A stretch of 64,000 bases of DNA from Sphingobacterium composti (GTDB lineage Bacteria; Bacteroidota; Bacteroidia; Sphingobacteriales; Sphingobacteriaceae), in contig NZ_WUQZ01000016.1 in assembly GCF_009829075.1 (NCBI RefSeq), positions 1-64,000 on the forward strand, read 5' to 3'. The notes under the pieces are model-generated. The model made no database searches and was not told the DNA's origin. It saw only the letters and a program-made list of their open reading frames with translations. Of this stretch, positions 1 through 64,000 are shown in pieces. Each line of letters opens with the position of its first letter. Position 1 is the stretch's first letter. The position numbers were made by a program, and so were the translations under genes.

Positions 1-324
1 AACCATATATTTTCTTCCCTGTCTTTCGCAATAGGGTATCGTCCATGTGCGCATAGATATACCTATCCTCTGATTCATTCAAAAGAACAACTTGTTTTCG
101 AATTACCCCAAAAATATCTTTTAGATTTATTCGGCTCCCCTTAAATAGATGGTATGCTGCAGACCAATCTTTAAATTGATTGCCACTTGCTGTTAACATA
201 CCAGTCACTGTACATCGACCTAGACTACATAGCAAACCCAATGCTAAACTGCGGGCTCTCTGAAAGGTACGGTGTTGATTAAAAGCCGAACTACATTATT
301 CAAAAAGATATTGAAAATGAGCGA
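1..324 (-). pseudogene. Transposase N-terminal part (IS701/IS4-like DDE), interrupted
   Basis: Read on the minus strand, the translation resembles the start of DDE transposases of the IS701/IS4 supergroup. It has an F-rich segment, then a pattern like SAFNQHRTFQRARSLALGLL, and near the left edge the first catalytic Asp context MDDTLLRKTGKK. An in-frame TAA lies at 296-298, directly before the conserved CSSAF segment, where relatives read through. The frame upstream of the stop is open and is in the -1 register relative to the AbrB-like ORF, so expression could originally have needed a -1 frameshift. The remaining coding part lies outside the window. Family assignment is from pattern memory only. 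Confidence 0.55.
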
Positions 325-531
325 TTATGCTTTTTTGGGGAGTTTTTTTTTAAGGTCTTTTACAGACTCGTCACTTCGTTGAAGAACAAGTCGCTGATGA
401 TCATCTATTACCCACTCTACAATTTCTCCTTGTTGAAATTCAATAGCTTGAGCAACTGCGGCTGGAAAGTTAACATACCACTGTTCACTTTTAGCGCGTT
501 TAATCACTTGAACTTTTGTTGGATATCCCAT
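325..531 (-). CDS. AbrB/SpoVT-like accessory protein of the insertion sequence
   Basis: A 68-residue protein starting MGYPTKVQVIKRAKSEQW. The short beta-rich region with a GEIVEWVIDD segment and a basic tail (KKKLPKK) fits the small AbrB/SpoVT-type DNA-binding proteins found ahead of IS transposases. Translation ends at 325-327, just before the transposase frame. The codons for the lysine tail contain a run of nine A residues (343-351 on the opposite strand), a possible -1 slippage site into the transposase frame. A role in regulating or assisting transposition is inferred from position only. Confidence 0.6.
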   Translation of the reverse strand: MGYPTKVQVIKRAKSEQWYVNFPAAVAQAIEFQQGEIVEWVIDDHQRLVLQRSDESVKDLKKKLPKKA

Positions 532-561
532 ACCTAGTTGTTTAACTAGATGTTAAGTTGT

Positions 562-601
562 AAAAAAAATGCGATAAATCAAAAATCATCGCATTTTTTT
601 T
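562..601. terminator. Bidirectional intrinsic terminator
   Basis: Perfect 14-bp inverted repeat (562-575 and 588-601), with A-run/T-run flanks forming part of the stem, and a 12-nt loop. It separates the insertion sequence from the gene fragments to its right. Confidence 0.6.
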
Positions 602-630
602 AAAATATCTAATAAACAGCCAAAGTCAAG

Positions 631-652
631 AGAGAGCTCAATTGAGCTCTCT
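631..652. repeat. Perfect 22-bp palindrome
   Basis: Positions 631-652 equal their own reverse complement, with a central AATT. It can form a 9-bp stem. The following sequence is only moderately T-rich, so it may be a weak terminator for the minus-strand fragment at 689-823 or a protein-binding palindrome. Confidence 0.5.
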
Positions 653-688
653 TCCTGTTTAAAAAACAGCTATCTATCTAATATTACT

Positions 689-823
689 TTAGGGGGCAAT
701 TCCAAAACTTACAGCCACACCTTTGGACTGTAAGTTTGTTCTTCCATAACCAATACCTGTTAGAGGTATTTGCAAGAACGGTCTTATTCCAATACTCAAC
801 TCAATATTAATTTCTAGAGCAGA
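689..823 (-). pseudogene. C-terminal fragment of an outer-membrane beta-barrel protein
   Basis: The minus strand encodes about 44 residues ending in a stop at 689-691, including the pattern IGIRPFLQIPLTGIGYGR and a terminal VSFGIAP. Alternating hydrophobic residues and the phrase PF-x-x-IPL-x-G-x-GYG are typical of the last strands of Bacteroidota outer-membrane beta-barrels. An in-frame stop at 824-826 and the absence of any start show that the rest of the gene is gone. It abuts the plus-strand fragment at 811-1367, so two unrelated broken genes meet here. Confidence 0.5.
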
Positions 824-1367
824 CTAATGATAACAAAATCCCTGTGAGTGTTGCCTTTTTTGGAAGTGCAACCACTTCAGCAATGGGCAAATCCGAAGAC
901 CTAACATCTCCTTCTAATTTCTCAAAATTTAGCGATAGAATGACCTATGTAAGTCAGCTAGTAATAGCAAGAATGTTTAATCCTGCATTTTCATTAGTAT
1001 TAATCCCAAGCTACATACATCATGATTATACAGCGTATGGAGATCAAAATTCAACCTTTGCGCTTTCTGTCGGTGGTCGATTAAAATTCACAAAAAGAAT
1101 GACCCTTTTAGCCGACTATGTTGCACCGTTTCGAAATAAAGAAAAGAAAGATTACATAGAAAATATCAACGGAAATTTTATAATGCACTGGGGGTCGGAC
1201 TCGAAATTGAGACTGGAGGTCATGTTTTCAATCTGAATTTCACTAACGCAAATGCTGTACAAGAATCACAATATATCACAGAGACGACTACCAGTCGGAC
1301 AAAAGGACAATTCAGATGGGGATTTAGTATTGCAAGACGCTTCTCATTTGATAAGCAAAAGCATTAA
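811..1367 (+). pseudogene. DUF5777-like beta-barrel protein, 5' truncated and frameshifted
   Basis: Residues from about 829 (DNKIPVSVAFFGSA) to 1190 resemble the DUF5777 family of Bacteroidota beta-barrel proteins. At a run of five G (about 1189-1194) the frame changes: the original frame ends soon after at 1236, whereas the next frame continues with GLEIETGGHVFNLNF and ITETT, the family's C-terminal signature, to a stop at 1365-1367. A single-base indel in the G run explains this. Upstream, an in-frame TAA at 808-810 and the loss of the signal peptide and first strands show 5' truncation. The stretch from 1368 to 1610 is AT-rich and holds no further gene. Confidence 0.65.
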
Positions 1368-1610
1368 TAGATGTTCTGCTTAATTTAAATAATATAAGAT
1401 ATCATTAACAATTTTAGTTCATAAAAATTGTAAAATAAATAGCATTATACTTTTCATTATAAATCAATAAATCCAATATTTTGCATTTTCTCTATTGTTA
1501 ACAATTAAAACCTTAACATAATAATATATTACCTTGATTATATATCAGGAATATAAGATAACATATTACCTACAATTAAGTATATTTAATCCATCTATCT
1601 CGCACCTTTG

Positions 1611-3791
1611 ATGATTAAAAACTTAAAAACATTAAACTGTGAAGAGGAACAAATTCATTTATGTGGAAAAATCCAGAATTTTGGCTACCTCGTAGTCTTC
1701 AATTTATTAGGTGAATGCATAGCTATCAGTGAAAATTGTGACGAATGGTTTCCTTGCGGAATAACTAAAGCGTTGAATGTACATATTAATGAAATTTTAG
1801 ATTACATTAATGTAGATAAGAAATTTGATAGCGCGCAAATTTCATGTTTAGAAGAGAATCCTTACACACAACACGTACTAATTAATGACTATTCCTATCA
1901 GCTTACTATATATTCCTATCAGGGGAATTTATATGTAGAGTTTGAGAAGAACGAAAGTATGGTCATTGCTTTGAGCCAGCTCAATGAATTCCAGCATACA
2001 TTCCAAAAAAGTGATAGTCTATGGCAAGCATTATGCGATAATATATCAAAGATCATTGATTTCGACCGGGTGATGGTCTATCAATTTTTGGAAGATAATA
2101 GTGGTATAGTTGTTGCCGAAAAGAAAAAGCTTGAAGAAGATTCAATTTTGGGGTATAGGTATCCCGAATTTGATATACCACAACAAGCTAGACAACTTTA
2201 TCTTAAAAATTTATCCAGACAAACTCCAGATATTCATGCGGATGTAATACCACTTTATGGTAATTCTCCCAAGAGTATAGATCTTTCAAAATCTCATGTA
2301 CGAGCACTATCACCTATACATTTGCAGTATTTAAATAATTTTGGTGTACGAGCAAGTGCGAGCTTTTCTATTATCATAGATAATAAATTGTGGGGATTGG
2401 TGGCTTGTCAAAATATTTTACCGAAATATATACCTTATGATAAGCGAAGTTTAGGTTTGTTCGTGACACATTATGCGGCTAATAAATATTTGGTAGAGAG
2501 ACAACGTATTCAAATAAAGCAAGATCAAATTATCAGTGAAATCGAATTAGAATTAAAAGAAAAACTGTTTTATAATCAATCTTTCGAAAAGACTTTAGGT
2601 GAGTTTGCACATCAGTTTATGCTAGCTCTATCAGCGACAGGATTAATAATTAAATCACTTGACCATTTTCTCAGCTTCGGAGAAACTCCAAGTGAATATA
2701 TTCTAGAGGATATTCACACAAGCATTAATGAGAAAATGAGTACAGAGAATATATACACGTCTCACTCCTTCATGCTGTCAGAAGAAAAACAACTGGATAA
2801 TAGTACATGGACGGGAATAGCGCGATTGAGTTGTGATAAAGACCATGAATTTGTTATTTATTGGTTCAGAAAGGAAATTATTATTGAAGAAAAATGGGCT
2901 GGAGTGCCTGAAAAACATCAAAAATTTTCCGAAGAAAAAAATGCTTATCTCTATTCTCCAAGAACTTCCTTTCAACTATGGAAAAAAGATGTCAAAGGTC
3001 AATCTGAAAAATGGTCAAAATTTGATCATGATTTTTTAGTACGCATTCAAAAGTTGATTCAAGAATCCATGTTGCGCAAAATGAATGAGGTCAAACGCCT
3101 TAATGAGCAGTTGATAGAAGCAAATAATAAGTTAGAAACTTATACACATGAATTGTCTCACGATCTAAAAAATCCGCTATCTACAATTATGACAGCAGCA
3201 CAATTCATGTATTCACGTGATCAATTGTCCAAGGAAATGATCAATAAATTTGCAAAAAATATACACGAAGCAGCGCATTTGATAAACGAAATTATTGACA
3301 AGACTATCCAATCTACAAAAACATCATCGCAAATTCTTCCTTTTGAATCTATATCAACAGAAATCTTTATAAATCAAATTATTCATCAGGCAATACAAAC
3401 TTATAAGGTGCAGAATTTTGAAATCATTTTAGGAGATCTGCATCCTGTATATGGAGAAAAAACATTATTATATCAGCTTTTTATGAACCTAATAAATAAT
3501 GCCATAAAATTCAGTAGTAAAAAGCCGATGACTACAATTGAAATTCATAGTAAAATGGAAGGGAATAGACTTTTATATATAATTAAAGATAATGGAATAG
3601 GCATTGAAAATACTGAAAAGCAACATGTCTTCAGTATATTTAAACGTCTTACAAATGCGAGTCAATTTGAAGGAACTGGCGTTGGAATGGCTATTGTAAA
3701 AAGAATTGTTGACCGACTAAATGCCAATATCTCTTTTGAAAGTAACGTCGGTGAAGGAACTATATTTAAATTATCTTTCCCTAATGAATAG
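1611..3791 (+). CDS. Bacteriophytochrome sensor histidine kinase
   Basis: A 726-residue red/far-red photoreceptor kinase using biliverdin. Order: PAS (about 1-115), GAF (about 130-295), PHY (about 300-485), HisKA (about 505-570), ATPase (about 610-726). Cys10, in NCEEEQIH, matches the biliverdin-attaching cysteine of bacteriophytochromes. The GAF domain has PEFDIP (Asp188) and SPIHLQYL (His237); the PHY tongue motif PRTSF is near 450. The phosphoacceptor is His517 (SHDLKNP), followed by NLINNAIKF, DNGIGIE and GTGVGMA. The usual CHH or CHN after the GAF core is CQN (267-268), so a chromophore-contacting histidine seems lost. The start at ATG 1611 is preferred over TTG 1608. No output response regulator is adjacent. 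The gene overlaps the downstream heme oxygenase. Confidence 0.93.
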   Translation: MIKNLKTLNCEEEQIHLCGKIQNFGYLVVFNLLGECIAISENCDEWFPCGITKALNVHINEILDYINVDKKFDSAQISCLEENPYTQHVLINDYSYQLTIYSYQGNLYVEFEKNESMVIALSQLNEFQHTFQKSDSLWQALCDNISKIIDFDRVMVYQFLEDNSGIVVAEKKKLEEDSILGYRYPEFDIPQQARQLYLKNLSRQTPDIHADVIPLYGNSPKSIDLSKSHVRALSPIHLQYLNNFGVRASASFSIIIDNKLWGLVACQNILPKYIPYDKRSLGLFVTHYAANKYLVERQRIQIKQDQIISEIELELKEKLFYNQSFEKTLGEFAHQFMLALSATGLIIKSLDHFLSFGETPSEYILEDIHTSINEKMSTENIYTSHSFMLSEEKQLDNSTWTGIARLSCDKDHEFVIYWFRKEIIIEEKWAGVPEKHQKFSEEKNAYLYSPRTSFQLWKKDVKGQSEKWSKFDHDFLVRIQKLIQESMLRKMNEVKRLNEQLIEANNKLETYTHELSHDLKNPLSTIMTAAQFMYSRDQLSKEMINKFAKNIHEAAHLINEIIDKTIQSTKTSSQILPFESISTEIFINQIIHQAIQTYKVQNFEIILGDLHPVYGEKTLLYQLFMNLINNAIKFSSKKPMTTIEIHSKMEGNRLLYIIKDNGIGIENTEKQHVFSIFKRLTNASQFEGTGVGMAIVKRIVDRLNANISFESNVGEGTIFKLSFPNE

Positions 3792-4314
3792 TAAGATTTT
3801 AAAAACAGAAACCCAAGATTTACATGATAAAATTGAGGAAGTAATGAATTCCCAACTTTTATTTTCAAATCAGTTTACGCTTGATCATTATCAAAATTTA
3901 ATCCTTAAATCATATAATTATATAGCGGGGATACTTCCAAAGGTAAGTTCAGATTGGCCAGAATTTAAAATCATTTTGGAGCAGAAACTATCTGCGCTGT
4001 ATTCTGATTTAAAGCATTTATCAATTATTATAAACAATTTATCGCCTGTAGTTATAAATAACACAAATCGCCATTACAAGCTGGGGTTGATTTATATTGT
4101 TTTAGGGGCTATGTTAGGAAATAAGATGATACTAAAAAAGCTACATGAATATCAAACATTTAAAGGTTTTCCATTTGTATACTTATCACAACATCAAGAA
4201 GATCTTTCCAAAATATGGAAAGAATTTCAGACACTAATTAATGGATTGGAAGAGATTGAACTTCAGAAAGTCATACAAGGTGCGAGAGATGGTTATTTAT
4301 TATTTGGCAAATAA
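3784..4314 (+). CDS. Heme oxygenase (biliverdin-producing, BphO-like)
   Basis: A 176-residue all-helical protein. The N-terminal TETQDLHDKIE places His14 where heme oxygenases hold the proximal heme ligand, and GLIYIVLGAMLGNK near the middle matches the glycine-rich distal helix that permits heme bending. The start ATG overlaps the last eight bases of the phytochrome gene, so translation is probably coupled. The product opens heme to biliverdin, supplying the chromophore for the kinase. Sequence is divergent from classical HO-1/HmuO but the context makes the assignment strong. Confidence 0.85.
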   Translation: MNSKILKTETQDLHDKIEEVMNSQLLFSNQFTLDHYQNLILKSYNYIAGILPKVSSDWPEFKIILEQKLSALYSDLKHLSIIINNLSPVVINNTNRHYKLGLIYIVLGAMLGNKMILKKLHEYQTFKGFPFVYLSQHQEDLSKIWKEFQTLINGLEEIELQKVIQGARDGYLLFGK

Positions 4315-4674
4315 CAGATAGTAAAACACTCATGGCATAAGTATTTATCACATCAGTATCGTGTCAAAAACTTTCATCATGCGATTTAATACTTAATATT
4401 TATAATTTTTCAGATTTACCCGAATCCAAATAATTTTTTGGCATATCAATTGAATAAGTGTAATCAACTATAAACATAAAACATCAGATTATGAAAACGA
4501 TTGAACAAAAAGCAGCAGAATTGGGACTAGAAAAAGGTTATTATTTACTTTTATTAGCAATCATAGGAGACAATGTTGAATGACCTATGAAGAAATCTCT
4601 CAAAAATACTTTCATACAATAAACGCCTGCAAATATTCATTCGCAGGCGTTTCTATTATATATCAAATCCATTT
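4315..4674. other. Intergenic region with one doubtful 30-codon ORF
   Basis: No recognisable gene. A small ORF at 4491-4583 (+) begins MKTIEQKAAELGLEKGYY and has a leucine-rich end. A second frame starting with an overlapping ATGA at 4580 continues TYEEISQKYF into the terminator, so this may be the frameshifted remnant of one small protein. The terminator at 4621-4652 closes the region. Confidence 0.35.
4621..4652. terminator. Bidirectional terminator between phytochrome region and recN
   Basis: Perfect 10-bp stem (4621-4630 and 4643-4652) with a 12-nt loop and A/T-rich flanks on both sides, placed between convergent transcription units. Confidence 0.7.
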
Positions 4675-6336
4675 TTAACGATTCAACAAATTCCTTGCAT
4701 GTGCTAATGCCGCTTCACCAGGGTTAGTTCCACTAAGCATCTGCGCAACTTCAACTACGCGTTCATCTTCATTCATCAATACGATATTTGAACGGGTTTT
4801 GTCATTCTTGTCTTCCTTATAAACTTTGAAGTGTGAAGTTCCTTTGGAAGCAATTTGAGGCAAGTGCGTAATTGACAAAACCTGCATATTATTTGCTAAA
4901 TCATGCATCACCTCACCTACTCGTAGCGCTACCTCACCCGAAATACCTGTATCAATTTCGTCAAAAATTATCGTTGGTAAAGCAGAATTTTGTGCAACCA
5001 AAGATTTGATTGCAAGCATCACACGTGATAACTCACCACCTGAAGCAACTTTATGAATTGGCTGCAAAGATTGACCTTTATTTGCTGAGAAAAGAAATTG
5101 AACCGCATCCAAACCTTTAATAGAAGCTTTATCTAAAGATTGCAAAATTAGTGACACTTCAAGTTTAGCATTTGCCATGCCTACATGCGCAAGAGTTTTT
5201 TGAACTGAGTCTTCTACTTTAGCTTTAATATTTTGGCGTTTTTGATGAAGCTGTTCTCCTAGTTTTAAAACTTTACCTTCTTGATTTTTCTTATCCTCTT
5301 CTAGTTTCTCCAAAATTTCGTCATGATTTAAGGCAACTTGTAGTTTTTCTTCCAATTCAGTTTGCAATTGAATAAGTTCCGTTTCCGATTCAAAACGGTG
5401 TTTCTTCAATAAACTATAGATATCACTTAAACGTGAATTGACTTCATCCAAACGCTTTTCATCCAAATTAACAGACGCTTCTTGACGTGAAATTTCTGAT
5501 GAAACATCCTTGATCTCAATATAAGCACTGTTCAAACGATTTGCCAACTCTTCTGCATCTGTAAAGTAACGTGACGCTTGTTGAATTTGCTGTATACTTT
5601 CCTTTAATAGGGTCAAGGCATTTTGTTCGCCATCCGCCAACAAATGCGTAGAAGCTAACAAAGCTCGCTTAATTTCTTCTGCATTCTCCAATTGGCTTTG
5701 CTCCTCTTCTAATTCTTTCAATTCGCCTTCACGCACATTCAGTTTTTCCAATTCATCAAATAGAAATTGGTTATAATCCAATTCAGCATTAGCCGTGCGA
5801 GATTCTTCTTTCAGCGTTTTTAATTTTTTATCGAGCTGACGCAATTGTTGTAATTCTTTTCGAAAACCCTCCAAGAGAGAAGCATTATTCGCGATAGCAT
5901 CAAGTACAAAAAGTTGGAATTCCTCGGTATTGATTTGCAAAGTCGCATGTTGCGAGTGAATATCAATCAATCTTTCACCCAGAGCCTTCAATGTCGATAA
6001 GTTCACCGGAGAATCATTAACAAAAGCACGTGATTTCCCATCTACTGAAATTTCACGACGAATAATCGTTTCGTTTTCGTATTCTAAATCATATTCTTCG
6101 AAAAATCCTTTCAGATCATAGGATGAAATAGAAAAATAACCCTCAATAACACATTTCTTGGAATCATCAAAAAACTGTTTGCCCTCCGCTCTATTACCCA
6201 AAACCAAGCCCAAAGCACCCATCAGAATAGATTTACCAGCTCCCGTTTCACCCGTAATAATATTCAATCCCTTATCAAAAGCGATATCCAAATTATCAAT
6301 CAAAGCGTAGTTTTTTATGAGTAATCGTGATAGCAT
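4675..6336 (-). CDS. recN: DNA repair protein RecN
   Basis: A 553-residue SMC-like ATPase of double-strand break repair. Walker A GETGAGKS is at 29-36. A long central coiled coil, rich in Glu, Lys and Leu, spans about 150-400. The ABC signature ASGGELSR is near 430 and Walker B FDEIDTG near 457. Length and architecture match RecN over the whole protein. It stands alone, transcribed away from the sprT-like gene, and a TATATTTG -7-type box on the minus strand lies at 6377-6384. Its convergent end is protected by the terminator at 4621-4652. Confidence 0.96.
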   Translation of the reverse strand: MLSRLLIKNYALIDNLDIAFDKGLNIITGETGAGKSILMGALGLVLGNRAEGKQFFDDSKKCVIEGYFSISSYDLKGFFEEYDLEYENETIIRREISVDGKSRAFVNDSPVNLSTLKALGERLIDIHSQHATLQINTEEFQLFVLDAIANNASLLEGFRKELQQLRQLDKKLKTLKEESRTANAELDYNQFLFDELEKLNVREGELKELEEEQSQLENAEEIKRALLASTHLLADGEQNALTLLKESIQQIQQASRYFTDAEELANRLNSAYIEIKDVSSEISRQEASVNLDEKRLDEVNSRLSDIYSLLKKHRFESETELIQLQTELEEKLQVALNHDEILEKLEEDKKNQEGKVLKLGEQLHQKRQNIKAKVEDSVQKTLAHVGMANAKLEVSLILQSLDKASIKGLDAVQFLFSANKGQSLQPIHKVASGGELSRVMLAIKSLVAQNSALPTIIFDEIDTGISGEVALRVGEVMHDLANNMQVLSITHLPQIASKGTSHFKVYKEDKNDKTRSNIVLMNEDERVVEVAQMLSGTNPGEAALAHARNLLNR

Positions 6337-6455
6337 ATTGTATAAATTGATGTAATGTGTATCGAAATTTCAATGTCAAATATAGGGATAAGATTTAGGT
6401 TTGAGAACCATAAAAAATTCACTTTTTAGGATTTAAATAATAAGTTTGTAGTGAT

Positions 6456-7070
6456 ATGCCAGATTTCAGCAAACAATTGAGCAAGTACATTCCTGCAGAA
6501 GCTGCACCAATAATTTCGCAATGGATTAATGATACCTCTTGCCGATTTAAAGTTACTAAAGCGCGTAGCACCAAACTCGGCGATTACCGTGCTCCATTTC
6601 GTGGAAGTTCGCATCAAATCACCGTCAATCACGACCTTAATCCCTATTCTTTTTTGATGACTACGGTACATGAGTTTGCACATTTGAAAACATATCAAGA
6701 GTTTAAAAGCCGTGTAAAGCCACATGGTGAAGAATGGAAAAACAACTTTAAATCGCTAATTCAGCCTTTTTTGAAATTGAACATTTTTCCAGTTGATGTC
6801 GTCTTGGCAATTAATAATTACATGAACAATCCTGCGGCATCTTCTTGTACGGATTTGAATCTATATCGTGTACTAAAACAATATGATAAGAAGGTATCGG
6901 AACTGATTCATGTTGAAGAACTACCGGAACAATCAATTTTTCAAATGAAAAATGGAAGAACATTCCAAAAGTTAGAAAAACTCCGTAAAAGATATAAGTG
7001 CTTGGAGATTTCGACACAAAAAATCTATTTATTTCATCCAATAGCAGAAGTCATTCCTGTCAAAGATTAG
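6456..7070 (+). CDS. SprT-like zinc metalloprotease domain protein
   Basis: A 204-residue protein of the SprT/Spartan-like family. The zinc-binding helix HEFAH is at 72-76, followed by a third candidate ligand in KPHGEEWK. There is no signal peptide or membrane segment, so it is cytoplasmic. The C-terminal third has no zinc ribbon with four cysteines, only isolated cysteines. Spartan-like enzymes cut DNA-protein crosslinks in eukaryotes; the bacterial role is not settled. A perfect TAAGTTTG box (6441-6448) ends only seven bases before the ATG, so the mRNA may have almost no leader. It is divergent from recN. Confidence 0.85.
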   Translation: MPDFSKQLSKYIPAEAAPIISQWINDTSCRFKVTKARSTKLGDYRAPFRGSSHQITVNHDLNPYSFLMTTVHEFAHLKTYQEFKSRVKPHGEEWKNNFKSLIQPFLKLNIFPVDVVLAINNYMNNPAASSCTDLNLYRVLKQYDKKVSELIHVEELPEQSIFQMKNGRTFQKLEKLRKRYKCLEISTQKIYLFHPIAEVIPVKD

Positions 7071-7130
7071 ATACAAACCGCTACTTTTCTTTTTTAATCG
7101 TAATTTTAGTGGTTTCAACACATAAGAATT

Positions 7131-8786
7131 ATGAATAAAACTTTTCTATTTTCCTGTGCATTGAGTATAGGTCTATTTTCGTGTAGTGAACAAGCTTCCA
7201 ACTTTGATGCTACAGCATTAGACAGCACAGCACTTGGAGCTATTACAGAAGAATCCTATAAAGCCTACGTTGCACAACTCGCTTCTGATGAATTTTTAGG
7301 TCGCAAACCTTTTACCAAAGGTGATACATTGACGGTCAATTATATCGAAGAGCAATTTAAGGCAATAGGTCTTGAACCAGGCAATGGCGATTCATATTTT
7401 CAAGAAGTGCCCATGGTTGAAATCACATCAAAACCTGTAGAGCCCAATTTAACTTTCAAAGGAAAAAACGGTTCTATTTCTGTAAAATCACTAGATGATT
7501 TTGTTATTGGCACACGCAAACTCAAAGAGAACACTTTAGTGGAAGATACAGAACTTGTTTTTGCAGGATTTGGTATTGTCGCACCAGAATATAATTGGAA
7601 CGATTACGAAGGTTTAGATGTAAAAGGCAAAACTGTTGTCGTGATGGTATCTGACCCTGGTCGATACGATAAAAACCTTTTCAAAGCTGATACGATGACC
7701 TACTATGGTAGATGGAGATACAAATTTGAAGAAGCTGGTCGTCAAGGCGCGACTGGAATTTTATTGATTCATGAGACTGCAGCAGCTAGTTATGGTTGGG
7801 ATGTTGTTCGTTCAGGATGGTCGGGACCGCAATTGGAATTAACAACCAACAATCCAGACGAATTACCCGAATTCGAAGGTTGGGTTTCTACGCCTACTGC
7901 CGAAAAATTATTTAAACTTGCTGGACTTAACACGGACTTAATGGAAGCTGCTAAAAAGCCAGGCTTCAAAGCAATGCCGATGAATATCAGTACTAAAGTA
8001 GAATTAAAAAATGCATTTAGACACTCCAAGTCCAACAACGTAATAGCTAAAATATCAGGCACCAAACGTGCTGACGAAACAATTATTTACACAGCACATT
8101 GGGATCATTTGGGTGTTGGTGAAGCTGTAAATGGCGATTCTATTTATAATGGTGCCATTGACAATGCGGCTGGTGTAGCGGCTCTATTTGAAATTGGTAA
8201 AGCTTTCAAAGCTGCTAAGCATAAAGCTGAGCGTACCATTGTATTTATTGCGTTGACAGCGGAAGAAGAAGGCTTATTGGGTTCATCTTATTATGCAAAC
8301 AATCCGATTTATCCTTTGAACAAAACTGTGGCAAACTTAAATATGGATGCTTTTAGTCCTTTAGGTGCTACAAAAGATGTGTCGATAGTCGGTATTGGAC
8401 AAACAGAAATTGAAGATTATGTTGAACGCTCTGCTGCTAAATTCGGGAGAACAGTAGTTGGTGAGAAAAATCCAACTTCTGGAGGTTTTTATCGTTCTGA
8501 CCATTTCAATTTTGTGAAAAAAGGTGTTCCAGGATTGTTTATGGGTTCGGGTTCAAAATTAATTTCGACAGATTCTGTAGCGATTGAAAAGCGTAAATCA
8601 GCATTAGCAAATAGATACCACAAACCACAAGATGAGTTGGATGAAAATTGGGATTTTAGCGGAATTTTGGCTGATATTCGTCTATTCTTCGACATCGGAT
8701 ATGTGATGAGTCAAGAAAAAACATTCCCTCAATTCAAAGCAAAATCTGAATTTAGAGAATTAGGCGAAAAACGACTTTCAAAATAG
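7131..8786 (+). CDS. M28 family metallopeptidase lipoprotein
   Basis: A 551-residue lipoprotein with lipobox LFSC (Cys18), so anchored in the envelope. A PA-like insertion (about 130-260) precedes and splits the peptidase region. Zinc-ligand motifs of the M28 aminopeptidase family are intact: HWDHLG (His323), GAIDNAAG, AEEEG, NMDAF and RSDHFNF. It should release N-terminal amino acids from peptides at the cell surface or in the periplasm. A TACTTTTG box starts right at the gene's end (8787-8794), so the next gene probably has its own promoter. Confidence 0.9.
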   Translation: MNKTFLFSCALSIGLFSCSEQASNFDATALDSTALGAITEESYKAYVAQLASDEFLGRKPFTKGDTLTVNYIEEQFKAIGLEPGNGDSYFQEVPMVEITSKPVEPNLTFKGKNGSISVKSLDDFVIGTRKLKENTLVEDTELVFAGFGIVAPEYNWNDYEGLDVKGKTVVVMVSDPGRYDKNLFKADTMTYYGRWRYKFEEAGRQGATGILLIHETAAASYGWDVVRSGWSGPQLELTTNNPDELPEFEGWVSTPTAEKLFKLAGLNTDLMEAAKKPGFKAMPMNISTKVELKNAFRHSKSNNVIAKISGTKRADETIIYTAHWDHLGVGEAVNGDSIYNGAIDNAAGVAALFEIGKAFKAAKHKAERTIVFIALTAEEEGLLGSSYYANNPIYPLNKTVANLNMDAFSPLGATKDVSIVGIGQTEIEDYVERSAAKFGRTVVGEKNPTSGGFYRSDHFNFVKKGVPGLFMGSGSKLISTDSVAIEKRKSALANRYHKPQDELDENWDFSGILADIRLFFDIGYVMSQEKTFPQFKAKSEFRELGEKRLSK

Positions 8787-8794
8787 TACTTTTG
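8787..8794 (+). promoter_or_regulatory. Candidate -7 promoter box (TACTTTTG)
   Basis: Exact match to the Bacteroidota -7 consensus TAnnTTTG, 32 bases before the membrane-protein start at 8827. No clear TTG element was found at the expected -33 position, so this is tentative. Confidence 0.3.
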
Positions 8795-8826
8795 TAGAAT
8801 AGAAAATATTTAAAACTTTAAATCAT

Positions 8827-9255
8827 ATGTTAACAGGCATGAAACATTTACACTCCACTTTAGCTATTATTCTCTTAGTGGCCTTAGTTATTTCAATTGT
8901 CATTACGGCAGTGAATTATTTCAAAGCAAATCCATATAATCGTAAAATTGCTTTAATCGGGTTTATCTCTGCGCACTTGCAATTGCTAATTGGTTTGATA
9001 ATTTACTTTGTGTCGCCCCTTGGTATTAAAAGTTTTTCAGGTGAAAACATGAGCAATAGCTTATCAAGATTATATTTCTTAGAGCATCCATTGATGATGA
9101 TTATTGCTATTGTATTAATTACGGTTGGTTATATCAAAGCGAAAAAAGCTACACAAGATTTTGCTGCGAATAGAACAGTATTTATTACATACACTATCGC
9201 ACTAATCTTGATTCTGTCCAGAATTCCTTGGTCGACTTGGTCGATTTTGAACTAA
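8827..9255 (+). CDS. Conserved four-helix membrane protein
   Basis: A 142-residue protein with four hydrophobic segments (about 12-30, 42-63, 85-105, 119-137) and histidines in or near the helices (HLHST, SAHLQ, EHPLM). This looks like a small conserved Bacteroidota inner-membrane family sometimes labelled cytochrome b-like, but heme binding is not established. An alternative start is the ATG four codons in (8839). It is followed by a strong terminator, so it is probably monocistronic. Function unknown. Confidence 0.7.
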   Translation: MLTGMKHLHSTLAIILLVALVISIVITAVNYFKANPYNRKIALIGFISAHLQLLIGLIIYFVSPLGIKSFSGENMSNSLSRLYFLEHPLMMIIAIVLITVGYIKAKKATQDFAANRTVFITYTIALILILSRIPWSTWSILN

Positions 9256-9260
9256 TAACG

Positions 9261-9289
9261 AAAGGCTCATTTGTAAAAAATGAGCCTTT
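9261..9289 (+). terminator. Intrinsic terminator
   Basis: Perfect 12-bp stem (9261-9272 and 9278-9289), 5-nt loop, followed by a T-rich stretch, five bases after the stop of the upstream membrane-protein gene. Confidence 0.85.
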
Positions 9290-9424
9290 TTCTTTTATAA
9301 AATTTTCATAATAATGAAGAAGTATAACAATGCTATACATTTTTATGATTTCTATCAACTATACACTTCTTTAAACATTTAATTTCATTAACTTTACACG
9401 CATAATTTGTATAAAACAATCAAA

Positions 9425-10273
9425 ATGAGTGTAGATATCAATAAACTTGAACAAACTGCAACACAAGTAAGACGTGACATCGTACGCATGGTACATGGAT
9501 GTCAATCAGGACATCCTGGAGGTTCATTAGGCTGTGCTGACTATTTCGTAGCATTATATTTTCATGCTATGAAAAATGACCCATCGTTCAATATGGATGG
9601 TATTGGTGAAGATTTGTTCTTCTTGTCAAACGGACACATTTCGCCTGTATTTTACAGCACATTAGCTAGAGCGGGATACTTCCCTGTTAGCGAATTAGCG
9701 ACATTCCGTAAATTAAACACACGTCTTCAAGGACACCCGACTACCCACGAAGGATTACCTGGTATTCGTATTGCTTCAGGTTCATTAGGTCAAGGTCTAT
9801 CAGCTGCTATCGGTGCTGCACAAGCTAAAAAACTAAATAAAGACAATAATTTAGTTTATGTATTGATGGGTGATGGAGAATTGCAAGAGGGTCAAGTATG
9901 GGAAGCTGCTATGTATGCTCCACACAATAAAGTTGACAATCTAATCGCTGCTGTGGATTATAATGGTGCTCAAATTGATGGTTCTACAGACAATGTACTT
10001 TCATTAGGCAATCTTCGTGCTAAGTGGGAAGCATTTGGATGGGATGTTTTAGAAGTAGAGAAAGGTAATGATATGGCTGCAGTAGTAGCTGGTATCGATG
10101 AAGCTAAATCTCGTACTAGAAAAGGTAAACCTGTGATTATATTATTACACACAGCAATGGGTTCAGGTGTAGATTTTATGATGGGTACGCACAAATGGCA
10201 TGGTGTAGCGCCAAATGATGAGCAATTAGCAAGTGCATTAAATCAATTACCAGAAACATTAGGCGATTATTAA
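9425..10273 (+). CDS. Transketolase, N-terminal (TPP-binding) subunit
   Basis: A 282-residue protein equal to the first half of transketolase. It has the thiamine diphosphate motif GDGELQEGQVWEAA and the substrate-pocket histidines in GHISPVFY and GHPTTHEG. The start at ATG 9425 gives MSVDINKLEQ; an upstream TTG at 9407 extends the frame but is unlikely. The catalytic partner half is the next gene. Split transketolases are known in archaea and are frequent in Bacteroidota; the two chains should form the active pentose-phosphate enzyme. Confidence 0.93.
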   Translation: MSVDINKLEQTATQVRRDIVRMVHGCQSGHPGGSLGCADYFVALYFHAMKNDPSFNMDGIGEDLFFLSNGHISPVFYSTLARAGYFPVSELATFRKLNTRLQGHPTTHEGLPGIRIASGSLGQGLSAAIGAAQAKKLNKDNNLVYVLMGDGELQEGQVWEAAMYAPHNKVDNLIAAVDYNGAQIDGSTDNVLSLGNLRAKWEAFGWDVLEVEKGNDMAAVVAGIDEAKSRTRKGKPVIILLHTAMGSGVDFMMGTHKWHGVAPNDEQLASALNQLPETLGDY

Positions 10274-10278
10274 AATAG

Positions 10279-10345
10279 ATTTTAGATATAAGATGTTAGA
10301 TATTAGATTATTTTCTAAATACTAACTACTAACATCTAAATACTA
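10279..10345. repeat. Short direct and inverted repeats between the transketolase halves
   Basis: Two near-identical 12-mers of the form TTAGATAT(A/T)AGA lie at 10282-10293 and 10296-10307, and two identical 10-mers CTAAATACTA at 10315-10324 and 10336-10345. The halves are also partly complementary (AGATGTTAG at 10291-10299 against CTAACATCT at 10329-10337), so the mRNA could fold here between the two subunit genes. Confidence 0.6.
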
Positions 10346-10353
10346 CGACAAAC

Positions 10354-11310
10354 ATGAAAAAATATACATTCACAGAATCTAAAGATACACGTTCGGGCTT
10401 TGGTGCAGGGTTAGTAGAGGCAGGTAAGCAGAACGAAAATGTAGTGGCATTATGTGCTGATTTGATTGGTTCATTAAAAATGGATGCTTTTATCAAAGAG
10501 TTTCCTGAACGCTTCTTTCAAATCGGTATTGCTGAAGCAAATATGATGGGTATCGCGGCAGGATTGACTATTGGTGGCAAAATTCCTTTCACAGGAACTT
10601 TCGCTGAATTCTCAACTGCTCGTGTATACGATCAAATCCGCCAATCTATTGCTTATTCGCACAAAAATGTGAAAATCGCAGCGTCACACGCTGGTCTTAC
10701 TTTAGGTGAAGATGGTGCTACTCACCAAACTTTGGAAGATATCGGTTTGATGAAAATGTTGCCAGGCATGGTGGTTATCAACCCTTGTGACTTTAATCAA
10801 ACTAAAGCTGCTACTATTGCGGTAGCAAAATATGAAGGTCCAGTTTACTTACGTTTCGGTCGTCCAGTAGTTCCTAACTTCACTCCTGCCGACCAAACTT
10901 TCGAAATTGGTAAAGCAGTCATGTTGAATGAAGGTACTGATGTTACAATCGTAGCTACAGGTCACCTAGTATGGGAAGCGATCCAAGCTGGCGAAGAATT
11001 AGAAAAATTAGGCATCAGTGCTGAAATCATCAATATACACACGATTAAACCTTTAGATGAAGCAGCAATCTTAGCTTCTGTAAAGAAAACTGGTTGTGTA
11101 GTAACGGCTGAAGAGCACAATCGCCTAGGTGGACTAGGTGATAGTGTAGCACAACTATTAGCTACTCAATTACCAACTCCTCAAGAGTATGTAGCAGTAG
11201 ATGATAGCTTCGGTGAATCAGGTACTCCTGCACAATTGATGGAAAAATATGGTTTGAATGCTGCTAGCATTGTAGCCAAAGCACAAAAAGTTATTAGCAG
11301 AAAAAAATAA
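10354..11310 (+). CDS. Transketolase, C-terminal subunit
   Basis: A 318-residue protein equal to the pyrimidine-binding and C-terminal domains of transketolase. GIAEANMMGIAAGL carries the conserved glutamate that activates thiamine diphosphate, followed by FAEFSTARVYDQIR and VYLRFGRP, then the C-terminal domain with EEHNRLGGLG. It pairs with the gene 80 bases upstream. Its stop is three bases before the ECF sigma-factor start, so sigma-factor expression may follow transketolase transcription. Confidence 0.93.
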   Translation: MKKYTFTESKDTRSGFGAGLVEAGKQNENVVALCADLIGSLKMDAFIKEFPERFFQIGIAEANMMGIAAGLTIGGKIPFTGTFAEFSTARVYDQIRQSIAYSHKNVKIAASHAGLTLGEDGATHQTLEDIGLMKMLPGMVVINPCDFNQTKAATIAVAKYEGPVYLRFGRPVVPNFTPADQTFEIGKAVMLNEGTDVTIVATGHLVWEAIQAGEELEKLGISAEIINIHTIKPLDEAAILASVKKTGCVVTAEEHNRLGGLGDSVAQLLATQLPTPQEYVAVDDSFGESGTPAQLMEKYGLNAASIVAKAQKVISRKK

Positions 11311-11313
11311 CAA

Positions 11314-11859
11314 ATGGAAGACGCGCAAATCATATCCATGTTTGCCGATGAAAGTTCGCGTGAAGCAGCTTTCAAACAATTGTTGAAGAAATATCAACAA
11401 AAAATATATTGGCATGTCAGACGCATGGTCATCGATCATGACGATGCGGATGACGTGACCCAAGATATCTTTGTTAAAGTATGGCGTAATCTTGAGAAAT
11501 TCAGAGAAGACTCTCAACTATACACTTGGTTATATAGAATCGCGACGAATGAATGTATCACGTTCTTGAACAAGAAAAAACAAAAAAACAATGTTTCATT
11601 AGACGATGATAATTCATCATATCTATCCGAAACATTGGCTGATGGTTCGTATTTTAATGGCGACAAGGCGCAATTAAAATTACAGCAAGCATTACTTACA
11701 TTGCCCGAAAAACAAAGATTGGTATTCAACATGAAATACTTTGAAGATTTGAAGTATGATGAAATATCTGATATATTAGGAACCAGTGTAGGAGCCTTAA
11801 AAGCTTCATATCATTTAGCCGTTAAGAAAATAGAAACATTTTTTAATAGCCACGATTAA
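11314..11859 (+). CDS. ECF sigma factor (RpoE-like, sigma-70 family)
   Basis: A 181-residue ECF sigma factor. Region 2 (about 15-85) includes DDADDVTQDIFVKVWRN, the core-binding and -10 recognition part; region 4 (about 125-175) has LPEKQRLVFNMKYFE and DEISDILGTSVGALK, the -35-binding helix-turn-helix. There is no extra domain. It lies three bases after the transketolase subunit and 34 bases before a membrane protein with a cytoplasmic-side repeat region, the usual position of an anti-sigma factor. The genes it controls cannot be deduced here. Confidence 0.93.
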   Translation: MEDAQIISMFADESSREAAFKQLLKKYQQKIYWHVRRMVIDHDDADDVTQDIFVKVWRNLEKFREDSQLYTWLYRIATNECITFLNKKKQKNNVSLDDDNSSYLSETLADGSYFNGDKAQLKLQQALLTLPEKQRLVFNMKYFEDLKYDEISDILGTSVGALKASYHLAVKKIETFFNSHD

Positions 11860-11893
11860 ACCTTTGGATATTAGAATTATCTATATATAACGT

Positions 11894-12874
11894 ATGAAGG
11901 AAATTAACACATATAACGAAGAATTAGGAGGCAAAAATCTACCAGATTCATTGCGTGTAAATCCTTTTTTTACTCCTCAAGACTTTTTTGAAGAGCAAGA
12001 AAACGTTATACTTAACCAAATTCGCCTATATTCTGCTGTTGGTAATCATAACGAAGATTCTCTACCAAATGCTACATCCGCTGTTCCTGATGGATATTTT
12101 GACACTCTTGAAAATTCTATTTTTGCAAAAATTGCTGAACATAGTCTAAAAGACAAAGTAGCTCAAGATGGATTTTCGGTTCCTGAACAATATTTCTATA
12201 ATCTTAATCAGAATATTGAGTCAGCAGTAGCTGAAGAATATTTGAAATCTCAAGTTCCAACTTTAGATTTTGAAACTCCTATTGGCTATTTTGATAATGC
12301 TGAAGAACAAATTTTTGCTAAAATAGCAGAAATTAACATTCAAGAGAATGTAGGAAAAGAGACTGGTTATATCGTTCCTAATCAGTATTTCGAACATTCA
12401 GCGAATGAAATAGAAGCAACTATTAAACTTGACCAGTGGTCTAGAAAATCTGAGAATAACTCTTTCCATGTACCTGTTGGATATTTCGAGCAATTAACAA
12501 CCTCTATTTTAGATAAAACTACAAATGCATCTAAAAAAGAGACATCAATAATTGTCTTTCCAAAACTTACAAATTGGAGAAAATACTCTGCAGCTGCCGC
12601 TATCGCTCTTTTAGTAGGAATTGGTTCTTATTTTGGAATTCAAAATATAAGTTCAACTAGCCAAATGCAACAGCATATTATTACTACAGATGTGAATCTG
12701 GAAAACATAAGTGATGAAGAAATTTTAAGCTATTTAGCTCAAGTTTCTGAAGGTGGAGATTTAATCCAATTGGCAGAATTTGCATCCGATGTAAATATCG
12801 TCGAAGAAAATGCTCAATTAGATTCAAATATTGAAGATGATGAAATTGAAGATTATTTAAATTACATGTTATAA
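11894..12874 (+). CDS. Putative anti-sigma factor with six 32-residue repeats and one transmembrane helix
   Basis: A 326-residue protein with no catalytic motif. The first 210 residues hold six repeats of a pattern F-x-(V/T)-P-x-x-(Y/F)-F-x-x-x-x-x-x-I-x-x-x-I; the conserved prolines fall at 28, 65, 97, 129, 162 and 194, a spacing of 37, 32, 32, 33 and 32. One membrane helix follows (about 231-249), then an acidic, probably periplasmic tail of about 75 residues ending EIEDYLNYML. Gene order (sigma factor, this gene, Spy-like protein) and the single helix suggest the repeats bind the sigma factor in the cytoplasm and the tail senses the periplasm. No zinc-binding anti-sigma motif is visible. 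Confidence 0.65.
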   Translation: MKEINTYNEELGGKNLPDSLRVNPFFTPQDFFEEQENVILNQIRLYSAVGNHNEDSLPNATSAVPDGYFDTLENSIFAKIAEHSLKDKVAQDGFSVPEQYFYNLNQNIESAVAEEYLKSQVPTLDFETPIGYFDNAEEQIFAKIAEINIQENVGKETGYIVPNQYFEHSANEIEATIKLDQWSRKSENNSFHVPVGYFEQLTTSILDKTTNASKKETSIIVFPKLTNWRKYSAAAAIALLVGIGSYFGIQNISSTSQMQQHIITTDVNLENISDEEILSYLAQVSEGGDLIQLAEFASDVNIVEENAQLDSNIEDDEIEDYLNYML

Positions 12875-13296
12875 TGTTACATCTTAAATATATATTTACT
12901 ACTATTTGTTTACTTTTTACAATGCAGGTCACTTTTGCGCAACGCAATTTTGAAGCTATAGAAAGTGAAAAAATAGCATATATTACCAAAGAGTTGAAAC
13001 TAACACCTGCTGAAGCTGAACGTTTCTTTCCTATATACAATCAATATAACAAAGAAATGTGGGAGCTAAAACGCGCTAAGCGTGGGGCAATACGTACACC
13101 CGAAGGAGTTAATTCGCTAAATAGCGAAAAGCGTGATGTTATCGCTTATGATGTAAAAGAGGTAGAACTGAAAAAAGCTTTTCGTGCAGATTTTGCAAAA
13201 TTCATTGGTCAAGCCCGAGCTTCACAATTTTTTCAAGTCGAAGAAGATTTTTTCAACTTACTGCGCAGTAAGATTCAGAATAGAAAGAAAGAATAA
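12874..13296 (+). CDS. Spy/CpxP-like periplasmic protein
   Basis: A 140-residue protein with a signal peptide (cleavage after TFAQ, about residue 23) and a highly charged helical body. KELKLTPAEAERFFPIYN resembles the LTxxQ-type motif of Spy/CpxP periplasmic stress chaperones. The start codon overlaps the stop of the repeat protein (TAATG), so the two are translationally coupled. A plausible role is as periplasmic partner or target of the sigma/anti-sigma pair; this is inferred from the operon only. Confidence 0.7.
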   Translation: MLHLKYIFTTICLLFTMQVTFAQRNFEAIESEKIAYITKELKLTPAEAERFFPIYNQYNKEMWELKRAKRGAIRTPEGVNSLNSEKRDVIAYDVKEVELKKAFRADFAKFIGQARASQFFQVEEDFFNLLRSKIQNRKKE

Positions 13297-13300
13297 AAGA

Positions 13301-13324
13301 TAAGCCTGCAAAACTGCAGGCTTA
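13301..13324. terminator. Bidirectional terminator after the ECF operon
   Basis: Perfect 10-bp stem (13301-13310 and 13315-13324) with a 4-nt loop. It lies between convergent genes and is preceded by A-rich sequence serving the minus strand. Confidence 0.75.
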
Positions 13325-13349
13325 CTTATTATTAATATTCAACCCTAAA

Positions 13350-13901
13350 TCACCAAGGCTTAAAATCAGAAACCACAGGCTTAGTTAAATCAAATTTTAC
13401 GGTAAATAATCTATCTGAACCAATTCTTCTCAAATTGTAGGTATATATTTTACCATCCATAGTAATCCACCATACATTCTGACATGCATAATCGATAAGT
13501 TGACAAGTTTCGTTGTCTGCCGGAAACATTTGTGAATTAACAGCTCCTTCGTTGGGAGATGTACCCCCGTAAAAAGTTACTTTATCAGGTGAACCATCTT
13601 CGTGTCTATGGTCATGTTTTAGTGTGATTACATTGTTTGAATAGCTCAAAATCCATGTTCTTGATTTATCATCACCCACAAAAAAAGGAATCTTCACTTC
13701 CCTATCATCATAACTCATTACTTGCATCAAAAGTTTTTTTCCGGTAAAACCATCACCTTCTTTACCACCTTCGACGATTTCACCTTCGAAATATTGACCT
13801 AAGAAAGGTTTGAATTGCTCTAAAAACAACTTTGAATTGGGTTTATCTTGTGCGATAACTAACTGAATGCTAAAAAGAAATACGAATAATAAATACTTCA
13901 T
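13350..13901 (-). CDS. Secreted protein of unknown function
   Basis: A 183-residue protein with a clear signal peptide (MKYLLFVFLFSIQLVIAQ) and no membrane helix after it. It contains DHRHEDGSPD and FYGGTSPN, phrases that recur in an uncharacterised Bacteroidota family, and two cysteines (ETCQLIDYACQNVWW) close enough for a disulfide. The C-terminal half looks like beta strands of a lipocalin-like or avidin-like fold, but this is a guess from the pattern. It stands alone, convergent with the ECF operon. Confidence 0.7.
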   Translation of the reverse strand: MKYLLFVFLFSIQLVIAQDKPNSKLFLEQFKPFLGQYFEGEIVEGGKEGDGFTGKKLLMQVMSYDDREVKIPFFVGDDKSRTWILSYSNNVITLKHDHRHEDGSPDKVTFYGGTSPNEGAVNSQMFPADNETCQLIDYACQNVWWITMDGKIYTYNLRRIGSDRLFTVKFDLTKPVVSDFKPW

Positions 13902-13961
13902 AAGATATGCTTACATAATAATAAGTTTCGAATATAGCTTAAAAATCAATTGCTTACACTA

Positions 13962-13992
13962 TTGTGTATATCGAATATTATCCTTACCTTTG
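13962..13992 (+). promoter_or_regulatory. Bacteroidota-type promoter of the DEAD-box helicase gene
   Basis: TACCTTTG at 13985-13992 matches the -7 consensus exactly and TTG at 13962-13964 is 20 bases upstream, an accepted spacing. The deduced leader of about 35 bases contains a small hairpin (TAGGCA at 14001-14006, TGCCTA at 14011-14016). Confidence 0.55.
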
Positions 13993-14032
13993 CAACGCCT
14001 TAGGCAATAGTGCCTATTGTATAATTTATTTC

Positions 14033-15883
14033 ATGAACCCATTTTTAGAACTGGGAATCCGTGAGGAAGTTGTTAAAGCCATCTCAGAAATAGGTTTCGA
14101 AAAACCTTCTGAAATACAGGAAAAAGCCATTCCTGTTTTATTGACTGGCAGCGACGATTTTGTCGGATTAGCCCAAACCGGCACAGGTAAGACAGCGGCA
14201 TTTGGTCTACCATTATTAGAGCAATTAGACTTTTCTCAAAAACACCCACAAGCATTAGTATTATGCCCTACACGTGAGCTGTGTTTACAAATCGCTAAAG
14301 ATTTAGAAAAATTTGCTAAGTACATCGACAACGTACATGTTGTAGCTGTATATGGAGGTGCAAACATCAGTGACCAATTGCGTCAAATCAGACGTGGTGT
14401 ACAGATTGTAGTTGCTACTCCAGGACGTATGTTAGATATCATTGGCAGAAATGCAATTGATTTCTCTAATGTAAAATATGTTGTATTGGATGAAGCGGAC
14501 GAAATGTTGAACATGGGCTTCCAAGAAGACATCAACAACATCTTGTCAGAAACTCCAGAAGACAAAAAAACTTGGTTATTCTCAGCTACTATGCCTAGAG
14601 AGGTACGTCGTATCGCTCAAAAGTATATGACTGACCCATTTGAATTAACTGTTGGCACAAAAAACACAGGTAATGCAAATATCGAGCACCAATACTTCTT
14701 GGTAAAAGCGAGAGATAAATACGCAGCATTCAAACGTATCGTAGATTCTAATCCGGATATCTTTGGTATTGTATTCTGTCGTACTAAAATCGAAACGCAA
14801 GAAATCGCTGAAGCATTAATCAAAGATGGTTACAATGCGGATGCATTACACGGTGATTTATCACAACAACAACGTGACAAAGTAATGAAACGTTACCGTG
14901 ACCGTAGCTTACAAATGTTGATCGCAACTGACGTAGCTGCACGTGGTATCGATGTGAATGACGTGACGCACGTTATCAACTTCTCATTACCTGATGAAAT
15001 TGAAAACTATACGCACCGTTCGGGTCGTACAGCTCGTGCTGGTAAAACTGGTATTTCAATCTCATTGATTAACATCAAAGAGCAAAGCAAAATTCGTCAA
15101 CTTGAAAAAGTTATCGGTAAACCTTTTGTTAAAATGGAAGTCCCTCAAGGGGAAGAAGTTGTTGCTAAACAATTGATGACCATTATTGACAAGGTTAAAA
15201 ATGTAGAAGTAAACGAAGAGCAAATCAACACTTTCTTGCCTGCTATCATGGAAGGTTTCGAAGATTTATCGAAAGAAGAAATTGTAAAAAGATTTGCATC
15301 TCTTGAATTCAACCGTTTCTTAGACTATTACAAAAATGCACCTGATTTAAATATCGATGCACGCGATATTAGCGCTAGAGGCGAACGTGGTGAAAGAGTA
15401 GAACGTGGTTCACGCCAAGGTTCAAAAGGATACACTCGTTTGTTCATGAACTTAGGTTCTGTAGATGAATTTAGCCGTGGAGATATGTTAGGTTTTATTT
15501 GCAACACAGCAAATATCACTGGTAAATCTATCGGTAAAATTGATTTGAAAGGTGTATTTACTTTCTTCGAAGTTCAAGATGAAGAGGTTAATAAAGTATT
15601 CGACGGATTCAAAGGTGTAGACTTCAACGGACGTCAAGTGCGTATTGAAGTTTCTGGCGAAGGACGTTCGGAGCGTGGTGGCGACCGTGGTGGTCGCTCA
15701 AGAGGCGGTGACCGTGGTGGAAGAGGCCGTAGCGAACGTAGCGGAGGTTTTGGCGGAGAGAGAAGAGACCGTGGCGGTGACCGTCGTGGTGGATTCTCCG
15801 GCGAACGTAGAGACCGTGGTGGAGATAATGGCGGTTTCCGTGATTTCTCAGGCAAACGTCGCGAATCAAAAAGCAAATATTAA
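14033..15883 (+). CDS. DEAD-box RNA helicase (DeaD/CsdA type)
   Basis: A 616-residue ATP-dependent RNA helicase. The start at ATG 14033 follows the promoter and removes a spurious 23-codon extension. Motifs: AQTGTGKT (47-54), PTREL, DEAD (153-156), SATMP, ARGIDV and HRSGRTARAG. The C-terminal part has a DbpA/CsdA-type RNA-binding domain (about 465-540; YTRLFMNLG, FTFFEV) and a tail of about 75 residues rich in Arg and Gly (RGG-like repeats), which binds RNA non-specifically. Such proteins act in ribosome assembly and cold adaptation. The tail generates long open frames on the other strand that are not genes. Confidence 0.95.
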   Translation: MNPFLELGIREEVVKAISEIGFEKPSEIQEKAIPVLLTGSDDFVGLAQTGTGKTAAFGLPLLEQLDFSQKHPQALVLCPTRELCLQIAKDLEKFAKYIDNVHVVAVYGGANISDQLRQIRRGVQIVVATPGRMLDIIGRNAIDFSNVKYVVLDEADEMLNMGFQEDINNILSETPEDKKTWLFSATMPREVRRIAQKYMTDPFELTVGTKNTGNANIEHQYFLVKARDKYAAFKRIVDSNPDIFGIVFCRTKIETQEIAEALIKDGYNADALHGDLSQQQRDKVMKRYRDRSLQMLIATDVAARGIDVNDVTHVINFSLPDEIENYTHRSGRTARAGKTGISISLINIKEQSKIRQLEKVIGKPFVKMEVPQGEEVVAKQLMTIIDKVKNVEVNEEQINTFLPAIMEGFEDLSKEEIVKRFASLEFNRFLDYYKNAPDLNIDARDISARGERGERVERGSRQGSKGYTRLFMNLGSVDEFSRGDMLGFICNTANITGKSIGKIDLKGVFTFFEVQDEEVNKVFDGFKGVDFNGRQVRIEVSGEGRSERGGDRGGRSRGGDRGGRGRSERSGGFGGERRDRGGDRRGGFSGERRDRGGDNGGFRDFSGKRRESKSKY

Positions 15884-15908
15884 TCTTAAAAATATTGCGT
15901 AAATTTGT

Positions 15909-15933
15909 AAGGCTACCTACTTTGGGTAGCCTT
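15909..15933 (+). terminator. Terminator after the helicase gene
   Basis: Perfect 9-bp stem (15909-15917 and 15925-15933), 7-nt loop, followed by TATTTATTTTG. It sits before the acyl-CoA ligase ATG, so the two genes are separate units. Confidence 0.75.
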
Positions 15934-15954
15934 ATTTATTTTGTGATATTGCTT

Positions 15955-17724
15955 ATGAATAACGAGCCTACACGTATATTTGACCTAGTCAACTATAGAA
16001 AGCACACTTACCCCACTTCCGCTATATTTTCTTATAAAAAGAACAATAAATGGATAGAAATATCGAATACAGATTTCCAAAACAAGATTGACGAAATTTC
16101 AAAAGGCCTTATTGCATTGGGTGTACAACCCGATGATAAAATAGGTATTGTAAGTGAAAATCGAATTGAATGGTCTTTATTGGATTTGGCAATTCAACAG
16201 ATTGGTGCTATCGTGGTAGCTCTTTATCCAAATATATCTGATAATGATTACACGTACATTTTCAATCACGCTGAAATAAAACTAGCGGTCATCAGTTCTA
16301 AAGCCTTATATGAGCGAATTAATGAATTAAAGCCTTCTCTTCTACTATTAGAAAGCACTTTTATATTAGATGAAGAAACGACATTTCGACATTTGAATAT
16401 GATAAATCAAACAGGAAAAGTTATTTCTGATAGTCAATTATTAGAGCGCAAAGCCGCAGTTAGAACTGAAGATATTGCAACTATTATTTATACAAGTGGC
16501 ACTACTGGAAATCCAAAAGGTGTAATGCTCACGCACAAAAATCTATTAGCTGACATGATTAGCAGCGAATATTCGTTTCCAGTGACGGCTTATGACCGTG
16601 CCTTATCGTTCCTACCGGTATGTCACGCATACGAACGCTTGTTTCATTATGTCTATATGTACAAAGGGTTGACTATCTATTATGCGCAATCAATGGATAC
16701 AATCGGAGCCGATATGAAGGAAGTCAAACCACATATTTTTTCTGCAGTACCACGGGTGTTAGAAAAAGTTTATGATAAAATTATCGCTACTGGAGAATCC
16801 TTAACCGGAATCAAAAGAAAACTATTCTTTTGGGCGATAGGCTTAGGAGAAAAGTATGATTTGGATGATGCGAAAAGGTCATGGTGGTATGATGTGCAAT
16901 TGAATATTGCTCGCAAATTGATTTTTTCGAAATGGAAACAAGCTTTAGGGGGAGAAATAAAAGGTATAGCATCGGGTTCTGCAGCACTACAAGAGCGTTT
17001 GATTAGATTATATATGGCGGCTGGCATCATGATATACGAAGGATATGGACTGACCGAAGGAGGTCCATGCCTGTCGGTAAATGATTTTAAACGTGGAATG
17101 AAAATTGGAACTGTCGGACTTCCACTCATCAACATTGACATCAAACTAGCAGAAGATGGAGAAATTCTAGCTAAAGGCGACAATGTGATGTTAGGTTATT
17201 ATAAAGATGCTGAAGCTACACAAGAAATCATCAAAGATGGCTGGCTACATAGTGGCGATATCGGACAATGGGTTGAGGGGAAATTCCTAAAAATCATCGA
17301 CCGCAAAAAAGAAATGTTCAAAACTTCGGGTGGTAAATATGTCGTACCTCAAGCTATAGAGTCCAAAATGGTCGAGTCGCCTTTTATCGAACAATTTATG
17401 GTGGTAGGTGATGGCGAAAAATTTCCTGCCGCTTTTGTTGTGCCATCGTACACAAATCTATTAGCATGGGCTCAAAAATCAATTCCAGAACTTCAATCAC
17501 TCACTGTAGAGCAGTTTTTGTTAAGCGAGCAGGTAAAAGACAAAATCACCTCAGAAATCAACAGAATCAACACTAATTTTGGTCAATGGGAACAAATTAA
17601 GAAGTTTTGTTTAATCCCAACTGAGTTTACAATTGAAGGAGGAGAACTTACTCCTACCCTGAAGATGAAACGCAAAAAAATCATTGAGAAATATAGTAAA
17701 AATTATAAAGAGCTTTACTCTTAA
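15955..17724 (+). CDS. Long-chain acyl-CoA synthetase (AMP-forming)
   Basis: A 589-residue ANL-superfamily enzyme that activates fatty acids with ATP and CoA. It has the P-loop YTSGTTGNPKGVMLTH (from about 179), GYGLTEGGP (A5 motif), HSGDIG and DRKKEMFKTSGGKY (hinge and catalytic lysine region). The start at ATG 15955 is chosen because the 20 codons upstream lie in the helicase terminator. Length and order fit FadD15-like bacterial long-chain ligases. The gene is monocistronic between two terminators. Confidence 0.93.
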   Translation: MNNEPTRIFDLVNYRKHTYPTSAIFSYKKNNKWIEISNTDFQNKIDEISKGLIALGVQPDDKIGIVSENRIEWSLLDLAIQQIGAIVVALYPNISDNDYTYIFNHAEIKLAVISSKALYERINELKPSLLLLESTFILDEETTFRHLNMINQTGKVISDSQLLERKAAVRTEDIATIIYTSGTTGNPKGVMLTHKNLLADMISSEYSFPVTAYDRALSFLPVCHAYERLFHYVYMYKGLTIYYAQSMDTIGADMKEVKPHIFSAVPRVLEKVYDKIIATGESLTGIKRKLFFWAIGLGEKYDLDDAKRSWWYDVQLNIARKLIFSKWKQALGGEIKGIASGSAALQERLIRLYMAAGIMIYEGYGLTEGGPCLSVNDFKRGMKIGTVGLPLINIDIKLAEDGEILAKGDNVMLGYYKDAEATQEIIKDGWLHSGDIGQWVEGKFLKIIDRKKEMFKTSGGKYVVPQAIESKMVESPFIEQFMVVGDGEKFPAAFVVPSYTNLLAWAQKSIPELQSLTVEQFLLSEQVKDKITSEINRINTNFGQWEQIKKFCLIPTEFTIEGGELTPTLKMKRKKIIEKYSKNYKELYS

Positions 17725-17760
17725 TTAGAAAGGCTTCATAAAATGAAGCCTTTCTAATTA
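17722..17760. terminator. Strong bidirectional terminator
   Basis: Perfect 17-bp stem (17722-17738 and 17744-17760), 5-nt loop. It includes the last base pairs of both convergent genes and A/T-rich arms for both strands. Confidence 0.85.
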
Positions 17761-19281
17761 TATTTTTTCTTTAGTACTTAAGTATTCCATTTTAGGATTG
17801 TCCTCAGAAAATTTCTGAATCAATTTGAATGTTTTTGGAACCATAATTTCTAATCTCTTCAACGTCTCTGTCGAAATATTCTTTCGATCAAAGGGAACAG
17901 CTTTTACATATTCTTGAATTTCGCCAGCATTTCGGCCATATTTATAATCGTAAGTGAACCTTCCTTCATCATCTAATTTCACATTAGAATTGGTCACATT
18001 TGGAACAGAAATATAGAATTCTGATTGCTCCATTAGCACTTGACTGCTAGAATTGAATAGCTTTTTAGTATTCAATGCGGCATATAATTCTTGAGCCACA
18101 TAGACTGAAGGATCAATAATATGCAATTCCTCTCCAATCAAATTGCGATAAGTATATTTGCCATCCTCACTTTGATATGCTTTTAATTCTTCAAAAACCT
18201 GCTGAATCTCTTTGATTAAATACGGGTAGTGCGTACAGCCTAAAATTATCGCTTTCAACGGTTGTGCATTTTCGGATTTTCGCATTTGTTCCATTAGTGA
18301 CACAAGGTGATAACGCACATAATTTTCTGCGTTGTTTAACTGTATAACAGAACAATCCTCGATATTTTCACTATCACACAGCAAACTATTTCCATCATTT
18401 TTAAAATTATAAACTTCTAAAAGTGCTTTATCAATTTTAAAGTCTGGATTTTCTAACGAAGGTCCACGATAGGCTTTTAGTGGAGTAGTGCTATTTTTAC
18501 GAATAAAATCCGGTTCTTCATCTACTGCTTCAGCTAACCCAAAACCTCCTTGATTGAAAATTTGAATATTGCCAGAAAAACCACCTTCTGATATTTGCTT
18601 CTTTATAGTACGTTCATAACCTTTCGAAGCAATTGTACCTACTGTAGCAAAAACAGCTATTGACCCACTTTCATTTTTATCGAAGAAAGAAAGTGTTCCA
18701 CGTGCAGCAGCATTTATCACCCCTATTACTGGTATATCTAAATTCGTTTTTTTCAAAAAAGACGTAGCTTCTTCATAGCCATATGCTGTAGCCGTATTAC
18801 ACGCAATAACAATTGCTTTTACCTGCTCTTTATTCCTTTGAAATGAAGTATGGCTAGAATGTTGATAATATTTATTACCTAAAAGAAATTGAAAATCTTT
18901 GATAATATGCTCCTTTAACAAGTTATCTTTACCCATAGCGTTATAATTGCCATAAGGCATATTCGCCTGATCTGCGAGATAGATAAATTTTTCATTTGAA
19001 AAATCTGCAACACCATCTCCCCCATCTTTTCTAGAGACATTATCAAATTGATCAAAATTAACCAACGCATCCAATACGGTTAGTCCACCAGTACCAGAAT
19101 CAAATACACCTATAGGCAATTGTTGTAAAGGCTTCGCATAATTTTTAAAGTCTATATAATAGAAATTCTTTGAATTTGTTAGGATACTTTCTTCAATTGG
19201 AGTAGTTAACTGTGCAAAAGAAATTTGGGTAGAAAAACAAAGACCAGTAATAAATAGGAAACTTTTAAAACGTTTATTCAT
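17758..19281 (-). CDS. Exported glutamate/aspartate racemase-family protein
   Basis: A 507-residue protein with a signal peptide (MNKRFKSFLFITGLCFSTQISFAQ), so predicted to act in the periplasm or outside. The body is a MurI-type Asp/Glu racemase: GVFDSGTGG with Asp61, IACNTAT with Cys161 and LGCTHYP with Cys349, the two catalytic cysteines. MurI is normally cytoplasmic and about 270 residues; here there are insertions around 75-145 and 230-330 and a C-terminal extension. The ATG at 19281 is chosen because it begins the signal peptide; the in-frame start at 19344 does not. It follows the HPP gene by 78 bases. The substrate is unknown. Confidence 0.8.
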   Translation of the reverse strand: MNKRFKSFLFITGLCFSTQISFAQLTTPIEESILTNSKNFYYIDFKNYAKPLQQLPIGVFDSGTGGLTVLDALVNFDQFDNVSRKDGGDGVADFSNEKFIYLADQANMPYGNYNAMGKDNLLKEHIIKDFQFLLGNKYYQHSSHTSFQRNKEQVKAIVIACNTATAYGYEEATSFLKKTNLDIPVIGVINAAARGTLSFFDKNESGSIAVFATVGTIASKGYERTIKKQISEGGFSGNIQIFNQGGFGLAEAVDEEPDFIRKNSTTPLKAYRGPSLENPDFKIDKALLEVYNFKNDGNSLLCDSENIEDCSVIQLNNAENYVRYHLVSLMEQMRKSENAQPLKAIILGCTHYPYLIKEIQQVFEELKAYQSEDGKYTYRNLIGEELHIIDPSVYVAQELYAALNTKKLFNSSSQVLMEQSEFYISVPNVTNSNVKLDDEGRFTYDYKYGRNAGEIQEYVKAVPFDRKNISTETLKRLEIMVPKTFKLIQKFSEDNPKMEYLSTKEKI

Positions 19282-19359
19282 GTTCACATAGGTTGAGAAT
19301 ACTAAAATAAAATTTTTAATATTCAAACACGAACAAACATGCAAAAGAAGATGAGAAAA

Positions 19360-19965
19360 TTACGGATTAGAAAATCTTTTCTTTAACTGTAATCTTCTCG
19401 ATTTTCGTAATCGAGAATGCTTTACAGGATAGTGTCTATCCTTAGTAATGTTATTAAATATTAAAGCTATCATCAATAGAATTAGAGATCCAGTAAGAAC
19501 TGGTGATAATACATACATATACCCTAATTCTGCAATCTTTGTTCCTCCAGTAATGGCAATCAAAGCTGTAGCTCCTCCTGGAGGATGTAAACATCGTGTC
19601 ACTTGCATTGCAACTATTGATAAAGCCACAGCGGAAGGTGCCGTCAGCCAAATAATATCAGGAAAAAGTTTAGCAATAGTAACTCCTACTATTGCTGATA
19701 CCACATGTCCAGCAACTAAATTTCTCGGTTGTGCTAAAGGACTGTGAACAGCACCATATACTAATACAGAAGACGCACCAAAAGAACCTATAAGAAATAT
19801 GTTTTCTAGATCGGGAAGTTGGAGGGATTGTAAATAAGCAATTATTCCAATCCCAATAAAAGCGCCAATAAAAGACCATAAGTGATCTTTAAAATCAACT
19901 AACGTTTCTTTATAAACTACGTATTTATAAACTCTAAATTGTCTGCGTAGTTTTTGCTTAAGCAT
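19360..19965 (-). CDS. HPP family membrane protein
   Basis: A 201-residue protein with four or five membrane helices and the family's signature HPPGGATAL near residue 125. The C-terminal tail is strongly basic (about 180-201), suggesting it faces the cytoplasm. Some HPP proteins are linked to nitrite transport in plastids and cyanobacteria; the bacterial role here is unknown. It is two bases from rlmB and probably cotranscribed with it. Confidence 0.85.
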   Translation of the reverse strand: MLKQKLRRQFRVYKYVVYKETLVDFKDHLWSFIGAFIGIGIIAYLQSLQLPDLENIFLIGSFGASSVLVYGAVHSPLAQPRNLVAGHVVSAIVGVTIAKLFPDIIWLTAPSAVALSIVAMQVTRCLHPPGGATALIAITGGTKIAELGYMYVLSPVLTGSLILLMIALIFNNITKDRHYPVKHSRLRKSRRLQLKKRFSNP

Positions 19966-19967
19966 TT

Positions 19968-20747
19968 TTACTTATTATTTCGTTGGCGAATAGCCTCATA
20001 AATTACCACGCCTGCTGATACAGATACATTTAATGACCCTATCGCTCCAAACATAGGAATCTTAGCTAACTTGTCCGAAATACGAATCAAATCATCCGAA
20101 ACACCAACATCTTCCGCCCCCATAATGATACAAGTAGGACCAGTATAATCAACATCATACACAGAATCCTTTGTCTTTTCAGTACTAACGACCAATTGAA
20201 CACCTGAATCAATTAGAAATCTACCTGTCTTGCCTAAAGAATCTTGACGACAAACAGGAATTTTATACAGCGCTCCAGCCGAAGTTTTAATCGCATCAGG
20301 ATTAATTTCTGCTGAACCTTTTTTCGGAACAATGATCGCATGTACGCCAGCACATTCTGCTGTACGTGCAATAGCTCCCATATTACGTACATCCGTCACC
20401 CCATCCAACATCAACAATAAAGGAGTCTCCCCTTTTTCATAGATTTCTGGAAGAATATCTTCAATATTGTGGTAAGTAATAGGAGAAATAACAGCGATCA
20501 CACCTTGATGATTTTTACGTGTGATTCTATTTAGCTTTTCAATAGGAACCTGCTGGTAACCCAAATTACGTTCTTTAATTAATGCTTTCAATTCCAACAA
20601 TAAGCTTCCGCTTAATCCACGTTGAATAAAAAGAGACTCTATCTCTTTACCACTGTCGATGGCTTCGATAACAGCTCTGATACCAAACACCATTTGATTA
20701 CTTTCTCTTTGTTCGCCGCGATCACGACGTTGGAAATTAGTTTGCAT
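19968..20747 (-). CDS. rlmB: 23S rRNA 2'-O-ribose methyltransferase RlmB
   Basis: A 259-residue SpoU-family enzyme, expected to methylate the ribose of G2251 in 23S rRNA using S-adenosylmethionine. The N-terminal substrate-binding domain begins at VFGIRAVIEAI, and the SPOUT knot motifs are DGVTDVRNMGAIARTAE, IIMGAEDVGVS and SLNVSVSAGVVIYEA. The glycine-rich and Asn/Ser motifs are complete. It is followed by the HPP gene two bases later. Confidence 0.93.
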   Translation of the reverse strand: MQTNFQRRDRGEQRESNQMVFGIRAVIEAIDSGKEIESLFIQRGLSGSLLLELKALIKERNLGYQQVPIEKLNRITRKNHQGVIAVISPITYHNIEDILPEIYEKGETPLLLMLDGVTDVRNMGAIARTAECAGVHAIIVPKKGSAEINPDAIKTSAGALYKIPVCRQDSLGKTGRFLIDSGVQLVVSTEKTKDSVYDVDYTGPTCIIMGAEDVGVSDDLIRISDKLAKIPMFGAIGSLNVSVSAGVVIYEAIRQRNNK

Positions 20748-20825
20748 TATTTTTTTATATAAGTAAGAGGATAAGTAGATGTTAACTACCTATCAGAATT
20801 TTGTACAAAGATAAGAAAGAGAAAT

Positions 20826-22610
20826 TTAGCTAAGACCTAAATTGAATGTTTTTCGCAAAGTTTCCAAAGCAGGATTTTTTTCAACCATTACTTTATACTT
20901 TTCTTGAGAAGTATACGCCTTACGAACCACAGATTGTTCGAGCTGATGTGTCGTAATATCAAGCGCAAAATTTTTCAGTTCTACACGCAAATAATTGAGA
21001 ATATCAATTTTACCCTCCTTTAGCTGTTCGCTTTGCACCATATTCTCAACATCAATCTCAATGATATTACCATTCAATCGAGGCTCATTGGCAGTCATAA
21101 TCGTATATAAGGTAATGCGATTTTCAGCCTTCAGTTGCTCGGCTAAAGCATTCCACTTACTAATAAATGAGTTGAAAGTAACTTCTCTAAATTCATTTCC
21201 TTGAACTAAATCTGATTCTTCCTCAGCATCGGCAGATTTTTCTTCAAAAACAGTAGCTAAACTAGGAACCGCAACAGAAGGTTTGAAATTTCCCCATCCC
21301 TTTCCTGATGAAAAAGACTTTTTATCGGGTTCCGCGGCTTTCAACGGACTTGGAATAGCCGACTTGACAAGCGCAGGAGCTTCATTTCTGACTGAAGGTA
21401 TTGGAGCTGAAGTTGTTGTATTTGTGGTAGCTGTAACAGTAGATTTTACTGACTCAGGGAGTTTTTTTTTTAGTTCCACTTGCGTAGTTGATATCCCATT
21501 TACTCCTAACTTGATAGCAGAAGACAAATGGCACATCTTTAATAAGGCAAGTTCTATTTGCAAACGCTGGTTTTTGCTGGTACGATAAGATATCTCACAT
21601 TGATTTGCGATGTTCAATGCTGAAAGCAATAATCCTGAGCTTAAAGCTGATGATTGTTCGAAATATTTTTTCTTTATATTCTCACTTACATCCAAAAGCT
21701 TCAATGTACGTGGCTCTTTTGTCACCAACAGATTACGAATATGATTCGACAATCCAGCGATAAAATGCCCCCCATCGAATCCTTTATTCAAAACATTATC
21801 AAAAATCAACAAAGCCTCTGCCGCTTCTTCTTGGGCAATAGCTTCCATTAATTTGAAATAATAATCGTAATCAAGAATATTGAGGTTGTCAATGACTGCT
21901 TGATAGGTCAAATTACGGTTTGAAAAACTGACAATTTGGTCAAACATTGACAATGCATCACGAAGACCTCCATCAGCTTTTTGAGCAATAACATGCAATC
22001 CATCAGCCTCAAATGTCACCTCTTCCTTTGCTGCGATATTTGCCAAATGATTAGCCATATCTTCTACTTTGATACGATTGAAATCAAAGATTTGACAGCG
22101 AGAAAGAATAGTAGGAAGAATTTTATGCTTTTCTGTCGTTGCCAAAATGAAAATTGCATATGAAGGTGGTTCTTCTAGCGTTTTCAAAAAAGCATTGAAA
22201 GCTGCCTGTGAGAGCATGTGAACCTCATCAATGATGTAGATTTTGTATTTACCTGTTTGAGGAGGTATACGAACTTGCTCTATTAAACTACGGATGTCAT
22301 CAACTGAGTTATTTGATGCGGCATCTAATTCGTGAATACTGAAAGAAGCTCCATTTTGGAATGATTTACAACTTTCGCATTCTCCACAAGCTTCTGTATT
22401 TTCTGAGATATGTTCACAGTTAATCGTCTTTGCCAAAATACGCGCACATGTTGTCTTACCAACACCTCTAGGTCCACAAAACAGGAAAGCTTGCGCTAAT
22501 TGATTATTGTGAATAGCATTTTTGAGGGTGTTCGTAATATGCAGTTGACCTACGACAGAATCGAAGGTAACGGGACGATATTTACGGGCTGAGACAATGA
22601 AATTATCCAT
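20826..22610 (-). CDS. dnaX: DNA polymerase III subunit gamma/tau
   Basis: A 594-residue clamp-loader ATPase. Walker A GPRGVGKT is at 46-53, then a four-cysteine zinc module (C-x8-C-x2-C-x2-C around 64-79), Walker B with DEVHMLS and the sensor/arginine-finger region ILSRCQ. The AAA+ part ends near 360; the C-terminal 200 residues have a low-complexity linker (about 380-460) and the tau-like end. The linker contains A-rich stretches in the DNA, but no clear programmed frameshift site was identified. Confidence 0.95.
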   Translation of the reverse strand: MDNFIVSARKYRPVTFDSVVGQLHITNTLKNAIHNNQLAQAFLFCGPRGVGKTTCARILAKTINCEHISENTEACGECESCKSFQNGASFSIHELDAASNNSVDDIRSLIEQVRIPPQTGKYKIYIIDEVHMLSQAAFNAFLKTLEEPPSYAIFILATTEKHKILPTILSRCQIFDFNRIKVEDMANHLANIAAKEEVTFEADGLHVIAQKADGGLRDALSMFDQIVSFSNRNLTYQAVIDNLNILDYDYYFKLMEAIAQEEAAEALLIFDNVLNKGFDGGHFIAGLSNHIRNLLVTKEPRTLKLLDVSENIKKKYFEQSSALSSGLLLSALNIANQCEISYRTSKNQRLQIELALLKMCHLSSAIKLGVNGISTTQVELKKKLPESVKSTVTATTNTTTSAPIPSVRNEAPALVKSAIPSPLKAAEPDKKSFSSGKGWGNFKPSVAVPSLATVFEEKSADAEEESDLVQGNEFREVTFNSFISKWNALAEQLKAENRITLYTIMTANEPRLNGNIIEIDVENMVQSEQLKEGKIDILNYLRVELKNFALDITTHQLEQSVVRKAYTSQEKYKVMVEKNPALETLRKTFNLGLS

Positions 22611-22654
22611 TAAGACAAAGATATAGATTTGAATTGGCTTACCAAATTATAATA

Positions 22655-22710
22655 TATTCCTAAAACAACAAAGACTTCTAATTATAGAAGTCTTTGTTGT
22701 TTTAGGAATA
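22655..22710 (-). terminator. Very long terminator hairpin after the aquaporin gene
   Basis: A perfect 26-bp inverted repeat (22655-22680 and 22685-22710) with a 4-nt loop, eight bases after the aquaporin stop. Its minus-strand exit is T/A-rich. The stem is longer than the other terminators in this window. Confidence 0.75.
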
Positions 22711-22717
22711 CTACAAT

Positions 22718-23440
22718 TTAATCATTGTTACTTGGATACACGACCTTCCATGCTATTGCACCTATGACTGCTCCCAAAATTGGAGCAACAATAAATAACC
22801 ACAATTGACCCAATGCCAGCCCTCCTGCTAAAATTGCAGGTCCAAAACTGCGGGCTGGATTTACGGAAGTTCCAGTCACAGGTATAGCCACCAAATGAAT
22901 CAATAAAAGGGTAAAACCAATTGCCAAACCAGCCATCGTGCCATTACCTACTATGGAAGTAGTTCCTAAAATGACGAATAAGAAAAGAGCTGTCAATACA
23001 GCCTCAGTTAGGAAAGCAGCTACGATTCCATACTCATTTTGATAACCCGTCCCCCAACCATTGGAACCAAATGCCCATTCTCCAGCAGTAAAACCCGCTA
23101 ATTGACCAGCTAATATTTGGGATAAAACAAATGCCCCTAATGTAGCGCCTATAAATTGAGCTAGGATATAAACACCTGCATCTTTAATGGATATTTTTCC
23201 TGCCACTAATACTCCAATTGTTACTGCTGGATTGATATGACATCCAGAAATACCACCTATAGCATAAGCGAACACCACAACAGATAATCCAAATGCAATT
23301 GAAATCCCCAATAATCCTAAACCAGCTGTTTCTGCCAATGTAGTCCCACCTGCGACTGCAGCTGCTCCACAGCCAAATAATACAAGACCAAATGTTCCAA
23401 TTAATTCAGCTGTAAATTTTGAAAATATTTTAACCTCCAT
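22718..23440 (-). CDS. Aquaporin (AqpZ/MIP family)
   Basis: A 240-residue channel with six membrane helices and both half-helix motifs, HINPAVT and SVNPARS; the Arg after the second NPA, part of the selectivity filter, is present. The family includes water-selective (AqpZ) and glycerol channels; the His at the filter (LIHLVAIPVTG) favours a water-type channel. It is preceded by a broken AraC-type regulator on the same strand and ends at a long hairpin. Confidence 0.92.
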   Translation of the reverse strand: MEVKIFSKFTAELIGTFGLVLFGCGAAAVAGGTTLAETAGLGLLGISIAFGLSVVVFAYAIGGISGCHINPAVTIGVLVAGKISIKDAGVYILAQFIGATLGAFVLSQILAGQLAGFTAGEWAFGSNGWGTGYQNEYGIVAAFLTEAVLTALFLFVILGTTSIVGNGTMAGLAIGFTLLLIHLVAIPVTGTSVNPARSFGPAILAGGLALGQLWLFIVAPILGAVIGAIAWKVVYPSNND

Positions 23441-23580
23441 AGTTATTAATTAGTTTATAATTAGTTGAATTTAAGGAAAATTAACTATTCCGTACAAAAC
23501 ATAACTCATTCAAGATTGATATTGTAAACTTACGGCTACTATTATACTTTATAAGCGCTTCTATAAGCAAGAGAATAAAT

Positions 23581-24451
23581 CTATTTTATCATCGTATGCA
23601 ATTCTTTACGGTATTGCAAAGCACTTTTACCCGTAAATTCTTTAAATAATTTATTGAAATGACTGAAATTATGGAAGCACTTTCATAACTTATATTAGCT
23701 ATACTCATTGGTTTTTCAGCCAACAATTTACAAGCATGCACTATTCTGTATTCATTTACAAATCGTGTAAAAGTCTTATTCGTTACCTTTTTAAAAAATC
23801 GGCAAAATGATGGTACAGTCATACTTGAAATATCCGCAACATGCTCTAAACTAATCTCCTCAAGAAAATGATCCTTTACATAATTAAATATCATATTTAT
23901 CCGATCATTATCTTGAACTTGCAATTCAACAGTAAAACAGGAAGCATTCAGGAATTTGTGATCCACTGAACTTTCTAACTCTTTAAGGAGTTGTAATAGA
24001 CATAATAATCGTTCAAAAGGCTGCATTTTAGCATCTTTTCTATTTTCGGCCCAACTGATTTTTTTGTTGCAGAACTATAGGCTATTCCAGACTTTGCACT
24101 TTCAAAAAAATCTACCAAAAATCTATTTTCGGGAAGCATCATAAAATCCTGACCGAATAATGTCGGTTTGAATTGAATAACTGTTTCTTTCTTATTACCT
24201 GTATTTGTATCCGTAAAACCACAATGTGGCAAATTACTTCCAATCATTATAAGATCACCATCCGTGTAGTAAGAAATATGACTTCCTATCTGCCGCTTTC
24301 CAGACCCACCATTTACGTAAACTATTTCTATTTCAGGATGATAATGCCATACATGCGCTTTGTTATTTTCATTCTCAATATATTTAAAATAAGCGAATGA
24401 ACTTCCAAAACTTGGTTCTATAATTTCAAAGCTTGGGTTGACTTTTTTCAT
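23581..24451 (-). pseudogene. AraC-family transcriptional regulator with two frameshifts
   Basis: Read across frames this is a complete cupin plus AraC regulator of about 290 residues: it starts MKKVNPSFEIIEP, has HYHPEIEIVYV in the sensor domain and ends with the helix-turn-helix FNKLFKEFTGKSALQYRKEL and a stop at 23581-23583. The frame breaks twice. Near 24015-24020 one A seems missing (MLK then MQPFERLL is in another frame), and near 23685 one T or C seems missing in GCTTCC, so the recognition helix FHNFSHF is out of frame. Both are single-base losses in short runs, so real decay or sequencing error are both possible. Confidence 0.75.
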
Positions 24452-24573
24452 AACTACATGAAAGTTAACGAAAAACAAATATGATTTTAACTTAAAATTA
24501 CATTTTATAAGAAATTATCAATATAGCATAGAAATCAGAAAATTATGCATTAAAATTTCACGATAGACCGATA

Positions 24574-24581
24574 TATCTTTG
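24574..24581 (+). promoter_or_regulatory. Candidate -7 promoter box (TATCTTTG)
   Basis: Exact TAnnTTTG match 38 bases before the start at 24620. No convincing -33 TTG was found at the right distance. Confidence 0.3.
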
Positions 24582-24619
24582 CCATGTAAGTTATTTAATA
24601 ATCATTTAATTTATTTGTT

Positions 24620-24973
24620 ATGAAAAATTTATTAAAAACCACTTTTTTATTCACTTTAATAGCGTCTTCATCATCGACTTATAGTGATGACATCAAAATG
24701 ACATTAAAACCATACACATATAATCAGAAATCACTAGTACTTTCAACAAAAGAAGCTGAAAAAATTGACTTATCGATTTATAATGTGTATGATGGAGTCG
24801 TTTACAAAGAAAGTATTAAAGCTGAAAAACACTTAACAAAGGCGTACAACTTAAATAAGTTTCCTGAAGGAAATTATTTAATCAAAGTGGTAAAAGAAGA
24901 CAAAACAGTAGAATATGAAATAAAAATTACCAGAGATAAGGCTTTGGTTTCTGCTCCTTTCACTAGCAATTAG
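24620..24973 (+). CDS. Small secreted protein (DUF3244-like)
   Basis: A 117-residue protein with a signal peptide (first about 22 residues) and a single immunoglobulin-like beta sandwich: IDLSIYNVYDGVVYKE and FPEGNYLIKVVKEDKTVEYEIKI fit the pattern of small Bacteroidota secreted proteins of the DUF3244 kind. No cysteines remain after the signal peptide. Two hairpins follow (25046-25083 and 25122-25153). Function unknown. Confidence 0.65.
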   Translation: MKNLLKTTFLFTLIASSSSTYSDDIKMTLKPYTYNQKSLVLSTKEAEKIDLSIYNVYDGVVYKESIKAEKHLTKAYNLNKFPEGNYLIKVVKEDKTVEYEIKITRDKALVSAPFTSN

Positions 24974-25045
24974 TTGAATACTTCAGATACGATAAAATAT
25001 TAAGCAATCTAATCTATTACCCTCAGTATAAATTACTCATTTCAA

Positions 25046-25083
25046 AATAAGCTTTAGTACCAGACTAATAGCTAAAGCTTATT
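25046..25083 (+). terminator. Terminator-like hairpin
   Basis: Perfect 12-bp stem (25046-25057 and 25072-25083), 14-nt loop, 70 bases after the small secreted protein gene. Confidence 0.55.
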
Positions 25084-25121
25084 ATAAAATAGAACTTTCT
25101 CTCCCCTATATATATTAATGC

Positions 25122-25153
25122 AAACTCCTTGTCCTAATCTGGATCAGGAGTTT
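25122..25153 (+). terminator. Second terminator-like hairpin
   Basis: An 8-bp outer stem (25122-25129 and 25146-25153) with partial internal pairing, followed by a T-containing stretch. Downstream of the hairpin at 25046-25083. Confidence 0.45.
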
Positions 25154-25208
25154 ACTTTGACCAAGTAGTAATTAAACTTTTACTAACTTTACTTTAAGTA
25201 AGTGTTAA

Positions 25209-25487
25209 TATTTTGCAAAAACATATTGGTTTGTTCGGCTAATATTGTGTTATATAGCTATTCTTAGCAATAACCAGTTAACATATGCTCAAAAGTTAGA
25301 TAGTATTCAATTTTTTCAAACGCTTTTTTTGTCAATAAATCAGTACTAAAAAATAGAAAGCAAGCCTGAGCTGTATGCTCAAGGATATAAATACAAAAGC
25401 ATCAATTTTGAATATAATAAGGTCTACAACTTTAATAAAAAAGTAAATGAGGAGGTTTCTGATATTTTTAAATTATATAGAAGTTGA
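25209..25487 (+). pseudogene. Remnant of a small secreted protein
   Basis: One frame stays open except for an internal TAA at 25347-25349. It reads like a signal peptide (FVRLILCYIAILSNNQLTYAQ) followed by a short body, then after the stop a segment rich in Asn, Lys and Tyr (KSINFEYNKVYNFNKK) up to a TGA at 25485-25487. There is no ATG and an in-frame stop precedes it. The assignment rests on the signal-peptide-like start and on both parts sharing a frame; it could be chance. Confidence 0.3.
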
Positions 25488-25696
25488 CTTCGAAACATAA
25501 TTTAATCCCCCTTTGACTAATTATTCTATTTGTGAACCTACTCCACAAGAAAGAAGTCTAAATATTGGGTAATTATCCGATAAATATTAAGGCGAAGAGT
25601 AAAAAGTCGTCTATCACTATAGTCCAAAATAAAACTCCTCACCTAATAGGGCAAGGAGATATTATTTATTTAAGTTTATTGTTGAATGCTTATATA

Positions 25697-26866
25697 TTAT
25701 AATCCTACAGTCCAACCCTTAGCCCATTCAGGCACTGCAGTACCTGCACCAGCTCCTGTAGCAGTCGCATCTTCAGTAAATACGGAAGCAACATCTACAG
25801 ATGAGCCGTCACTTTTCTTACCTTTAGATTTAGTCGCAACATTATCAAATTTTACACGTGTTGCTTTTAATGATGTGCCTACATAGGTAATAGTGGCATC
25901 ATTTTCTACATCAAATCCTGTTCCCCAATTCGAAAGGACAAGGTTGTCAAACATTCCCTTCGTACCTACACGTAATTTTAATGCTTGAGATTCTCCATCA
26001 TGTGCTCCACGACCAATCAATGTCAAATTTTTAATAGTTGGGTTTGATATTGGATCCACTGTATGAGTTTTAAAGTTATTATCAGCCTCGACACCACGAT
26101 TTCCTTTGTTCGAAGCTTCTTTAGCATACCAATTTTCATTGGTACCATTCCAGCCTTCTGTCCAGTCGAACTGATCATCCTCGTTTGAAGTAGAAACTAA
26201 ATACTTCGTATTAACTGTACCACCAAACCATTCAAATCCATCATCAGAACCTTCGTGTACTTGTACGTATTCAATGGTAGTGCCTCTCCCTACGCCAAAC
26301 ATGGACAAACCATTGAATTCTTTTTCTGCTGAATAAGAATATCCAGAATATTCAATACGCAAATATTTAATTGAGCCAGAGTTGTCATTCACATCTGTAC
26401 CACCATAGGTTAATCCAGAAACCTCAGCTGACCCTGAAGTACCGTTATTAATTGGAGCTTTTCCACATAATACTAAACCGCCCCAAGCAGCTTGAGTTTT
26501 GTTGCTAGCTGTCATTACTACAGGCTTAGCAGCAGTGCCTTCAACAAAAATTTGTCCACCTTGTGCTGTCGCGATGTATCTGATTTCCTCACCACCTTTG
26601 AAAGCTGTAGCTTCTACAGTCACACCTGCTTTGATAGTAAGCTTACCACCATTTTCTACAACTAGAGGTCCAGTTAATTTATAAACTCCACTCTCTAAAA
26701 TTATATGTTCACCGTTTCTAATTGATCCCTTTAAATTTTCACGATCAACTTGCTTACCAGGATCGACAACAGTCAATTCATCATCATCACTGCTACATGC
26801 TGTAAAAATAAACGGCGTCGCAGATAGAGACATTAAAAGTAAAAGGGTTGTAACTGATTTTTTCAT
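25697..26866 (-). CDS. Surface lipoprotein with right-handed beta-helix-like repeats
   Basis: A 389-residue lipoprotein (lipobox FTAC, Cys24) with an acidic SSDDDE linker after the cysteine, a pattern often linked to surface export in Bacteroidota. The body has repeated short strands with GG-x-L-x-I-x-AG and pairs such as IKYLRIEYSG and IEYVQVHEGSDDGFEWFGG, typical of a parallel beta helix. Relatives are sometimes mislabelled multidrug transporter; no membrane segments exist. The ATG at 26866 starts the signal peptide. It lies 99 bases downstream of a TonB receptor gene and is probably its partner; ligand unknown. Confidence 0.75.
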   Translation of the reverse strand: MKKSVTTLLLLMSLSATPFIFTACSSDDDELTVVDPGKQVDRENLKGSIRNGEHIILESGVYKLTGPLVVENGGKLTIKAGVTVEATAFKGGEEIRYIATAQGGQIFVEGTAAKPVVMTASNKTQAAWGGLVLCGKAPINNGTSGSAEVSGLTYGGTDVNDNSGSIKYLRIEYSGYSYSAEKEFNGLSMFGVGRGTTIEYVQVHEGSDDGFEWFGGTVNTKYLVSTSNEDDQFDWTEGWNGTNENWYAKEASNKGNRGVEADNNFKTHTVDPISNPTIKNLTLIGRGAHDGESQALKLRVGTKGMFDNLVLSNWGTGFDVENDATITYVGTSLKATRVKFDNVATKSKGKKSDGSSVDVASVFTEDATATGAGAGTAVPEWAKGWTVGL

Positions 26867-26965
26867 TATTTCTGATTTATTAATTTTCAAATTTTATTAT
26901 TCAAATAAACTAAGCCAACATTAAAATGTAATTAACTGATTATTAATTAAATATTAATTTTTATA

Positions 26966-29900
26966 TTAAAAACTATACTTAAATCCAAGGTTGAAGAATT
27001 TCCCTTTTTTGTAAGATAAGACCTTAACAGGCTCTACATTTTCTTGCCATCTCTCGAAAGCTGGATTTAAAATATTACGAGCTGAAAACTCTAAGCCTAT
27101 ATTTTTTGACAGCTTACTTTTTATCACTAAATCCAACATTCCAAAACCTTTGTCTACACGGTGTCCTAAACCACCTGTACCAATAGCATAAATCTTGTCC
27201 GAGTAGTAATTATAAATTACTGTACCCACAATATTTTTATCATCCGTCAGTTTTTTGTTATAGGATAAGTCTGCATTAACAATAAAATCAGAAGCACCGG
27301 TAAATCTTGAACTTAAATGAGTAGGATCAATATTCACAATACCATTTGTTTCTGTAGTTACTTTTTCAGCATCAAAATCTTGGTTCGTTTTCATAATCGC
27401 GGAATTAAATCCGAAACTCAATTTATCTTCATTAAATTCAATTATGTTCTTTTTCAACTCCAATTCTACACCATACACATAACCTTTGTCGCCCGTATTC
27501 GCATATGAAATATCATTCGTTGCCGAAGCAATCATAATTTCGTTAATCGGATTTTGAATATATTTACCAAATGCAGCAACGGAAATCAACTCTGACTCTT
27601 TAGGAAACATTTCCCATTTAAAATCCAAATTATAATTGTCTGAAGCATACAAATATGGATTACCAATAATCACTTCCGTCACATCGTCATATGGAAAACG
27701 TGCTCTCTCTTTAAATTGTGGTAATGTATAAGTTTTGCTAGCCCCTAATCTTAGATTTTGCTTATCATTAAGTGCATATTTAAGATTTAAGCTTGGAAGG
27801 AATGCGTCTTTACTATTCTTATTTTCACTCTTAGGAAATTCGATACTATAGTAATCTACACTTTGTATAATCTTTTCAAGTCGAGCACCGACAACAGCAG
27901 TTAATTTTTCCGTTAGTTTATAATCTAAACTTGCAAAACCAGCATGAATAGTTTGATCGCCATTATAATATTGGAAGGCATTTCCCGCAAATCCTTTTAA
28001 CTCATAAAAGGTACCGAATCCAGCTGCCCCTAAATATTGATCAATATTATCTGGATCAATCACTGTTTGTCTATAATCTGCGGAAATATTAAAGTTCAAT
28101 TGCATAACATCAAAAGATCTTCTTTTCATCCTTCCAGTATATCCAACTGTAATATTTCCTTTATTATAATCCCCTAACTTATATTTTGCAGATACATTTG
28201 CAACGAATTCATTTTCCTTTAGAAAATAATTATAGCGGTGGTTATCAGCCTCGTTGACACGAATAAACACATACTCACCATTATCCATCTTACGCAGTTG
28301 CGATTGCATACGATCAGGCATGTTTCCATCCACCATATTTGCCGCGAGTCCCCAGTTCAAATCGATTTTATCTGAGAATGTATGCTTACCTAATAATTGA
28401 TTGATAATTAACTTTGTTTGGGCAAATGTATTTCTTCTTAATATACCATTACCATCTTCAGCAGCATCACGGATGTAGCCTGCAAAATCATCTGTGAATT
28501 GATCTCCAGAATTGATATACAAGAAATTATAAGCTATATTATGGTTAGTATTGATTTGGTAATTAGCATTGAACATGCCAGTAGATTTTGTGTTGTAGTT
28601 GTATCGTGTTTGAAAAAAACTTTTTAACTTATCTCCCTGAGCACCTACATTCGCATTGATACCTTCACGATATGTGTATCCATTTGCAAAATTTAAAGTA
28701 GCAAAAAGGCTTAGACGACTTTCAGTTCCGAAATTGAATGATTTACCAAGTTTTAGTCCTAAATCAACTGGCAACATCGATTTTGGATAAATATCCCAAC
28801 TATTTTTGAAATGATAACTTCCTTGTGCATCAGATGGAATTAAAGAATTTGCAAATCCAAAAAAGTTTGGTCCTTGTTGTAGTTTAAAATTCCCAGCTTC
28901 TTTTAAGGCATTTGTATTAACTGTAGATCCAAAAGAAACTTCGAAGAATTGATCTCCTTTGAAATTTTTCGAACCAATATCCACATTAGCTCCTCCAAAA
29001 TCTCCTATTAACGTAGCATTGTGTAATTTATCCACACCGATGTAATCTACTACATCCGTACTGAATATATCCAATGCAATATTTTTAAGATTTGGATCAC
29101 TTGAAGGAATTGGTAAACCATTTAATGATGTGGTGTTATAACGATCGCCCAGACCACGAACATATACTTGACTGCTTCCCTCTTGCTTAGACACGCCAGA
29201 TAATTTTGATACTGCTATAGCAGCATCTCCTACACCTTTTCTGGATAATTCCTCGACTCCAATTTTTTCGACTACAAGTGAGGCATTTTTTCTTTCTTCT
29301 AATAATGCTATTTCACTGATTTGTGTGCGACGACGCGAAATAACAACTTCATCCAATGCCGAACTCGTATTTACTAACACGACATTGATCATTTCCCAAT
29401 TTTTATCCGAGAAATTCACAGGAACAATTTCTTTGTTATATCCCAAATAACTGGTTTCTACACTGAATTTACCTTTTGCGTTTACTGGCACTGTGAATTC
29501 CCCGCGCTCATTGGTAGATGTTTTTCTACCATTTTCTAAAACAACGATACTCACACCAGGTATCGGCTGCAAAGTCTCTACATCAATTACACGACCTTTG
29601 ATACCTAATGCAGAAGTACCATCAGCAATAGGATGACTATTTTTTTGTAATGCAACTAAAGTTTTTGAGCTATCTGAACTAGAGTTAGGTACTTGATTAT
29701 TCTTATGATTATTTAGCAAATCGACATTTAACTTTGTCAATTGCCCTTCTGTGATTAATACAGAATCAATAGTTTGCGTTTGCCAGCCTTTAGAAGAAAA
29801 TTCAAGTGTGTATTGACCTTGGGTCAAGCCAGCTAATGTATTATGACCGCTTGGCTCTGATATTATTTTTTTATCCAGTGAAATAATCTTGACAGCAATA

Positions 29901-30037
29901 CCAGAAATAGGCTCTCCAGTTTTAGCATTTTTTATAGTACCAGAGACTAATCCTGCACGCTGAGCTACAACGATTCCATTTAAAATTACACCTAGTAATA
30001 ATAAACTTGCCTTATTGATGTGTAAATCTACTTTCAA
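26966..30037 (-). CDS. TonB-dependent outer-membrane receptor
   Basis: A 1023-residue receptor. After the signal peptide (about 1-25) come two carboxypeptidase-D-like beta-sandwich domains (about 28-110 and 145-215), then the plug (about 245-390; VYVRGLGDRYNTTSLNG) and a 22-strand barrel ending in the typical terminal Phe (LGFKYSF). It is longer than classical siderophore receptors because of the two N-terminal domains, and it is not of the SusC type since no SusD partner is present. It is expressed with the beta-helix lipoprotein downstream and is divergent from the histidine-rich ABC operon. Substrate cannot be inferred. Confidence 0.9.
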   Translation of the reverse strand: MKVDLHINKASLLLLGVILNGIVVAQRAGLVSGTIKNAKTGEPISGIAVKIISLDKKIISEPSGHNTLAGLTQGQYTLEFSSKGWQTQTIDSVLITEGQLTKLNVDLLNNHKNNQVPNSSSDSSKTLVALQKNSHPIADGTSALGIKGRVIDVETLQPIPGVSIVVLENGRKTSTNERGEFTVPVNAKGKFSVETSYLGYNKEIVPVNFSDKNWEMINVVLVNTSSALDEVVISRRRTQISEIALLEERKNASLVVEKIGVEELSRKGVGDAAIAVSKLSGVSKQEGSSQVYVRGLGDRYNTTSLNGLPIPSSDPNLKNIALDIFSTDVVDYIGVDKLHNATLIGDFGGANVDIGSKNFKGDQFFEVSFGSTVNTNALKEAGNFKLQQGPNFFGFANSLIPSDAQGSYHFKNSWDIYPKSMLPVDLGLKLGKSFNFGTESRLSLFATLNFANGYTYREGINANVGAQGDKLKSFFQTRYNYNTKSTGMFNANYQINTNHNIAYNFLYINSGDQFTDDFAGYIRDAAEDGNGILRRNTFAQTKLIINQLLGKHTFSDKIDLNWGLAANMVDGNMPDRMQSQLRKMDNGEYVFIRVNEADNHRYNYFLKENEFVANVSAKYKLGDYNKGNITVGYTGRMKRRSFDVMQLNFNISADYRQTVIDPDNIDQYLGAAGFGTFYELKGFAGNAFQYYNGDQTIHAGFASLDYKLTEKLTAVVGARLEKIIQSVDYYSIEFPKSENKNSKDAFLPSLNLKYALNDKQNLRLGASKTYTLPQFKERARFPYDDVTEVIIGNPYLYASDNYNLDFKWEMFPKESELISVAAFGKYIQNPINEIMIASATNDISYANTGDKGYVYGVELELKKNIIEFNEDKLSFGFNSAIMKTNQDFDAEKVTTETNGIVNIDPTHLSSRFTGASDFIVNADLSYNKKLTDDKNIVGTVIYNYYSDKIYAIGTGGLGHRVDKGFGMLDLVIKSKLSKNIGLEFSARNILNPAFERWQENVEPVKVLSYKKGKFFNLGFKYSF

Positions 30038-30328
30038 CTTTATTTAATTTTAATTTAACACAAATTAAAAGCAAGCAGATTAACTGAATATTACGCGCAA
30101 ATTACCTTTTGATAACCGAATGATTAAGCAATTGTTAATCCATCTAATAATAGAATGGTTTAGGATAACTTCACTTCTTATATATTAGCACATATTGAGT
30201 TAAGATTAATTTTATTTTACGTCCTACACTGTATTGAAGATGTAATAATTTTAATAGAATTTTCTTTTATTAAGGTAATGTCTATACCTTTAAACATTAT
30301 CTAAAAAGCTATTTAGAAATAAAAGTCT

Positions 30329-30955
30329 ATGATACGTTCAGAAAATCTTACGTTTAAATATCCCAACGCTGCTGATCTTAAATTTCCAATTGTTCATATT
30401 GAAAAAAATAAGCATTCCCTTTTATTAGGTGAATCAGGAAGTGGCAAAACAACTTTACTTCATTTGCTAGGAGGACTATCTGCACCTACTTCTGGCAAAG
30501 TTTTTATAAATGACACTGATATTTATGCATTAAGTGAACAAGAAAGAGATCTTTTCAGAGCAAAAAATATGGGCTTTATTTTCCAAGATGCACATCTACT
30601 TAAAAATCTGACTATCGAAGAGAATATTTTATTAGCACAATATCTGGCGAAAGAAAAGCAAGATAAGAAAGCAGTAGCTGATATTTTAAACAGATTACAA
30701 ATCGAAGAGAAATCTAACAGCTATCCTAATCAGCTTAGTAGAGGGCAATTGCAACGAGCAGCCATTGCACGTGCTGTGATTAATAAACCAAAAGTTTTAA
30801 TTGCAGATGAGCCAACTGCTGCATTGGATGATTCGAACACAGCGCATGCTATGGATTTAATTTTACAAATCGTAGCAAACTATGATGCTACTCTATTAAT
30901 TGCCACACACGACACTCGAATTAAATCTTACTTTGCTAACACCTATCAATTATAA
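30329..30955 (+). CDS. ABC transporter ATP-binding protein (LolD/MacB type)
   Basis: A 208-residue ATPase. Walker A GESGSGKTT, Q-loop IFQDAHLL, Walker B VLIADEP and H-loop ATHD are intact; the signature is LSRGQ, with Arg in place of the usual second Gly. Short size and sequence match the LolD/MacB class working with MacB/FtsX-type permeases rather than importers. The permease gene starts nine bases later, so the two form one transporter that probably couples ATP use to an envelope task rather than to passage across the inner membrane. Confidence 0.9.
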   Translation: MIRSENLTFKYPNAADLKFPIVHIEKNKHSLLLGESGSGKTTLLHLLGGLSAPTSGKVFINDTDIYALSEQERDLFRAKNMGFIFQDAHLLKNLTIEENILLAQYLAKEKQDKKAVADILNRLQIEEKSNSYPNQLSRGQLQRAAIARAVINKPKVLIADEPTAALDDSNTAHAMDLILQIVANYDATLLIATHDTRIKSYFANTYQL

Positions 30956-30964
30956 TATAAGACT

Positions 30965-32404
30965 ATGAATACTTTATCTCTTGTTTGGAAAAATATTTCA
31001 CAACAATGGGGATCCACATTGTTAAGTGTCCTACTTACTGCTTTTGGTGTGGCTATTCTTATTGTCATATATATAAGTTCTGTAACTCTTGAAAAACAAT
31101 TAGAAAATAACACTAAAAATATTGATTTAGTAATTGGGGCAAAAGGAAGTCCTATGCAATTGATATTGAGTTCTCTTTATCACGTTGATAACCCTACGGG
31201 CAATATTCCGATGAGCGAAGCGAATAAACTTGCCGAAAATCCGTTAGTACAATTAGCAACACCAATTTCCTTAGGCGACAATTACAAAGGTCATCGAATC
31301 ATCGGTACCGATGCTAGTTTTCTAGAATTATACGAATTAAAATTAGAAGAAGGTAAATTATGGAGTAAATCCTTTGAAGTCGTTTTAGGAGCCGAAGTCG
31401 CCCGAAAGCATAATCTTAAAATAGGTGATCAGATTTTCAGTGCTCACGGCCTATCTGCAGATGCACATCAACACGACGAACACCCGTTCACTGTCGTTGG
31501 AATTTTGAATCCCGCTCAGTCTGTGGTTGATAATTTGATATTGAGCAATCTTGCAAGTGTGTGGGAAGTTCATGGAATAGCACATAATGGCGAGCATATT
31601 CACGGTGAACATTGCGACCACGGCCATGATCATGATCATAACCATTCGCATGAAAAAAATTCTGTATCACATAACCATAAGGATGAGCACAACCACGAAC
31701 ATACAGATCATGCACATCATGAAGAACACGATCACAGTCATCACGATCATAAACACGAACCCACTGAATCATCACCTGTACACGAAGAGGAATTAGTAAC
31801 GGAAAAACCACAAAATAATGAATTTATTAAAAGTCTTGGACAAGATATGATCGAAGATCAAGGTGTCGAAATCACAGCATTGCTAATAAAATATAGTTCT
31901 CCTACAGCAATTAGTGTATTACCAAGAATGGTAAATCAAAGCACACAGATGCAAGCAGCTTCACCAGCAATGGAAAGCTCTCGCATATTCTCATTGTTAG
32001 GCGTTGGATTTGATTCTTTAGGCGTTTTGGCATATGTAATTATGATAATTGCCGGCTTCAGCGTTTTTATAAGTTTATACAATGCAATGAAAGATCGAAA
32101 ATATGATTTAGCAATAATGCGAACTTTGGGAGCTACTAAAGCTAAACTTTTTACACTTACTATAGTCGAAGGATTGGTCATTACACTTATTGGTGGGACT
32201 ATTGGATTGATTTTGGGTCATGTAATTTTATATTACATCAGTTTACAAACTAGTGAAAGCGCGGATTTTATTCAAGCATTTAGCGTGAATCCTAAAGAGT
32301 TCTTTATTTTACTTACTGCTGTATTAATTGGAATGACTGCAAGTATTATTCCTGCTATCAAAGCCTATCAAACAACTATTTCAAATACATTATCTTCAAA
32401 ATAA
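30965..32404 (+). CDS. MacB/FtsX-type ABC permease with histidine-rich extracytoplasmic loop
   Basis: A 479-residue permease. There is one N-terminal membrane helix (about 16-38), a large extracytoplasmic domain (about 40-350) and three C-terminal helices (about 355-378, 405-428, 445-468), with the family motif LAIMRTLGATKAKLF before the last pair. Between about 203 and 273 the domain contains a stretch with some 26 histidines mixed with Asp and Glu, a likely zinc or other transition-metal binding segment, and a smaller cluster (DAHQHDEHP) precedes it. The region replaces part of the periplasmic domain that other MacB proteins use for substrates. It directly abuts the next gene. Confidence 0.88.
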   Translation: MNTLSLVWKNISQQWGSTLLSVLLTAFGVAILIVIYISSVTLEKQLENNTKNIDLVIGAKGSPMQLILSSLYHVDNPTGNIPMSEANKLAENPLVQLATPISLGDNYKGHRIIGTDASFLELYELKLEEGKLWSKSFEVVLGAEVARKHNLKIGDQIFSAHGLSADAHQHDEHPFTVVGILNPAQSVVDNLILSNLASVWEVHGIAHNGEHIHGEHCDHGHDHDHNHSHEKNSVSHNHKDEHNHEHTDHAHHEEHDHSHHDHKHEPTESSPVHEEELVTEKPQNNEFIKSLGQDMIEDQGVEITALLIKYSSPTAISVLPRMVNQSTQMQAASPAMESSRIFSLLGVGFDSLGVLAYVIMIIAGFSVFISLYNAMKDRKYDLAIMRTLGATKAKLFTLTIVEGLVITLIGGTIGLILGHVILYYISLQTSESADFIQAFSVNPKEFFILLTAVLIGMTASIIPAIKAYQTTISNTLSSK

Positions 32405-32887
32405 ATGAAAAAGTATTTAATTATATTGGTTTTAAGCATCTTTTCAGTAGGCGCTAAAGCACAAATATCTGGTTTCAATCAAGGTTTAGATATTCCTGAT
32501 CATACTCCTATGATGAATAGCACATGGGAAGCAATTGATAAAATGATGTATAAAGTAACAACAAGCGGAAATAAGAAAGTATACACACCACATTATCCCG
32601 CAGAGTTAAAAAAATTAGAAAATAAGATTGTAGAATTACCGGGATATTTAGTTCCATTGACTAGCGGACGTCAGCACAGTACATTTATGCTATCCGTTTT
32701 ACCTATTGCACAATGTCAGTTTTGCGGTACGAATGGTATCCCTCCTATGGTAGAAATTTTCATGAAAAAAGGCACTGTAAAATTCACAGAAGAACCTTTG
32801 AAAATAAAAGGAAAGATGGTTTTTAATCCAGAACCTTTAAAAGGAAATGCAGAAATTCAAATCGTCGATGCAGTAATCGTAAATTAG
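32405..32887 (+). CDS. Secreted DUF3299-like CxxC protein
   Basis: A 160-residue protein with signal peptide (cleavage after AKAQ, about 20). It contains ELPGYLVPLT and LPIAQCQFCGTNGIPP (Cys104 and Cys107), the conserved core of DUF3299 proteins; the CxxC could bind a metal or be redox-active. DUF3299-like genes occur next to LolCDE-like transporters in metal-responsive clusters of other bacteria, in line with the histidine-rich permease upstream. The start codon immediately follows the permease stop. Its stop overlaps the convergent rsmE stop by four bases, so there is no separate terminator. Confidence 0.75.
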   Translation: MKKYLIILVLSIFSVGAKAQISGFNQGLDIPDHTPMMNSTWEAIDKMMYKVTTSGNKKVYTPHYPAELKKLENKIVELPGYLVPLTSGRQHSTFMLSVLPIAQCQFCGTNGIPPMVEIFMKKGTVKFTEEPLKIKGKMVFNPEPLKGNAEIQIVDAVIVN

Positions 32888-33597
32888 CGATTTAATAAAG
32901 AGACTTCAATAACTGAAGCCAATGCTGCTGTCTCAGTACGCAAGCGAGCTTCACCCAAAGACAAAGGAACAAAGCCAGCTTCAATAGCCTGGCTTATTTC
33001 TTTTTCAGAGAAATCGCCTTCTGGACCTATTAGAATCAAATATTTGCCCTTTGGTTTGAAAGTCGAAGTAATATGTTTCTTTTCTAAATCAACACAATGT
33101 GCTATACCTTTGGTATAATCGACATGCTTGATGTCTTGAATAAACTTCGTAAAAGTTATGATAGGATTAATTTGTGGTAAATAAGCTTTTAGAGATTGTT
33201 TCACCGCAGCTATTGCGACTTTTTCTAAACGCTCCACTTTTACATCTTTACGTTCGGAATGTTCACAAATAACTGGAGTATAGGAATTAAGACCGATTTC
33301 AGTAGCTTTCTCCAAAAACCATTCTATTCGATCAATATTTTTAGTCGGCGCTACTGCCATATGAATTTCATAAGACATTTTACCGAACTCCTCTGTTACA
33401 GACAAAACACGCAGAGTGGTTCTCTTTGGATGAGGATCAATTATTTCAGTTTCATAAATTCCACCTCGTCCATCGATGAGATGAATCCTATCCCCTTCAC
33501 CGAGGCGTAACACTCTGACAGCATGTTTACTTTCCTCTTCACTCAACATGAATGTATTATGCTGAGGATTAATCTCTTGTGTATAAAATAATTGCAT
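32884..33597 (-). CDS. rsmE: 16S rRNA uridine(1498)-N3-methyltransferase
   Basis: A 237-residue SPOUT enzyme that methylates U1498 of 16S rRNA. The N-terminal PUA-like domain starts MQLFYTQEI, with HAVRVLRLGEGD, and the knot motifs are LILIGPEGDFSEKE and SLGEARLRTETA. The ATG at 33597 is preferred; longer versions would overlap the CorC-like gene. It follows that gene by one base, so the two are cotranscribed. Confidence 0.93.
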   Translation of the reverse strand: MQLFYTQEINPQHNTFMLSEEESKHAVRVLRLGEGDRIHLIDGRGGIYETEIIDPHPKRTTLRVLSVTEEFGKMSYEIHMAVAPTKNIDRIEWFLEKATEIGLNSYTPVICEHSERKDVKVERLEKVAIAAVKQSLKAYLPQINPIITFTKFIQDIKHVDYTKGIAHCVDLEKKHITSTFKPKGKYLILIGPEGDFSEKEISQAIEAGFVPLSLGEARLRTETAALASVIEVSLLNR

Positions 33598-33598
33598 A

Positions 33599-34915
33599 TT
33601 AAGAATCAGAATTCTCGTCATCAATTACCTCCACAATATCAAGTTTTACATACTCAATATTCTGTTGAGTTTTTTTCATTATAGTAAATCGATATCCGAA
33701 TTCTTCCGTAGACTCACCTACATCAGGTATTTTTTCAAAAACATGACTTACTAAACCAGCTACTGTATCGTAATCAGAACTTTCAGGCAATTCGATAGGT
33801 AAATATTCGTTTACGTAGTGTACACCGGCTCCTGCGTCTAGCATAAATTCAGTTTCTGATATTTGCTCTACCACAGGCGTCTCTTCATCGTATTCATCTT
33901 GAATATCACCGACCAATTCTTCAACTATGTCTTCCAAAGTAACCATACCTGAAGTACCACCAAATTCATCCAAAACAAAGGCTATCTGAATACGTTTTTG
34001 CTGGAATTCAGCCATTAAATCATTAATTTTCTTTGTTTCAGGAATGAAATAAGGCTTTCGCATGATACTTTTAAGCTCGATCTGTTGTCCCTTGAATAAT
34101 AATGGCAAAATATCCTTGGTATGTACTACGCCGACAATTTTATCAATATTATCGTCATAAATAGGAATTCGAGAGTATCCTTCTTCTGTGACAGTATTAA
34201 TAAACTCTTCTGCGGGATCATTTTGCTCTACTGCGATAATTTTAGTACGAGGCACCATAATATTCTTTACAATACGCTCATTAAAATCGAAGACATTTTT
34301 GATCAGCTCATGTTCCGAAAGATTTAAAGCACCAGATTCTTTACCCTTATCTAATAAATATTGAAGCTCTTCGGAAGAATGGTAAGCCTCTGAGGGATGA
34401 GGCGTAATACCAATTAATTTTAGCAAGAAATTAGCAAATCCATTAAAAACATAAATTAAAGGCATCATAAGCCAATAAAACAACCTTAACGGAACTGCTA
34501 CTTTCATTGTTGTAGCGATTGGCTTTTGAATAGCAATAGATTTTGGTGCTAATTCACCCAATACCACATGCAACAAAGTTATAGATCCAAAGGCAAGCAC
34601 TAATCCTGTACCTTTAGCCCAACTTTGCGCTATATCAATATTGAAATAAGTAAAAAGTTTATTGACAATGTCTGTCATAACTTCTTCACCGATCCATCCT
34701 AAGCCTAGAGATGCTAAAGTAATACCTAGCTGCGTTGCAGCTAGGTATTTATCCAAATGCTCTGTAATATTCTTTGCAATTTTTGCTACATTGCTACCAG
34801 ACTTAGCCTGTAGCTCGATCTGCGATGCCCTTACTTTGACAATCGCAAACTCCGCGGCGACAAAAAAGCCATTTGCAAAGACCAATAAAAATGTCCAAAA
34901 AATATCGAGAGCCAT
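33599..34915 (-). CDS. CNNM/CBS/CorC-domain membrane protein (hemolysin family)
   Basis: A 438-residue protein with an N-terminal DUF21/CNNM transmembrane domain (about 1-190; FFVAAEFAIVKVRASQIE), two CBS domains (about 205-330; RIPIYDDNIDKIVGVVHTKD and VLDEFGGTSGMVTLEDIVEE) and a C-terminal CorC/HlyC domain. Proteins of this family bind adenine nucleotides and are linked to magnesium or cobalt transport. It is distinct from the gliding protein GldE, which has the same fold. It follows the pyrophosphatase gene by four bases. Confidence 0.9.
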   Translation of the reverse strand: MALDIFWTFLLVFANGFFVAAEFAIVKVRASQIELQAKSGSNVAKIAKNITEHLDKYLAATQLGITLASLGLGWIGEEVMTDIVNKLFTYFNIDIAQSWAKGTGLVLAFGSITLLHVVLGELAPKSIAIQKPIATTMKVAVPLRLFYWLMMPLIYVFNGFANFLLKLIGITPHPSEAYHSSEELQYLLDKGKESGALNLSEHELIKNVFDFNERIVKNIMVPRTKIIAVEQNDPAEEFINTVTEEGYSRIPIYDDNIDKIVGVVHTKDILPLLFKGQQIELKSIMRKPYFIPETKKINDLMAEFQQKRIQIAFVLDEFGGTSGMVTLEDIVEELVGDIQDEYDEETPVVEQISETEFMLDAGAGVHYVNEYLPIELPESSDYDTVAGLVSHVFEKIPDVGESTEEFGYRFTIMKKTQQNIEYVKLDIVEVIDDENSDS

Positions 34916-34919
34916 TTGA

Positions 34920-35462
34920 TTATTTATTTCTTATTTCCGTATTGTAAAGCTCAATACTTTCGTTGATGATATTTTGAGCATAAGCACGACCATAAAGGTT
35001 TTGAACCTCAACACTTTTACCTTCTAATGCTTTGTAATCTTGGAAGAAACGCACGATCTCTTTCATCGTGTGCGGAGGTAACTCCGACAAATCGTTGATG
35101 TAATTCACAGATACATCGTTTTTAGCTACCGCAATGATCTTGTCATCTTGTTCGCCACCGTCAATCATGTGCATCACACCGATAACTTTAGCTTCAATCA
35201 AACTCATTGGGTATACATCTACAGAACTAATTACCAAGATATCTAATGGATCTTTATCATCACAATAAGTTTGTGGAATAAAACCATAGTTAGCTGGATA
35301 CATTACTGAAGAAAATAAAACACGGTCTAATTTGATTAAACCACTGTCTTTGTCAATTTCGTATTTTGCTTTCGAACCTTTAGGAATTTCTATTATAGCA
35401 TTTACTGAATTTGGCACGTCGTCTCCAGGAGATACTTGATGCCAAGGATGTTGTGTACTCAT
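34920..35462 (-). CDS. ppa: Inorganic pyrophosphatase
   Basis: A 180-residue soluble family I pyrophosphatase that drives biosynthesis by hydrolysing PPi. Active-site motifs are [24 protein letters not shown] and the metal-binding Asp cluster DDKDPLDIL. The order and spacing of the acidic residues are intact. It lies between the DedA and CorC-like genes in a tight minus-strand operon (27 bases and 4 bases). Confidence 0.95.
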
Positions 35463-35489
35463 TAATATAATTACTGTTTATTTTGTTGT

Positions 35490-36128
35490 TTATTTTTGAC
35501 TTCTATTTTTTATCCATCGCTTTATTAAAGCTATAATAATTGGTAAGAATGCGATTACAATCATTCCAATCACAATATATTCCACGTAGTTTATTATTTG
35601 CGGAAATGCTGCTCCTAAATAATATCCTGATAATGTCAATACACCAACCCAAATTAAGGCCCCAGAGACATTATAAAAAACGAACTTTTTGAAGTCCAAT
35701 TTTACTACGCCAGCGAATATGGGTGCAAATGTACGAATAATCGGAACAAAGCGCCCAACAACCAAAGCAGATCCACCATATTTTTGGTAGAACTCTTCCG
35801 CCATTACAATATATTTCTGTTTAAAAACTACGGAATCCTTCCGCTTAAATAGCATAGGACCGGCTCGATATCCAAACCAATATCCAGCAAAGTTACCTGC
35901 TATTCCCGAACCTAGTATACCAAAAAACATGGTTGTGATTGTTACATCAATCTTATTTAATGCACAAAACAATCCTGCTAGAAACAATAAATAATCGCCT
36001 GGTAAGAAAAAGCCAAAGAAAAGACCTGTCTCGGCAAATACAATCAAGCACACTATATAGAATCCACCATGACTTAGTAAGTACTCTGGATCCATCAATT
36101 GCTGGAAAGAAATTAAAAAATCTTGCAT
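35490..36128 (-). CDS. DedA family membrane protein
   Basis: A 212-residue DedA/VTT-domain protein with five or six hydrophobic segments. Diagnostic parts are ETGLFFGFFLPGDYLLF and GRFVPIIRTFAPIFAGV, the conserved Glu and Arg re-entrant loops. DedA proteins act as lipid flippases/transporters in the inner membrane. In operon with the HIT gene upstream and ppa downstream. Confidence 0.92.
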   Translation of the reverse strand: MQDFLISFQQLMDPEYLLSHGGFYIVCLIVFAETGLFFGFFLPGDYLLFLAGLFCALNKIDVTITTMFFGILGSGIAGNFAGYWFGYRAGPMLFKRKDSVVFKQKYIVMAEEFYQKYGGSALVVGRFVPIIRTFAPIFAGVVKLDFKKFVFYNVSGALIWVGVLTLSGYYLGAAFPQIINYVEYIVIGMIVIAFLPIIIALIKRWIKNRSQK

Positions 36129-36162
36129 AGTTGTTAGTTAAAAAGACAATAGCTGTAGTTTA

Positions 36163-36576
36163 CTATTCAGCATTCGTCACTTCTGAAATTGCTTGACGAA
36201 TATCTTCAGCAATTTTGTTCATCTCATCAGCTGGCAATGATAATTTTGGTTTATCAAAGCTCATATCACTAACCTTATTTAACGGAATCAAATGAATGTG
36301 TGCATGTGCTACCTCCAAGCCGACTACAGCTACACCCACTTTTTTACATGGAAATACTTTCTTAATGCCTTGTGAAACTATTTTAGCGAAAATCCAAAGC
36401 CCCATATATTCATCGTTTTCGATATCGAATATGTAGTCGGTTTCCTTCTTAGGAATTACCAATACATGCCCCGGCGTTAATGGAGATACATCTAGAAATG
36501 CTAAAAAATCATTACTCTCAGCGACCTTATACGCAGGAATCTCACCGGCAACAATTTTAGAAAATATTGTAGACAT
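36163..36576 (-). CDS. HIT family nucleotide hydrolase/transferase
   Basis: A 137-residue HIT protein with the histidine triad HAHIHLIPL and the N-terminal SIFSKIVAGEIPAYKV typical of the Hint branch. Such enzymes hydrolyse AMP-lysine or related phosphoramidates. It is the first gene of the minus-strand operon HIT-DedA-ppa-corC-rsmE. The AT-rich stretch upstream (36577-36770) has no clear promoter box. Confidence 0.92.
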   Translation of the reverse strand: MSTIFSKIVAGEIPAYKVAESNDFLAFLDVSPLTPGHVLVIPKKETDYIFDIENDEYMGLWIFAKIVSQGIKKVFPCKKVGVAVVGLEVAHAHIHLIPLNKVSDMSFDKPKLSLPADEMNKIAEDIRQAISEVTNAE

Positions 36577-36776
36577 AAACTTTTATCAAATCTGTGTATT
36601 CGCAAATATAATAAAATCTATATGACTAATTCGTATATATTATAGTTGATTTGATATTCTTATTACATTAAGATTATGAAAGTTTTTAAGCTTGTAAGGA
36701 ATTTATAATGCTGGAATTGTTAGTATCTAAAAAGTTTTAACTAAAAAATTCTTTTGTTTAAAGAGGTAAAAAGAAT

Positions 36777-36825
36777 AATTCTAAGCGGAGTTAATAATTT
36801 ATTAAAAATTACTCCGATTAGAATT
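36777..36825. terminator. Imperfect terminator hairpin
   Basis: A 15-nt stem with one mismatch (36777-36791 and 36811-36825), A/T-rich loop and flanks, lying downstream of the hairpin at 36840-36868 for the minus strand. Confidence 0.55.
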
Positions 36826-36839
36826 ACTGATTTTGGTGA

Positions 36840-36868
36840 TAGGATAAATAATTTGATTATTTATCCTA
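36840..36868 (-). terminator. Terminator of the glycosidase operon
   Basis: Perfect 13-bp stem (36840-36852 and 36856-36868), 3-nt loop, 16 bases after the stop of the last GH43-like gene. Confidence 0.7.
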
Positions 36869-36884
36869 GAATGATTACGAATTT

Positions 36885-37994
36885 TTATTTGAAATTTGTC
36901 CTTACAGTCGGACCTTCTACAGTTAAATCACCATTGGAATCAATTTGGAGCGGATCCATAAAGACCACTCGGTCATCTCCTGTTACAGAAGTCCTACCAT
37001 GATAAACACACCAAATATTACCATTTTTATCCGTTAATAAACTATTGTGACCAGTTCCTGTTACAACACCACCCTTACTTGTATTTTTCTCTAAAACTGG
37101 GTTATTTATTGATTTGGTAAAAGGTCCCAATGGATGATTGGAAGTTGCATAGCCTACAGCATAATTTTCTCCAGCATAAAAATTGGCAGAGTACATCATA
37201 TAATATATGTCATTATGTTTAAATAAATACGAACCTTCAGTCCATCTGCGATTTATTTCACCACTTGTTACAGACCTACTCTCCCATTCGGATTGTTTGT
37301 CATCCATTTTTACTGGAGGACGAAGCAATAAAACTGGCTCTCCAATTACGCCGGAAAAATCAGCCTTTAGTTCTACTCCGTAAATCCAACTTTCTTCAAT
37401 ATTATCATACATACCTTTCTCTTTAGCCCAAGTCGCAATTTCACTGTCAACTGAATGTTTGTAACAACATCTTGAGTAATACAAAAACAATCGCCCATCT
37501 TCACTGAAATATACATTTGCGTCTATAATTGGGTATCCTGGATCAAAAAGTGGAGCACCTGTCATATCTTCAAAAGGACCTAAAGGGCTATTGGAGACAG
37601 CTACACCAATTTTATAATTTTCAAGTTCATTATTAGGGTTATCCTTCCAATGTGAGCTATAAAACATATAGTATCTATCATTGTAGTGATAAACTTCCGG
37701 AGCCCAAAAATCTTTAATGCCCCAAGATTTTGTTTGATTATTGGTATACACAGCTCCTTTATTCTCCCAATTGACCAGATCAGATGACGTATACACTCCA
37801 AAACCATTTTCTACTCCTCCTGTCCCATACATATAATACAGATCCGATTGTTTATCATATAAAACATACGGATCACCAAATTTTACGTTTAAAGGATTAT
37901 TGGAAACAACAGTTTTATTTTTCGGTTGTTGTGGCTGTTGACATGATAAAATACAAAATACCAGAGTTAGTATGAAAGTTATAATTTTTTTCAT
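36885..37994 (-). CDS. GH43-like glycoside hydrolase lipoprotein
   Basis: A 369-residue five-bladed propeller enzyme of the GH43/GH117 clan type. A lipobox (ILSC, about Cys18) anchors it. The expected catalytic positions appear in FGDPYVLYD (base Asp), PIIDANVYF (pKa-modulating Asp) and RWTEGSYLF (acid Glu), with WAPEVYHY and GTGHNSLL around the active site. It is the last gene of an operon of four enzymes. Arabinofuranose- or xylose-containing side chains are probable substrates, but the subfamily cannot be fixed by eye. Confidence 0.88.
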   Translation of the reverse strand: MKKIITFILTLVFCILSCQQPQQPKNKTVVSNNPLNVKFGDPYVLYDKQSDLYYMYGTGGVENGFGVYTSSDLVNWENKGAVYTNNQTKSWGIKDFWAPEVYHYNDRYYMFYSSHWKDNPNNELENYKIGVAVSNSPLGPFEDMTGAPLFDPGYPIIDANVYFSEDGRLFLYYSRCCYKHSVDSEIATWAKEKGMYDNIEESWIYGVELKADFSGVIGEPVLLLRPPVKMDDKQSEWESRSVTSGEINRRWTEGSYLFKHNDIYYMMYSANFYAGENYAVGYATSNHPLGPFTKSINNPVLEKNTSKGGVVTGTGHNSLLTDKNGNIWCVYHGRTSVTGDDRVVFMDPLQIDSNGDLTVEGPTVRTNFK

Positions 37995-37999
37995 AAGTA

Positions 38000-39082
38000 T
38001 TATTTTTGGGGTTTAAAAAATGGTTTTCTTTGGCTCTTTTCACCAACTTTAGCATCGATAATTGTAGGCCAATCATTTTCCCAAATAATCTTATCTAAAA
38101 GTAATACTCTGCGACTTGCTCCACTAGCAACCTTTCCATTCGAAGAATTGATACCGTGATATAAGATCCAATCTTGTTTATTGTCATCTGTAAATATTCT
38201 AGAAGTGTGACCAGGACCAACATAGTTTTGACTTCGCTCTAATAGTAATGTTCCATTACCTCTGTTTCGTATATCTCGCCCCTCTTTATCCAAATAAGGA
38301 CCTTCCAATTTTTTTGACCTCCCTACCAAAACATGGTAAGTACTATTTACGCCCTCGCAACAAGAACCTTTAGAACCAATGAAATAATAATAATCTTTTC
38401 TTTTGTGTATAACCACGGCTTCAAAATCACCTGCTGCAATTTTGAATTTCTGTGACAAATCTGGAACTGAAAGACCATCGTTACTTAATGGAATGCCAAA
38501 TGTTCCTTGTGTAGTGGCATCACTAAAACTTCCCCAAAACAAATATTTTTTACCTTTATCTTCCCAATAGAAGGGATCGATAGAATTTGGAACACCCACT
38601 TCTTTGCTAAGAAACAACTTTCCTTTGTCTATAAAAGGGCCTTGAGGCTGAGCGGCTACTGCGACACCTATCCCTGGATTCGGATCGCCCCAAGTTGAAT
38701 ATGCATAATACATCACGTATTTGCCATTCACATATACGACTTCTGGTGCCCACAATGCACCATTTTTTTTCCATACTGGTTTTGATTCAAAAGCTTGTCC
38801 AATATTTTGCCAATTCGTCAGATCTGTAGAAGTTAGGATTGGTATAAGTCGAGAACCTACTCCATCCCCCCAGTCGTCCTGCGTACCATAAGCATAAAAA
38901 AGTCCAGATTTGGGATCGCGCAATACTGTGGGATCTGCGAAAATAGGTTCAAAAACGGGATTTTTATATCTAGTGCTTGAGGTGTCACTCAGCTCCTCCT
39001 CAACTGATCTTCCACATGCTATATTAACAAGACAAACCCCAATCACTAGCATTACTATTTTTCGTACTTCAAAATTTCTCAT
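38000..39082 (-). CDS. GH43-like glycoside hydrolase lipoprotein
   Basis: A 360-residue GH43-type propeller with a lipobox (NIAC, about Cys23). The catalytic Asp is in FADPTVLRD, the second Asp in NSIDPFYWED and the acid Glu probably in GDFEAVVIHK; WAPEVVYVNGKYVMYY and GPGHTSRIF frame the site. The pattern resembles arabinan-cleaving GH43 enzymes (arabinanase/arabinofuranosidase). It starts five bases before the end of the intergenic gap to the next GH43, so the operon is tight. Confidence 0.88.
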   Translation of the reverse strand: MRNFEVRKIVMLVIGVCLVNIACGRSVEEELSDTSSTRYKNPVFEPIFADPTVLRDPKSGLFYAYGTQDDWGDGVGSRLIPILTSTDLTNWQNIGQAFESKPVWKKNGALWAPEVVYVNGKYVMYYAYSTWGDPNPGIGVAVAAQPQGPFIDKGKLFLSKEVGVPNSIDPFYWEDKGKKYLFWGSFSDATTQGTFGIPLSNDGLSVPDLSQKFKIAAGDFEAVVIHKRKDYYYFIGSKGSCCEGVNSTYHVLVGRSKKLEGPYLDKEGRDIRNRGNGTLLLERSQNYVGPGHTSRIFTDDNKQDWILYHGINSSNGKVASGASRRVLLLDKIIWENDWPTIIDAKVGEKSQRKPFFKPQK

Positions 39083-39091
39083 TTATCCTTT

Positions 39092-40264
39092 TTATTTAAT
39101 CGTTCCTAAAATCATCCAGACCGCTATTGTCCCTCCATCCAAATTGGAAGCGACTGTAGCTACTATCGTGTGTTGATCCCATAATGAAATAGATCCCCAT
39201 TTTGCTTCCCGATCTAATGGCACTTGGAATGGTTGATCTAAAATTCTAAAGTTTTTCCCTTCTTTATCTCCAATAGCCACGTCCATCGTAGATTTTTCCC
39301 AATCATTTGTGCGGTTTCTGGTAGTCTGGTAAGACATCATAATTTCGCCACTTGGGAGTCGCATTATATACGGAGCTCCAGCATACGTTTCGTCCGAAAG
39401 AGGATTTGCTAAGGCATTGTTACGTTTATTCGTATCACCTATTACAGGAATCTCCCACGGAGTTTGAAGTGATGTACGAACAATATATGGTTTAAATTGC
39501 CCCTGTTTATTATCTTCGATCGCGACTAATATTTCATTGCCAGCTATGACTGGTACGGGCATTCCGTCTCTTCGATGAGTTCTGAATGATACCATCTTTG
39601 CATCTCCCCATGTTTCGCCATTGTCCTTAGATTGTATGTAAGATATTTCCTGCTCATCTGAATTGGTATAGGGTTTTTCATTTGCAAAATATATGTGAAT
39701 GTCTTTATTAGGAAGTTGTAAAAATGCGGGCTCCCAACATCCATCACCGAATCTCGGATGTGCTTCAAATACAACTTGAATATCTTCCCACATTTTACCT
39801 TCGTCCATACTTCTTCTTATAGCAATTGCGTAAGGCGAAATTTCCGCCATCGAGGGTCTATAATTACATGCCATTGCCCAATGTCCATTACTCAAGGCAA
39901 TAAATTCAGGGTTTGACATGTTGACCCGAGTTTTTAAAGTGCCTTTGGAATATTCGAACGACGAAAATACCACCTGTGGTGACGACCATGTTTTCCCCTT
40001 ATCCGAACTCTGAATTAATTCCACATTCCCAGCAGCCTCATATACCGCAACTATTCTCCCATCTCCCAAAGATTTAATGCGAGGATAACCAGCGTAGCTT
40101 AGCTTTCTTCCTTCTAAGGGTGCAATTTTTCGTAATGTAGATTTATCCCATACAACTTTCTTCAATTTCTTAGGATCATCAGCTTCTGATACAGTATCAT
40201 CACTCGCTTTGCAAGATAAATTGACAAGAAATAAAATTAAAAATATAAACCACCTATTAATCAT
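39092..40264 (-). CDS. Six-bladed propeller exo-hydrolase (GH93/sialidase-like) lipoprotein
   Basis: A 390-residue lipoprotein (lipobox NLSC, about Cys18) with Asp-box blades SSDKGKTWSS, SMDEGKMWED and SKDNGETWGD. Asp boxes occur in sialidases and in GH93 exo-arabinanases. The blade start YAGYPRIKSLGDGR and the GH43 neighbours favour a GH93-type exo-1,5-arabinanase over a sialidase; the arginine triad of sialidases was not found. Its start overlaps the upstream GH43 gene by eight bases. Confidence 0.75.
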   Translation of the reverse strand: MINRWFIFLILFLVNLSCKASDDTVSEADDPKKLKKVVWDKSTLRKIAPLEGRKLSYAGYPRIKSLGDGRIVAVYEAAGNVELIQSSDKGKTWSSPQVVFSSFEYSKGTLKTRVNMSNPEFIALSNGHWAMACNYRPSMAEISPYAIAIRRSMDEGKMWEDIQVVFEAHPRFGDGCWEPAFLQLPNKDIHIYFANEKPYTNSDEQEISYIQSKDNGETWGDAKMVSFRTHRRDGMPVPVIAGNEILVAIEDNKQGQFKPYIVRTSLQTPWEIPVIGDTNKRNNALANPLSDETYAGAPYIMRLPSGEIMMSYQTTRNRTNDWEKSTMDVAIGDKEGKNFRILDQPFQVPLDREAKWGSISLWDQHTIVATVASNLDGGTIAVWMILGTIK

Positions 40265-41297
40265 CTTTTTGGGTTTTTAAATGAAGTATATCTTCACCCT
40301 TAAATATAGGCTCTTGGTAATCATTCTCTTTCTTCAAAAACACAAAAGGTACAATGGCTGTCCGTCTAGGGCCTACTTTTTGTGAAGAAAAGTGCGTGTG
40401 ACACACATAATACCAATCTTGTCCTTTGCTAAATACATCTCCATGACCTGTACCAGACCATTTCGTATTATGTATACTTAATAAAGCATTTTCTCCGATT
40501 CTTTTCCATGGGCCATATACATTGTCTGATACTGCTGCCCCTACGGCATACTTAGGATTTCGAAAATCATTCGCAGAATAAAACATATAATAGCGACCAT
40601 CATGACGAATCACTGTTGGTCCCTCAGCCACTGGCCAAGTTACGTTGTCAACATTTTCCCACGGCAGTGATGCATTAATACACTCTTTTAATGTTTCCTT
40701 TTTTATTCCTGAATAATCTTCGTTCAGTTCCGCTACGAAAATTCTATTACCTTGTTGCAATTTAACATGGTACATATATTTTTTTCCATCGGTATCTATA
40801 AAAATAAAGGGATCAATTTGTTTACCTTCCGTAATAACAGGGGTATGATTGATTTGCTTGAATGGCCCCAATGGTGAATCACTCATGGCTATTGCAATAT
40901 TTTCGTTAGCTGTATAGGCCATCAAGAATTTACCATTCTCATACCACACTTGAGGTGCCCAGAAACCTACATCTCCAAAAACATCTTTTTTGACAAGTGC
41001 GAAGCCATTATTTGCTCCAACAGGCCCTGTCCATTCAACCAGATCTTTTGACTGATAAACTTCAAATCCGAGATCCGCATTATCACCTTTTGTACCATAT
41101 AGATAATAGGTACCATCATGATAAAAGATAGTAGGATCAGCTTGAAATACACCATTTAGCTTTTCTTGTTGTTGAATTTTAGACAATCCTAGATTTGTTT
41201 TGTAACGTGCTGAAATTAACAAATAAGGTATTCCAAAGAACAATAAAAAAAGAAGACCTATTTTATATTTTCTATTTCTTGCTCGATTATCTATCAT
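40257..41297 (-). CDS. GH43-like glycoside hydrolase, N-terminally anchored
   Basis: A 346-residue GH43 propeller. It begins with a hydrophobic helix (about 12-29) without a lipobox, so it is exported by a signal peptide or anchored in the inner membrane. Catalytic residues are visible in FQADPTIFYHDG (Asp), KQIDPFIFID (Asp) and VAEGPTVIRHDG (Glu), with FWAPQVWYENGKF and GTGHGDVF. It is the first gene of the four-enzyme operon and is divergent from the propeller sensor kinase, whose product probably controls it. Confidence 0.88.
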   Translation of the reverse strand: MIDNRARNRKYKIGLLFLLFFGIPYLLISARYKTNLGLSKIQQQEKLNGVFQADPTIFYHDGTYYLYGTKGDNADLGFEVYQSKDLVEWTGPVGANNGFALVKKDVFGDVGFWAPQVWYENGKFLMAYTANENIAIAMSDSPLGPFKQINHTPVITEGKQIDPFIFIDTDGKKYMYHVKLQQGNRIFVAELNEDYSGIKKETLKECINASLPWENVDNVTWPVAEGPTVIRHDGRYYMFYSANDFRNPKYAVGAAVSDNVYGPWKRIGENALLSIHNTKWSGTGHGDVFSKGQDWYYVCHTHFSSQKVGPRRTAIVPFVFLKKENDYQEPIFKGEDILHLKTQKDD

Positions 41298-41507
41298 ATT
41301 TAGATTTATAAGTATTTCCTTAAAAATTTCTTACCTGATCGTGTCTTCTCGATTATTGTTTATATACACATCTCGTATTTTCAGATTATCACTTACATTG
41401 GGTTTATAATGATTAATTCAAAATTCAATATAACTTTTCACAAAGAATTTCCATATTGTTTCATAAAATCATTAAATTGTTTCATATTACAACCTTTGAT
41501 AAACCAA

Positions 41508-44500
41508 ATGACCATTAGACTTTTAATCTTTACGTTTTTCTTATTCACTTTTAATCATATTCAAGCCCAACATTATTACTTCAATCATTACAAGGTAGAA
41601 GATGGTGTTTCGAACAATACGATTATTTGTAGTGCACAAGATCAAGATGGTTTCATGTGGTTTGGTACTAAAGATGGACTAAACAGATTTGACGGCTACA
41701 GATTCAAACATTTCTTTTTGGAATCTAATCGCACGAATAGTCTTGTTAGTAATTTCATTCATAGTTTATTAGTTCGCTCCAACAAAGAATTGTGGGTAGG
41801 AACAGATCAGGGAATCTACATTTTCAATCCTTACGAAGAAAAGTTTACTGCTATAGAAAACTTTGAAAAAGGTGAAATTTTAAGCATTCAAGAGGATGAA
41901 GAGGGTAATATCTGGTTTATATCTAACAATCGACTATATCAATATATTGCTAATTCCCACAAAATTATAAGTAAAACACCTCACTTCTTGATCAATGCAT
42001 TTTGTATTGATAAACTAAATCAAGTTTGGGTTGGCACAAATCAAAAAATTATTAACATCGCGAATTCATTAGAGTATCATCTTCCTATCCAAAAAGATAT
42101 ACCGAATAGAATTGAACGATTATATGCTGATGAGACAAATGATATTTGGATAGGAACATCAAAAAAAGGAGTATTCAGATGGAACAGAAATTCTAAAACA
42201 ATTACGAACCTAATAGAGACCGTAAAAGAGAATGTTCCTTTATTTGTCAGAGATATTAAGCAAATTTCACCATCAGAATATTGGTTAGCTACTGAAAGTG
42301 GGTTAATAATCTATAATAGTGTAAAAGAGAATTATCATATTCTACAACATGAAATAGACAATCCTTGGAGCGTTTCAGATAATGCGCTTTACACAATCAC
42401 GAAAGATCATCAAGGTGGTATATGGATTGGTTCTTTTTTTGGTGGCATCAATTATTACCATAATTCAAATAATTTGTTCGAAAAAATATTCCCTCGATTT
42501 AGTACAAATTCTTTACAGGGACATGCCGTTCGTGAGATTGTTGAGGACAATTTTTATAATATATGGATTGGAACAGAAGATAACGGATTGTCGCATTGGA
42601 ATCCTCGAACGAACGAATTCAAACATTTTAATCTCAACTCCAATTTAGCTCACACAAATATTCACGGATTAGCAATCATTGGTGACAGTTTACTTGTTGG
42701 GACCTTCGATCATGGTATGAATGTCATTGATGTCAAGTCCAAAAAAGTTATAAAATATTTTGATTCACAAAACACTAATAAAACACTTTCAGATAACTTC
42801 ATTTTTCATATCTACAAAACAGCACACAACCGAATACTAATAGCTACTTCTAGAGGCTTGTTTGAATTCTATCCTGGTAAAGACACCTTCAAACTCGTAG
42901 AAAGTGCTCCTTCCCATATTTTTTATACATCAATTTTTCAGGATAAAGATCAAAATATATGGTTGTCTACTTGGAGAGATGGACTACTCAGACTAAGCAA
43001 TAATCAACTTACAACTTACAGACATAATCCTAATGATTCCAATTCTATAAGCAGTAATAGGATAAATAAGGTTTTTCAAGATTCGGATAATAATATTTGG
43101 ATTGCGACCGAAATCGGATTATGCAAATGGAATAAAAAATCAGATACTTTTCAATCATTTACGAAAAAGAACGGTTTACCAAGTAATTTAATTTTAGCTA
43201 TTCAAGAAGATAATAGAAAAAACCTATGGATATCTTCTACCAATGGATTGATAAGGTTAAACACAGAGGACCTAAAAATTAAAATTTACAACCAAGATTT
43301 AGGCATTCTTACTCCACAATTTAATTATAATTCTACGCTCAAAGACTCCAAAGGGTTATTGTATTTTGGCTCTTCCAAAGGGTTAATACGATTTGCACCC
43401 CATATGATTAACGATGATTTTTCGACAATAAGTACCACTCCAATTTATATAACAGGGATACAGACACACCAAAAAGAACTATCAATCGGTAGAGCCAAAA
43501 ATAATTTAAAAAAATCGATTATATATACGGACAAAATTGAACTGGAGCACGATGAATCAACCATTTCTTTAGAATTTGCTGCGTTGAATTATACCTCTGC
43601 CAAATCTACCTCTTATCGCTATAGATTATTAGGATTGGATACTACTTGGACATTTACTAGAAATTCAACCAAGGCAAATTTCACTAAAATTCCTTCTGGG
43701 AGTTATACTTTCCAAGTGCAGGCTGTTGATGCTAATGGTGACGCTATTTCAGTTACCAAATCCTTACAGGTAATAATTCATCCTTCAATTTGGGCGAGTT
43801 TACCTGCTAAGATTATATATCTTCTACTCCTATTTTCCACTCTAGTTTTTATCATAATAGTATATGACAGAAGAATTAAAGAAAAAAATAGAAAAAGACT
43901 TGAAATCATTAAGGCACACAAAGAACAAGAAATTTATAAGGCCAAAATGAATTTTTTCATGAGTATTACGCACGAAATAAAAACACCGCTTACATTAATT
44001 CGTGCACCAATTGAAAGGTTACAAGAAGATGAGCTCCCTCCTGAAAAACGAAGAAACTTGGTTAGCATTATTTACAATAACACAGAAAAATTAGTCAGAC
44101 TAACTGATAAACTATTAGATTTTAGAAAAACGGAAAGCAGTCAATTCAGTCTTAAACTCGAAAAAAAATCAATAAACAAATTAGTAAGAACCTGTATACA
44201 AGAATATCAAACATTAATAGAAAGAAAAAGTATCAAATTGACATTTTCAGCCACACAAGAAGTAGAAGCGAGTATTGATGTAGAAGCAGTATATAAAATA
44301 ATAGACAACTTGCTGTCAAATGCAATTAAATATTCTGAAAGAAGAATTACGATTGAGCTAAATGTCATTTCAGATCCAATTCCAAAAGTTAGGCTAGTCT
44401 TTAAAAATGATGGAATATTACTATCAGAAAAGGAAATTAAAAGCATTTTCAAACCTTTTCATCGCTCCAGTGAGCACTATCAGATTGAAGGATCGGGACT

Positions 44501-44606
44501 TGGGCTTGCCTTAGCGAATTCATTTGCAACATTACATGGTGGAAGTTTGTTTTTTGAAGAAAATAAAGAAAAATTGAATATATTCGTATTACAATTACCT
44601 GTTTAA
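41508..44606 (+). CDS. Two-component propeller sensor histidine kinase (HTCS-type)
   Basis: A 1032-residue sensor. A signal peptide (ending HIQAQ) is followed by two seven-bladed periplasmic propellers (about 25-680; repeats like MWFGTKDGLNRF, IWIGT and IWIATEIGL), a Y_Y_Y domain (about 695-765), one membrane helix (about 767-790) and HisKA/ATPase domains with His822 (SITHEIKTP), NLLSNAIKY and GSGLGLALA. This is the sensor half of hybrid two-component glycan regulators; receiver and DNA-binding domains are not fused but are encoded by the next gene. The start at 41508 follows from the signal peptide; a longer frame from 41409 is unlikely. It should sense oligosaccharides released by the divergent enzymes. 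Confidence 0.9.
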   Translation: MTIRLLIFTFFLFTFNHIQAQHYYFNHYKVEDGVSNNTIICSAQDQDGFMWFGTKDGLNRFDGYRFKHFFLESNRTNSLVSNFIHSLLVRSNKELWVGTDQGIYIFNPYEEKFTAIENFEKGEILSIQEDEEGNIWFISNNRLYQYIANSHKIISKTPHFLINAFCIDKLNQVWVGTNQKIINIANSLEYHLPIQKDIPNRIERLYADETNDIWIGTSKKGVFRWNRNSKTITNLIETVKENVPLFVRDIKQISPSEYWLATESGLIIYNSVKENYHILQHEIDNPWSVSDNALYTITKDHQGGIWIGSFFGGINYYHNSNNLFEKIFPRFSTNSLQGHAVREIVEDNFYNIWIGTEDNGLSHWNPRTNEFKHFNLNSNLAHTNIHGLAIIGDSLLVGTFDHGMNVIDVKSKKVIKYFDSQNTNKTLSDNFIFHIYKTAHNRILIATSRGLFEFYPGKDTFKLVESAPSHIFYTSIFQDKDQNIWLSTWRDGLLRLSNNQLTTYRHNPNDSNSISSNRINKVFQDSDNNIWIATEIGLCKWNKKSDTFQSFTKKNGLPSNLILAIQEDNRKNLWISSTNGLIRLNTEDLKIKIYNQDLGILTPQFNYNSTLKDSKGLLYFGSSKGLIRFAPHMINDDFSTISTTPIYITGIQTHQKELSIGRAKNNLKKSIIYTDKIELEHDESTISLEFAALNYTSAKSTSYRYRLLGLDTTWTFTRNSTKANFTKIPSGSYTFQVQAVDANGDAISVTKSLQVIIHPSIWASLPAKIIYLLLLFSTLVFIIIVYDRRIKEKNRKRLEIIKAHKEQEIYKAKMNFFMSITHEIKTPLTLIRAPIERLQEDELPPEKRRNLVSIIYNNTEKLVRLTDKLLDFRKTESSQFSLKLEKKSINKLVRTCIQEYQTLIERKSIKLTFSATQEVEASIDVEAVYKIIDNLLSNAIKYSERRITIELNVISDPIPKVRLVFKNDGILLSEKEIKSIFKPFHRSSEHYQIEGSGLGLALANSFATLHGGSLFFEENKEKLNIFVLQLPV

Positions 44607-44617
44607 TAACCAATTCT

Positions 44618-45412
44618 ATGTCAATCTTTTCCAGTCAAAAATCGACTATTTTGCTTGCAGATGATAATCAAGATATTCTGGATTTTATAGCAGATGACTT
44701 AGCACACTTATTTAACATTGTAAAAACGTCTAATGGATTACAAGCATTCGAATATGTAAAAAACAATAATGTAGATGTAGTAGTCAGTGATATTATGATG
44801 CCTGTGATGAATGGCTATGAGTTATGCGAATTACTTAAAGAAAACAGTACTTTCTCGCATATTCCCTTTATAATGCTTACTGCCAAAAATAGTATACAAT
44901 CAAAAATCGAAGGGTTAGAATATGGCGCAGATGCGTACATAGAAAAGCCATTTTCTCCGAGCTTCTTACAAGCACAAATTACTAGTCTAATCCGAAACAG
45001 AAAAAATGTACGAGAACATTATGTAAATATAAGTGATGCTCCTATTGCAAAGCCCAAACTCAACAAATCAGATCAACAATTCCTTGATAAAATTCATCTT
45101 TTTATTCTGGATAATATTACAGACCAAGATTTGTGTGTGGATAGTATTGCTAACAAGATGAATATGAGCCGCCCCACCTTGTATCGAAAAATAAAATCTT
45201 TATCGGATTTACCACCAAACGAACTTATAAATATTGTTCGACTAAATAAAGCAAAACAATTACTTAGCGAAGGTGAATTAAAAATTTACGAAATATCTGA
45301 TTTAATTGGATATAGTAATCCTTCTCATTTAAGCCGTAATTTTCAAAAACACTTTGGTATGACGCCCAAAGACTATGCAGACTTTCTGAAAAATGGAGAA
45401 ATAAAAATATAA
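44618..45412 (+). CDS. Response regulator with AraC-type DNA-binding domain
   Basis: A 264-residue regulator. The receiver (about 8-125) has Asp58 (VVSDIMMP), the Thr of MLTAKN and the Lys of EKPF. The C-terminal AraC helix-turn-helix pair (about 155-260) ends YSNPSHLSRNFQKHFG. It begins 11 bases after the sensor kinase stop. In most Bacteroidota this module is fused to the propeller kinase; here it is a separate chain. It probably activates the divergent glycosidase operon. Confidence 0.92.
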   Translation: MSIFSSQKSTILLADDNQDILDFIADDLAHLFNIVKTSNGLQAFEYVKNNNVDVVVSDIMMPVMNGYELCELLKENSTFSHIPFIMLTAKNSIQSKIEGLEYGADAYIEKPFSPSFLQAQITSLIRNRKNVREHYVNISDAPIAKPKLNKSDQQFLDKIHLFILDNITDQDLCVDSIANKMNMSRPTLYRKIKSLSDLPPNELINIVRLNKAKQLLSEGELKIYEISDLIGYSNPSHLSRNFQKHFGMTPKDYADFLKNGEIKI

Positions 45413-45427
45413 AAGTTTATAAAAACG

Positions 45428-45460
45428 TGAAGGGTTCTAATCTGCTAATAGAACCCTTCA
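45428..45460. terminator. Bidirectional terminator between regulator and greA
   Basis: Perfect 11-bp stem (45428-45438 and 45450-45460), 11-nt loop, T-rich downstream on the plus strand. It separates convergent genes. Confidence 0.8.
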
Positions 45461-45520
45461 TATTTTGTTATAAGTATTATAAGCGGTTATGGCAATACCG
45501 CTCATAACCTTTATAAAATA

Positions 45521-45994
45521 TTATCTTGAAATCTCTAAAACTTCAAATTCAATCTCACCAGCTGGCACTTGCACTACTGCTACATCACCAACAGATTTAC
45601 CCAATAAACCTTGCGCAATTGGAGATTTGACTGAAATTTTCCCTGCTTTTAGATCCGCTTCAGTTTCTGACACCAATTGGTAAGTCATTTCTGCACCATT
45701 TTTCTTATTCTTGATACGAACAATAGACAATGCTAGAACTTTAGATAAATCCAATTTTGATTCATCAATCAAGCGTGCGCTCGCCAATACCTCTTCTAGT
45801 TTAGCTATTTTAGCTTCATGCAACCCCTGAGCTTCTTTTGCAGCATCATATTCTGCATTCTCTGACAAATCACCTTTGTCTCTTGCTTCTGCAATTGCGT
45901 TAGCAATCTTAGCTCTTCCTTCAGTTTTTAAATACTGTAATTCCTCTTTGAGCTTTGCTAACCCTTCTTCGGTGTAATAAGTTACTTCTGCCAT
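45521..45994 (-). CDS. greA: Transcription elongation factor GreA
   Basis: A 157-residue transcript-cleavage factor. The N-terminal coiled coil ends with DKGDLSENAEYDAAKE, which holds the acidic residues that reach the RNA polymerase active site, and the C-terminal FKBP-like domain has SPIAQGLLGKSVGD. Length is standard. It is monocistronic between two terminators. Confidence 0.95.
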   Translation of the reverse strand: MAEVTYYTEEGLAKLKEELQYLKTEGRAKIANAIAEARDKGDLSENAEYDAAKEAQGLHEAKIAKLEEVLASARLIDESKLDLSKVLALSIVRIKNKKNGAEMTYQLVSETEADLKAGKISVKSPIAQGLLGKSVGDVAVVQVPAGEIEFEVLEISR

Positions 45995-46047
45995 AATTAT
46001 ATTTATTAACTTAATTATTTTAACACAAAATTTTAAACAAAAAAATA

Positions 46048-46084
46048 AACAAGACCATTCGCTCTATGAGAAAATGGTCTTGTT
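46048..46084 (-). terminator. Terminator of the two-component operon
   Basis: Perfect 12-bp stem (46048-46059 and 46073-46084); on the minus strand it is followed by a T-rich tract (TTATTTTTTTG). It lies 56 bases beyond the response-regulator stop. Confidence 0.8.
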
Positions 46085-46139
46085 CATCGATTAATACGAA
46101 GATATATTTTAAATGTTAATATTCCAAATAAATCTTCTG

Positions 46140-46835
46140 CTATTCTTCATCTACAAATTTATACCCTAAACCACGAACAGTTTGTAAATAAGTAGGTTTA
46201 TCAGGGTTGCTCTCAATTTTTTTACGTAAACGTACCACATGCATATCTAAGGTTCTTGTGTTCACATTAGAACTGTATCCCCAAACAACTTCCATTAATT
46301 CTTCACGTGTAATTTCCTTACCCATGTTTTGCAAGAAATGCAGCAAAATACGGTTTTCCAATATCGTTAATTCTATTTTTTTACCATCACGAATCAACGA
46401 ATGGATTTGAGGATGATGTTCAGTTTTACCAAAAAAGTATACATCTTTATTCGCATTCTTAGGCACGAAGAAACGCACTTTATTATCAATCATAGCCACC
46501 AACACGTCCATATTGAATGGCTTGGTAATATAATCCGTAATTCCATGACTATATGCGTCGATTTTATCAACATCTTGGGACTTAGCTGTCATCATGATGA
46601 TAATATTTTCAAAGCCCTCTTTACGTACTGCTTGACATACATCAATTCCTTCTTTACCTGGTAACATCCAGTCCAAAAGAACGATATCAGGCTGCACAGA
46701 TAATATTAACTCTTCTGCTTCAATTCCATTACCGGACTGAACTACTTTATATCGCTCTGTCTGTAAACGATGACTGATCAAAAAGCGTAAATTCTCATCG
46801 TCTTCTATGACAGCAATTGTTATATCTCTATCCAT
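46140..46835 (-). CDS. OmpR-family response regulator (RprY-like)
   Basis: A 231-residue regulator with receiver (Asp in VLLDWMLPG, Thr in MMTAKSQ, Lys in TKPFN) and a winged-helix output domain with VVWGYSSNVNTRTLDMHVVRLRKKIE. It is the last gene of a tight operon, four bases after the sensor kinase. Bacteroidota relatives are named RprY. Its targets are not known from this window. Confidence 0.93.
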   Translation of the reverse strand: MDRDITIAVIEDDENLRFLISHRLQTERYKVVQSGNGIEAEELILSVQPDIVLLDWMLPGKEGIDVCQAVRKEGFENIIIMMTAKSQDVDKIDAYSHGITDYITKPFNMDVLVAMIDNKVRFFVPKNANKDVYFFGKTEHHPQIHSLIRDGKKIELTILENRILLHFLQNMGKEITREELMEVVWGYSSNVNTRTLDMHVVRLRKKIESNPDKPTYLQTVRGLGYKFVDEE

Positions 46836-46838
46836 AAT

Positions 46839-48515
46839 TTAAACATTTCTAACGTCTATAGGAAAAATCAATGTAAATGACGTCCCTACATTCAATTCAC
46901 TTTCTACCTTAATCTCACCCCCCATAAATTCGGTGATTTCTTTACAAAACGCCAAGCCCAAACCTATACTTCCTTGTTGGTTGAATTGGTTCTTGACGCG
47001 ATAGAATTTCTTAAAAATACTATTAAATTCTTTCTTATCTATACCTATGCCTCGATCTTTGAATAAAATAACAAAATTTTTCTTAGTTTGTTCCACTTTT
47101 ATCTCCAAAAACCTATTTGCAGGGTCAGAATACTTATATGCATTGTCAATCAAATTCTGAAATACACTATGTAATAATACAGGATCAGCATATATCTCAT
47201 CCCTCACCTTTACACTGTCCTTTAATGATAGGTCAGGATATTTGATGCGCGTCGATTCAAAAACATGTTGACAAAACTCCTCTAAATCTATAAACTCTCC
47301 ATTAAATTTTATAGATTTATTTTCAATTTGAGCAAATGATAACAATTTATTCATTAAGCTATTTAGCTTATCAGCCTCTTGATCCAAAATACGACCATAC
47401 ATAGCCCTTTCTGTATCGCTAATTTGTTCTGCACTTTTGATATTGTTACCAGCTATTTTGATAACACTAACAGGGGTTTTAAATTCATGAGTTAAGTTAT
47501 TGATGAAATCATATTGCAATTGAAACATTCTATTATTAATCAAAACATTGCGATATATCAAATAACCAATCAACAGCAAAATCAAATAAATCAAAACCAA
47601 AATCACAACAACAGGAAAAAACCATTTATTCACTTCCTTTGTGATATGACTTTGAGAAGTTTCAAATTGCAGTTTGTAGTCTGAAAGTGCCCCTGGTAAT
47701 GCAATTTCTGTTTTTAAATAGGATTGTTCGTTCAACGAATATTGATCTACTACTGGCTGAATAGTTATATCCTCGTACAGATTTGGATACTTATTCTTGA
47801 CTTTAATTTTCGTTGGATTAATATAAAAAACATAAAAATCCTGTTCATAACTCGACTTTTGAAAAGTAGCATCAACCATCATATTACGAAATGACAAGAT
47901 ATCTGTCATCCGAGGTATATTCATATAAGAAATTTTGCCTGGTTGAATATTGTAAAACAACTTATAAACTTCTGTATTGGAGATTCGACTCGTATCAATA
48001 TTATCTCTACCCAAATAAGTACACAGCTTCAAAAAGATACTATACAATTCTTCATTCGATGATAAATCGCCACCACTTCCTTGACGAGAACTTTGAAATT
48101 TATAATCGCTTGTCAAGGTATACTGATAACTAGATTTAGCCGATGCCCCAAAATTACCAATCCGCATTTGACGATCTATCGAATCTATATTGGTAAATAA
48201 AATATCTGAAAAGTCAATTTTCTGTACAAATGGATACCGACGCAATATAGAGTTAGAAAAATCCTTAGCTTGCACTGAATCCATAAAACCTTGATAATAG
48301 GCTACCTCAGGTATTTTCTCTTGAAAAAATTCGTTAAAATCGCTTATAGTCTCATCAAAAACTTCAGCTTTTCGGTTATTGAAGTCAGTTTGTACAAAAT
48401 TGGTCGTGATGGTTCGTGCAAAGAAAACCGAAATAACAAACAATAATGTAACGAAAAGAAGGAAGACGATAAGTAAACCAAAATTTTTCCTATATCTCGA
48501 ATCTAATTTAGCCAT
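46839..48515 (-). CDS. Sensor histidine kinase (RprX-like)
   Basis: A 558-residue kinase with two membrane helices (about 14-35 and 290-315) flanking a periplasmic sensor of about 255 residues with no recognised domain. The cytoplasmic part has His343 (NLTHEFKTPVS), NLIDNAYKY, FKDRGIGID and GSIGLGLAF. Its start codon overlaps the stop of the S9-like lipoprotein (TAATG), so the two are translationally coupled; the periplasmic domain could read a state of that lipoprotein. Confidence 0.93.
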   Translation of the reverse strand: MAKLDSRYRKNFGLLIVFLLFVTLLFVISVFFARTITTNFVQTDFNNRKAEVFDETISDFNEFFQEKIPEVAYYQGFMDSVQAKDFSNSILRRYPFVQKIDFSDILFTNIDSIDRQMRIGNFGASAKSSYQYTLTSDYKFQSSRQGSGGDLSSNEELYSIFLKLCTYLGRDNIDTSRISNTEVYKLFYNIQPGKISYMNIPRMTDILSFRNMMVDATFQKSSYEQDFYVFYINPTKIKVKNKYPNLYEDITIQPVVDQYSLNEQSYLKTEIALPGALSDYKLQFETSQSHITKEVNKWFFPVVVILVLIYLILLLIGYLIYRNVLINNRMFQLQYDFINNLTHEFKTPVSVIKIAGNNIKSAEQISDTERAMYGRILDQEADKLNSLMNKLLSFAQIENKSIKFNGEFIDLEEFCQHVFESTRIKYPDLSLKDSVKVRDEIYADPVLLHSVFQNLIDNAYKYSDPANRFLEIKVEQTKKNFVILFKDRGIGIDKKEFNSIFKKFYRVKNQFNQQGSIGLGLAFCKEITEFMGGEIKVESELNVGTSFTLIFPIDVRNV

Positions 48516-50395
48516 TATTTCATCTTCTCTTTCAGAAAGTTCTCAATAATTTGATAATACTCAATTATATTTTCTTCCTTTCTAAACCTTCTACCTTCGT
48601 CCTCTTTCCATACATATTGCAAATCAACATTATTACTTTTTACTTTCTGCACAAATTGATTCACATCTGTCATGGTGTTATAACGATCTCTTCCTCCTTG
48701 AAACATCAAAATTGGCATTCGAATTTTTTCAGCATGAAATAAAGGCGAAATAGCTTTAAAAAGCTCGTATTCTTTCTGAGGATCTCCTATTATTTTATAA
48801 TACAATTGCTTGTAAGAGTTATAATATGGAGGCAATTCTTTGAAATAAGTAAATAAATTTATATATCCAGAAGATGAAATCGCACAACTATATAATGTAG
48901 GATTGAAACAAGCAGCGTATAATGCTGAATATCCGCCAAAACCTGTCCCCATAATAGCAATTCGTTCTTTATCAGCAACCCCCTTATGTATCAACCAAGC
49001 TACCCCATCATTAATATCATTTTGAATTTCGCCACCCCATTCTTTAAAACCAGAAACATAAAAATCTTTACCTAAGCCTACAGAACCACGATAATTTACT
49101 TGAAACACCGCATATCCCCTATTTGCTAAGAATTGTACTTCAGGATGAAATCCCCACACGTCCCTTCTATTAGGCCCATCATGGACAAGCACTACAATTG
49201 GATATTTTGATTTTTTTTGAAGTGGATAGGTAATATAACCCTGAATTCTTCTTCCATCTCGTGAATCAAAGCTAACTTCTTCCATTGGAGAAAGGTGTTT
49301 ATCTCGTAAAGAAGGGTTCATAGGTGTTAATTCCTTGATTTTCCCTTTATAATAATAATAGATTCCTCCCGGATGAGTGTCTGTATAGGTTTTGAACAAT
49401 ACAGTATGAAATGCACTATCTACATCAATGATATCGACACTATTTCCTTCAAATTGTGAAGAAATAGTATTATAAATTTTTTGAAGTTCCGCATTATGAA
49501 TAATGCTTTCTTTCTTCTTAGAAAAAGCCGTTGAAAACAAAACTTCTTGACGCGCGAATGAATAACCATCTGCGTTCAGATCCACCTCATCGTTGCTTGC
49601 CAATATTGTTTCTTCACCATTTTCCAAATCCAAACGTACAACAGCCACTTTATCCCTTTCTCTATTTGAAAGAGCATAAATAGTATGTATTGAATTTTGA
49701 ACGGGTCCCAAGGGATATACCATAGAAGAAAAATCTGTCTCGATTACATTACTGTATGGCATACCTTCTTCTTCCCTATACCACAATTTATCCTCTACAC
49801 TATCACTCGATAGAGCCAATCTTACTTTACCATCAGATGACACAAACCATTCATTAAAGTTGTGAATATTTTTGTCTACTAATATAGGTTCACCTCCATC
49901 CAAAGGAATACGATAGAGATCAATAACTGTAGAATCTCTCCTATTCATTTGTGCTAATAAATGTCCATCAAAAGCCTTAGATGGGGATAACCATTTAATA
50001 CTATGTTTTGCAGGCTCTAGAAGCGTATTTATTTTTTCTGAATGAATGTCAACAGTATAAAGTCGTAGACTATCTTGATAAGATTGCGCATTAGAAAAAA
50101 CAATTGTATTATCCGTCGCCCAAAAATAGTACTGCACATTCATACTATTTTGGTAAGTCAACTGCTTTGAAGAGTCTGGATTTTCTAAATTTAAGATAAA
50201 GATATTTTTGCAATGATCTTCGAGCCCTAGGTAGGACACCCATTTACCATCAGGCGAAATTTTGAAACTAGTATGATCAGGTTTATCAAAAAAATCTTCT
50301 ATAGGTATTAATTGATCTCGATCCTTTCCACCACAACCTATTACTACTATGGATAGCACAATTAACAAACACCTGAATAGCAATTTTATATTCAT
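48515..50395 (-). CDS. S9 prolyl-oligopeptidase-like lipoprotein, predicted catalytically inactive
   Basis: A 626-residue lipoprotein (lipobox VIGC, Cys21) with an N-terminal propeller (about 40-360) and a C-terminal alpha/beta-hydrolase domain aligned with S9 peptidases (DGVAWLIHKGVADKERIAIMG, SPLFHAEKI). The nucleophile motif G-x-S-x-G-G reads GTGFGG, with Gly485 where Ser is required. Asp570 (GGRD) is kept, but the catalytic His motif EGHGF reads EGRRF, with Arg602. Two of the three triad residues are therefore missing while the fold is conserved; it is not truncated. It precedes the kinase gene with overlapping stop and start, suggesting a sensory or ligand-binding role. The catalytic loss is direct from the sequence; the role is inferred. 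Confidence 0.88.
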   Translation of the reverse strand: MNIKLLFRCLLIVLSIVVIGCGGKDRDQLIPIEDFFDKPDHTSFKISPDGKWVSYLGLEDHCKNIFILNLENPDSSKQLTYQNSMNVQYYFWATDNTIVFSNAQSYQDSLRLYTVDIHSEKINTLLEPAKHSIKWLSPSKAFDGHLLAQMNRRDSTVIDLYRIPLDGGEPILVDKNIHNFNEWFVSSDGKVRLALSSDSVEDKLWYREEEGMPYSNVIETDFSSMVYPLGPVQNSIHTIYALSNRERDKVAVVRLDLENGEETILASNDEVDLNADGYSFARQEVLFSTAFSKKKESIIHNAELQKIYNTISSQFEGNSVDIIDVDSAFHTVLFKTYTDTHPGGIYYYYKGKIKELTPMNPSLRDKHLSPMEEVSFDSRDGRRIQGYITYPLQKKSKYPIVVLVHDGPNRRDVWGFHPEVQFLANRGYAVFQVNYRGSVGLGKDFYVSGFKEWGGEIQNDINDGVAWLIHKGVADKERIAIMGTGFGGYSALYAACFNPTLYSCAISSSGYINLFTYFKELPPYYNSYKQLYYKIIGDPQKEYELFKAISPLFHAEKIRMPILMFQGGRDRYNTMTDVNQFVQKVKSNNVDLQYVWKEDEGRRFRKEENIIEYYQIIENFLKEKMK

Positions 50396-50482
50396 ATACC
50401 CGACTTCTATTCAAATAAAGTAATTTTTTAACATATTTTGAGAATTGCAACCTTAATTTTACAGCTTATGAAATTCTATTTC

Positions 50483-50490
50483 TAACTTTG
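50483..50490 (+). promoter_or_regulatory. Candidate -7 promoter box (TAACTTTG) abutting the DUF4286 start
   Basis: Exact TAnnTTTG match ending four bases before the ATG at 50495. If used, transcription would begin at or very near the start codon. No clear -33 TTG was found. Confidence 0.35.
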
Positions 50491-50494
50491 CTAT

Positions 50495-50779
50495 ATGTAT
50501 CTATATAACATATCGATTATAGTCGACAATGATCGACACGAGATTTTGATTCAATGGGTGAAAGAAAATTGGTTGAATACACTTCCTAATCAAGCTAAGT
50601 TTTTGAAATTATTAGATTCACCTCACGAAGGACAGACATATTGTGTTCAACTGGTTTTTGAACACCCTTCGGATATACCGACTTTTCAAAAAGAAAAATT
50701 AGCTATGCTGCAAGGATATATTGCCGAAAATCATTTAGAAAAAGCATTTCTATTTGATAGTACAATGAAATACTTGTAA
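50495..50779 (+). CDS. DUF4286 family protein
   Basis: A 94-residue soluble protein. The start MYLYNISIIVDNDRHEILIQWVKE and end ENHLEKAFLFDSTMKYL match DUF4286, a ferredoxin-like alpha-beta family widespread in Bacteroidota. No catalytic residues are known. It is divergent from the S9-like operon and ends at a strong terminator. Function unknown. Confidence 0.8.
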   Translation: MYLYNISIIVDNDRHEILIQWVKENWLNTLPNQAKFLKLLDSPHEGQTYCVQLVFEHPSDIPTFQKEKLAMLQGYIAENHLEKAFLFDSTMKYL

Positions 50780-50800
50780 AAAGCAAATACAAGTATTAAA

Positions 50801-50833
50801 AACAAAGTCTCCTAAAAAATAGGAGACTTTGTT
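50801..50833. terminator. Bidirectional terminator
   Basis: Perfect 13-bp stem (50801-50813 and 50821-50833), 7-nt loop. The end of the minus-strand gene at 50812 lies inside the hairpin. Confidence 0.85.
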
Positions 50834-51072
50834 TCTTTATGACGAAATTTTTTGTACCATAAGAATGCCACACCACCACCTATAAGAAAAGGCATAGCAA
50901 GTAAAAAAAGTATCCCATCGTTTAAACCTTTTCCTTGTGAGTTTCCATTTTGAGTACTATTTTCTGCATTCAAAGAACACATCGCACATTGCGCCTGTGC
51001 AACAGAAGGCATAAATATTTGTATACTTACACTAAGCATAAAACATACAAGAAGGCTACGGAATAATTTCAT
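50812..51072 (-). CDS. Small membrane protein with CxxC motif
   Basis: An 86-residue protein with a signal peptide (ending VAQAQ, about residue 28) directly followed by CAMC, a short Asn/Gly/Ser-rich linker and one C-terminal membrane helix (about 53-72) with a basic tail (KKFRHKETK). The CAMC pair would lie in the periplasm at the mature N-terminus. Similar small proteins are common in Bacteroidota; function unknown. Its stop lies in the terminator shared with the DUF4286 gene. Confidence 0.75.
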   Translation of the reverse strand: MKLFRSLLVCFMLSVSIQIFMPSVAQAQCAMCSLNAENSTQNGNSQGKGLNDGILFLLAMPFLIGGGVAFLWYKKFRHKETKSPIF

Positions 51073-51115
51073 AATTCAAAGATAACTATTTATATATCAA
51101 AATCGTGTAAGAAAA

Positions 51116-51811
51116 CTATTTCAAAAGCACATTAAACTTCTCCCAAAATCCATCTACTGGCAATGGTGCTTTTATGGTCATTTCTTCTTCTTTTACTGGG
51201 TGTAGAAAACATAGCGAACGAGAATGCAAACAGATAGTACGACGGATTGATCCACGTGGATAGCCATATTTGTTGTCACCAACTATAGGACAGCCCATAT
51301 AAGCCAACTGACAACGAATTTGATGTGTACGGCCGGTAAGAGGATTTATTTCTAACAAATAATATCCGTCCAATTGACCTATTACTTCATAATCTAACTC
51401 AGCATAACTGCCATTTTTCACCTCGCGATCATACGCTTTGGTAACCATTTTTTTGCGGTCACGAAGTAACCAATTCTTTAATTTCCCTGCCTTTTGTGGA
51501 GGACGTTCTTTGACGACAGCAAAATAAGTCTTTTTCACTTTACGATCATGAAAAGCCTTATTCATTCGATCAAGCCCTTTGCTAGTCTTTGCAAGCAATA
51601 TCATTCCACTCACAGGTCTGTCTAAACGGTGAATTACTCCAGCAAATGCTCCGTTGGGTTTGTTATATTTCTTAGCCAAAAATTCTTTGACCATATCTTC
51701 TAGAGACTTGTCTCCCGTATTATCTACTTGAACAATATCTCCACCTCGTTTATTTATAGCAATCAGATGGTTGTCTTCGTACAAGACATCCCTTTCTGTA
51801 ATCTCTGGCAT
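51116..51811 (-). CDS. RluA-family pseudouridine synthase
   Basis: A 231-residue single-domain enzyme without an S4 domain. The catalytic Asp is in HRLDRPVSGMILLAKT, followed by LLEINPLTGRTHQIRCQL and a C-terminal KEEEMTIKAPLP. The absence of the S4 domain suggests a TruC/RluA-type target in tRNA or rRNA, which cannot be fixed here. It is 21 bases downstream of the mlaD-like gene. Confidence 0.92.
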   Translation of the reverse strand: MPEITERDVLYEDNHLIAINKRGGDIVQVDNTGDKSLEDMVKEFLAKKYNKPNGAFAGVIHRLDRPVSGMILLAKTSKGLDRMNKAFHDRKVKKTYFAVVKERPPQKAGKLKNWLLRDRKKMVTKAYDREVKNGSYAELDYEVIGQLDGYYLLEINPLTGRTHQIRCQLAYMGCPIVGDNKYGYPRGSIRRTICLHSRSLCFLHPVKEEEMTIKAPLPVDGFWEKFNVLLK

Positions 51812-51832
51812 ATGTATCTTAATGAAAACGAA

Positions 51833-52822
51833 CTATTTAATCTCTTCAACTTCCTTATGAGCTTCTTTTTCTTTTTTCTTGAAAAATCCTCTAAACAAGA
51901 AATTACTTTGTAAAGCTTCCATATTTTGATCAAGTTTTTCTGTACTTGTATTCAAATTTTTCAGTATTTGTTTAATTTCGTTTGCCGCATCTGGATCATT
52001 TGTTAATACCCCGATAGCGTTATCTTTATCATTTAGACGTGCTGAAGTTTGATTTAAATTCTCCACGAGAGCATTGGCAGTCTGCGTAACTCCCTGCAAT
52101 TGTGCAGCAGCATCACGTAATGAAGCAAACACTTTAGTATCTGTTGTCAAATCATGAATAAGCCCTTGATTACTATTTAATTTTTGTGTCAACGCAACCA
52201 AATTATTAACTGCAACATTTGCATCGGACATCACTTTATTCATCGTGGTTACAGAAGATTTTAAATTTGTAGCTATCCCGTCATCAGTCATTAATGCACC
52301 TACGGTACCCTTGCCATCAACCATTTGTTGAGATAGTTTGGCAAAATTTTGTGTTATCGTCGATAGATTAGCTCCATTTTCTTGAAGAAGGCCCATCATT
52401 TGCTCCATACCTCCACTTGGTCCTGAAGTCAAGACATCACCTTCTTCTATCTGAGGATTCTGCGCATTCCCACCGACTAAACTGATAATTGAATTACCAA
52501 TCAAACCATCCGAACCCAAGGTAGCAATAACATCTTTACGAATAAATTGGCTATTTTTTTCCTCAATATTCATGGTTACTCTTACATTTTCGACTCCTTC
52601 AAAAGCAATATCTTTAATAATACCAACTTTTACACCAGAAAACCAAACATTGTTCCCTACTTTAAGCCCCTTTACATCTTTGAAATAAGTAGTAACTTTA
52701 ATGTTTTTACTAAATTTATTTTGCTGTGTACCAATGACTAGTATCCCTGCGACTAATATTATTAGTCCAATAAATACGAAAAGTCCAACTATTAATGATC
52801 TTTTATTATCTGTAGCACTCAT
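51833..52822 (-). CDS. mlaD: MlaD-family (MCE) phospholipid-transport protein
   Basis: A 329-residue protein with an N-terminal membrane helix (about 8-30), an MCE domain (about 37-120; TTYFKDVKGLKVGNNVWFSG) and a long helical C-terminus with heptad-like repeats (about 140-300). It forms the periplasmic ring of the Mla lipid-transport complex with the ATPase and permease encoded upstream. A short basic tail (FFKKKEKEAH) ends the protein. Confidence 0.9.
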   Translation of the reverse strand: MSATDNKRSLIVGLFVFIGLIILVAGILVIGTQQNKFSKNIKVTTYFKDVKGLKVGNNVWFSGVKVGIIKDIAFEGVENVRVTMNIEEKNSQFIRKDVIATLGSDGLIGNSIISLVGGNAQNPQIEEGDVLTSGPSGGMEQMMGLLQENGANLSTITQNFAKLSQQMVDGKGTVGALMTDDGIATNLKSSVTTMNKVMSDANVAVNNLVALTQKLNSNQGLIHDLTTDTKVFASLRDAAAQLQGVTQTANALVENLNQTSARLNDKDNAIGVLTNDPDAANEIKQILKNLNTSTEKLDQNMEALQSNFLFRGFFKKKEKEAHKEVEEIK

Positions 52823-52835
52823 TACTAATGTTATA

Positions 52836-53609
52836 TTATACTATAAAATTATAATCATAAAAAGGTTTGACACGAGCATCATCCGTGTCAAAAATCTCTT
52901 CAAATTTCCCTTGTCTTTCAAAACGTCCATCCAACAACATGACCATACGATCACCTACCATCTTAGCACATGCGAGATCATGTGTAATAATAATTGACGA
53001 TGTTCTATATCTTTCTTGCACCTCGTTAATTAAGGTATTAATATCAAGACAAGTAATAGGGTCTAAACCTGCAGTCGGTTCGTCATACAACATAATATCA
53101 GGTCTCAATATTAATGTACGTGCAATACCAATTCTTTTTTTCTGTCCTCCAGAAAGTTCTGATGGCATTTGATTGATCGCTTGTGACAACCCTACTCCTT
53201 CTAATACATCTTCAACTTCCTTATCAATCTCTGCACGAGTCAAATTCCTTTTGTTCCTCACCAAAGGGAACTCCAAATTTTCACGGACCGTCATACTATC
53301 GTACAAAGCACTATTTTGGAATGAGAAGCCTATTTTAAGACGAAGCTGCATCAATTCACGCTCTTTCAAATCATTAACAACTTCTCCCAAAACATTAATT
53401 GTACCTGAGTCCGGTTTTAACAATCCAGATATAAGCTTAATTAATACCGATTTACCTGTACCAGATCTTCCTAATACAACTAGATTTTCTCCTCTGAATA
53501 ATTTCAAATCTACATCACGTAGAATTTGACGATCTCCAAAAGACTTACTCAAGTTTTCGACATCGATAACTGCGTCATTATAGTCTATATTTGATTTTAT
53601 CTTTTCCAT
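52836..53609 (-). CDS. mlaF: MlaF-like ABC transporter ATPase
   Basis: A 257-residue ATPase with Walker A GRSGTGKS, Q-loop SFQNSALYDS, signature LSGGQKKRIG, Walker B MLYDEPTAGLD and H-loop THD. It powers the Mla phospholipid transporter of the inner membrane. It lies four bases after the permease gene and 13 bases before mlaD. Confidence 0.93.
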   Translation of the reverse strand: MEKIKSNIDYNDAVIDVENLSKSFGDRQILRDVDLKLFRGENLVVLGRSGTGKSVLIKLISGLLKPDSGTINVLGEVVNDLKERELMQLRLKIGFSFQNSALYDSMTVRENLEFPLVRNKRNLTRAEIDKEVEDVLEGVGLSQAINQMPSELSGGQKKRIGIARTLILRPDIMLYDEPTAGLDPITCLDINTLINEVQERYRTSSIIITHDLACAKMVGDRMVMLLDGRFERQGKFEEIFDTDDARVKPFYDYNFIV

Positions 53610-53613
53610 TAGA

Positions 53614-54384
53614 CTATGTAATTAAAGGTGTAATAACTGCTAATAATTGAACGATTAGCAATTCTTCTATGAATACAATAAACATCGAGGCAACTACAGC
53701 TGAATTCGCAGCCTTACCAACTCCCTCTGTGCCTTTGGAAGAATTATACCCTATGTAACAACTCGCAAACCCAATTGTAAATCCAAAAACAATAGCTCTT
53801 AATGTCATTGCGAATACATCAATAAACGCAATCTTATCAAATACCTGCGTAAAAAAACTTAATAAACTAAGTTGATCCTGTCCAATAATACTTAGATAAC
53901 CTCCAAACAAACCTATTGCCGCGATATAAAAGCATAATACAGGAATCATAATAGTTGTAGCCAAGATTCTACTTACAACTAAATATTTAAATGGATTAGT
54001 ACCTGAAACTTCCATCGCATCAATCTGTTCGGTGACATTCATAGAACTTAATTCTGCTCCAATCTGAGATCCAACTTTACCTGAAGCGATCAACGCCGTC
54101 ACAAGTGGAGCTAAAGCTCTAACAATAGCAATAGATATTAATGCCGGCAACCAAGATGTTGCACCAAAATCTTCTAATGATGGACGAGATTGTTTAGTAA
54201 AAACGAATCCAACGATAAAACCAGTCAATCCAATAAGGGGAAAGGATTTCCACCCCACCTCATAACACTGACGGATAATCTCCTTAAATTCATACGGAGG
54301 ACTCACTGCTTCTCGAAAAAAACGCATTAAAAAACGATGAATATTTGCGAATTCGAGGAGTAAACTATTGATTTTCCTTCCCAT
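53614..54384 (-). CDS. mlaE: MlaE-like ABC permease
   Basis: A 256-residue membrane protein with five or six helices and the MlaE family core IALVxALVGGK-type segment visible here as VTALIASGKVGSQIGAEL, plus EQIDAMEVSGTNPFKYLVVSR. It is the inner-membrane subunit of the Mla transporter and the first gene of the mlaE-mlaF-mlaD-rluA operon. Confidence 0.93.
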   Translation of the reverse strand: MGRKINSLLLEFANIHRFLMRFFREAVSPPYEFKEIIRQCYEVGWKSFPLIGLTGFIVGFVFTKQSRPSLEDFGATSWLPALISIAIVRALAPLVTALIASGKVGSQIGAELSSMNVTEQIDAMEVSGTNPFKYLVVSRILATTIMIPVLCFYIAAIGLFGGYLSIIGQDQLSLLSFFTQVFDKIAFIDVFAMTLRAIVFGFTIGFASCYIGYNSSKGTEGVGKAANSAVVASMFIVFIEELLIVQLLAVITPLIT

Positions 54385-54703
54385 GTATATTTCTTGAGCG
54401 TATATAAAATTTTAAAGCGACTTTGTAAAGTACTGCGCAAATGTACGAATTTTTTAGGCGACCACTCTTACCCTATGACTAAAATTACAAATACCAATAT
54501 TCGATAAATTGTTTTAAATAATTGTTAAAAACGAGCAGTATATTTTTAAAAATTACTTCACAAAGACAGTTTATCCTCAAAATAGAAATGGGAATATTAC
54601 TCAAGTAAAAATATATTGAGCTAGCAATTAAACCCTCTTCAACATTTCGTTGTCATACTAACAAAATCAGCAAAAAGATTATTTACATTTTAATTCACAT
54701 ATT
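54385..54703. other. Divergent intergenic region
   Basis: AT-rich, no gene seen. It holds the upstream regions of mlaE (minus) and the DUF6600-like gene (plus). A TACATTTG box on the minus strand at 54438-54445 could drive the mla operon, 53 bases before its start; a -33 TTG was not found. Confidence 0.5.
54438..54445 (-). promoter_or_regulatory. Candidate -7 box of the mla operon (TACATTTG)
   Basis: Exact TAnnTTTG on the minus strand followed by GCGCA, upstream of mlaE. The -33 element is not recognisable. Confidence 0.35.
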
Positions 54704-56125
54704 ATGAAAAACTGGAAATCAACCCTCTATATGTCCGCGATACTAATCGCCCTTTCCAGCATTTTGTCTTTTAACACAGCGAAAGCTCAAGCTTATGGAC
54801 AAGTTTCATTGGATATATTCTATGATGAACTGTCACCGTATGGCCACTGGGATATGGATCCTAATTATGGCGATGTTTGGTATCCAAATGAAGGGAGAAA
54901 TTTCAGGCCATATAGTACAAATGGCTACTGGGCTATGACCGAGTATGGCAACACTTGGGTTTCCAATTACTCATGGGGATGGGCTCCGTTTCATTATGGT
55001 CGTTGGGTATATAACTCATATCGTGGATGGGGATGGATCCCAGGTTATGAATGGGGACCCGCTTGGGTAGAATGGCGTTCGGGTAATGGTTATTATGGAT
55101 GGGCTCCGATGATGCCACATTATGGTGTCAGTATCTCTATACATATACCTATATCAGCTTGGTGCTTTGCTCCTGTAAGACATATTTATTCGCGCAATTT
55201 TCACCGTCATGCCTATTATGGCAGAACTAATATTTACAATAGAACTACCATAATAAATAATACGTATGTAGTGAACAATAATCATTATTATGGAGGACCT
55301 GCGCGCAGAGATATTGAAAGAGCAATCGGCCGTCGCGTAGAAGTTCGAAGTGTTAGACAATCTGATCGTCCAGGCGCATCACGCGTGGATAGTAGAAGTG
55401 TATCAATATATAGACCTGAGCGCGACAATAACAGAGCAACGACTAGCCGATCGGTCTCTTCGGAAAGAAGATCTTCTACATCTTCACGGGAAGGAAATAG
55501 AAATGAAAGTCGCACAGACAATAATAGAAGTGCTGCAAGAAGTGCGCAACGTGAAATGCATATTGGAAGCGATGGCAACACGACTATTCGAAATAGAAGT
55601 AATCAAACGAATGAGAGAGCTGTTTCAAATAGAAATTCGACTTCAGAAACGCAAAGAAATACGCAAAATAGAAGTTCAGAAAATACAAACCGTAATACTG
55701 ACAGAAGTGTAAGAACTGTGGAACGCAGTCCAGTTTCGACTAATGGACGTGCAAATCGCGAAAGTGGAAATTTACAAAAAAGAGAATCTGTTACTTCAAG
55801 AAGTACTTCACAGCCACAGCGTGCAGAGAGAAATCAACCGCAACGTGTGGAGAGATCAGAAACTCCAAGGGCAGAAAGAGCACAACCTCAACGTCAAGAA
55901 CGTACTCAACCACAAAGAGAACAGAGAACACAAGAGCGAAGTGTGAAAAGCAGTACTCCTGTACAACAAGCTTCAAATACACGAAGCTCTCAACATTCAA
56001 GTTCTAGTGTAGCGCGATCATCTACTCCTAGAGTAGAACGTTCCGCTCCTTCTTCAAGCGGTAGATCAGCTGGTACTACACAACGCGGAGAGTCTGGAGG
56101 AAGTTCAGAACGCAGCAGAAGATAA
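54704..56125 (+). CDS. DUF6600-like secreted protein with long basic disordered tail
   Basis: A 473-residue secreted protein. After the signal peptide (ending TAKAQ, about 29), residues 30-150 form a Trp/Tyr/Gly-rich domain with repeats such as SPYGHWDMD, NYSWGWAPFHYGRW and GYYGWAPMMPHYG, the pattern of DUF6600. Residues from about 200 to the end are low complexity, rich in Arg, Ser, Gln and Asn and strongly positive, with no predicted fold. It may bind anionic polymers such as LPS, DNA or RNA at the surface; this is inferred from composition. Its unusual composition causes long false frames in both strands. Confidence 0.75.
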   Translation: MKNWKSTLYMSAILIALSSILSFNTAKAQAYGQVSLDIFYDELSPYGHWDMDPNYGDVWYPNEGRNFRPYSTNGYWAMTEYGNTWVSNYSWGWAPFHYGRWVYNSYRGWGWIPGYEWGPAWVEWRSGNGYYGWAPMMPHYGVSISIHIPISAWCFAPVRHIYSRNFHRHAYYGRTNIYNRTTIINNTYVVNNNHYYGGPARRDIERAIGRRVEVRSVRQSDRPGASRVDSRSVSIYRPERDNNRATTSRSVSSERRSSTSSREGNRNESRTDNNRSAARSAQREMHIGSDGNTTIRNRSNQTNERAVSNRNSTSETQRNTQNRSSENTNRNTDRSVRTVERSPVSTNGRANRESGNLQKRESVTSRSTSQPQRAERNQPQRVERSETPRAERAQPQRQERTQPQREQRTQERSVKSSTPVQQASNTRSSQHSSSSVARSSTPRVERSAPSSSGRSAGTTQRGESGGSSERSRR

Positions 56126-56154
56126 CAACGAATAAAAATTATAATTATCTATTT

Positions 56155-56180
56155 AGCGAGTTAAGTCATGTTAGCTCGCT
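56155..56180 (+). terminator. Terminator after the DUF6600-like gene
   Basis: Ten-base stem with one mismatch (56155-56164 and 56171-56180), 6-nt loop, then TATTTTATG. Confidence 0.65.
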
Positions 56181-56261
56181 TATTTTATGTAATTTCGGTT
56201 AAATTTTGATCGCACAAGCATAGCTTAATAGCAGAGGTTTCATCTTTTACAAGAAATTCTT

Positions 56262-57440
56262 ATGGCAAAACTCGAATCCATCTTAGATAATGATTTTTAC
56301 AAGTTTACGATGCAATATGCTGTAGTTAAACTTTTCCCCAGAGCGAAAGCTAAGTATCAATTTATCAATAGAGGCAAACATAAATACCCAGAAGGATTTG
56401 CAGAAAGATTGAAAGATGCTATTCACGAATTAGGTAAACTTAAATTATCCAAAGAAGAAAAGATTTTCTTTGCTGAAACTTGTCCCTATATCGATCCGAC
56501 GTATTTTGATTTTTTACAAGGATACCGTTATGATCCAGATGAGGTAAAAATAACGCAGAATGGTACTGACTTGACAGTAAAAATCGAAGGTTATTGGTAT
56601 CGCACAATACTCTGGGAAGTACCAATTATGTCGTTGATTTGCGAATTGTATTATGAAATAACAGGTCTTCAACGTGTTTCAGACGAAGAGGTTGCTGCTA
56701 TTGTTGAAAACAAGATGCAGAAATACGACAAGTTGGACATCACTATTGCGGATTTTGGAACAAGACGTCGTCATTCGTTTGAAGTACATGATTTGGTTAT
56801 TAAGACACTTAAAAACCACAAATCCAAAACATTCATCGGAACAAGTAATGTATATTTTGCGATGAAATATCAAACTAAACCAATCGGTACCCACGCGCAC
56901 GAGTGGTTTATGTTCCATGCTGCAAAGTTTGGTTATAAAATGGCAAACTTATTAGGGTTAGAAAATTGGGCGAATGTATATCGAGGGGATTTGGGTATTG
57001 CTTTGTCAGACACCTACACTACAGAAACTTTTTTCAAACAGTTTGATAAGAAATTGACAAAATTATTTGATGGCGTGCGCCACGATTCGGGAGATGCTAT
57101 TGAGTTTGCGCAAAAAACCATCAATCATTACCAAAGCAAAGGAATTGATCCAAATTCGAAGACCATTATTTTCTCCGATGGATTGGACTACAATAAAGTA
57201 GAACGTATTGTGAACTTTTGCAAAGGAAAGATTGGTATTTCATTCGGGATAGGCACGGACTTCACAAATGATGTAGGTTTAGAACGTATGAATATTGTAT
57301 TGAAAATGACAGAAACCCTACCAGAAGATGGAGAATGGACTCCGGTTATCAAACTTTCAGATGAAGCAATGAAACATACGGGCGATCCGGCGGAGATTAA
57401 AATGGCAAAGAGATATTTACACATTGATGGGCATGCATAG
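56262..57440 (+). CDS. pncB: Nicotinate phosphoribosyltransferase
   Basis: A 392-residue NAD-salvage enzyme joining nicotinate to PRPP. It has the start LDNDFYKFTMQYAV, the FGTRRRHSFEVHD region with the histidine expected to be phosphorylated, and the PRPP-binding VRHDSGDAIEF and IIFSDGLD. Length matches the short bacterial PncB type. The methyltransferase gene downstream overlaps its end. Confidence 0.95.
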   Translation: MAKLESILDNDFYKFTMQYAVVKLFPRAKAKYQFINRGKHKYPEGFAERLKDAIHELGKLKLSKEEKIFFAETCPYIDPTYFDFLQGYRYDPDEVKITQNGTDLTVKIEGYWYRTILWEVPIMSLICELYYEITGLQRVSDEEVAAIVENKMQKYDKLDITIADFGTRRRHSFEVHDLVIKTLKNHKSKTFIGTSNVYFAMKYQTKPIGTHAHEWFMFHAAKFGYKMANLLGLENWANVYRGDLGIALSDTYTTETFFKQFDKKLTKLFDGVRHDSGDAIEFAQKTINHYQSKGIDPNSKTIIFSDGLDYNKVERIVNFCKGKIGISFGIGTDFTNDVGLERMNIVLKMTETLPEDGEWTPVIKLSDEAMKHTGDPAEIKMAKRYLHIDGHA

Positions 57441-58134
57441 AGACGTATACGGAGAAGCTTTAGCTGAGTATTTTGAAAAAGAAGAATTAACTGTTCCCTT
57501 GTTATTACATAGTACATATGGTGATATTGAAGAAATGCCTGTAGAAGTCTTTTTTCGTGATGCGGAAGATTTTCCTGAATTAGAGTTTATTGCACTTTCA
57601 CTTTGTGATGGAAAAGTATTGGATGTCGGCGCAGGTGTAGGCGCACATGCTCTGTATTTGCAAGAGAAGAATTTTGATGTCGTAGCTTTAGAAATTTCGA
57701 AAACGGCTTGTAATATTATGCAGCAGCGCGGAGTCCAAAAGATTGTTCAACAAAACTTTTTCGCTTTAGCAAATCAAGAATTCGACACGCTCCTATTTCT
57801 AATGAATGGGATTGGTTTAGCGGGTACAATTGATGGATTTAGAAAGTTGTTAGTACACAGCAAGACGTTATTAAGTGAAAAAGGTCAGTTGCTTTTCGAT
57901 AGTTCGGACATTTCCTATTTGTATGACGAATACCGCATCCAAAGGCCAGAATATTATTTCGGAGAAATTGGCTACCAATATGAATTCAATGGAGTGAAAG
58001 GAGAACCATTCAAATGGCTATACTTAGATCAGGAGACTTTGATTAAAGTTGCTCATGAAGAAGGGTGGGTAGTTCAGATTCTTTTTGAAGATGAAAACGA
58101 TCAGTACTTGGTGCGAATGGAGCCAAGGAAGTAA
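57427..58134 (+). CDS. Class I SAM-dependent methyltransferase
   Basis: A 235-residue methyltransferase with motif I VLDVGAGVGAHALYLQ (about 63-78) and the acidic loop VVALEISKTA. The middle has FDTLLFLMNGIGL (motif IV position). The substrate is unknown. Starts at 57427 or 57433 are both possible and overlap pncB by 14 or 8 bases, so the two are cotranscribed and probably translationally coupled. Confidence 0.88.
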   Translation: MGMHRDVYGEALAEYFEKEELTVPLLLHSTYGDIEEMPVEVFFRDAEDFPELEFIALSLCDGKVLDVGAGVGAHALYLQEKNFDVVALEISKTACNIMQQRGVQKIVQQNFFALANQEFDTLLFLMNGIGLAGTIDGFRKLLVHSKTLLSEKGQLLFDSSDISYLYDEYRIQRPEYYFGEIGYQYEFNGVKGEPFKWLYLDQETLIKVAHEEGWVVQILFEDENDQYLVRMEPRK

Positions 58135-58243
58135 ATTTTACTATCATTCTATTCAAATTGACACCTCAATTTCGACATAATAATACAATTTATTTCAGCA
58201 ATTTTCGGATTGTATAGACGAAAAAGAAGTGAGACATTTGTGT

Positions 58244-59104
58244 ATGGAGATATCAGAAAAGAACTTGAATTACAACCGAATAGCTAAAGCAATTGCTTTC
58301 ATTCAGGTAAATTTCAAAAAGCAACCTAGTTTGGCTGAAATTGCTACGCATGTACATTTAAGTCCTTTCCATTTCCAAAGATTATTTCAAGAATGGGCGG
58401 GGACCACTCCAAAGAAATTTCTGCAGTATATCAGTTTGCAACACGCCAAACAGGTTTTAAAAGAATCCAAGTCAACAGATATTGCGACTTATGATACGGG
58501 ATTAAGTAGTACAAGTCGTTTGCACGAGCTTTTTGTCAAGATCGAAGCGATGACACCTGCTGAATACAAAAATGGAGGATCAGAACTTTTTATCAATTAT
58601 AATACTTATGAAACCCTATTTGGATCTATTTGTATTGCTTCAACTAACAAAGGTATTTGCCACATAGCCTTTGTAGAGCAAGATGAAGAAGCTTTAGAAA
58701 GCTTAATAATAAATTTCCCAAATGCAACCTTCCTACACAACGATGAAACAGATCATCAAAATGTCGTAGATTTTTTTAATAATACTAAAACCCATTCCTC
58801 TCCCCTTCATTTGCATTTAAAAGGCACTCCTTTTCAGCTCAAAGTGTGGGAAGCCTTATTAAAAATACCAGAAGGGAAATTGAAAACATATGGAGAAATA
58901 GCCAACTCTATTGGTAATCCAAAATCTTCAAGGGCTGTAGGAACAGCTATAGGTAGCAATCCTATTGCTTTTCTAATACCGTGTCATCGTGTGATTCAAA
59001 CTTCTGGACTATTTGGCGGTTATATGTGGAAGCCTATTCGCAAAACAGCGATTATTGGGTGGGAGCAGGCGCAAATAAATGTTGAAAATGAGGAAACTAT
59101 TTAA
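58244..59104 (+). CDS. Ada-like regulator/O6-methylguanine-DNA methyltransferase fusion
   Basis: A 286-residue fusion of an AraC-type helix-turn-helix (about 5-110; SLAEIATHVHLSPFHFQRLF) with a DNA alkyltransferase domain (about 130-280) holding the acceptor IPCHRVI and the RAVGTAIGSNP helix. The N-terminal zinc-dependent phosphotriester domain of E. coli Ada is absent, so how it would sense alkylation is unclear. The start at ATG 58244 removes five leading codons from GTG. The alkB-like gene overlaps its end. Confidence 0.9.
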   Translation: MEISEKNLNYNRIAKAIAFIQVNFKKQPSLAEIATHVHLSPFHFQRLFQEWAGTTPKKFLQYISLQHAKQVLKESKSTDIATYDTGLSSTSRLHELFVKIEAMTPAEYKNGGSELFINYNTYETLFGSICIASTNKGICHIAFVEQDEEALESLIINFPNATFLHNDETDHQNVVDFFNNTKTHSSPLHLHLKGTPFQLKVWEALLKIPEGKLKTYGEIANSIGNPKSSRAVGTAIGSNPIAFLIPCHRVIQTSGLFGGYMWKPIRKTAIIGWEQAQINVENEETI

Positions 59105-59693
59105 CACAGCAGATCCATCCAAAAATCATTTACCATATGATGGTACTGTGAATTACTTTGGAAATATTATCGCAAATCCAGATTCATATTTTCAAAAATT
59201 GTTGGATGAAGTTAGCTGGCAGCATGATCAAGCCATGATTTTCGGGAAACTTGTAACGACCAAACGTAAAGTAGCTTGGTATGGCGATGATGCATTCTCT
59301 TATAAGTATTCAGGAATCGAAAAAGTAGCTTCCCCGTGGAACACTACGCTTCTTGACCTGAAAAAAATCGTTGAAGCAAATAGTGGAGAAACATTTAATT
59401 CTTGTTTGCTGAACCTCTACCACGATGGCAACGAGGGAATGGCTTGGCACAGTGATGGCGAAAAGGATTTAAAGAAAAATGGGGCTATTGCGTCAGTAAG
59501 TTTCGGTGCAGAACGTAAATTTTCATTTAAACATAAAATTACGAAGGAAAAGATTGATCTTTTTTTGGAAGATGGTTCCCTACTTATTATGAAGGATGAA
59601 ACCCAAACGTATTGGTTGCATCGACTACCTCAATCGAGAACAGTTTGCACACCGCGAATTAATCTTACTTTTAGAACAATTCTCGAAAAATAG
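59079..59693 (+). CDS. AlkB-family alpha-ketoglutarate-dependent DNA repair dioxygenase
   Basis: A 204-residue Fe(II)/2-oxoglutarate enzyme that removes alkyl groups from DNA bases. The metal motif HSD (WHSDGEKDL) and the distal His (YWLHRLPQS) are present, with the 2-oxoglutarate arginine in PRINLTFRT. It resembles the ALKBH2/3-type group. The start at 59079 or 59088 overlaps the Ada-like gene by 26 or 17 bases, so both repair proteins are made together. Confidence 0.92.
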   Translation: MLKMRKLFNTADPSKNHLPYDGTVNYFGNIIANPDSYFQKLLDEVSWQHDQAMIFGKLVTTKRKVAWYGDDAFSYKYSGIEKVASPWNTTLLDLKKIVEANSGETFNSCLLNLYHDGNEGMAWHSDGEKDLKKNGAIASVSFGAERKFSFKHKITKEKIDLFLEDGSLLIMKDETQTYWLHRLPQSRTVCTPRINLTFRTILEK

Positions 59694-59777
59694 AATGTAA
59701 CAATTGTAAACACCCACTACACTAATGTAGCTTTTACCACAATCTTCTTTATCTTTATTTAACACTACCAATTTTCT

Positions 59778-62408
59778 ATGTTGATGAAGAAAATATATTT
59801 TTTAATCTTATTTATTGCGCAGTTTCATTTATCAACTGCACAAGTAACTACTCCCAAAGAGCACTTTGGATTTGCTATTGGTGATGACTACCATTTGGCA
59901 AATTTCACTCAAACAGAGGCTTATTTCAAAAAATTAGCCGAACAATCAGGTCGAATTCGCTATCAAGTCATCGGGAAGACTGAAGAAGGCAGAGATCAAC
60001 CTATGCTAATTATTTCCGCACCGGAGAATCTTGCCAAACTTGAGCATTTCAAATCTATCGCCCAAAAATTAGCCCGTGCTGAATTACCTGAAACCGAAGC
60101 AAAGCAACTCGCTAAAAAAGGAAAATCTGTTGTTTGGATTGACGGGGGATTGCATTCCACAGAAACTGTTGCAATGCACCAGCTCATTCAAATCGCCTAC
60201 CTTCTGGCAAGTCAACAGAATGACGAAACAAAAAACATACTTCAAAACAGCATCATACTTCTTACTCATGCGAATCCAGATGGACAAGAGTTGGTTAGTA
60301 ATTGGTATATGCGTGAAGAAACTCCTGAAAAACGTTCATTAGCAAATCTTCCTAAGCTATACCAAAAGTATGCTGGACATGACAATAATCGAGATTTTTT
60401 CATGCTCAACTTGAAGGAATCTCAAAATATCGCAAGACAGCTTTTCATCGAGTGGAATCCACAAATAATGTACAACCATCACCAAACAGCACCTGCTGGA
60501 GCTGTAGTGGCAGGCGCACCATATCGTGATCCTTTCAATTATGTTTTCGACCCTTTAGTTATTACGGGAATTGAATCCTTGGGAGCTGCAATGGCTTCAC
60601 GCCTTTATGCAGAAAACAAACCTGGTTACACGCAAAGAGGTGGTTCGGTTTTCTCTACTTGGTACAATGGAGGATTACGCACAACTACCTATTTTCACAA
60701 TACAATTGGATTATTAACCGAGATCATTGGTGGTCCCAATCCATTTGAGATACCTTTAGTTCCTTCACGATTAATTCCAAATAGCAATACACATAATCCT
60801 GTCATCCCACAAACATGGCATTTCAAACAATCAATTGAATATTCTACTTCATTGAATTATGCAGTTTTAAACTATGCTGCAAAATTTAAAGAAGAATTAC
60901 TGTTCAATATTTACAGAATGGGAAGAAATTCTATAGAAAAAGGGAATCAAGATACATGGTCCTTATCTCCAAGTAAAGTAGCTGTAGTAGAAAAAGCTAT
61001 TGAGAACCTAAAGGTGCAAAACGAAAATCTTAATAATCAACGCGGTAACCCGAGACAAGCATTAGATTCGCTATTGAAAAATTCCAATTACAGAGATCCA
61101 CGTGGATATATCATTTCAGTACAACAAGAAAATCCCGAAACTACAATTAAATTTTTAAATGCATTATCCGCTAATGGCATACGTATCGAACAAGCTAGAG
61201 AACCTTTTGTATACGAAGGAATGCAATATCCTGCAAACAGTTATTTAATTAGAACTAATCAAGCATTTCGTCCACATATCCTAGATATGTTTGAAGCTCA
61301 AGACCATCCAAATGATTTTGAATATGCAGGCGGCCCTCCTATTCCTCCTTATGACGCTGCTGGCTGGACTTTAGCTTACTTGATGCACATTAACTTTTAT
61401 CGTGCCTTTGAAGAAGTGAAAGGCAATTTTGAAACACTTCCTTTTGGAGAAAAACTTATTGTCGCTGCAAAGGAAACATCGCGTGGTAAATTCTTAGTAA
61501 TAAATAACTCAGATAATGAAATATTTCGAATTACTAATGAATTATTAAAAAGAAATGTAAAAGTTTACCGTGACGAGAGAGGTAATTTTATCTTCCCTAA
61601 TAACTCTATTGCAAAGGAACTGTTAGGGAAAACAAACCTCGTATCAACAAGTCTTACTCAATTGCCAAAGTCTATTAAAGCTATCAAATCTTTGCGTATT
61701 GGTCTTTGGGATACCTATGGTGGTAGTATGCCATCTGGATGGACACGATTTATATTTGAAAAATATGATTTTGATTTCAAATTAATTTATGCTCCTGACT
61801 TGGATAAAGGAGATTTAAATAACGAATTTGATGTTATTATATTGCCAAGTAATGCATTGCTTCGAGACGCTACAAGTTTGGTTCCTGAGAATATACCACA
61901 ACCTTTTGCTTCGCAATGGGGATTTATGACACCTGAAAAAACAATTCCGCAATTGGAAAAGTTTATCAAAAATGGCGGCCATCTAATTTCAATTGGTAAT
62001 AGTTCTAGAATTGTTGAAGATTTTAAAATCGGCGTAGTTAATCATCTAGTTGATAACGAGAATAAACCATTGAAGCGCGAAGTTTATTATACACCTGGTT
62101 CGGTTTTAAAAGCATCGTTGGATAACACATCAAAATCAGGATTAGGATATCCTTCAGAAATAGATTTTTATTTCGCTAATAATAATGTCTATAAAATTGT
62201 TGATTCTTCCATAAAACCACTCATGTGGTTTTCTTCTGAAAAAGTATTGAAAAGTGGATGGTCTTGGGGAGAAAAATACCTCAAAGATGGAGTTATTGGC
62301 TTTGAAAAAACGATGGAAAAAGGAAAACTAACAGTATTTACACCTGACATTACGTTTAGAGCTCAGGCTCATGGGACCTTCAAACTTCTTTTTAACAATT
62401 TATATTAA
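59778..62408 (+). CDS. M14 family zinc carboxypeptidase, secreted
   Basis: An 876-residue secreted peptidase with signal peptide (ending STAQ). The zinc ligands of M14 are in HSTE (His126, Glu129), HANPDGQE, DNNRDFFM and YNHHQ, and the catalytic Glu probably in LLTEIIGGP. A long C-terminal region (about 400-876) contains a class I glutamine-amidotransferase-like segment (FDVIILPSNALLRDA) common in large Bacteroidota M14 enzymes, followed by a beta-rich end. It acts outside the cytoplasm; the peptide substrate is unknown. Confidence 0.9.
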   Translation: MLMKKIYFLILFIAQFHLSTAQVTTPKEHFGFAIGDDYHLANFTQTEAYFKKLAEQSGRIRYQVIGKTEEGRDQPMLIISAPENLAKLEHFKSIAQKLARAELPETEAKQLAKKGKSVVWIDGGLHSTETVAMHQLIQIAYLLASQQNDETKNILQNSIILLTHANPDGQELVSNWYMREETPEKRSLANLPKLYQKYAGHDNNRDFFMLNLKESQNIARQLFIEWNPQIMYNHHQTAPAGAVVAGAPYRDPFNYVFDPLVITGIESLGAAMASRLYAENKPGYTQRGGSVFSTWYNGGLRTTTYFHNTIGLLTEIIGGPNPFEIPLVPSRLIPNSNTHNPVIPQTWHFKQSIEYSTSLNYAVLNYAAKFKEELLFNIYRMGRNSIEKGNQDTWSLSPSKVAVVEKAIENLKVQNENLNNQRGNPRQALDSLLKNSNYRDPRGYIISVQQENPETTIKFLNALSANGIRIEQAREPFVYEGMQYPANSYLIRTNQAFRPHILDMFEAQDHPNDFEYAGGPPIPPYDAAGWTLAYLMHINFYRAFEEVKGNFETLPFGEKLIVAAKETSRGKFLVINNSDNEIFRITNELLKRNVKVYRDERGNFIFPNNSIAKELLGKTNLVSTSLTQLPKSIKAIKSLRIGLWDTYGGSMPSGWTRFIFEKYDFDFKLIYAPDLDKGDLNNEFDVIILPSNALLRDATSLVPENIPQPFASQWGFMTPEKTIPQLEKFIKNGGHLISIGNSSRIVEDFKIGVVNHLVDNENKPLKREVYYTPGSVLKASLDNTSKSGLGYPSEIDFYFANNNVYKIVDSSIKPLMWFSSEKVLKSGWSWGEKYLKDGVIGFEKTMEKGKLTVFTPDITFRAQAHGTFKLLFNNLY

Positions 62409-62452
62409 AACGTAAAGAGAGCAAGATTGACATCTTGCTCTCCTTACGTTTT
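62407..62452. terminator. Bidirectional terminator
   Basis: A 21-nt stem with one mismatch (62407-62427 and 62432-62452), 4-nt loop, between convergent M14 peptidase and ddl genes. Confidence 0.85.
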
Positions 62453-62463
62453 ATAAATGCTTA

Positions 62464-63468
62464 TTACTTTACTAAAGCAGCCTCAATTAATTCACTATAA
62501 AAATCGGATTCTTTCATCCCAAATGCGCGAACTTGTTGTGGAATAAAGCTTTGCGCTGTTTGACCAGGAATCGTATTGATTTCAATAAAATAGAATTTGT
62601 CTGTATCATTTTCTAAGAAGAAATCGACACGAACCATACCTTTACAATTCAATCGAATATAAATTTCTTTAATGATGCGTGCGGCACGTTCTTGTTGTTC
62701 TTGAGTTAAATCCGCAGGCGTAATCTCCTCTGTTAAACCAGGAACATATTTCGCTTCAAAATCGAAAAACTCACGTGTTGTCTTTACTTCTGTAGCAGGA
62801 AGTACCACCAGTTCACCTTTTGAATTTCTAAAAATCCCTTGTGAAAACTCCCTACCAGACACAAATTCTTCCACCAAAACTTGAGCTCCTGTATTTTCAG
62901 CATCATATGCCTTATCCAAAGCTTCTTGCAATTCATCAGCAACTTTTACTTTACTCATTCCAATACTAGAACCTCCTGCATTTGGTTTCACAAAATATGG
63001 CAAGTTTAATTTTGATTCAACTAATTGAACCGCTTCGGATCTATGGTTCTCAAAAAGCAATACAGATTTAGCAACATTCAATTCAGAAATATCAGCTATA
63101 ATCGCTTTTGTATAACCTTTGTTCATAGTCAGCGAAGAAGTCAAAGCACTACAAGAAGTATATGGCAAACCAACCATATCAAAATAGCCTTGTAAGCGCC
63201 CATCCTCCCCTGGAGTACCGTGAAGTATGATGAAAGCTACATCAAAATTGATTTTAACATTATTTAACAACAAGGAAAAATCATCCTTTAGAATGTCATG
63301 TTTATCACCGTTTTCATCTACGTAATACCATCCTTGTGAGGTAATATCTACTAAATATACATCATATTTATCTTTGTCTATTTGACTGTAAACAAATTTT
63401 GAACTTTTGTAAGATACCTCAGCTTCACCTGTATATCCACCTGTGACTAATGCTACTTTTGTTTTCAT
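62464..63468 (-). CDS. ddl: D-alanine--D-alanine ligase
   Basis: A 334-residue ATP-grasp enzyme making the D-Ala-D-Ala end of the peptidoglycan stem. It has the start VALVTGGYTGEAEVS, LHGTPGEDGRLQGYFDMVGLPYTSC (serine/glutamate region), PYFVKPNAGGSSIGMSKV (ATP binding) and FYFIEINTIPGQT. The ATG at 63468 is chosen over an extension from 63507 with no family support. A TATATTTG box on the minus strand (63487-63494) lies just upstream. The divergent neighbour is a PASTA protein, a common Bacteroidota pairing. Confidence 0.95.
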   Translation of the reverse strand: MKTKVALVTGGYTGEAEVSYKSSKFVYSQIDKDKYDVYLVDITSQGWYYVDENGDKHDILKDDFSLLLNNVKINFDVAFIILHGTPGEDGRLQGYFDMVGLPYTSCSALTSSLTMNKGYTKAIIADISELNVAKSVLLFENHRSEAVQLVESKLNLPYFVKPNAGGSSIGMSKVKVADELQEALDKAYDAENTGAQVLVEEFVSGREFSQGIFRNSKGELVVLPATEVKTTREFFDFEAKYVPGLTEEITPADLTQEQQERAARIIKEIYIRLNCKGMVRVDFFLENDTDKFYFIEINTIPGQTAQSFIPQQVRAFGMKESDFYSELIEAALVK

Positions 63469-63486
63469 ATTAAGGGTTTCTGTTCG

Positions 63487-63494
63487 CAAATATA
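63487..63494 (-). promoter_or_regulatory. Candidate -7 box of ddl (TATATTTG)
   Basis: Exact TAnnTTTG on the minus strand followed by CGAAC, 19 bases upstream of the ddl start. No clear -33 TTG. Confidence 0.35.
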
Positions 63495-63596
63495 ATTTGT
63501 GATACACGGAAAAACGAATATTTTTGCTGAATATTAGTTATGTTAATACACAATAGATAACTTAACTTTACATCAAGAAAATAAAAACACATAGGG

Positions 63597-64000
63597 ATGT
63601 CCAAACTATTACTTTATCTTAAAACTGATACGTTCAGAAAAAACCTCATTTATGCTTTAATTGTTATAGCTGGTCTATTCTTAACTGTATATATTGGGTT
63701 GCGCATCTATACCAAGCACGGTGATGCACAAGAAGTCCCTATACTGAAAGGTCTTACTATCGACGAAGCTAAAGATTTATTAGATAAAGCGGGACTGGAA
63801 TATAAAGTTGACTCCATATACCAAATGGATGCTAAGCCCGGTTTAGTGATAGAGCAAAATCCATCACCAACTGCTTTGGTTAAAAGTGGACGTACCATCT
63901 ATCTTACTATTATTACACAGGTCGCGCCAGATGTGGAATTTCCGAATATCATTGAAAAAAATCTAATTGAAGCCCAAGCTATTCTTAATAATGCTTCTTT
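63597..64000 (+). CDS. PASTA-domain membrane protein (partial)
   Basis: The first 134 residues are visible; the gene continues beyond the window. One membrane helix (about 18-40) is followed by PASTA domains beginning AQEVPILKGLTIDEAKDLL and VEFPNIIEKNLIEAQAIL. PASTA domains bind peptidoglycan or muropeptides. No kinase domain precedes them. The divergent ddl gene fits a role in the cell wall. Confidence 0.9.
   Translation, partial: MSKLLLYLKTDTFRKNLIYALIVIAGLFLTVYIGLRIYTKHGDAQEVPILKGLTIDEAKDLLDKAGLEYKVDSIYQMDAKPGLVIEQNPSPTALVKSGRTIYLTIITQVAPDVEFPNIIEKNLIEAQAILNNAS

Follow-up and report, generated by a model that had tools for sequence, protein, structure and literature searches.

We have found that a lipoprotein of Sphingobacterium composti with the fold of an S9-family peptidase has lost both its catalytic serine and its catalytic histidine, and that its gene directly precedes those of a membrane sensor histidine kinase and a response regulator. 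With moderate confidence we propose that this non-cutting periplasmic protein acts with the co-translated kinase, the three proteins forming a three-component signalling system. The features of the lipoprotein gene are given below with their positions in the window, i.e. the whole stretch of 64,000 nucleotides that was analysed.

48515 to 50395, reverse strand: S9-fold lipoprotein of 626 aa, catalytic Ser and His lost (Pfam, alignment, AlphaFold2 model)
50333 to 50335, reverse strand: lipobox Cys21, invariant in 52 aligned orthologues
48941 to 48943, reverse strand: codon 485, GGT, Gly at the catalytic Ser position (alignment and codon check)
48686 to 48688, reverse strand: codon 570, GAT, Asp, the retained triad acid (sequence, tree alignment)
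48590 to 48592, reverse strand: codon 602, AGA, Arg at the catalytic His position (alignment and codon check)

The original prediction, made from the DNA letters, was that this lipoprotein keeps an S9 architecture and Asp570 but carries Gly485 for Ser and Arg602 for His. Each of these points is borne out by Pfam, by the codons and by alignment with the solved acylaminoacyl peptidase 5l8s, and the lipoprotein nature of the product is corroborated by the invariant Cys21. The Peptidase_S9 family matches residues 414-626 (E 3e-37). In the phmmer alignment, GGSYGGY of 5l8s faces GTGFGGY of the lipoprotein and DEGHGF faces DEGRRF, the Ser and His of the enzyme thus corresponding to Gly485 and Arg602. 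The AlphaFold2 model, built from 52 aligned sequences (pLDDT 88.1, pTM 0.86), confirms the S9 fold and has 5l8s as its best PDB match (TM 0.76). By fold and homology the protein is therefore a member of the S9 family, with a beta-propeller followed by a C-terminal alpha/beta-hydrolase domain and the Peptidase_S9 match. Of the residues expected in an active S9 enzyme, the Ser of GxSxGG and the His of the C-terminal loop are replaced and the triad Asp is present. Elsewhere in this genome, seven further S9-family proteins carry Ser in a GxSxGG-type motif, which indicates that the loss is specific to the operon lipoprotein. The latter is most likely a pseudopeptidase, predicted to cut no longer.

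All 60 genomes of the genus that were searched contain at least part of the S9 gene, with the active site covered in 59, and the same residues are lost in every covered orthologue: G-x-G-F-G-G-Y, with Gly at the Ser site, occurs in 59/59, and a basic residue, Arg or Lys, in place of the His in 59/59. Such agreement means that Gly485 and Arg602 are not sequencing errors. The triad Asp is retained across the genus, the one exception being a Glu in a fragment at a contig end (L066). Wherever the same contig carries the kinase gene, that gene follows directly. Among genus pairs with measurable divergence (dS < 2), dN/dS of the S9 gene is 0.017-0.088, i.e. strong purifying selection, slightly above the values for the kinase and the regulator. 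In Sphingobacterium the surroundings of the former active site, a shell that we chose ourselves and that includes glycine-rich structural motifs, have a mean identity of 0.76 versus 0.65 for the rest of the alpha/beta domain. This is compatible, to a modest degree, with a retained binding pocket. No such excess is observed in the other dead lineages (0.58 versus 0.59). In two complete genomes of the genus (L067 and L068, from G044 and G049), the S9 frame is broken by a frameshift or stop next to an intact kinase and regulator; both a real loss and an assembly error could explain this. Many members of the genus also encode, away from this kinase, an active-looking S9 protein of about 760 aa that is 28-31% identical (L093, L094, L074-L078).

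The genes that follow the lipoprotein gene are these.

46839 to 48515, reverse strand: membrane sensor histidine kinase of 558 aa, with HisKA and HATPase_c and no HAMP match
47622 to 48410, reverse strand: kinase residues 36-298, the predicted sensor region in the periplasm, flanked by two long helices that are likewise predicted
46140 to 46835, reverse strand: OmpR/PhoB-type response regulator of 231 aa

All three genes lie where the original prediction had put them. The lipoprotein stop and the kinase start share one base (TAATG), as had been predicted, and the kinase stop and the regulator start are separated by 3 bases, where four had originally been counted. The kinase sensor region matches no Pfam family, and Foldseek gave no family for it either, the listed matches resting on the kinase core. 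An identity as RprXY or PhoRB was rejected because the scores fall below the curated NCBIfam cut-offs (RprY 121 versus 370 bits, PhoB 186 versus 296); the same holds for MtrA (191 versus 300) and for the kinase PnpS (159 versus 400). Another pair in the window, on the forward strand, consists of a Reg_prop/Y_Y_Y propeller sensor kinase (41409-44606) and, 11 bp on, a separate protein with a receiver and an AraC-type HTH (44618-45412); it resembles a hybrid two-component system divided between two separate genes.

The association of the three genes extends over the family. Outside the genus, 65 loci were chosen by their kinase and not by the S9 gene, and an S9 lipoprotein gene is immediately upstream of the kinase in 60 of them. 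S9-kinase-regulator is the standard order in Sphingobacteriaceae, with a spacing between the first two genes that is usually -4 to +34 nt. Searches recovered the kinase from 296 of 301 family genomes and a match to the S9 profile from 120 of the 121 genomes of the order, and one genome that is 100% complete (G163) lacks the S9, kinase and regulator orthologues together. Among 119 genomes sampled across the class, a full-length kinase including the sensor region was found only inside the family, the single match outside it comprising the kinase core only. With a lipoprotein encoded together with a kinase and a regulator, the gene content is that of a three-component system of the QseG or LpqB type.

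The five loci without the S9 gene (L300-L304) all belong to genus g50, which has small genomes and keeps kinase and regulator; a divergent TPR-protein gene adjoins the kinase there. Genus g50 can be regarded as a natural S9 deletion, in reduced genomes. Two further S9 proteins are worth mentioning. Outside the family, a 1028-aa open frame of G068 (L069, 1253-4336, forward strand), some 400 residues longer than the query, contains a part that resembles the S9 lipoprotein, with an intact triad and 32% identity. Genome G103 encodes a second S9 relative with a GGSYGGY motif in a locus with no matching kinase (L311), and its operon copy is Ser-less.

How could a dead peptidase serve a two-component system? 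In our model, an acylaminoacyl-peptidase-like S9 scaffold would be held at a membrane in the periplasm as a non-catalytic module, where it may bind a peptide or another envelope ligand, or report the state of the envelope. It would contact the periplasmic domain of the kinase and thereby set kinase activity, and the regulator would then control its targets, probably including its own operon via a tandem-type element upstream. The reading as a non-catalytic partner is the likeliest in view of the loss of the cutting residues at least seven times with the gene trio retained (see below). It is the best reading of the comparative data, indirectly supported by the family-wide linkage, the repeated triad loss, the purifying selection and the joint absence in G163. 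The persistence of kinase and regulator without S9 in g50 counts against it. As to the originally predicted module for binding or sensing, which would act together with the kinase, its two footings, catalytic loss and operon linkage, hold; the contact and the ligand are what we infer from them. Rate covariation of the S9 protein (mirror-tree style, controlled for core and regulator) was rejected as a sign of specific contact with the sensor, since it is equally strong for the kinase core (partial r 0.49 for the sensor region versus 0.48 for the core) and therefore gives no pointer to the sensor. The divergence between sensor and core in g50 was also rejected as a trace of S9 loss: it is in the lowest tier, but this tier is shared with genera that keep S9.

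Two features precede the lipoprotein gene.

50446 to 50463, reverse strand: conserved 18-bp tandem-type element TGTAAAATTAAGGTTGCA, candidate regulator binding site
50412 to 50419, reverse strand: TTTATTTG, resembling the Bacteroidota -7 promoter box; ...TATTTG or a near form is kept in most genus members

TGTAAAATTAAGGTTGCA is located 68 bp upstream of the lipoprotein start codon, has no second copy in the genome when up to 2 mismatches are allowed, and is retained in the Sphingobacterium and Parapedobacter loci. The equivalent element in other genera is TGTANNNTAAATGTTAC, a pattern present within 200 bp in 46 of 71 loci versus 0.3% in shuffles, the former figure being optimistic since the same data had served to define the pattern. 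The exact pattern at the operon promoter has one site in nine of ten genomes and two in the remaining one. Its TGT-N8-TGT spacing agrees with the 11-bp tandem half-sites that OmpR/PhoB-type regulators recognise. Taken as a putative regulator site, the element suggests autoregulation. A regulon search at one mismatch gave counts equal to those of the reversed-pattern control, with no further targets nameable. An element of 17-18 bp is likewise seen at family loci L125-L144 and L225-L264; about one copy per genome is an unusual specificity for a regulator site.

These data bear on the main rival explanation, which places the lipoprotein on the output side of the system and not on the input side: a regulated envelope protein such as a peptide binder or chaperone-like protein that shares the operon via control by the regulator and does not act on the kinase. 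The lipoprotein gene is indeed the first of the operon, behind the conserved element, and in g50, where kinase and regulator occur without the lipoprotein, the exact element was not found in the four genomes searched. On the other hand, with an element that is nearly unique per genome, the system would regulate almost nothing else by that site, and a linkage of a few bases across a whole family exceeds what co-regulation needs. We consider an output role rather unlikely, though the covariation tests did not separate it from the role as kinase partner.

Returning to the lipoprotein as a partner of the kinase, the repeated loss of catalytic residues is a further line of evidence. Outside Sphingobacterium and Parapedobacter the catalytic states are mixed. 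Several genera have an intact S-D-H triad in the protein encoded at this place of the operon (e.g. L133, L140, L214, L220, L229, L235), next to intermediates of the types G-D-H (L129-131, L215, L228), S-D-A (L245, L249, L256) and R-D-H (L231), further R-D-x, and N-D-Q. Every one of the 90 tree rows has the Asp, including those that have lost the His loop. When active S9 proteins of intact triad serve as the outgroup, the Ser position must have changed at least 10 times on the tree and the His position at least 7 times. A single origin of the Ser loss, tested by holding the Ser-less rows together as one clade, is rejected (lnL difference 1223, p-AU 0.0004). In the operon proteins Ser is encoded by AGT or AGC and Gly by GGN, mostly GGT or GGC; as these codons are one step apart, some reversals may have occurred and the count of losses is approximate. 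The ancestor of the operon protein was probably an enzyme. That the gene, its lipobox and its adjacency to the kinase repeatedly outlast the triad is most simply explained by a conserved role for which catalysis is not required. The original prediction had named orthologues with intact Ser and His in the same operon as evidence that would speak against it, and such orthologues exist in several genera. Because the operon persists whether or not the triad does, they point the opposite way. Given these orthologues, 'dead' does not appear to be a property of the whole system; equally, their triads do not revive catalysis in the window gene. We would suggest, as a tentative idea, that within one operon the change from periplasmic peptidase to non-catalytic receptor subunit of a sensor kinase took place many times in parallel, ligand binding having always been the signalling function, so that intact and dead versions would do the same job.

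The intact triads could also mean that the peptidase role is ancestral and still working, that the signal is trimmed or destroyed, and that dead lineages have passed the job to a paralogue, for which the active 30%-identical proteins of about 760 aa in the genus would be candidates. We find this improbable: active-site residues were lost many times with gene and operon retained, neither nucleophile nor base is left in Sphingobacterium, and the activity of the intact-triad proteins is itself a prediction. That the lipoprotein gene is a decaying pseudogene carried by the operon is very improbable, as the broken frames in 2 of 60 same-genus genomes (L067, L068) and the gene loss in g50 stand against the low dN/dS, full-length frames nearly everywhere and the invariant lipobox Cys and fold motifs.

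Within the family, one protein can be followed in a fixed operon from its intact to its dead forms, a natural series which allows one to ask directly whether the binding or the catalysis of an enzyme is needed for signalling. The family also gives a lead on the function of a two-component system that is near-universal in Sphingobacteriaceae and, as far as our searches show, apparently uncharacterised. No description of an S9-kinase pairing or of parallel losses in one operon was found in the open-licence papers searched; kinases with accessory lipoproteins are known, and so are dead S9 peptidases, and the combination of the two appears to be new within that literature. In E. coli, the operon-encoded lipoprotein QseG binds the periplasmic loop of the co-operonic kinase QseE and stimulates it (PMC6075780). 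The logic proposed here is the same as in QseG/QseE/QseF, with a contact that in our case is conjectural. However, PMC6075780 describes QseG as an outer-membrane lipoprotein and mentions no peptidase fold for it, in contrast to the S9 fold of the window lipoprotein, and the order there is kinase-lipoprotein-regulator instead of lipoprotein-kinase-regulator. In Actinobacteria, the gene for the lipoprotein LpqB adjoins that of the kinase of the conserved MtrAB system; the ensemble has been termed a three-component system and LpqB was proposed to modulate MtrB (PMC5487470, PMC12338722). LpqB is encoded downstream of mtrB and in another phylum, whereas the window lipoprotein is encoded upstream of its kinase. 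To our knowledge, LpqB is not an S9 protein. As for the fold, 5l8s and related S9 enzymes share it (TM 0.76) and align over the catalytic domain, but they possess the Ser and His that the window protein lacks. A dead S9 protein with a partner is known from human: the S9B proteins DPP10 and DPP6, in which the catalytic Ser is replaced (by Gly in DPP10), are non-catalytic partners of Kv4 channels (PMC4350108). These are animal type II membrane proteins that keep the His-Asp pair of the triad, whereas the window lipoprotein has no His, its closest solved relative is an acylaminoacyl peptidase and its presumed partner is a kinase and not a Kv4 channel. DPP10 demonstrates that an S9 protein inactivated by a Ser-to-Gly replacement can serve as the partner of a membrane protein.
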